Positions 1 through 21,401 of a stretch of 21,401 nt of DNA are shown here, piece by piece (position 1 is the stretch's first letter; the number at the start of each line of letters is the position of its first letter). The notes under the pieces are model-generated. The model worked only from the letters and a program-made list of their open reading frames with translations, was not told the origin of the DNA and did not search any database. Made by a program: the position numbers and the translations under genes. Source of the DNA: a virus; the IMG/VR virus record IMGVR_UViG_3300037199_000019, positions 1 through 21,401 of that record; one strand, written 5' to 3'.

Positions 1-747
1 TTCTGCCGATATCGTTGCGTTTGCCCAAACAAAAGGCACCACATCAGGGATGTTCAAGAACAGGTCATAGCTCTGGAAATTGCCCCCGGCCGTTGTGCTT
101 GAACTAGGGGCACCAGGGATGATTACAATCGGCGACGCGCTGACACCACCGGTGTCGGAATAAGTTGCTGCTGTTGCCGCGATGCGAACCGACTGCAAGC
201 TCAGCCCCGCAGGGTTAGATGTTGCCCGAAGAACACCAAAACCTGTTGCTGTGGCCGCCCCCGTTCCGTCCACTGTCTTGCCGATGCACAGAAACGCCAT
301 CATGTAGTTGGAGCCTGAAGGAGCGTTCACCTTCCATGCAAGTGAAAAAGCGTTCGTCGTGTGGCAGATATAAGAGACGTAGGTGGTGGAAGTCGAGAAC
401 GGAGCGACGTTGTAGCCAATCGTGTTTCGCGAGGAAAGCTGCCCGGTAAGCGTGCCGGAACCGTTGCTTCCAGTTCCGACCGTGATCCACATCTGCGGGT
501 ACGTGTTGGCCGTACCGGAACCAAATTCGAGCTTGAAGAAGAGGCTCGAATCCGAGAACTTCCAGATCGTGTAGCCCGCAGCGGTGTTCGCTATCGCGCG
601 AGTCACCGTCGCTGTGTTGATCTGCCCTGTATCGGCCGTCTGCACGCAGCCGACACCAGCGATCTGCGTGATCATCTCCGCGACCCACGTGCGGAAAGCC
701 GCATCAGTGGATTGATCGATGACCGTGGTAAAGGTAGCGGTGGTCAT
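1..747 (-). CDS. phage virion/tail protein, 3' end outside window
   Basis: The minus-strand reading frame is open from an ATG at 745-747 to the window edge, giving 249 codons with no stop. It begins MTTATFTTVIDQSTDAAFRT, followed by a block with TADTGQINTATVTRA, GYTIWKFSDSS and PQMWITVGTGSNG. This N-terminal pattern (a 'FRTWV...I..GCVQTADTGQI' opening, then a W-I-V-G-T-G strand) recurs in phage virion proteins that sit with tail-fibre genes. The rest is a Ser/Thr/Gly-rich beta-type sequence with no catalytic motif that I recognise. The start overlaps the stop of the preceding fibre-like gene in an ATGA junction, so translation is probably coupled. It is probably a tail or appendage component. 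The exact role and true C-terminus cannot be seen. Confidence 0.75.
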   Translation of the reverse strand, partial: MTTATFTTVIDQSTDAAFRTWVAEMITQIAGVGCVQTADTGQINTATVTRAIANTAAGYTIWKFSDSSLFFKLEFGSGTANTYPQMWITVGTGSNGSGTLTGQLSSRNTIGYNVAPFSTSTTYVSYICHTTNAFSLAWKVNAPSGSNYMMAFLCIGKTVDGTGAATATGFGVLRATSNPAGLSLQSVRIAATAATYSDTGGVSASPIVIIPGAPSSSTTAGGNFQSYDLFLNIPDVVPFVWANATISAE

Positions 748-2597
748 GGGTCAATTTCCAAGATGATCGAAACAGCCGTGAAGACGGAACACGACGACAA
801 GTGGAACACAAGCACGTCGCCTGCAGTCACGCTCGTTGTCCATCCCGTGAGTGTCGTATCTTGCGACTTCGACGCTGAGGTGATCGTCGGCTTATGGGTA
901 GACGTGATGGAGTTCGAGACCGTTGGAGGCGCAGCAGCGTAGGTCGTCTTCCACACGTCGATCACGCAAGAGCCGGGGCCGCCAAGTCCTACCACGGTCG
1001 CCGAGACGATCGTGCCTGATTCGATTGCCGTGACAGTGACATCGTTCGTCGGTGCGGCAATGGCGTAGGTGCCGTTACCCCACCCCGCGCCCCGGGTGTA
1101 GCCCGTTGTCGCCTTGATTGTGTTGCCGGCTCCGCTGATGGAGATACCTACCCCAGCCGTGATCGTCGTGATCGGTGCCGTGCCGCTCGCGGCTGCGGTG
1201 ACGAGACCTTTCGCGTTGACGGTGATCGCAGCGTAGGTATAGGCCCCGATATTGCTGTTGACCGTTGCCAGCGTAGCCGTGACGTTGCCGGTGCCAGAGG
1301 CGGTAACGTCGCCGTTCAACGCCGTGATCGTGCCAGCCGGGGCTGCAGCCCACACGAGCGGCGTCGTGCCGACGACGATCGGCGAGATCGTCGTGCATGT
1401 CCATGCCGTATCGGCGTTCGCCGTTCCCTCGCTGACGCTGCACGCGGCGCTGACTAGCTCGGGTCCTGTGTTCGCATCGATCGAGCGTGTCGGCGCACCG
1501 ATCAAGTTGACGGTATAGATGCCGTTGTTCTGGCCTAACGTCTGGTTCTTGAGCAGGATGCGATCGCCGAGCGCAAGCGTCACGTTATCGATCACCGCCC
1601 CGACGACGTAGGCTGTCGCAAGCGTGCCGTCAACCGTCGTGGCAGCGCGAACCTCCTGCTTCCACGAAAGCCCTGCGATGGCTGTGGCAATCGCTGTGTC
1701 AGCGTAGGTCTTGACCGCTTTTTCGGTCGGCAGCAGCGCATCGCTGTCAGCCGAGAGCGTCCCATCGATCGTGAAATCCAGCGTCCCGGCAGTTCCGCCG
1801 CCGCCTCCGCCGCCTCCGAAGTCACTCGCCGCGACACGCACGGCAGTGCTGCCTATCAGGACCGGCACCTCGCTCGTCGGGTCGAGCCCGCTGCTGAAGG
1901 GCAATGCCGCGATCTGCGCCTCGAGACTTGGCGCCAGCGCCTGCGCCGCGCGCAGCGTGATCGGCAGATAGTCCTCGAAGGCGTCCTCAATCCCTGACGA
2001 ATAGGTCGGATAGAGCAGCGCCGGCCAAATCGGCGCGATGAAAATCTGCGTCGCCGAGACGGCCACACCGAGCGGCAACGCTGTGGCGTCGTAGTCCGGG
2101 GTCTGAGTGATGCCACCGAGCGAATCGACGTACACCGCCTGCCCGGCCTGGAAGCCGCTTGCACCGGCTACGGTATAGAGCCCTCGACGCTGCACGAAGA
2201 CGATGGCTCCGTTGACCGCGGCCGTTGTCGCAACGCCGATGAGTCCGAACATCCGCGAGTTGTTGCTCGGGTCCGCAACACCCACCCCGGTCGCGCTGAT
2301 CGGCACGACGCACTGCCCGGCCGCGATCGTCTCACCCGCGATGAACTCTTCGATGTCGGTGCTGGCTGCACTTTCGAGCGCGGTGACGCGAGCGGTCAGC
2401 GCCGCGAGCTGCGTCAGCAACGTGTTCAGGTTCGTCGTCGTGGTGCTCGACGTGCTCTGCGCCATGCTCGACGTGAGCCCGAGCGAAGACTCGAGAGCCT
2501 GGATGCGCTGCCGGATGTTCGAGACCGCAGTCGCGACCGCACGCCAGTCCTGCGGCCGGACATCGCTGATCGATGGCGTACCGAGCTGCGTCGCCAT
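744..2597 (-). CDS. tail fibre/spike-like virion protein (617 aa)
   Basis: This looks modular. Residues 18-80 form heptad-rich helices (AVSNIRQRIQALESSLG, LNTLLTQLAALTARVTALES) typical of a trimerising coiled coil. Residues 85-195 are a compact beta domain. Eight consecutive glycines at 261-268 form a hinge. Residues 270-420 carry the widespread phage-tail module with LLPTEKAVKTYAD, GLSWKQEVRAATT, GDRILLKNQT and NNGIYTV. Residues 425-470 carry the LNGDVTASGTGNVTATL module. The C-terminal 120 residues (VIDVWK, TSASKSQDTTLTGWTTSV, FHLSSC) match a beta-sandwich tip common at the ends of phage appendage proteins. The gene starts 3 bases after the nozzle-like gene stop, with only a weak ribosome site inside that gene. 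It probably binds the host surface, and the C-terminal domain is the likeliest receptor-contact part. The receptor is unknown. Confidence 0.8.
   Translation of the reverse strand: MATQLGTPSISDVRPQDWRAVATAVSNIRQRIQALESSLGLTSSMAQSTSSTTTTNLNTLLTQLAALTARVTALESAASTDIEEFIAGETIAAGQCVVPISATGVGVADPSNNSRMFGLIGVATTAAVNGAIVFVQRRGLYTVAGASGFQAGQAVYVDSLGGITQTPDYDATALPLGVAVSATQIFIAPIWPALLYPTYSSGIEDAFEDYLPITLRAAQALAPSLEAQIAALPFSSGLDPTSEVPVLIGSTAVRVAASDFGGGGGGGGTAGTLDFTIDGTLSADSDALLPTEKAVKTYADTAIATAIAGLSWKQEVRAATTVDGTLATAYVVGAVIDNVTLALGDRILLKNQTLGQNNGIYTVNLIGAPTRSIDANTGPELVSAACSVSEGTANADTAWTCTTISPIVVGTTPLVWAAAPAGTITALNGDVTASGTGNVTATLATVNSNIGAYTYAAITVNAKGLVTAAASGTAPITTITAGVGISISGAGNTIKATTGYTRGAGWGNGTYAIAAPTNDVTVTAIESGTIVSATVVGLGGPGSCVIDVWKTTYAAAPPTVSNSITSTHKPTITSASKSQDTTLTGWTTSVTAGDVLVFHLSSCSVFTAVSIILEIDP
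1794..1817 (-). repeat. octaglycine-encoding GGC/GGA triplet run
   Basis: Eight consecutive glycine codons (residues 261-268 of the fibre-like protein) form a triplet microsatellite. It lies exactly between the N-terminal domain and the LLPTEKAVKTYAD module, so it reads as a flexible linker. Changes in repeat number would stay in frame. Confidence 0.7.
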
Positions 2598-2600
2598 GAC

Positions 2601-5015
2601 TTAACCCGCGCCGACAGTGTTGTATTGCTGTACCTGCGACAGACCGTCAAGCTCGAGCACGTCATCGGCGGCCATCAGCTCGCGCACGGTGTCGGTTCCG
2701 ATCAGCTCCATCTCGAACGTGCTGTAAGCCTCATCGGGCGGCGTGAGAGTGAATTCCACTTCACCGTCGACCACGATCTCATCGAGCAGCACGCCGTCGC
2801 CATAAAAGCGGGCCACAAGATTGTCGTAACTCTCGGCGCGCACCTGGGCAATGCTGTGGAAAGCCGGATAAGGCTCGAGCCAGAGCTGCGTGCGCCACCG
2901 GAACGTCATCAGTTGCGTGTCGTCGCCCTCGAATTCGTAGATCGTAAGGCCGTCGGTGTAGACGGGCGCTGACGGCGGGATCGGCAGCACCGCCGTATCA
3001 GGCTCGAAATCCTGATCGAGCACGAGGTACATCGTGTCGGTGATCGGATCGACGTAGGCTGCGCTCGCATGGAACGCCATCTCGGCCACACCGAAGCCGC
3101 CCTGGCGCAGGTCGACCGCATAGCAACCGCTATCGGTGCCGTTGTTCCAGAACATGAAATAGATGTCGTCGTGCGCGACGCTGAAGATGCTTGTCGGATC
3201 GAGCGCTTTCCACTGCCGCAGCGTGAATACCTCTTCGGTAAGGTTGCTCGCTTGCCCGATGCCGCGCACCACCATCAACCCCTGCGGCCCGCTGAAGACG
3301 ACACCCAAGCCCGTGATGTAGGCGAAACTGAGCTTGCTCGACGCCGCGTGCGGCACCTCGAACTTGCTCATGCTATAGGCCGATGGGTCGTTGCCTGAAG
3401 CCACGTACAGGAAGCTCTGCGTACCGATCACCACCGTCGTGTCGATATTGCCGATGCCCACGATGTCGGTGTCGGTGTTCAACCGGTAGCTCACCGGCCA
3501 CGCATGTGGGTAGTTCTGTGCGCTAAAGCACAGTTGATTCTTGCTGAAGCCCACCATCACGCCGTTTGGCAGCGCGAGGATGCCTTCGAGATCGCTAGGC
3601 GGTAGCTCCCAGATGTCCGAGGGCAGCACTTCACCAAGCGCGGTGTCGGTGAGCGTATCCACGTAGTCGGCTTGACTGAGCGGGATCTCGGCGACGAACA
3701 GGAACGCAGTGCCCGTGCTGCCGGTGGCTGCCCGGTAGATGCGCTTCGTCTCGACGAAATAATCGCTCTCGCTCACCCCGCTCGGCAGTGATGTCGGTGT
3801 CGTCACCGTCACGGCCACACCATCCGGCCGCAGGATTGTTGCGCTCGGCAGGCTGGGTGCACTCTCTTCGCCCAGGTCATTGACGAACGTGTAGACGTAG
3901 CTCGTCGCGATGTCGGTGATCGTCGTGCCCAGGTTGCCTGCGGCCTGCACGAGGATGTTGTCGTAGTTGACCTGCAGGAAGTCGTTGCCTTTGGCGACCA
4001 TCGGTCCGAACACGCCACCGTAGGTGAAGGTGTTCGTCGTGGTCACTGAGGCGAGCTGCACGCTGCCGAGCGAGATGTTCGCGTCGATCGTCATCGTGCC
4101 ATCGGGGTTGACCGAGAGCGTCGCGTCGACCGTATACCACTGCGACCCGTTGCACGAGTCAGGCACGCCGCTGGTGCCAGAGGCGAGCAGCGAGCCGTTG
4201 CCGCTCGCGAAGCTCGTACCGACAGCAACGCCGATCTCGATCTCGCCGCCGATCGTGCCGTAGCCGAAGATGCGTGGCCCGTCGCCCGTCGAGTCGCATG
4301 CGAACATGAACGGGATCACGAAGCCGGCATTGCCGCCGACATCGCGGACGTTGAAATCCCAGCTCGCGTGAATGACTGTGGCGCCCGACGTGCCGAAGTC
4401 ACGCGAGGCATAGGCCGGTGTCGAGTTGTTGTTATTAGCTTCGACCATGAAGCTCGGCGCCGGGTTGCCGAACGCACCGTCTTGCGTAACCGTCGAGACG
4501 TAGGTGCCTGAGTTCACCTGCCCTGGCGAGATGGCCCAGTTTGTCGACAGGTCCGAGCAATCGTCGTAGATGTCGACCGAGAACGTCGTTGGTGTCGAGT
4601 CCACGCCGACCACGAGCGACGGCACCGTATCGGGCGGCGGCACGCCGAGCAGACGGGTCGTGCCGGGATAGGGGGGTCCACCCGTGGTCGCCAGCGCGAG
4701 GTTCGTGAAGCGCGGCGCGTCGAGCCCGGTCAGATAAGTGCGGTAAGTCGTGTCGCCCGGCACCGTGCCGCGTGCCACATCGACCTGCTGGTCCCATGAG
4801 AGCCACACCTCGTAGGGCGTACCGGCCGCCATCAGCGAGATCGTCTGCACCGGCCCGACGTTCGCGAGCCCTTGCGTCATCGAGAACTGCTGGAACGCAG
4901 TCAGGTCACCCGTGTAGAGGCGCGAGTTCACTGCTGCCTGCGCCGAGCCGGGCGGCAGCAGCCGTGGAGTGATCAGCGGCGTCTCACCACGAAACGAGGT
5001 GACCGAGCGCAGCAT
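2601..5015 (-). CDS. tail nozzle-like structural protein with an inserted jelly-roll-like segment (804 aa)
   Basis: The N-terminus FRGETPLITPRLLPPGSAQA with AAVNSRLYTGDL, then YEVWLSWDQQVDVARG and TYRTYLTGLDAPRF, follows the opening pattern of podophage nozzle (tail tubular protein B-type) proteins. After residue 370 the family pattern resumes: TSYVYTFVNDLGEESAPSLP, KRIYRAATGS, SDIWELPPSDLEGILALPNG, and LCFSAQNYPHAWPVSYRL near the centre. Between them, residues about 148-358 (starting DIYDDCSDLSTNWAIS and ending DFLQVNYDNILVQ) look like an inserted concanavalin-like beta sandwich. The protein would form part of the tail channel below the portal and adaptors. Its start overlaps the upstream LamG-like gene by one base (TGATG). 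Family assignment is from pattern memory, with no search run. A generic structural protein is the alternative. Confidence 0.65.
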   Translation of the reverse strand: MLRSVTSFRGETPLITPRLLPPGSAQAAVNSRLYTGDLTAFQQFSMTQGLANVGPVQTISLMAAGTPYEVWLSWDQQVDVARGTVPGDTTYRTYLTGLDAPRFTNLALATTGGPPYPGTTRLLGVPPPDTVPSLVVGVDSTPTTFSVDIYDDCSDLSTNWAISPGQVNSGTYVSTVTQDGAFGNPAPSFMVEANNNNSTPAYASRDFGTSGATVIHASWDFNVRDVGGNAGFVIPFMFACDSTGDGPRIFGYGTIGGEIEIGVAVGTSFASGNGSLLASGTSGVPDSCNGSQWYTVDATLSVNPDGTMTIDANISLGSVQLASVTTTNTFTYGGVFGPMVAKGNDFLQVNYDNILVQAAGNLGTTITDIATSYVYTFVNDLGEESAPSLPSATILRPDGVAVTVTTPTSLPSGVSESDYFVETKRIYRAATGSTGTAFLFVAEIPLSQADYVDTLTDTALGEVLPSDIWELPPSDLEGILALPNGVMVGFSKNQLCFSAQNYPHAWPVSYRLNTDTDIVGIGNIDTTVVIGTQSFLYVASGNDPSAYSMSKFEVPHAASSKLSFAYITGLGVVFSGPQGLMVVRGIGQASNLTEEVFTLRQWKALDPTSIFSVAHDDIYFMFWNNGTDSGCYAVDLRQGGFGVAEMAFHASAAYVDPITDTMYLVLDQDFEPDTAVLPIPPSAPVYTDGLTIYEFEGDDTQLMTFRWRTQLWLEPYPAFHSIAQVRAESYDNLVARFYGDGVLLDEIVVDGEVEFTLTPPDEAYSTFEMELIGTDTVRELMAADDVLELDGLSQVQQYNTVGAG

Positions 5016-5866
5016 CAGGACGTCGGATAGAAGGCCGGCACCACGTAGCTCGAGCCCGTGTACCGCGCGACGCGATCGGTGATGCGCCAGCGCTTGAAGA
5101 TCCCATAGCCGAAGTTGTTAGGCAGGTACTGAGCGCCGTTGGCGACGCCGCCGAGGGTGACTGCGTTGCCCATCACTGTCGTCCCGATATGCACCGTCTG
5201 CGTCGCTTCGAGCACGCCGTTGACGTACATCCGCATGACGCCGCTCGCATCGCGGGTGATCGCGATCTCGTTGTCCTGTACGAGCGGATAGGGGACCAAA
5301 GTGAGGCCGCCGACCACGCGGTCAATCGGGCCGGAATCGAAAACATTGAAGGCGAGAAACGACCCGGTGCCGTTACCATGGCTGCTCAGGCCCCAGTCGC
5401 CAGGGGATGCAGGCGCGTAGGAAGTGGTTCCCGGCGAGCTGACGGCGCTCACCATGTAGATCGCTTCGTTCGCTTCATACGAGCCGCCGACGCCACCGGA
5501 CTCAGCGGCGTCGATGGAGTTATGCCCTAGCTCGATCGTGAACGGTCCGGCGCCAAAGGCGGGGAGTCCTGACGCCTGCAAGACCGCATTGCTGAATATG
5601 TGACCCGGGACGCTCTGGTAGATCGGTAAGGTGAGGCCGACCCCTGGCTCGGTGCTCGCTTGAATGTGCTCCCATCCGAAGAGCGTCCAGCCGACGCCCT
5701 TGTAGTCCTCCGTAACCGGCATCGAGACGCCTGACGGGTAGCCCGCTGGGTACGTAGGAAACGTGACAGCCTCGTGGAAATTGAGCAGCGAGATGACATC
5801 ATCCCAGTACGGGTCCACACCCCCCGAGTGGGGGATGCGCGCCCCGGCCAGCGACGCGAGACTCAA
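5015..5866 (-). CDS. LamG/concanavalin A-like virion protein (283 aa)
   Basis: The sequence GVDPYWDDVISLLNFHEAV near the N-terminus, followed by alternating strands (FTIELGHNSID, GSFLAFNVFDSG, NEIAITRDASGVMRMYVNG, VLEATQTVHIG), is the hallmark layout of phage LamG-like jelly-roll proteins. The final strand ends GIFKRWRITDRVARYTGSSY, also typical. The annotated start is TTG at 5864-5866. It is supported by a GGAG ribosome site 8 bases upstream and a 4-base overlap with the preceding gene. The next ATG (residue 49) would remove the conserved DPYW strand. It is probably an accessory capsid or tail decoration, or carbohydrate-binding protein. Binding specificity cannot be read from the sequence. 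Confidence 0.75.
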   Translation of the reverse strand: MSLASLAGARIPHSGGVDPYWDDVISLLNFHEAVTFPTYPAGYPSGVSMPVTEDYKGVGWTLFGWEHIQASTEPGVGLTLPIYQSVPGHIFSNAVLQASGLPAFGAGPFTIELGHNSIDAAESGGVGGSYEANEAIYMVSAVSSPGTTSYAPASPGDWGLSSHGNGTGSFLAFNVFDSGPIDRVVGGLTLVPYPLVQDNEIAITRDASGVMRMYVNGVLEATQTVHIGTTVMGNAVTLGGVANGAQYLPNNFGYGIFKRWRITDRVARYTGSSYVVPAFYPTS

Positions 5867-6675
5867 GACGCCAGCTCCAAATCACCGCAAACGATCCACG
5901 TGTTCGTGCGGCGCTTGATGAGCGTCACGGTCGCGAACTGCCCGGCCGAGATCGGCAACAGCCCGCTGCGAACATTCAACGCCACACCGCTCTCGGCTGT
6001 GATGTCGAACGACGCGGCACCCTCTTGGTAAACGATCACCGAAGCACCGTCCGGCAAGTCGACGGTCGGATCGCCGATGTCACCGAGGATGTTGATGTTC
6101 TGCGTGCCAGTGGTGCCGCTGGTCGAGAGACCGTTGCGGTTGTCGGCGAGCACGACCGTGTAGTCGGCCGGCACGTCGCGCCATGCAATATCGAGACTCG
6201 GCAGATCAACCAGAAGCTGAATCGTATCGTCAGCCAGTCCGGTGCCGTGGGTGACCATGAGCGGGCTGATGACGTCGACCACGATGACGAACGGATCGCC
6301 GACATCGATACCATCCTGCTGCCACTGGATGAACGACGAGGGCGGTGTCGACTGCACTTCGACGAGCAGCGTGTCGACCTGATCGCCCGTGCCTCGTTCA
6401 GCAGTGAGGCCGGGGCCGATGTTGACCGTGTTGACGTTCGTGTCGCCGAGCGGTGTGCCGTTAAGCTCCCACTGGATGCCAGAGGCATCGACCGTGATGA
6501 CGTTCGCGTTCTCGCCTGTGCCCCGAGTAGCCGTGAGACCACTCTCGAAATCAACCGTATCGGCGTCGGGGCCGCCGAGATCGACACCCAGGGCTTGCCA
6601 CTGGATGAACTGCGGGAAGCCGTCATCCTCCGCAGGAGGGAAGGTGCCGACCGGGGAGACGCTGAAAGCAGTCAT
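5863..6675 (-). CDS. repeat-containing tail/appendage protein (270 aa)
   Basis: Three tandem copies of a segment of about 43 residues cover residues 23-64, 67-107 and 115-157. Each opens with (F)IQW, has a G-x-D/P-x-G turn, and contains a GTG motif (TATRGTGENAN, TAERGTGDQVD, MVTHGTGLADD). The C-terminal part (166-262: DYTVVLADNRNGL, LPDGASVIVYQEG, SFDITAESGVALNVRSG, ATVTLIKRRTNTWIVCGDL) matches the small beta domain often found at the C-terminus of phage tail and fibre proteins. The start overlaps the adaptor-like gene stop (ATGA). The role is inferred as a tail-associated structural protein. The repeat part is not something I recognise as a named family. Confidence 0.7.
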   Translation of the reverse strand: MTAFSVSPVGTFPPAEDDGFPQFIQWQALGVDLGGPDADTVDFESGLTATRGTGENANVITVDASGIQWELNGTPLGDTNVNTVNIGPGLTAERGTGDQVDTLLVEVQSTPPSSFIQWQQDGIDVGDPFVIVVDVISPLMVTHGTGLADDTIQLLVDLPSLDIAWRDVPADYTVVLADNRNGLSTSGTTGTQNINILGDIGDPTVDLPDGASVIVYQEGAASFDITAESGVALNVRSGLLPISAGQFATVTLIKRRTNTWIVCGDLELAS

Positions 6676-7334
6676 GTGAGCGACCCCATGATGAATTGCC
6701 GCGGGCGAGCACGGCGAGAACCCACGCCGTAGCTGCGCTGTGCATCGGTCTTCGCGTTCGAGATGCCGCTACGGAATTCCTTGCCCTTCGCTAGTGCCGT
6801 CGCCTTGTCGGTCCACGGCATGCCGGGCAGTGCGAGCAGGTACTCGAGCGCGCCAGCCTCGATGTCGTTGCTCCACTTGATCAGCGGCGATTCAGGCACG
6901 TTCACGGCGCCTTCTTTCGGCGCGATGATCAGCGTGATCAGCAGCGGGTAGATGATGTCCGGCGTCGGATACAGCGCGAACTGCCCCTCGGGGATGTACT
7001 GGTAGCAGTTAGGCTGCTGCGCCGGGAAATTCGGGTCCCAGTTCGCTGAATCGCTCACCGTGATCGTGAAGGTCTGCGGCCCGGGCGGCGAGGGCATCGT
7101 CCGCGTGCCTTGCATCGCGAAGATGCCCATGATATCGAGCTGCGGGTCGTTGCCCATCGAATACTGCGGCGTGAGCGGCACTGTCGCGCCGGGAATGTTC
7201 GTGCGCAGCCACTGCGACTGTTGGCAGAACTCACGGTAAGCGCGCATGTAGGCGTGCCGCAGCGTCGTCGAGGGGGCCTTGCGACACACCTGGGCGACGT
7301 TCGCAAGGTAGTCGTTGATGCTGACGATGTTCAT
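6672..7334 (-). CDS. head-tail adaptor-like protein (220 aa)
   Basis: The N-terminus MNIVSINDYLANVAQVCRKA then LRHAYMRAYREFCQQSQWLR matches a pattern seen in podophage connector/adaptor proteins, with 'LR.A...AYREFC..S.WLR' helices followed by a beta region (QQPNCYQYIPEGQFALYPTP, LITLIIAPKEGAVNVP) and a C-terminal helix (IEAGALEYLLALPGMPW). The frame extends upstream to 7412, but the ATG at 7334 is preferred because it gives an ATGA overlap with the preceding gene stop and the extra 26 residues look non-homologous. The position after the capsid genes and before the nozzle-like gene supports a role joining portal to tail. The exact structural slot is uncertain. Confidence 0.7.
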   Translation of the reverse strand: MNIVSINDYLANVAQVCRKAPSTTLRHAYMRAYREFCQQSQWLRTNIPGATVPLTPQYSMGNDPQLDIMGIFAMQGTRTMPSPPGPQTFTITVSDSANWDPNFPAQQPNCYQYIPEGQFALYPTPDIIYPLLITLIIAPKEGAVNVPESPLIKWSNDIEAGALEYLLALPGMPWTDKATALAKGKEFRSGISNAKTDAQRSYGVGSRRARPRQFIMGSLT

Positions 7335-8356
7335 GCGGTCCCCGGCGCGGCTGCGACCTTCGTGGTTGCGGCTGCAATGGCTTGCGACTCGAGGCCAAGG
7401 GCTTGACCCCACATCTGCATGAGGCTGCCCATCTTCGTGAGATCCTGCCGTTTAGCGTTCTTTGCATAGCACTTCGCTAGCACGAAGTTCGTCAGCGGCG
7501 TCTGATACGAGTCGGGGCAGGGCATCTCTTCGCTGCCGTTCTCGTAGGTGAGCGGAGGTGGCACCGCGCCGTAGACGAGATCGACCATGCCCATGCCGTT
7601 GTTCGGCGGGAAGCACACGAAACGGCGCGGGTTGCGCGGGTCGAACGTGAAGCTCTCGACCTGGGCTTGCGGCGTGGCTGCAGGCCAGAAGCGATCGGCC
7701 TCGTCGAGCAGGCTCTTGTCGACCTGGGTGACGATGCGGCCACCCGTGTTGCGTGGCACGTCGATCAGCAGGATGCCGCCCTCGGGCAGGTTCTGGATCA
7801 CGCCCGCCACGAGGCCGGTGGAAATCTCCTGAACGTAGAAGTCAGCCGGCCGCGCTGCCGCGGTGGCGTTCATCGCCTCGTTCAGATAGCCGAGAAGATC
7901 GGGGGCGGGCCACGTCCGATGCGCAACGTCGCTCGTCTCTTCAGCCGGCGCGGTCTGCGGCGTGGCTGCTGCCTTCTCGGCCATCTCGACGATCTTCTTG
8001 CGCATGGTGCGGATGTCCGTCGACGGGTCGATCGCCGCGCCGAACTGCTCCATCGCGAAGACGATGAGATCGTCCTTGGTGGCCTTGCCGACATCGAACT
8101 CGTCGGCATCAGCCATGCTGTTGACCACCTTGGGCACCTTCGAGATGCCCTGCAGCCACTGCATGCGCGTGGGAAGGTCCGCGTCCTTCGGCCCTTGATA
8201 GAGCCGGTAGTCCTTGTGGTTGCGCAGCGCCGGGACGCTGGGCATCAGCCGCCCGTCGTTGATATTGATCACGTTCGGGAACTGCCTGTCCTGGCGACGC
8301 TTGGCCGCGCGCTGACTCGCGTTGGACAGGTTGGCTTCTTGCTGCTCGGTAAGCAT
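7331..8356 (-). CDS. DUF6682-like phage adaptor protein with N-terminal extension (341 aa)
   Basis: The C-terminal half (about 148-330) follows the DUF6682 phage family pattern: TWPAPDLLGYLNEAMNATAA, ARPADFYVQE, LPEGGILLIDVPRN, VESFTFDPRNPRRFVCFPPN, GMVDLVYGAVPPPL, and a terminal helix LTNFVLAKCYAKNAKRQDLT. The first 140 residues are charged and helical (NASQRAAKRRQDRQFP, MRKKIVEMAEKAAA), with a Pro/Ala-rich linker (AATPQTAPAEE), and look like an added domain. A GGAG ribosome site lies 8 bases before the ATG. It lies between the capsid cluster and the adaptor-like gene, so a head-completion or connector role is likely. Family membership is from motif memory. Confidence 0.7.
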   Translation of the reverse strand: MLTEQQEANLSNASQRAAKRRQDRQFPNVININDGRLMPSVPALRNHKDYRLYQGPKDADLPTRMQWLQGISKVPKVVNSMADADEFDVGKATKDDLIVFAMEQFGAAIDPSTDIRTMRKKIVEMAEKAAATPQTAPAEETSDVAHRTWPAPDLLGYLNEAMNATAAARPADFYVQEISTGLVAGVIQNLPEGGILLIDVPRNTGGRIVTQVDKSLLDEADRFWPAATPQAQVESFTFDPRNPRRFVCFPPNNGMGMVDLVYGAVPPPLTYENGSEEMPCPDSYQTPLTNFVLAKCYAKNAKRQDLTKMGSLMQMWGQALGLESQAIAAATTKVAAAPGTA

Positions 8357-8388
8357 GGATTTAGCTCCGTTTGCTTGGGTGGTGGGGA

Positions 8389-8532
8389 CTACTTTTTCTT
8401 CGCGCGCTTCTTGTTGACCGCGGCGAGCTGCTTCTTGTCGAGGGCCTTGTCGGCCTTCGAGCCTTCCTTCATGCCTTTGGGGTCCTTGTCCATCTTCGAT
8501 TTCTCGAAGGCCTTCATGCCCATTTTCGCCAT
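8389..8532 (-). CDS. very small Lys-rich phage protein (47 aa)
   Basis: The ATG at 8530-8532 is preceded by GGAGAG with 5 bases of spacing, and the frame ends in TAG at 8389-8391. The product begins MAKMGMKAFEKSKMDKDPKG and ends NKKRAKKK. Sixteen of 47 residues are lysine, one is arginine and it has no cysteine. Small 'FEKSK.D..KG.KEGSK.D' proteins occur near capsid genes in other phages, to my recollection. The strong basic charge fits DNA or RNA contact or a virion-internal protein, but no function is established. It is the first gene after the terminator at 8586-8610 and lies 32 bases upstream of the DUF6682-like gene. Confidence 0.75.
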   Translation of the reverse strand: MAKMGMKAFEKSKMDKDPKGMKEGSKADKALDKKQLAAVNKKRAKKK

Positions 8533-8585
8533 CGCATCTCTCCGGTGAGGGTTTTGCGATCAGTCCTCACCACGAGGGCGGATCG

Positions 8586-8610
8586 AAAAACCGGCGCCTA
8601 AGCGCCGGTT
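8586..8610 (-). terminator. rho-independent terminator after the capsid-side genes
   Basis: A perfect 9-bp stem (AACCGGCGC at 8589-8597 with GCGCCGGTT at 8602-8610) and a 4-base loop are followed on the minus strand by a run of T residues (A at 8586-8590 on the plus strand). It lies 20 bases after the stop of the 66-aa gene and about 50 bases before the 47-aa gene, separating abundant head-protein transcripts from the tail genes. Confidence 0.85.
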
Positions 8611-8630
8611 GGGTCAGATCACTCGCCGGC

Positions 8631-8831
8631 TCAGGAGCCAGTGGGGGTCGTCCCCGGGGTCAAGGCACGCTTGAACGGCTTGCCTGTCGTCGGGTTGCCC
8701 AGGCCGGGGCCGAGCGGCGTGTCCGGGTAGCGAGCGCGGGCCTTCTTGCTGGCCTGCGCCTGCTCCTTCTGGATCGTTTCGGGCGGCACGAGGACAGTGC
8801 CGTTCGCGCCGTAGGGGTTGCTGAGTTTCAT
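8631..8831 (-). CDS. small hypothetical phage protein (66 aa)
   Basis: The ATG at 8829-8831 has AGGAGA about 7 bases upstream, which supports translation. The product starts MKLSNPYGANGTVLVPPETI, has a basic helical stretch (QKEQAQASKKARARYP) and a Gly/Pro/Thr-rich tail (LGPGLGNPTTGKPFKRALTP). It follows the major capsid gene and precedes a strong terminator, so it is probably co-expressed with the capsid. A minor capsid or cement-like role is possible, but nothing in the sequence proves it. I do not recognise a family. Confidence 0.7.
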   Translation of the reverse strand: MKLSNPYGANGTVLVPPETIQKEQAQASKKARARYPDTPLGPGLGNPTTGKPFKRALTPGTTPTGS

Positions 8832-8876
8832 CGTCGAATCTCCTGTTTGAAAGGTGCTGCAGCTATGCGGAGGAAC

Positions 8877-8894
8877 CGGGGCTCTGAGGCCCCG
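8877..8894 (-). terminator. possible weak terminator hairpin behind the capsid gene
   Basis: CGGGGC (8877-8882) pairs with GCCCCG (8889-8894) around a 6-base loop, 13 bases after the capsid stop. The sequence following it on the minus strand has only two Ts in a row, so it would be a leaky terminator or an mRNA 3'-stabilising hairpin. Confidence 0.4.
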
Positions 8895-8906
8895 ATCCTA
8901 CTGCGA

Positions 8907-9839
8907 TTAGCTGAACGAGCAAACCGCCGTGCCGACGTAGTTCGGCCCGATGACTTCGTACCCGAAGACCATGAGGCCCCGGATGATGTAGCCGAAGTCG
9001 TTCGGGTTGTCGATCATCTGGCACTCGACGATCTGGCTCGCGAACGTGAGGCCGGCGCTGTGGCCGAACATCACGTACTGAGCCGCGCCGGGCGACGACT
9101 GCGACAGCAGGTTGCGCGACTGGTAGAGAGTGAAGCGATCGATCTCGCCCACCTTGCCGTTGCGCATGATCGACACGCCGTCGCCGGCCAACGATGCGAT
9201 GCGCAGATCGCTTCGCTTGATCGCGCCGACACCCGAGGGCGGCAGCACCATCCAGCGGCCCTCGTCCGAGACGTTCGTCTCATCCAGCACCTGACCGCAG
9301 TAGGTGATGAAGTCGAGCACGTTGTCCTTCGTGAGCGCAACCGGGGCCGAAGACGTGCCCAGGTTGATGTTGCCGCTGTCCTGGCCGGCGTTCGGTCCCT
9401 GGTTGAAAGCGGCAACCTCGGCCGGGATCGTCACCAGCATGTCGGCGTCGGCCGCGATCTTCAGTTGGATCGAGCCGTCGTTGGCGAACACGTCCGCCAA
9501 GTCAAGGTCCGACTGCCGCGAGTCCACCGTCGACAGCGCGACGTTGAAGCTCTTGGCCTGATTGATCGACAGCGTGACGCTGTTGTTGCCGGGGTACTGC
9601 GGCGTCAGGCCCGCGCCGATCACGTAGTCACTGACGGTGACATCCGGGATCGTGCGAATCTTCACCGAGGCACCGTAGCCCGCGATGTCGCCCTCGTAGT
9701 CCGTCGAAGCGATCTCGCCGAACACGGTGGTCTTGTAGAACTTCTCGACCAACTTGCCGCTGTACAGCTCGGGGTCGAAATTGATGGTCCCTGACGGACC
9801 ATAGTCGGGAATGCCCGACGCTCGTGCAACTCCAGTCAT
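8907..9839 (-). CDS. major capsid protein (310 aa)
   Basis: The product is 310 residues, with FDPELYSGKLVEKFYKTTVF near the N-terminus, then EIASTDYEGDIAGYGASVKI and VTVSDYVIGAGLTPQYPG, matching coat proteins of the HK97 fold in the P22/N4-like broad group. A long central helix region (QSDLDLADVFAN, LKIAADADMLVTIPAEVAAF) is followed by a typical A-domain segment (WMVLPPSGVGAIKRSDLRIA) and the C-terminal IIRGLMVFGYEVIGPNYVGT strand. GGAG lies 8 bases before the ATG. It sits directly after the scaffold gene, the usual order. It would assemble into the icosahedral shell. Confidence is high from context plus sequence pattern. Confidence 0.88.
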   Translation of the reverse strand: MTGVARASGIPDYGPSGTINFDPELYSGKLVEKFYKTTVFGEIASTDYEGDIAGYGASVKIRTIPDVTVSDYVIGAGLTPQYPGNNSVTLSINQAKSFNVALSTVDSRQSDLDLADVFANDGSIQLKIAADADMLVTIPAEVAAFNQGPNAGQDSGNINLGTSSAPVALTKDNVLDFITYCGQVLDETNVSDEGRWMVLPPSGVGAIKRSDLRIASLAGDGVSIMRNGKVGEIDRFTLYQSRNLLSQSSPGAAQYVMFGHSAGLTFASQIVECQMIDNPNDFGYIIRGLMVFGYEVIGPNYVGTAVCSFS

Positions 9840-9883
9840 TTCAGCTCTCCAAAGAAGGTGGTTTCTTCAGCCACCCGCAGCGA

Positions 9884-10831
9884 TCAGCGGCGGGTAGCTG
9901 GCCCCAGCTTCAATCGAGCCTCGAACTTGGTCCGTTCGTCGTCCTTCACCTTGCCCAGAGCCGAGCGTTTGTAGAAGTCCTTGACTTCCGCTTGTGACGG
10001 ATAGGTCAAGGCCGACACATCCTCTCGGCTCGCTGGCACTGCATCGAGCGTCGGTGCTGCCCCACCACCCGAGGGGGTGATCGGAGGCACGGGCACAGGC
10101 GGCGTCACGAAGAGCTTCTCGAACACCTTGCGAATGCGCATGATCTTGGGAACGTCGCGATTCGCAATGTGAATGTTCAGCACCTGCTGACGCACAGCTC
10201 CGTCATCGCCTTCTTCCGCGAGCCAATCCCGCCATTTCTGGTCGAGATCCTCCGCGCGCCAAAGAGGCCACGCTGCGGTGAGCGTGTCCTCGAATTTGGT
10301 CTGGGCTTCGGCCTTCCGCTCGGCTTCACGACGCTCGTTTTCCTCTTTCAACGGCCGAACCTCGGCGGTGATGAGTTCCTGAGCGTTTTTGATCGCAGCA
10401 GTATTGGCCGTTTGCGCCATCACGCGGCACTGCTCTTCACCGTAGGTTTCGATCTGCTGCGGCGTGAAAAACGTCGAGAGATTGATCTCAGCGGGAGCAC
10501 TGGCTGTCGGGGCTTGACGTAGCTTTTCTTGCAGAGCGGCATTCTGCCGATTCAGCTCGAGCCGCTCGGCGCTCCGGTCCGCGCGTTCCTTGGTCAGCAG
10601 GCCTGACGTAACGTCGAAGCGGGCTTTCCAGTAGGCGGGGTCGGAGTGGCGCGGATCGACCTGGGGGTCGACAGTGGTGGCAGCGGCTGCGGCTGGCGGT
10701 GAGGCCGGGTCGGCAACGGCTGCAGGATTCAACGGGTCCGGTTCGGCAGGCTTGTACCGTTCGAGGGCGCGAGCCGCTCGTTCAGCAACCTGTCGAGGGA
10801 CACGGGTTTCGGGGCTCAATTGAACCGGCAT
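9884..10831 (-). CDS. capsid scaffolding protein (315 aa)
   Basis: The protein is acidic overall, Ala/Pro-rich at the N-terminus (PAAVADPASPPAAAAATTVD) and highly helical from about 70 to 180 (KARFDVTSGLLTKERADRSA, LNRQNAALQEKLRQ, VRPLKEENERREAERKAEAQ), as expected for a coiled-coil scaffold. The C-terminus is basic (RTKFEARLKLGPATRR), the region that contacts coat protein in P22-type scaffolds. A Pro-rich hinge (TPPVPVPPITPSGGG) separates core and tail. GGAG with 8-base spacing precedes the ATG. The position between portal and capsid is diagnostic. No protease motif is seen. Confidence 0.85.
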   Translation of the reverse strand: MPVQLSPETRVPRQVAERAARALERYKPAEPDPLNPAAVADPASPPAAAAATTVDPQVDPRHSDPAYWKARFDVTSGLLTKERADRSAERLELNRQNAALQEKLRQAPTASAPAEINLSTFFTPQQIETYGEEQCRVMAQTANTAAIKNAQELITAEVRPLKEENERREAERKAEAQTKFEDTLTAAWPLWRAEDLDQKWRDWLAEEGDDGAVRQQVLNIHIANRDVPKIMRIRKVFEKLFVTPPVPVPPITPSGGGAAPTLDAVPASREDVSALTYPSQAEVKDFYKRSALGKVKDDERTKFEARLKLGPATRR

Positions 10832-10901
10832 TCATTTCTCCACGATCCAGAGACACCGAAGTGACTGGGGTTCGTCGGGGATGCAAGATGCGGTTCCCTC
10901 T

Positions 10902-11153
10902 TCAAGCAAACCGGTCGATAGACGTGGGTCGCCTTGACACGATCTGAGCAGACGTGGGCCGGGTCATCCTTTGCAAGAACTCGTCGAGAAAGAGCGCCTT
11001 GCCTTGCTCACGCAAGAGTTGCTCCCCTGTCGAAGTTCGCAGCGTCAGGTTGCAAGCCGCGATCTCTGCCTGGATCAGCCCTAGAAGCTGCTGCCCGTCC
11101 GGCGACATCCCGAGTCGCTTGAGGAAATCGAGCTGCGCTGCGTCATAGTGCAT
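10902..11153 (-). CDS. small phage protein between portal and scaffold (83 aa)
   Basis: The product is a mostly helical protein beginning MHYDAAQLDFLKRLGMSPDG, with QQLLGLIQAEIAACNLTLRT and EQGKALFLDEFLQRM. It starts 33 bases after the portal stop and ends 70 bases before the scaffold start, which fits the late operon. No strong ribosome site precedes the ATG at 11153, nor the internal ATG at 11108 (residue 16), so the start is uncertain. I do not know a function. Small genes in this slot are common in podophages. Confidence 0.65.
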   Translation of the reverse strand: MHYDAAQLDFLKRLGMSPDGQQLLGLIQAEIAACNLTLRTSTGEQLLREQGKALFLDEFLQRMTRPTSAQIVSRRPTSIDRFA

Positions 11154-11186
11154 TGGCGCGCAGTATCGTTGCGCGGACGCAACCCG

Positions 11187-13535
11187 TCAAGCAGGTGCGG
11201 CTGCAGGCTGGGGTGCTGGCGCTGCGGCAGCCGGTGCCGGCAGCGCGGGGCGCGCGTTGCCGGGACCACCGAGCGCACCGCCGATCGCGCTCTCGGCAGT
11301 GGCGGCCGAACTCTGCGCGTTCTTCGCCGCGCCGGCCACGTTGCCGCCCGCGAGCGGATGCCCGGCCAGCGCCGCCGTGACAGCCGCGTTGATGACATCG
11401 CCGACGATCTTGGTCTGCTGCGCCTGCTGCTCGCGCTGGCTGATCGCGGCCTCCTGCTGCAGCGGTGCCTGCTGCGTGGCCTGCGCCTGGGCCTGCGCGG
11501 CCTGGGCCTGCTGCGCCGTCTGCTGCTCCACCTCGTCCTCGCTGGGTGTGACGTCTTCGACCGGCATCTCGAGCGAGGCCGCGACCATGCGCAGGCTCTC
11601 GGCGATGTACTTCGGCCCAAGCAGGTTCGACAGCACCGGGTTGTCGGTGACGAGCTGCAGCCACTGCATGCGCCGCTGCTGCGCCGATTCCTTGATGAGG
11701 ATCGCCGCGGCACCGCGCGGCACCACCGTGCAGGCACCCTTGATCGAGGTGTCGGGGTTGTAGAGCATCTCGTTGACGAACGTGTCGCCGATCGTGGCGC
11801 TGATCACGTTCAGGTCGATGTTCGAGATCGCACGGCGCAGACCCTTGGCCGCGTTGTTCATCAGCATCGAGAGACCCGTCGCGGTGTCGGCGCTGCCACC
11901 TGCGCGCTCGTTGCCGTAGGTGTAGCGCGGGATGCCGGTGGCGTCATCGGCGCGGACTTCCCACTTCTCGTAGGTCGCCATGAGCGGGCCGCTGCGGTCG
12001 TCGGCCTGCCAGAAGCCCATGCCCGGGTTGACGCCCTGGGTCGGGTCGCTCTTGAGCTGCCAGACCTTCCACGGGTACACCTCGAGGATGTTCTCGCCGT
12101 CCGCGAACCGGTCGGCGTGGACCCAGATCATCGGCCCGCTCGCCATGCTCAGGTTGTCGGCCAGCGCGCAAGCGATGCCGTCACACATTTTCTGTGACGT
12201 AGAGCACAGGTCGGGGATCGAGCGGCCCCAGAACGCACCGGGCACCTCGTCATAGCAAGCCTTGCGGTACGGACGCTGCCCCAGCGGATCGGGATTGAGC
12301 GCTGCATACAGCACGTACTTGCCGCACAGCAGCACGTTGGCCTCGTAGTCCTTGGTGGGCTCGATCGGGTCCTTGTCGACCGACAGCACGCCCCAGGTCA
12401 TCAGCTTCCAGCCGGGGACCATGCCCCAGAAGTTCAGCGCGTCGATGACGCCCGGTGGCGACAGCCACATATACAGCGACTCCTGCTCGAGCCGCTGCCT
12501 CTCGGCCTCGGTCCACAACCACCCCTCGAGGTGGCCGTTGGAGTAGTCGACGAGGGCCTTGTCGATCTCGTCGTCCTTGTAGTCCGGCAAGCCTTCGAGA
12601 GCGTGCAGTTCTTCACGGGTGAAGCGGATCCGTTCGATCAGGTCACCCTTCTGTGGGTTTTTCGCACTGGGCGCCGGATAGATGTCGAACGGGCTCACCC
12701 GCTCCCAGCTCTGCACCGGGTTGTCGCTCACCAGCGGCTTGAAGCCGGCGCCCCACTCGAGGATCTTGTGTCGCTTGTAGATCGGCCCTTTCAGGATCGC
12801 GGCCGGGTAGGTCACGAAGTCCTCGACGAAGCCGTCCATCGCGGCCTCGTAGCCGCCCTGGTCGAGCCGCTCGGCGATGTGCTTTTCCATGCGCGCGGCA
12901 CGCTTGGCAGCCTCTTTGACGAGCGCGTGCTCGGTGTCGTCGCGCAGCTTGTCGCCGAGTTGCATCGCGAGCTGACGGAACTCGTCCTTGCCCATCGTGC
13001 CGCCACCGGCCTGGTTGATCTGCTGCATCGCCTGCTGCGCGCCTTGCAGCGCCTTGTTGACGATGCCCTTCTTGATCGACATCGGCAGGTCGGGGATCGG
13101 GTCAGGGTCCACACCCCACGGCTGCTCACCCACCGGCAGCACGATCTCGCGAATCCACGCAGAGGCGGCGCGGCATTTCGTCTCGGTCAGGTCGGCCTTG
13201 ACGATGTTCATGCCGCCGTTGGCGAGCTGCATCGCGGCGAGCGCGCTCGGCGAGTACAGGCCGCGTCGCTCGCGCAGGCATGAGAGCAGCTTCATGTCGA
13301 TCTTCTGCTTGGACAGCTTGTTGCGGCCCCAGGCCGCGCGCACGTGGCTCGCAAGCGCGGTCAGTGCCCGGTCGTCATCGACCGATTGCGCCTCGGGGGG
13401 CTTCTCGGCATCGCGCTGGAGCAGTTGCTGCAGGCCCAGCGCCCGAATCATCGGGTTCTTGCCTTGGCTCGGCGGCGGTGTCATCGCGCCGGGGGGTGGC
13501 CCGGGAGCTGTCTGAGCGGCAGAGGCTGGAACCAT
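11187..13535 (-). CDS. portal protein (782 aa)
   Basis: It is a large protein of P22-portal size. The segments GRNKLSKQKIDMKLLSCLRE, RRGLYSPSALAAMQLANGGM and VKADLTETKCRAASAWIREI follow the N-terminal portal pattern. The middle has WERVSPFDIYPAPSAKNPQK and PFDIYPAP-type turns common in portals, then MCDGIACALADNLSMASGPM and GADLDSSL-free, Trp-rich wing sequence. The C-terminal 150 residues are Gln/Ala-rich (QQTAQQAQAAQAQAQATQQA), suggesting a helical barrel or crown extension. It would form the dodecameric DNA entry ring. The first 50 residues are Pro/Gln-rich, and only a weak GGTGA-type ribosome site precedes the ATG at 13535. The later Met29 is an alternative start. Confidence 0.85.
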   Translation of the reverse strand: MVPASAAQTAPGPPPGAMTPPPSQGKNPMIRALGLQQLLQRDAEKPPEAQSVDDDRALTALASHVRAAWGRNKLSKQKIDMKLLSCLRERRGLYSPSALAAMQLANGGMNIVKADLTETKCRAASAWIREIVLPVGEQPWGVDPDPIPDLPMSIKKGIVNKALQGAQQAMQQINQAGGGTMGKDEFRQLAMQLGDKLRDDTEHALVKEAAKRAARMEKHIAERLDQGGYEAAMDGFVEDFVTYPAAILKGPIYKRHKILEWGAGFKPLVSDNPVQSWERVSPFDIYPAPSAKNPQKGDLIERIRFTREELHALEGLPDYKDDEIDKALVDYSNGHLEGWLWTEAERQRLEQESLYMWLSPPGVIDALNFWGMVPGWKLMTWGVLSVDKDPIEPTKDYEANVLLCGKYVLYAALNPDPLGQRPYRKACYDEVPGAFWGRSIPDLCSTSQKMCDGIACALADNLSMASGPMIWVHADRFADGENILEVYPWKVWQLKSDPTQGVNPGMGFWQADDRSGPLMATYEKWEVRADDATGIPRYTYGNERAGGSADTATGLSMLMNNAAKGLRRAISNIDLNVISATIGDTFVNEMLYNPDTSIKGACTVVPRGAAAILIKESAQQRRMQWLQLVTDNPVLSNLLGPKYIAESLRMVAASLEMPVEDVTPSEDEVEQQTAQQAQAAQAQAQATQQAPLQQEAAISQREQQAQQTKIVGDVINAAVTAALAGHPLAGGNVAGAAKNAQSSAATAESAIGGALGGPGNARPALPAPAAAAPAPQPAAAPA

Positions 13536-13613
13536 GCGGACGGATCACCGTAGTGGGCGCATGGCAGGAGCCGCTTGCTGGCGCGCAGTGTAGCGTGTGC
13601 TTGCTAGAAACGA

Positions 13614-13640
13614 CAACGCCCCGGATCGAGCGGGGCGTTG
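13614..13640 (-). terminator. GC-rich hairpin, likely terminator of the RNPDGS-repeat gene
   Basis: CAACGCCCCG (13614-13623) pairs perfectly with CGGGGCGTTG (13631-13640) around a 7-base loop. On the minus strand it is followed by TCGTTTCT, moderately T-rich. It lies 76 bases after the stop of the 221-aa gene and before the portal gene. Its outer sequence is shared with the hairpin at 14463-14499. Confidence 0.65.
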
Positions 13641-13716
13641 AAGGGTCTGGGAACCACCGTGTCCCGGTATCTCGTTCGGCTTGTGGGCCTACTTGGTCCC
13701 CGGGGCAGGCGCGATC

Positions 13717-14382
13717 TTACTTCCGAACGGTGCCGTCCTTGTTGTGCATCACACCATCGGTGGTACGGTAGCTGCCGTCCGCGTTGACGGGGCCGACAGG
13801 CACGTTGCCGGGAACGGCAGCAGCGGGGTTCTGTACCGTTCCGGTCGCGTTGCTGACTGTGCCGGCCGCCGCAGCATTGCTGACTGAGCCGTCCGGGTTG
13901 CGCACGATACCGTCGCGTGCATCGGTCGCGGCGCGGTTGTGCAGCGTACCCCCGGCCGGCGCATCGGCGGGGGCGCCGACAGTGCCGACAGCGTGCGCAC
14001 CGGGTTGCGTGCCGTGCTGGCTGATCGAGCCGTCCGGGTTGCGCACCGCGTTGCTGATCGAGCCGTCCGGGTTGCGCACGCCACCGGGAGCGACCGCGCG
14101 GCCGTCCGTCGTGGTCACGCCGTCAGCGCTCAGGTTGCCGAACCTCGGCTCCTGATTGAGCAGGCCGGGCGAGCTGGGCGGGTTGCGGGTGATCGCTCCC
14201 TGACGCGGGTGACCCGCATCGTGTGGCGCGTGATACTCACGTCCCGTGGGGTTGGTGTTGGCGGGATCGGTGCGGGGGACGTTGGGGTTGGCGTTCTCGC
14301 CCGCGACAGCGGCGGGGTTGGCGGCGCGCGGCGTGCCATCCGGGTTGTGGGTGGCGGGGTTGTAGGCGGGTGTGGGGTTCAC
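13717..14382 (-). CDS. low-complexity RNPDGS-repeat protein (221 aa), function unknown
   Basis: The start is GTG at 14380-14382 with AAAGG 6 bases upstream. The protein is dominated by Asn, Pro, Gly, Ala and Thr, with no long hydrophobic stretch or signal peptide. The motif (R/H)N(P/K)DG(S/T) occurs at about residues 12-17, 103-108, 114-119, 161-166 and 213-218, and a VNADGS variant lies at 199-204. No cysteine is present. It could be a disordered or repetitive beta-turn protein, a virion decoration or an accessory protein. It lies in an island between the pilin fusion and portal genes, flanked on both sides by related hairpins, which is consistent with an inserted accessory (moron-like) gene. 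I do not recognise a family. Confidence 0.6.
   Translation of the reverse strand: MNPTPAYNPATHNPDGTPRAANPAAVAGENANPNVPRTDPANTNPTGREYHAPHDAGHPRQGAITRNPPSSPGLLNQEPRFGNLSADGVTTTDGRAVAPGGVRNPDGSISNAVRNPDGSISQHGTQPGAHAVGTVGAPADAPAGGTLHNRAATDARDGIVRNPDGSVSNAAAAGTVSNATGTVQNPAAAVPGNVPVGPVNADGSYRTTDGVMHNKDGTVRK
13880..14079 (-). repeat. 26-bp direct repeats encoding RNPDGS motifs
   Basis: A 26-base unit is identical at 14021-14046 and 14054-14079 (33-base period, 11 codons) and recurs with few changes at 13880-13905. All lie inside the 221-aa gene and encode the RNPDGS(I/V)S unit, so the protein repeat arose by recent DNA duplication. Confidence 0.8.
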
Positions 14383-14415
14383 GGCTTGCCTTTCGGCTGG
14401 GGTGGAATCAAAAAT

Positions 14416-14444
14416 CTATACCTTTTTGCCCGTCTTGGGTATAG
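14416..14444. promoter_or_regulatory. CTATACC inverted repeat upstream of the RNPDGS-repeat gene
   Basis: CTATACC (14416-14422) and GGTATAG (14438-14444) form a 7-bp inverted repeat with a 15-base spacer, 34 bases before the GTG start of the 221-aa gene. It is AT-richer than the surroundings and contains a TATAGAT box on the minus strand. It could be an operator or promoter element, but no convincing -35 box is seen. Confidence 0.3.
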
Positions 14445-14462
14445 GACTGCAAGCACAAACGA

Positions 14463-14499
14463 CAACGCCCCGGCGCTCTCATGTTTCGCCGGGGCGTTG
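14463..14499 (-). terminator. GC-rich hairpin, likely terminator of the pilin-fusion gene
   Basis: A perfect 13-bp stem (CAACGCCCCGGCG at 14463-14475 with CGCCGGGGCGTTG at 14487-14499) has an 11-base loop. On the minus strand it is followed by TCGTTTGT. It lies 91 bases after the pilin stop. The outer arms and flanks repeat those at 13614-13640. Confidence 0.7.
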
Positions 14500-14590
14500 A
14501 AGACAGTTGCGTGGCAGCGATACCCTCGCCAGCCGACTTGCGTCGTCCGTGTCCTTCGGCCCGAAGGCCTTCGTCTACTGCGACGCGATC

Positions 14591-15286
14591 TTACGTGCCC
14601 TTACAGCTCGCCGGCAAGAACTTCAGCGGTGTGCCGCCAGCCGCTGTCGGTCCGCAGATCCAGCGCGCGATCTGCGTGCCTACGGTGGGCGCCACGACAG
14701 CGCCGCTCACCGTGGTGCTCGGCACGAACTGGAGGGACGAGCCGTCGATCGTGGCGTCGCCCGTACCTTGCACAACGATCGCGATCACCCCGTTGGCATC
14801 GGTCGAGATGCTGGCGACGTACTTCGTCACGTTCGGCCCGGCGTTCTCGCAGCCCCAGGCGCCGGCTGCCGGCAGCGTCGATGCCGACTCGACGGCCTCG
14901 GTGATCGTGTTGCGGCAGGTACTGGATGCGACGAGCGCCTCAGTGAGCTTGGCCCGCTTGGTGTAGTCCTGATACGCGGGCAGCGCGAGGGCCGCAAGGA
15001 TGCCGATGATCGCGATGACGATCATCAGCTCGATGAGGGTGAAGCCGGCCTGTTTTGTCGAGGGTTCGTTTTCTTCGTCGGGCGCGTCGTCATCGCCTTG
15101 CAGAATCGCCAACGCATTCTTGGCGTAGAACGTGGTCCCCGGTGTTGCTTCTGCCCGGATTTTCATGTCCGCGACTAGCTCTTCGTCGGTCATGTGCGCT
15201 GTCCTCGCAGCATCAGCCTTTACCTTCGCCGCGACTTCAGCGCTGCGACGAGCCATACGTTGCTCTTCAGTCTCGTTTTGTTGCAT
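14591..15286 (-). CDS. type IV pilin (PilA-like) with an 81-residue N-terminal extension
   Basis: Residues 81-231 are a complete type IVa major-pilin core. The prepilin peptidase site is KQAG|FTLIE, with Phe as mature residue 1 and Glu at mature position 5. A hydrophobic helix ([16 protein letters not shown]) leads into [20 protein letters not shown]. Four cysteines lie at residues 124, 146, 211 and 228, and the last pair would form the C-terminal D-loop (ARWIC...FLPASCKG). The mature length of about 150 residues is normal. The leader is not normal: residues 1-80 are a charged helical region ([35 protein letters not shown]) ending in an acidic linker ([12 protein letters not shown]). The ATG at 15286 is chosen for its GGAG site 8 bases upstream; a GTG at 15346 has no such site and would overlap the upstream gene. 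The neighbours are the terminase and portal genes. A role in altering host pili is inferred only. Confidence 0.85.
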
Positions 15287-15318
15287 GGAAATCTCCGATT
15301 GCAGTTGGGGTGACGCAG

Positions 15319-15333
15319 TGTATCGACTGATAC
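15319..15333 (-). promoter_or_regulatory. GTATC-AGTC-GATAC inverted repeat upstream of the pilin fusion
   Basis: On the minus strand this reads GTATCAGTCGATACA: 5-bp arms with a 4-base spacer. It fills the gap just after the stop of the upstream 67-aa gene and ends 32 bases before the pilin-fusion ATG. The identical 15-mer occurs on the plus strand at 18880-18894, 36 bases before the first early gene, in the same orientation relative to its gene. A regulator binding site is the likeliest reading. Confidence 0.5.
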
Positions 15334-15537
15334 TCAGCGCGTCCACCCGAAGCGGGCGATACGCTGCGCCAGCACCGACGAGTAGAGCTGCATCAAGCCG
15401 CTCTGCCGCAGCAACAGCTTCTGATCGATCTCGTCGAGATCGCTGAAAGCTGCTGCGCAGGTGAACGCCTGCAGCGCCTTGATCTTCGCATCCAGTTCGT
15501 CCTTCTCCTTGACGACGCGCTGCTGGTACTCTTCCAT
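15334..15537 (-). CDS. crAss001_48-related small phage protein (67 aa)
   Basis: The ATG at 15535-15537 has AGGAG 5 bases upstream, overlapping the large-terminase stop. A GTG at 15558 would extend it into the terminase gene without a ribosome site. The product [20 protein letters not shown] ... [20 protein letters not shown], ending [14 protein letters not shown], matches the compact two-helix pattern (EYQQRV..EK.ELD.K, then LL.RQ...M..YS..L..RI) of small proteins usually labelled crAss001_48-related. Such genes are widespread in phages and their function is unknown. It is translationally adjacent to the terminase. Confidence 0.75.
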
Positions 15538-15545
15538 CGCTGCTC

Positions 15546-17204
15546 CTACCTCGTCCACACCATCGTGCGGCGCCGGACCGGCCGCGCGACTGCGGCGTTC
15601 ACCTTGCGGTCAATCAGCTCAGGGATGAAGGAAAGTGCTAGACTGTCTGCGCAGTCAGGGCTCTTACCTCCATTCTTTTTTAAATCCTTCTTACTTTGCA
15701 ACTGGATACGGAACAGGCCGTCGTAACCGTAGTCGAGCGAACTGAGTTGGATCGCAAGCTCGTCGTCGTCCGGGATGTCGCCCGTCTCCAGAAAGTCGCG
15801 CATCTTGCCCCACGCTTCCGAGCGCTGGTTGAAGTACGCCTTGGAGTCCTTGGCGGGCTGGCCCCACATCACCGGGATCAGCAAAGGGAGCCCTTGCATG
15901 CGGCGCAGGGATGAGTCGAGATCGGCGCCGTTGCCGTTGGCGTCGTAGACGATGCACGCGGCGCCCGCGGCGGGCTCGCGCCGCTGGCCGCGCTCGTCTC
16001 GTTGGCGGGTGTCGTCGTTGCGGAGAAGGGCAAAGATGCGGGATGCCAGATCCGGTCCGTCGAAGCCCGACAGCTTCACCTGCCAGTGCACCTTCAACCC
16101 CTGTCTTAAGGTGATCACCGTGAAGTCGTCGCCGAAGCGCGCAGGGTCGACCGCGAGGATCTTCTGGTAGGTGTTGTAGACGTTGACGCCGAGCGCACGG
16201 CGCCGGGCCTGCGTCACCAGCTCGGGTGAGATGAAGTTGGCGTACCCGGCCCGCGGGAACTGCCCCTTGACCCGCACCCGCACGAAGTCCGAGTCCTCGC
16301 CGTAGTCCTCGATCCACTCGGCGATCTTGCCCTTGTTCGTGAACCGCACGTTGCGCGCATCGACGCGGTGATAGGCATTCCTCTTGGGCACCGAGCACGC
16401 CGCGAAGAACTCGCCCGAGGTGCGCGTGGGGTTGCCGTAGCGGCACCAGATGATCTCGGTGTTGGCGTCGGTGAGGGCACCGCGCGTCACGTCCCAGATC
16501 GGGTCGTCGATCGTCGATGCCTCGTCAAACATGCACAGGATGCGCCGGCCCTTGTTGTGCAGGCCGGCGAACGCCTCGGTGTTGTTCGACGACCACGGCA
16601 CCGCGTCGATGCGCCAGCTCTTCTCCCTGACCGGATCGCCTGCGATGTAGATCGCCGTGGCCGTCAGCGTGAACAAGCCCTTGGCGATGAAGAGCTGATA
16701 CCACTTCGACAGCTCGGCCCACGTCTTCGTGCGTAGCTGCGTGTCCGTGTTCGCGGTCACCACGCCGCGCGTGTCCGCGAACGTGCTGATCGCCCACAGG
16801 ATGAGCCAGCTCACCTCGGCGCTCTTGCCAACACCGTGGCCGCTGGAGATGTCTTCCTCGATCACGGCGCCGAGCGAGGCGCCTGCGCGCAGCTTGACGC
16901 CGATCCGCTCGAGCTGCTCGGCCTGCCAGACCTCCGGCCCCTGCTCGTCCTCGAGCGCGGTGCCCGGCTCGCCCCACGGGAACGCCCAGCGCACGAAGCC
17001 GAGCGGGTCATGCTGGAAGCTGCCCAGCATGTCGAACAGCTCGTCGAACGCCGTCCCTTTGAGCGACGCGGCAGCGACCGTGGCTGCCCTCACCGGTATG
17101 GCCCCGGCTCTGCTCGGGGACGCCGAGGAACCGCCCTCGGCTCCCGGGCTCTGCCAGCCGCCACGACCTTTGCGCTCTTTCCAGATGACTCTAGTTTGGG
17201 CCAC
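15546..17204 (-). CDS. terL: terminase large subunit (552 aa)
   Basis: This is the ATP-driven packaging motor and headful or cohesive-end nuclease. Walker A is SSGHGVGKS (120-128), Walker B is ILCMFDE (222-228), and a coupling-type motif follows ([16 protein letters not shown], 249-264). The RNase H-like nuclease domain shows its acidic residues in [12 protein letters not shown] (D353), [12 protein letters not shown] (D421) and [12 protein letters not shown] (D517/D520). Length is normal for the family. The start is a GTG at 17204 inside the preceding gene, overlapping its last codons by 14 bases, with no clear ribosome site, so translational coupling is likely. The first 50 residues are Gly/Ser/Ala-rich, and a later start cannot be excluded. 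Confidence 0.93.
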
Positions 17205-17490
17205 CGAGCGCGGGCTTGAAGGGTGTCACGGCTACCCACGGATCTCCGGTCACGCGGTCGAGCAGCGAGCCGTCGACGCCCACCATCGGCCCGGGCTGCG
17301 GGTAGCTGCGGTCGGCGCACTTCAGTTGCGACGGGGGAGCAGCGTCGATCGCGCGCTGCGCCCTGACCGATCCCGTCTGCTCATTGGCCGAGCGTGTCTG
17401 CCCGATCCCCGTGGCCTGATTCCTGAACTGCTTGGCCTTCGCGTCGCTCACCAGGGAGCCGCTGAAGGTGTTCGTCTTCGAGGGGAGCAT
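17191..17490 (-). CDS. hypothetical protein between the terminase genes (99 aa)
   Basis: The ATG at 17488-17490 is preceded by GGAG with 7-base spacing, a strong site. The product starts MLPSKTNTFSGSLVSDAKAK and contains FRNQATGIGQTRSANEQTGS, PQPGPMVGVDGSLLDRVTGD and a C-terminal [15 protein letters not shown]. It overlaps the 3' end of the small terminase by 110 bases in another frame and the start of the large terminase by 14 bases. It is polar and probably partly disordered. I do not recognise a family. Its position suggests a packaging-linked role, but this is inference. Confidence 0.65.
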   Translation of the reverse strand: MLPSKTNTFSGSLVSDAKAKQFRNQATGIGQTRSANEQTGSVRAQRAIDAAPPSQLKCADRSYPQPGPMVGVDGSLLDRVTGDPWVAVTPFKPALGGPN

Positions 17491-18082
17491 CGTCGTTCTC
17501 CAGTATCTGCGCGGTTGGCGCGGGGGGTAGTGACCTTTTCGCGGCGTTGAGTCTATCCGCAAGCACCGACGCCAGCGCGTTCACGCCGTCGCCATCATCA
17601 TTGACCAGCTTGAAGTGCTTGGCAAGTATCCCGAGCGCCGGCACCTTGTCGTAGCGGCGGATCTTCGTCGTCGTGACGCTGATGAAGCGGGGTTTGGACT
17701 CGCCTGTGGCGAGATCGATCTCGGTGCCGTCGCGCTCGTTCCTCGTCTCGACAGTGAGCGAGGCGATCGACGCGGCGGTGTCGTCGTCCCATTCGTTCGG
17801 CGGCTTCAACAGGCCCGTCTCCGGATCCACGATCTTCCTGATGTCCGAGAAGCTCACACGCGCCAGCTCGAGCATGGTCCGCTCGGCCGAGATGTCCTTG
17901 CCGCGCAATTGCCGCTCGTTCAGCTCACGGCAGCGGGCCTTGATCTCGGGGTAGCACAGCAGGTTCATGCCTGCGGTGTTGGGGTTCGGGTAGCCCGCCG
18001 TGAATGCCGCCTTCGTGGCATTGAAGTGGTGCACGTAGTCGCGGCAGAACGTCTCCCGCTGCTCGTCTTTCAGTCGTGGCAT
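17381..18082 (-). CDS. terS: terminase small subunit (233 aa)
   Basis: The N-terminus MPRLKDEQRETFCRDYVHHF then NATKAAFTAGYPNPNTAGMN is the classic helix-turn-helix opening of the Terminase_2 family ('Q..F...Y....NAT.AA..AGY'). The next segment (NLLCYPEIKARCRELNERQL) and ISAERTMLELARVSFSDIRK continue the family pattern. It would recognise the packaging site and load the large subunit. AAGGAA lies about 8 bases before the ATG. The last 37 codons overlap the 99-aa gene, and this tail (LQRLPGERREGQAVQESGHG) looks less like a conserved domain, so the C-terminus may have grown by frame extension. It is the first packaging gene after a 358-bp leader. Confidence 0.85.
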   Translation of the reverse strand: MPRLKDEQRETFCRDYVHHFNATKAAFTAGYPNPNTAGMNLLCYPEIKARCRELNERQLRGKDISAERTMLELARVSFSDIRKIVDPETGLLKPPNEWDDDTAASIASLTVETRNERDGTEIDLATGESKPRFISVTTTKIRRYDKVPALGILAKHFKLVNDDGDGVNALASVLADRLNAAKRSLPPAPTAQILENDDAPLEDEHLQRLPGERREGQAVQESGHGDRADTLGQ

Positions 18083-18440
18083 TTTCCAAATTCCTTGAAA
18101 ATATTTTCGTGCAAAAAATCACGACTCGACTTGCGAGCCGAACAAACATTCGATCAACCGCTAAACCCTTCGATCACCCCATAAACCATGAAAAGTTCAA
18201 CTTGCTTGGCGTTACGGTGGGGGCGCACGAGGGGGTATGGCCCCTCCTACCCAAAGACGGTATTACCACCGTGGCACCCCACCCCCGGGGCTCTCCTTCG
18301 CGTCCCTCCCCGCCAATCAAGTCACGTCGTCACCCTCCACTACGCGCCAAGCTCATCGAAGCGTGCGATACCCCGATAGGGAACCAAACTAACCGGGCGT
18401 AGATTGCTTTTCATGTGCGCGGTTACCATGTTGGTTGCCA
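18083..18440. other. intergenic leader of the late packaging operon
   Basis: I see no convincing gene in these 358 bases. A short plus-strand open frame here has no ribosome site and an implausible composition. The right half is C-rich (about 18275-18320) and holds a small inverted repeat, GAGGGG (18229-18234) with CCCCTC (18241-18246). The left 60 bases are AT-rich next to the small-terminase start. It is the natural place for the 3' end of the 104-aa gene transcript, a late promoter and possibly the packaging site, but no -10/-35 pair is convincing. Confidence 0.5.
18097..18108. promoter_or_regulatory. perfect AT-rich palindrome before the small terminase
   Basis: GAAAATATTTTC is a perfect 12-bp palindrome ending 15 bases before the small-terminase ATG, in an AT-rich patch of otherwise GC-rich DNA. 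It may be an operator or an AT-rich part of a late promoter. Confidence 0.3.
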
Positions 18441-18755
18441 CTATTGGACGGTCGGCGATGCCTGGGCAATGAGTCGCAGACTGTCGCGCCGCTTGGCGTT
18501 CCAATCGACGATGATCTTTTGCACGGCCGCAGTCGCGCTCGCCCAGTTCGTGCCCTCTACTTCATGCATGCACCGATCGGCAATTAGGCTTTCGATTAGC
18601 TTGGCAGTGAAGGCCTTGGCGCAGCCTAGCGTGTCTTCGATCGGTTCAAATTGACGCCAAGCGATTGACTTAGACACGCCACTGTCAAAAGTGACAATGA
18701 AGCCTCCTATCGACGCGTCGTCGTTCGTCGCTGATTCGGCAGGGTAGAGGTTCAT
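18441..18755 (-). CDS. hypothetical protein (104 aa)
   Basis: The ATG at 18755 has AGGA about 10 bases upstream. The sequence begins MNLYPAESATNDDASIGGFI, with a short beta segment (GGFIVTFDSGVSKSIAWRQF) and a helical C-terminus (AKAFTAKLIESLIADRCMHE, VQKIIVDWNAKRRDSLRLIA). It has no membrane segment or signal peptide. It is the first minus-strand gene from the divergent spacer and faces the early operon, a location often used by regulators, but no DNA-binding motif is evident. Composition is closer to the early genes than to the GC-rich late genes. Function unknown. Confidence 0.65.
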   Translation of the reverse strand: MNLYPAESATNDDASIGGFIVTFDSGVSKSIAWRQFEPIEDTLGCAKAFTAKLIESLIADRCMHEVEGTNWASATAAVQKIIVDWNAKRRDSLRLIAQASPTVQ

Positions 18756-18930
18756 CGCTTGTTTTTCCTAAAAGGGAAGAGCTTGGCGAGCTTTAGCGTG
18801 TTTCGTGGATGGTTTGCAGCGACTTCATGCCGAACTATTCTAAGCGCACTGCAAAATCTTACATCACAATCATGGAGCTGTATCAGTCGATACAGGGCAA
18901 ACGCTGCAACATCTTACATAGGGCAACATC
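18756..18930. promoter_or_regulatory. divergent regulatory region of the early operon
   Basis: This 175-bp AT-richer spacer separates the two transcription directions. A possible plus-strand promoter is TTGCAG (18814-18819), 16 bases, then TATTCT (18836-18841), which is a weak match to sigma-70. Downstream of it lie the inverted repeats listed separately, which would sit in the transcribed leader or over the promoter. Confidence 0.4.
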
Positions 18931-18945
18931 ATGCAAAATCTTGCA
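18850..18945. promoter_or_regulatory. three TGCAA-N4-TT(G/A)CA operator-like repeats
   Basis: Copies are at 18850-18863 (TGCAAAATCTTACA), 18905-18918 (TGCAACATCTTACA) and 18932-18945 (TGCAAAATCTTGCA). The last is a perfect 5-bp-arm inverted repeat overlapping the first codons of the 70-aa gene. Spacings are 55 and 27 bases. The pattern resembles binding sites of a dimeric regulator repressing the early operon. The regulator is not identified in this window. Confidence 0.5.
18879..18894 (+). promoter_or_regulatory. TGTATC-AGTC-GATACA inverted repeat upstream of the early operon
   Basis: Perfect 6-bp arms surround a 4-base spacer, 36 bases before the ATG of the 70-aa gene. Fifteen of its bases (18880-18894) are identical to the element upstream of the pilin fusion at 15319-15333 on the minus strand. 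Confidence 0.5.
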
Positions 18946-19143
18946 CTGACTCGCTACATCGATGCAATGCGCAACACTGATAAGCGCGCCTACGCTCAAG
19001 CGGTCGCATCCTACGGCCCGGGATCAAAGCAAGCTGAAGCCTTGCGGCCGACACTAAGCTACATGGGCGCGCAAGCGGTACGGATGTCCATCGCTGACAT
19101 CGTAGCGCACATTGACGCAGGCACGGAAAACCGCAACGCCTAG
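18931..19143 (+). CDS. small hypothetical early protein (70 aa)
   Basis: The ATG at 18931 has AGGG about 8 bases upstream. The product is MQNLALTRYIDAMRNTDKRA, then YAQAVASYGPGSKQAEALRP and a C-terminal helix (VRMSIADIVAHIDAGTENRN). It is helical and soluble, with no recognised domain. It is the first gene of the plus-strand operon, and its own start codon lies within the third operator-like repeat, suggesting tight regulation. Function unknown. Confidence 0.65.
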   Translation: MQNLALTRYIDAMRNTDKRAYAQAVASYGPGSKQAEALRPTLSYMGAQAVRMSIADIVAHIDAGTENRNA

Positions 19144-19147
19144 ATCT

Positions 19148-19194
19148 CATCGGCAAGGGCAACAAGCCTTTGCCGATGCGCAACCCCGCGCATC
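19148..19194 (+). promoter_or_regulatory. overlapping alternative hairpins before the DUF932 gene
   Basis: Hairpin 1 pairs 19148-19159 with 19167-19178 (CATCGGCAAGGG/CCTTTGCCGATG, 12 pairs with one G-U). Hairpin 2 pairs GATGCGC (19175-19181) with GCGCATC (19188-19194). The two share GATG (19175-19178), so they cannot form together. The arrangement mirrors the repeats at 20351-20429 and 20745-20818. Confidence 0.5.
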
Positions 19195-19219
19195 GCAACC
19201 GTTCACACAAGGGTCAATC

Positions 19220-20353
19220 ATGAGTCACGAAATCACTATCCGCGAGTCAGGCCTTGCCGAGTTCGCCTATGTCGGCGAACAAGGATGGCACAAGCTAGGC
19301 CAATCCATCGAAGCCTATCTGGCAACGATCGGCCTGTCAGTCGGCACCGCGTCGCCCGAACAGATGGAGCACGCATGGGCAAAGTGCGCGGGCATGGATT
19401 GGAAAATCCTTCGCTCCAAAGTGCGCTACTTCGCAGATCGCGAAGGCAAGGATCAAAGAACCATCGACGATGCGCACGTGCTCATGCGCAGCGATACGGG
19501 CGCCGATCTGGGCATCGTCAGCGACAAATACAAGACAGTGCAACCCGCGCAAGTGCTCGCCTTTTTTCATGAGCTTTCCGCTGCGCTTGGCGTGAAGCTC
19601 GAAACAGCCGGAACGCTCTTCGGCGGTAAGAAGTTCTACGCAACAGCTCGCATCGGCGGAGAGTACATCTTTGGCAACAGCGGCGACAAATTGCGTCCGT
19701 ATCTGTTGCTTGCTACATCCTGCGATGGTTCGGCAAAGACTACGGCGCGCGACATCATCACGCGTGTCGTCTGTGACAACACAATGTCTGCCGCGATGAG
19801 CGAAGCGACAAAACATGTAGTGAATCTGTCGCATCGCTCAGTCTTCGATGCTCAGAAAATCAGGGATCAGCTCGGCATCGTTGACACGCTCGCTACCGCG
19901 CAGGCCTGCGAGTCTTTGACTCAAGTGCGCATGAGCGACGACAAAGCATGCGACTTTGTGCGTAATCTGCTCCGTCCTGAAGATGCCGCAAAGAAGGCCG
20001 CGACGATCGCTGAAGCTCAGGCCAAAACGGCGCGCATCCTGGCGTCTGCCTCGGGTTCGCAAGACTTCGCGCGTCTGCTCGGCGGCACAGTGAAGCTCGC
20101 CGATGTTGCGACCGACGAGAAGCGCGCACCCAAGGGCGAGGCCGAGATACTGCGTCTGTTCCGTGGCGCCGCGATCGGTAGCAATCTGTCGGGCGTGCGT
20201 GGCACCGCATGGGGCATGTTGAACGCAGTCACGGAGTACGTCGACCATAAGGCGAGCGCGAAGACTGACTCGCATCGCATGCAGTCGGCATTGTTCAACG
20301 GCGGCGACGAGCTGAAGACATCCGCATTCGAACAGCTTCTCGCGATGCGCTAG
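19220..20353 (+). CDS. DUF932 phage/plasmid-like protein (377 aa)
   Basis: The sequence follows the DUF932 (TIGR03299-type) pattern: the N-terminal block AYVGEQGWHKLGQSI, then HAWAKCAGMDWKILRSKVRY, LGIVSDKYKTVQPAQVLAFF, the central LRPYLLLATSCDGSAKTTAR, ITRVVCDNTMSAAMSE and the C-terminal SNLSGVRGTAWGMLNAVTEY, VDHKASAKTDSHRMQSALFN. The frame is open upstream to 19112, but the ATG at 19220 has AAGGGT 6 bases upstream, and the added residues would read through the hairpins. These proteins occur widely in phages and plasmids, often near recombination genes. The biochemical role is not established. It is the largest gene of the early operon. Confidence 0.88.
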   Translation: MSHEITIRESGLAEFAYVGEQGWHKLGQSIEAYLATIGLSVGTASPEQMEHAWAKCAGMDWKILRSKVRYFADREGKDQRTIDDAHVLMRSDTGADLGIVSDKYKTVQPAQVLAFFHELSAALGVKLETAGTLFGGKKFYATARIGGEYIFGNSGDKLRPYLLLATSCDGSAKTTARDIITRVVCDNTMSAAMSEATKHVVNLSHRSVFDAQKIRDQLGIVDTLATAQACESLTQVRMSDDKACDFVRNLLRPEDAAKKAATIAEAQAKTARILASASGSQDFARLLGGTVKLADVATDEKRAPKGEAEILRLFRGAAIGSNLSGVRGTAWGMLNAVTEYVDHKASAKTDSHRMQSALFNGGDELKTSAFEQLLAMR

Positions 20354-20429
20354 CGCGCGAGGGTCAACGGCTCTAACCGGCGCGTTGACCCTTGCGCACT
20401 GTCGCGCAAGTCAACCGAGGCTCATCATG
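20351..20429 (+). repeat. stop-to-start intercistronic repeat, copy 1
   Basis: The element begins with the stop codon of the DUF932 gene and ends with the ATG of the 106-aa gene. Hairpin 1 pairs 20355-20369 with 20383-20397 (15 pairs, one G-U). An alternative hairpin 2 pairs CTTGCGC (20391-20397) with GCGCAAG (20404-20410) and competes for the same arm. The first 14 bases and the 33 bases from 20388 are identical to copy 2, then one mismatch, then TCATCATG. It contains the GAGG ribosome site. Confidence 0.75.
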
Positions 20430-20747
20430 CAAAAACTGACATTCGACGAGGCGCTAGAGCGTATCGCAGACGAGCGCAGCGTAACGCGCGACGAGGTGCA
20501 AGCGCGCGCATTGCATCGCCTCGTCTGGGTTGCCGAATGGCACATTCCCGGATGTCTGAGCGAGTCTCAGTGCATCCTCACGACGAAACGCGACGCCATC
20601 GCTGAAGCGCTCGAAATGTGCGGGCACGTTCACGGCGCCCGCGCCGATCTTGAGCGCTACGGCCGCACCGATCGCGTTGCCGAGGATGCCTATGTCTCGA
20701 TGGCAATTACAACAATCCACAGACACTACCTCAGCGAGCTGCTCTAG
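20427..20747 (+). CDS. hypothetical early protein (106 aa)
   Basis: The ATG at 20427 has GAGG with 6-base spacing inside the repeated spacer. The frame extends to 20385, but those codons lie in the hairpin. The product starts MQKLTFDEALERIADERSVT, with DEVQARALHRLVWVAEWHIP, GCLSESQCILTTKRDAIAEA and a C-terminal helix (MAITTIHRHYLSELL). It is mixed alpha/beta, soluble, with two Cys in the first half and one Cys in CGHVHGARADLERYG. No known family is recognised. It is probably an early host-takeover or accessory protein by position only. Confidence 0.75.
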   Translation: MQKLTFDEALERIADERSVTRDEVQARALHRLVWVAEWHIPGCLSESQCILTTKRDAIAEALEMCGHVHGARADLERYGRTDRVAEDAYVSMAITTIHRHYLSELL

Positions 20748-20818
20748 CGCGCGAGGGTGAGTGCTTTCGAGCGCTCACCCTTGCGCACTGTCGCGCAAGT
20801 CAACCGAGGATCATCATG
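20745..20818 (+). repeat. stop-to-start intercistronic repeat, copy 2
   Basis: The element runs from the stop of the 106-aa gene to the ATG of the next gene. Hairpin 1 pairs 20749-20765 with 20770-20786 (17 pairs, two G-U, TTCG loop). Its inner arm differs from copy 1, yet both sides changed together so pairing is kept. The alternative hairpin pairs 20780-20786 with 20793-20799, exactly as in copy 1. Confidence 0.75.
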
Positions 20819-21401
20819 AGCCAAAAATTCTACGCATCGCCTAGCGATACGTTCACGTCGCCGAACGGCGCTATCGGGCATCGCCCGGGCGGCGCGTTCG
20901 ACTGCCTCGGCCCGTATGCCAAGGTGCGCAACTGCCCGATTGATGGGACCGATCTGCGCCGCACGTGCTACGCATCGGGGTACGCTGACACTGCGTTTTC
21001 AATCCCTGCGAACACCCGTTTTCGCGGGCATCACATCGGAGGCTATTTCACGAACGACGACGAGGGCATCGTTTTCAACGCGCACCGCGCGCATTGGCAA
21101 ACCCTAGGCATCCTCGCACCGTGGACTAGCTCATCCGGCCGGATCATTCTCGACATCCGCAAGGATGATGCGCAGCGCTGCGCCACGCCCGGCAAGCCTG
21201 CCGATAGCGAGGTTTTCGCACTGTCGCAGCGAGAGTACATGCGCGAACAGTTCGCCCGTGTCATCGACGCGGACATCCGCGCCGAGCTTGCCGAGCTGGG
21301 TGCATGGGATACCTCAGAGCTTGCCGACAAATTCCAAAACCGAATCCGTTTGCTATGGGTCGCATGCTGCGACATCCGCGAAGCCCTGCACGCCGAGGTG
21401 C
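20816..21401 (+). CDS. hypothetical early phage protein, cut by right edge (195 codons seen)
   Basis: The frame is open from the ATG at 20816, with GAGG 6-7 bases upstream, to the window end. It begins MSQKFYASPSDTFTSPNGAI, then GHRPGGAFDCLGPYAKVRNC, CPIDGTDLRRTCYASGYADT and a later segment FTNDDEGIVFNAHRAHWQTL. The central part has helices (LSQREYMREQFARVIDADIR, ELAELGAWDTSELADKFQNR). Several Cys occur (CLGPY, RNCP, RTCYASG, VACCD), but no clear zinc-finger spacing. I do not recognise the family. It belongs to the early operon by spacing and shared intercistronic element. Confidence 0.75.
   Translation, partial: MSQKFYASPSDTFTSPNGAIGHRPGGAFDCLGPYAKVRNCPIDGTDLRRTCYASGYADTAFSIPANTRFRGHHIGGYFTNDDEGIVFNAHRAHWQTLGILAPWTSSSGRIILDIRKDDAQRCATPGKPADSEVFALSQREYMREQFARVIDADIRAELAELGAWDTSELADKFQNRIRLLWVACCDIREALHAEV

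Follow-up and report, generated by a model that had tools for sequence, protein, structure and literature searches.

Why should a type IV pilin gene lying between the terminase and portal genes of a phage carry the same inverted repeat as the early operon? The question is raised by a 21.4-kb virus record, the whole stretch of DNA that we analyzed (the window; 21,401 nucleotides), in which portal, terminase, and other virion genes lie on the minus strand and a DUF932 gene and others lie on the plus strand. The 15-mer GTATCAGTCGATACA occurs exactly twice in the window, at 15319-15333 (minus) and 18880-18894 (plus), 32 nt before the ATG at 15286 (minus) and 36 nt before the ATG at 18931 (plus). 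When the window was searched, the positions, strands, and start-codon distances given in the first-pass annotation all proved exact, and its caution that an exact 15-mer repeat is not very unlikely by chance agrees with the arithmetic: finding one 15-mer or another repeated within 21 kb is not unusual. Allowing up to three mismatches returned the same two matches only, with a mean of 0.23 in shuffled sequences and at least two matches in 3 of 100 shuffles. It is the comparison with relatives that lifts the repeat above chance. The relevant features are as follows.

14591-15286, minus strand: the "pilin fusion," a type IV pilin whose N terminus carries a long extension, matching Pfam PF00114 and PF07963 and PHROG 3433 "pilin" (moron category; E = 6.9e-11)
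15317-15345, minus strand: candidate pilin promoter, with a −35 TGGACG at 15345-15340, a 17-nt spacer, and a −10 TACACT at 15322-15317; overlaps the putative operator
15319-15334, minus strand (reads 15334-15319): putative pilin-proximal operator AGTATCAGTCGATACA, containing the 15-mer at 15319-15333; the same site precedes the pilin in L122/L203
18441-18755, minus strand: divergent gene bounding the early intergenic region, the anchor for comparing relatives
18814-18841, plus strand: weak candidate early promoter TTGCAG-16-TATTCT, found by reading, upstream of the operator and kept in L123
18850-18863, plus strand: direct-repeat copy TGCAAAATCTTACA on the left side of the early operator
18879-18894, plus strand: putative early-region operator TGTATCAGTCGATACA, containing the 15-mer at 18880-18894, with a counterpart at the same place in relatives
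18905-18918, plus strand: direct-repeat copy TGCAACATCTTACA on the right side of the early operator
18931-19143, plus strand: first early gene, 70 aa, no family
19220-20353, plus strand: DUF932 gene of the early block (PF06067, E = 2.7e-48 for the longer frame 19112-20353), with the start taken from the homologue in L123

The true unit is a 16-bp palindrome, TGTATCA-NN-TGATACA, of which the 15-mer is a part. The early copy forms an 18-bp inverted repeat, CTGTATC-AGTC-GATACAG. Read as CTGT-N10-ACAG, this copy was ruled out as a LexA box, which is CTGT-N8-ACAG (16 bp), because the spacing is wrong. The pilin copy sits in the 47-nt gap between a small open reading frame (15334-15558) and the pilin start. 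That frame has a match to a Pfam crAss001_48-related protein (E = 4e-17), which is unexpected in a Burkholderiales-type phage. None of the window's other late genes has a T-type 16-mer at up to two mismatches, and the looser pattern TGTAnCANNTGnTACA gave one extra match in the window, at 13417 within the portal gene. A terminator is weakly indicated at 14477-14464.

A scan of viral contigs with TerL yielded 80 loci at 92% to 37% identity, and a pilin scan yielded 6 loci. The first-pass annotation had named conservation in relatives as a check on the motif; it is conserved there and marks promoters, including those of the early region and of Cro-like regulator genes. Across 10 motif-bearing contigs, we counted 25 copies at up to two mismatches, whereas 60 permuted half-sites averaged 0.20 copies and never exceeded 2; since these contigs were picked for carrying at least one copy, the fair excess is about 15. 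By the permuted half-sites, about one such site per megabase would be expected by chance. With TGTATCANNTGATACA at up to three mismatches, 22 of 49 whole records matched, and the reversed pattern matched 3. A bare 14-mer scan of the collection gave 119 stretches and was set aside, since a collection of this kind will contain many chance matches to any 14-mer.

In the stretch separating the 18441 homologue from the early genes, the palindrome was present in 15 of 32 usable relatives at up to two mismatches and in 18 of 32 at up to three, compared with 3.6% and 9.1%, respectively, of random 400-nt windows from the same loci. The 32 derive from 48 loci, 10 of which lacked an 18441 homologue and 3 of which had too little upstream sequence (leaving 35), and three more (L150, L151, and L160) were left out because the wrong slice had been taken; L124, L126, and L127 are near-duplicates within this count. 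TGTATCA half-sites characterize the early sites of L123, L124 to L127, L130, L131, L135, and L141, and TGTAGCA-like ones those of L129, L134, L137, L142, L145, and L147, with the site placed further out in L135 and L138. Relatives without an early site are mainly more distant phages. The window and L123 also carry the direct-repeat pair TGCAAnATCTTACAT around the early operator at a 55-nt spacing, and L135 has another pair at the same place (TGCAAGGATTTACAT, 59 nt), each pair matching itself; a second sequence-specific factor could possibly act at these repeats.

HTH_3 matches were obtained in 8 of 24 records, and a ninth gene was found by eye in G003. All nine regulators are small (73-98 aa) and carry a CxxC motif in their C-terminal part. 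All nine genes have a site at up to three mismatches within 330 nt upstream, compared with 163 of 2,698 random windows. In eight of the nine, the ATG is preceded at 9-21 nt (9 to 10 nt in seven) by a proximal site, again at up to three mismatches. A second upstream site, which has 3-4 mismatches in G047, G017, and G021, is found at a distance of 64-252 nt and faces a divergent gene in several regulator-bearing genomes; the G041 regulator fits this arrangement less well. Judged from the sequence, the two-site layout is that of an autoregulated Cro-type gene. The divergent neighbor shares the operator region and looks conserved, its product starting MSAVSVTLTF in G002 and MSSVSVTITF in G003 (G002:C1, left of 4899; G003:C1, right of 21116; G047:C1, right of 12117).

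The solved relatives of the regulator are YdaS structures (8co2 and 8c7k; profile matches at E = 3e-6 and 5e-6), and YdaS was also nearest to its AlphaFold model, with a weak Foldseek match (E = 0.018). The Pfam YdaS model gave no match to the regulators at E ≤ 0.1, and PHROGs returned weak repressor families only. A profile of the nine regulators also picked up L145, in which the contig edge cuts the gene, and, among the other loci compared by then, only two weak Pseudomonas matches. The nine-regulator alignment was too divergent for a scan of the collection, and a three-regulator alignment returned only five loci, all on contigs already in the comparison. No CI-like partner was seen, with one HTH_3 match per genome in most records, which may be incomplete. 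The window has no HTH_3 gene before it ends at 21401, so the pairing of regulator and site is drawn here from homology only; by that homology, we infer that the regulator is present in the window's phage, its gene lying beyond the contig end. In G002, G003, and G004, the corresponding distances are 9.6, 4.8, and 7.9 kb, which predicts a minus-strand gene about 5-10 kb to the right of 18931, encoding an HTH protein of 85-100 aa and preceded by TGTATCA-type sites. In L123 (G002), the regulator gene starts at L207:5033.

At 19 non-early sites, the last four bases of the palindrome and two more form a −10-like hexamer facing the gene, often TACAnT. A T occupies position 6 of this hexamer on the gene side in 14 of 19 sites and on the other side in 1 of 19 (P = 3e-5, a descriptive value because the geometry was first spotted on the same sites). 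These 19 are the non-early copies with an assigned downstream gene, including the regulator genes; copies with no clear gene (G002 6999, G003 19983 and 38200, G004 13530, and G047 4162 and 9563) were left out, as was G004 36672, a looser-scan match. At the early promoters of G004, L130, L131, and L141, the −10-like element lies just upstream of the site, so the site would cover the start point. The consensus scan did not report TTGCAG-16-TATTCT and recognized no early promoter beside the window's early site. Putative operators also lie 8-13 nt before single genes at G003:C1:34444 and at G004:C1:24471 and 28257 (an MptE-like fragment, a 223-aa frame, and a 65-aa membrane-like frame), and these additional accessory genes may belong to the regulon.

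Across relatives, the half-sites are TGTATCA, TGTAGCA, or TGTACCA, often of the same class at the regulator and early promoters: TGTATCA at both in G002, G003, and G004, and TGTAGCA-like at both in G017 and G021. The regulator sites of G003 and G047 are mixed T/G. G036 and G046 have TGTACCA at the regulator, the early site of G036 being of another class, and no good early site was found in the stretch examined in G041, G046, and G047. The two halves of a palindrome can differ independently, which is more in keeping with a protein dimer than with an RNA stem. Four residues before its conserved Gly, the regulator has Gln in three of the TGTATCA phages and His in those with TGTAGCA/TGTACCA; covariation between half-site and recognition helix was nevertheless dropped, as G003 (His, mainly TGTATCA) breaks the pattern.

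Taken together, sites at the early region and at regulator genes, −10 elements, and matching half-sites make the operator of an autoregulated phage repressor the most likely explanation. We consider it highly probable that the 16-bp palindrome is the operator of a phage-encoded, autoregulated Cro/YdaS-like HTH repressor, with the pilin among the controlled genes. The sequence itself shows the sites and their conservation, where they stand with respect to genes and −10 elements, the HTH gene linked to them in relatives, and the matching half-site variants, and from these we infer binding by the HTH protein, repression rather than activation, and a role for the pilin. A dimer of the repressor would bind TGTATCA-NN-TGATACA, each copy lying on or just after a host sigma-70-type promoter of the early operon, the regulator, the divergent gene, or a few extra genes, and in the window's phage the extra gene would be the type IV pilin. 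As the regulator accumulates, it would occlude the −10 or start-site region, so that early, regulator, and locally initiated pilin transcripts would be switched down together. Pilin expression by read-through from late transcripts is possible.

The pilin is common to the window, L122/L203, and L123, at about 75% identity, and lies between terL and the portal gene with differing neighbors; L122 and L203 were treated as one lineage because their leaders are near-identical. L122/L203 have GGTATCAGTTGATACA shortly before the pilin start, downstream of another gene than in the window. The L123 leader, AAGTGATCGCGATACACT, keeps the right half and the −10 TACACT and has lost the left half. With the full site in the window and L122/L203 and only a half in L123, the putative operator is kept in two of three pilin lineages. 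The pilin sites carry the −10 form, TGGACG-17-TACACT in the window (4/6 and 4/6 consensus matches, under the scan threshold) and GTGACG-17-TACACT in L122, with the same geometry as at the regulator genes. The proposal of the first-pass annotation that the pilin is under the control of the early genes, unlike its late neighbors, thus gains support at the sequence level from the candidate promoter under the site and from the second pilin lineage that keeps it.

The pilin begins "MKRLSRGFTLIEL" in L122 and "MHRIQRGFTLIEL" in L123. The window pilin has the leader and start codon of L123, yet about 75 residues precede GFTLIEL that are absent in L122 and L123. This extension has no INPHARED match at E ≤ 1, and the window pilin matches no INPHARED phage record at E ≤ 0.01. 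The gene is absent from most annotated relatives, and the pilins of L204 to L206 are on contigs that carry no further homologue from the window and lack the site. In the terL-portal interval of L123 (11650-12190), an endonuclease frame, presumably HNH/AP2-like, precedes the pilin, and L124 has other small genes there, making this a variable accessory-gene spot.

The pilin copy could be a coincidence or a functionless relic beside real operators in the early region, given that just two of three pilin lineages carry the site and that L123 is without the left half. Yet about one such site per megabase is expected, and this one falls in the 47-nt gap before the pilin; moreover, a second lineage with a different upstream gene has it close before the pilin, with the −10 geometry of the regulator genes, and we consider such a relic unlikely. 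The sites might instead be operators of a host regulator (for example, stress or global) tapped by the phage, since the window has no HTH_3 gene and the palindrome's size suits many host dimers. However, two copies lie upstream of the phage HTH gene in every regulator-bearing genome read, the half-site shifts between phages along with that gene, and a Rubrivivax-borne relative without the regulator is also without early or dispersed sites, all of which makes a host protein quite improbable.

An RNA hairpin in the leader transcripts (an attenuator, terminator, or processing site) agrees with the folding of the early copy, which has a 7-bp stem at −9.8 kcal/mol (z = −2.2), but the stem is broken in the G003 regulator site TGTATCAAGTGCTAAA, which does not fold (z = +0.77). 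The sites are not followed by a T-run, and at the regulator and pilin promoters the −10 lies inside the palindrome, which would therefore be mostly untranscribed; a hairpin is very improbable. We regard parS-like partition sites for a ParB-type protein as barely credible: the copies are dispersed and outwardly resemble canonical parS, TGTTTCACGTGAAACA, but they stand at promoters, and ParB_N (PF02195) was found in 0 of 24 records, with the control positive in 11 of 14 genomes.

The favored explanation, a phage repressor and its operators, is of a kind already known from phage Cro/CI operators; new are the phage group, the regulator subfamily, and the pilin in the regulon. As in the lambdoid Cro/CI system and YdaS of prophage CP-933P, a small XRE-type HTH protein is paired with 16-18 bp palindromes over its own and a divergent promoter; the footprints of YdaS, a Cro analogue, overlap both divergent promoters (PMC8630535). 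The XRE-type HTH gene is present in relatives, the window stopping before the regulator, and palindromes appear to lie over the regulator's own promoter at eight of nine genes, less clearly at G041. Unlike in those systems, there is mostly a single palindrome per promoter, copies also stand at distant early and accessory genes, the regulator has a C-terminal CxxC, and there is mostly one HTH_3 gene per genome with no CI-like partner seen. Mycobacteriophage L5-type phages likewise combine one repressor with many dispersed operators or stoperators (PMC9283540). The L5 repressor binds as a monomer to asymmetric 13-mers, some of which block elongation in short intergenic spaces, whereas here we find palindromes at promoters and not asymmetric sites in one orientation within operons. 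The window pilin matches the family of other phage-encoded pilins (PHROG 3433, moron category) and differs from them in its repressor-type operator and N-terminal extension. In our literature search, which did not extend to most subscription papers, no phage pilin was described as controlled by an early operator.

Among the matches listed, INPHARED has no TerL above about 46% identity, and epsilon15 and its kin are among the nearest records listed. In bacterial assemblies, relatives at 62-66% TerL identity fall in metagenome bins of Burkholderiales (L226, Rubrivivax; L227), so a host in Burkholderiales is likely; L225 (72% TerL identity) was binned as Verrucomicrobiota. In the virus records, which may be incomplete, we found tyrosine integrase in 0 of 15, resolvase in 0 of 10, and rve transposase in 0 of 8, and early shut-off is therefore a likelier role for the switch than lysogeny repression. 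In the Rubrivivax contig (66-68% TerL identity), matches to Phage_integrase lie at distances of about 28 and 26 kb. Across the 75 kb read, this contig has no regulator and no early or dispersed sites, and its two loose operator matches lie inside the portal gene and about 30 kb off.

A single repeated 15-mer thus leads to a testable regulon in a phage group distant from the INPHARED records listed, with a candidate regulator named and its place predicted in the missing part of the genome. The relatives offer a natural series of regulator/operator pairs with altered half-sites. More tentatively, these uncultivated, apparently integrase-lacking, podovirus-like phages may run their early program through a diversifying one-protein operator code, and the window's phage may have recruited a type IV pilin into that early regulon, to alter or block host pili and not as a virion component. 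If this is true, an early pilin would serve superinfection exclusion, one option suggested by phage proteins known to disable type IV pili (PMC11436027), or host takeover. The operator gives a sequence-based ground for expression of a phage pilin with the early genes, which bears on why phages carry pilins.

Follow-up and report, generated by a model that had tools for sequence, protein, structure and literature searches.

Gene organization of the rightward operon

The window, by which we mean the whole stretch of DNA that was analyzed, is the entire viral record of 21,401 bases and is possibly a fragment. Its terminase large subunit is approximately 42% identical to the Salmonella phage epsilon15 protein and shares 46% identity with its best match, and its structural genes are found among the leftward genes. 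An open reading frame (ORF) with a prepilin-type segment at 14591-15346 (minus strand) is placed between the portal-like and terminase genes. It matches pilin models (NCBIfam, 2e-18; PHROG pilin, 7e-11) and, judging from these matches, is a phage-encoded type IV pilin-like protein.

A rightward operon starts near position 18931. It begins with a 70-aa ORF (18931..19143, plus strand), which gave no Pfam or PHROG match, and continues with a 377-aa DUF932/TIGR03299 gene (19220..20353, plus strand) and a 106-aa gene (20427..20747, plus strand), which has homologues in several viral contigs and gave no match in a search of genome contigs. The last gene (20816..21401, plus strand; phrog_14450) is cut off and continues past the end of the record. 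The non-coding region 5' of the operon (18700-18930) is nearly identical to that of the related contig L009. It holds a palindrome-like sequence, GTATCAGTCGATAC, and two TGCAA(A/C)ATCTTACAT repeats, and from these features it is probably a promoter/operator region.

Anatomy of the stop-to-start elements

The spacers between these genes, here called elements A, B and C, follow one plan, in which a module of approximately 70 nt (64-77 nt) spans the distance from the stop codon of one gene to the start of the next. Hairpin 1 begins 0-10 nt past the stop codon, often carries a UNCG loop, and is kept as a structure and not as a sequence. Hairpin 2 abuts or overlaps hairpin 1 and retains a UGCGC...GCGCA-like stem; it is followed by a C/A-rich stretch (often CAACC), the SD sequence and ATG.

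All three elements lie on the plus strand. Element A (19144..19219), located 5' of the DUF932 gene, has a 13-bp hairpin 1 (19148-19178, loop AACAA) and an 8-bp hairpin 2 (19174-19195), with positions 19174-19178 common to both, and the SD AAGGG at 19209-19213. Element B (20354..20426) fills the spacer from the DUF932 gene to the 106-aa gene. Its hairpin 1 (20355-20397) is a 15-bp stem of GCGCGAGGGTCAACG/CGTTGACCCTTGCGC with a 13-nt loop, its hairpin 2 (20391-20410) is a 7-bp stem whose 5' arm (20391-20397) is common to hairpin 1, and its SD is GAGG (20417-20420). Element C (20748..20815), between the 106-aa gene and the next gene, has a 17-bp hairpin 1 with a UUCG loop (20749-20786), a 7-bp hairpin 2 (20780-20799) whose 5' arm (20780-20786) again belongs to hairpin 1, and the SD GAGGA (20806-20810).

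A previous sequence-only reading of this DNA had described B and C as near-identical at both ends, with an inner stem that differs on both arms and keeps its pairing, and the analysis confirmed this description. The two spacers share exact ends, TAGCGCGCGAGGGT (14 nt) and ACCCTTGCGCACTGTCGCGCAAGTCAACCGAGG (33 nt), with a differing interior, and the inner stems differ in their letters and remain paired (15 bp for B, 17 bp for C). It also holds that the 3' arm of hairpin 1 serves a second hairpin, given that in B and C its last 7 nt (CTTGCGC) are the 5' arm of hairpin 2 and pair with GCGCAAG beside the ribosome site. Element A, which has the same plan in other letters, is a third copy that was absent from the earlier reading. 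When compared with dinucleotide shuffles, the folding energies gave z-values of -5.1 (B) and -4.8 (C), and none of 200 shuffles was as good. Since homologues establish where the 106-aa gene starts and L009 establishes the C-terminus of DUF932, spacers B and C are non-coding. The start segment ATGCAAAA(A/T)CT is common to seemingly unrelated genes (18931 and 20427 in the window; 3739 in L009), and thus the conserved initiation region may extend into the coding sequence.

Copies in related phages and a gene replacement

A search for further copies, which had been suggested by the earlier reading, yielded not only element A but also two copies in each of two relatives beside the same DUF932 gene. 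In L009, whose DUF932 is 84% identical, one copy lies on each side of the gene; in L032 (75% identical), the copies occupy successive gaps 3' of it. The tight aligned family therefore consists of seven copies from three phages, namely the window, L009 and L032, all in a single orientation and all stop-to-start, and the GG, CC, TGCGCA and GCGC positions are invariant among them. A model scan of these three sequences found no more strong sense-strand copies, and the exact core TTGCGCACTGTCGCGCAAGTC was absent from every other viral contig searched.

Comparison of the window with L009 also revealed a gene replacement. The two sequences are nearly identical over window positions 18700-18940 up to ACATCATGCAAAA (ATGCAAAA), where unrelated ORFs begin, and the match resumes at the stop codon and runs through element A into DUF932. 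In other words, the segment between the identical start segment and the stop codon, which in the window is the 70-aa ORF, is an unrelated gene in L009. The proposal that the elements form a cassette boundary for gene exchange is thus supported by one precise replacement ending exactly at element A, the evidence being one event in one genome pair.

Spacers of similar architecture were found in three more distant phages. With the model R1, scores of 6e-6 for L042 and 7e-7 for L049 were obtained, both next to DUF932, and both contigs had been left out of its building set. A pair of near-identical stop-to-start spacers, of another sequence type, is present in L049 and likewise in L004; between the two types the outer stem is similar, whereas the inner stem is not. 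For the copy 3' of DUF932 in L042, the automatic spacer scan did not report hairpin 2. The spacers of L004, L042 and L049 are look-alikes by architecture, recognized with looser criteria than the seven aligned copies.

Other searches gave little. No match to the region was obtained by blastn among phage and plasmid records, and in 300 bacterial genomes, from the order to which a Dechloromonas MAG belongs, there were weak matches only, which were judged from their sequence to be chance. A pattern match in L014 was likewise rejected as chance, as it sits within an apparent coding sequence. A scan for triple arms, in which each arm had to match exactly over 5 to 6 bases, separated the signal poorly, and therefore a two-hairpin search was adopted.

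We also considered how common the parts of the element are. Single post-stop hairpins were found in 16 of 145 phage gaps, against 2.7 expected by shuffling, and in 33 of 85 DUF932-flanking spacers, so that part of the anatomy is ordinary. The all-gaps base rate is rough, because overlapping ORFs probably confuse a simple gene caller in GC-rich DNA; only 145 gaps were called, and most of the known copies were missed.

Covariation and sense-strand pairing

In the seven-copy alignment, 92% of the hairpin 1 cells are paired, and both sides have changed in nine of the 16 pairs. None of 500 shuffles reached any of the five covariation measures, and the pairing fell to 34-41% when the partner was slid by one column. 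The sequence of hairpin 2 varies less; both sides have changed in two of its seven pairs, and these changes amount mostly to a single contrast that sets B/C apart from the A-type copies. In an independent scan of viral contigs that specified only the outer arms (CTCATCGG-N14-30-CCGATGCGCA), the four stop-to-start matches in L009 and L032 had 7-9 further inner pairs each, compared with 0-2 in the 17 other matches.

The pairing also carries a strand signature. A helix search that covered 13 copies and penalized every non-Watson-Crick pair equally left imperfect positions comprising 14 G-T/T-G, one C-A and two others, of which the independent ones are nearer ten in number because several copies share positions by descent. 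Given that a G-U pair in plus-strand RNA corresponds to C-A on the other strand, this excess fits pairing of the plus-strand RNA. In addition, of the eight tetraloops among the copies six are UNCG, compared with 11 among the 269 remaining long tetraloop hairpins of the loci examined. The G-U excess and the UNCG loops together indicate that it is the sense-strand RNA that folds. The earlier idea of a structured RNA is therefore supported by the covariation, the G-U excess, the UNCG loops and the copies in relatives, and hairpin 1 of the aligned family is, on such sequence evidence, almost certainly an RNA structure.

Overlap of the two hairpins

The earlier reading had further described the two hairpins as mutually exclusive and had proposed an RNA switch as one possibility. 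Mutual exclusion holds strictly in B and C, where 7 nt are shared, and does not extend across the family, as the hairpins overlap by 5 nt in A and in both L009 copies and by 2 nt in the L032 copies. We compared predicted folds in which the full hairpin 1 was forced with folds containing the inner hairpin 1 and hairpin 2. B and C are predicted to favor the full hairpin 1 by approximately 7 kcal/mol, whereas A and the L009 copies are predicted to favor both hairpins together by 2-3.5 kcal/mol. Since both the shared segment and the preferred state vary among copies, a switch is not retained as a conserved property.

A switch coupled to termination was considered separately. In such a scheme, a ribosome at the stop codon would cover the 5' arm of hairpin 1, hairpin 2 would form, and the next initiation would be coupled to termination. 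Hairpin 1 does begin within the footprint of a terminating ribosome, its 3' arm doubles as a hairpin 2 arm, and when such a ribosome was imitated by masking 12 nt behind the stop codon, B and C flipped to hairpin 2 in the predictions. Against the scheme, only 2 nt are shared in L032, and A and the L009 copies are predicted to form both hairpins already. The predicted SD openness is moderate (0.24-0.73) and shows no consistent direction with the hairpin state; under masking it changed from 0.73 to 0.45 in B, from 0.56 to 0.50 in C and from 0.33 to 0.52 in A. Because these shifts are inconsistent, an SD-directed switch is not supported as a conserved feature, although B and C by themselves may have one, and we consider the termination-coupled scheme quite unlikely. 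A portable three-arm switch, which phages would copy and diversify as a standard junction for swappable genes, seems very unlikely too; in it, a terminating ribosome would open hairpin 1, and hairpin 2 would then govern either initiation at the next cistron or its decay.

Comparison with known intercistronic structures

RNase III sites lie between the early genes of T7, and these resemble the present elements as structured intercistronic spacers in one operon; the stems here are shorter and cleavage here is putative. Synthetic tunable intergenic regions carry two hairpins that flank an RNase E site. They likewise place two hairpins between coding regions, the second before the ribosome site, but the present elements are natural, and their abutting or overlapping hairpins leave no room for a cleavage site. 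Tuerk et al. in 1988 reportedly described CUUCGG intercistronic hairpins in T4, which are similar in being very stable phage-mRNA hairpins with UUCG-type loops. The elements described here differ in adding a second, partly overlapping hairpin, in that the loop is not always UNCG, and in the repetition of whole spacers within one operon. The UNCG loop occurs in C and several relatives and not in A (AACAA) or B (13-nt loop). That UUCG-capped hairpins are known from T4 mRNA is also stated in PMC3972237, which cites that study.

The start-associated repeats (SAS/ESAS) of cluster K mycobacteriophages, to which the earlier reading had pointed, are only in part comparable. They too lie just 5' of non-structural gene starts and have inverted repeats and a variable center. 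However, their discoverers report that the inverted repeats do not generally support RNA pairing (PMC3203893): departures within the 17-bp inverted repeats of the ESAS do not favor such pairing, whereas the pairing in the present elements is kept by compensatory changes. The 13-bp SAS at the start codon (GGGATAGGAGCCC) was not found in our elements, in which the sequence 5' of ATG is CAACCGAGG(C/A)TCATC or similar. Rfam gave no match at E up to 1 for 18500-21401, and none at the gathering score for the window and three relatives. Intercistronic phage hairpins as such are already known; what sets the present elements apart is the overlapping pair.

Alternative explanations and proposed function

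Cleavage of hairpin 1 by RNase III or another double-strand nuclease, which would divide the polycistronic RNA into messages of one gene each, in the manner of the intercistronic sites of T7, is possible though unlikely. The elements do lie between genes of one operon and have a long near-perfect stem whose structure is kept while its sequence varies. However, stems of 13-17 bp are below the length of typical strong RNase III sites, and no conserved internal loop or bulge is present in the aligned family. A transcription terminator or attenuator, as raised in the earlier reading, is highly improbable. GC-rich hairpins do sit directly after the stop codons, and some distant DUF932 phages have terminator-like hairpins at this place, but no U-tract follows hairpin 1 or hairpin 2 in A, B or C, and a terminator scan of 18400-21401 found no plus-strand site. 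GC-rich stems alone terminate inefficiently.

We give very little credence to a DNA-level element without any RNA role, such as a palindromic operator, a recombination site or template-switching stems. Quasipalindrome correction can keep inverted repeats matched, and the precise gene replacement at the boundary would suit such an element; the excess of G-T over C-A and the UNCG loops on the sense strand argue against it, as does the invariable stop-to-start orientation of the aligned family. That the sequence-conserved hairpin 2 is an RNA operator, to which a protein of the phage or the host would bind to repress or activate a group of genes, is hardly credible. UGCGC/GCGCA is kept in hairpin 2 while hairpin 1 varies freely, but no candidate protein was identified, the copies are few, and the conservation of hairpin 2 may reflect shared descent.

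We instead propose that the elements act post-transcriptionally as insulators and stabilizers. Hairpin 1 would keep the upstream message from pairing with the ribosome site that follows and would shield that message from 3' exonucleases, and hairpin 2 would cap the downstream leader while leaving the ribosome site open, so that each cistron could initiate independently. With the same junction on each gene, genes could be exchanged at the boundary without loss of expression. As judged from sequence patterns, the elements probably insulate the message of one gene from that of the next and mark points of gene swapping; for the full description, a repeated RNA insulator/stabilizer and ribosome-site module, we put the chances at about even. 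Stop-to-start junctions are where gene exchange between phages must leave expression intact, and few natural junction modules have been described so far. The combination of a repeated junction of conserved structure with a precise gene replacement makes a link between RNA insulation and gene mosaicism directly testable, and the elements would add to the small number of natural intercistronic parts that covary strongly.

Other repeats in the relatives

Several other repeats were observed in the related contigs. L024 has two repeated spacers (approximately 3943-4000 and 4330-4395) containing TGGCACGCTCCCTGCATG, which is sigma-54 promoter-like; these spacers are of another kind and were rejected as copies of the present elements. 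A similar sequence, TGGCACGCTTTATGCTTG, occurs near 2770 in L004. In L009, AGGTGCAACCATG is found 5' of three genes (5433-5445, 5648-5660 and 6665-6677) as a start-associated repeat that differs in kind from the hairpin elements. Finally, highly repetitive ORFs lie 3' of DUF932 in L032 (3350-3600; GNAQVYGNAQVYG-like) and L010 (5000-5200; GDVSGLRGYVTGL-like).
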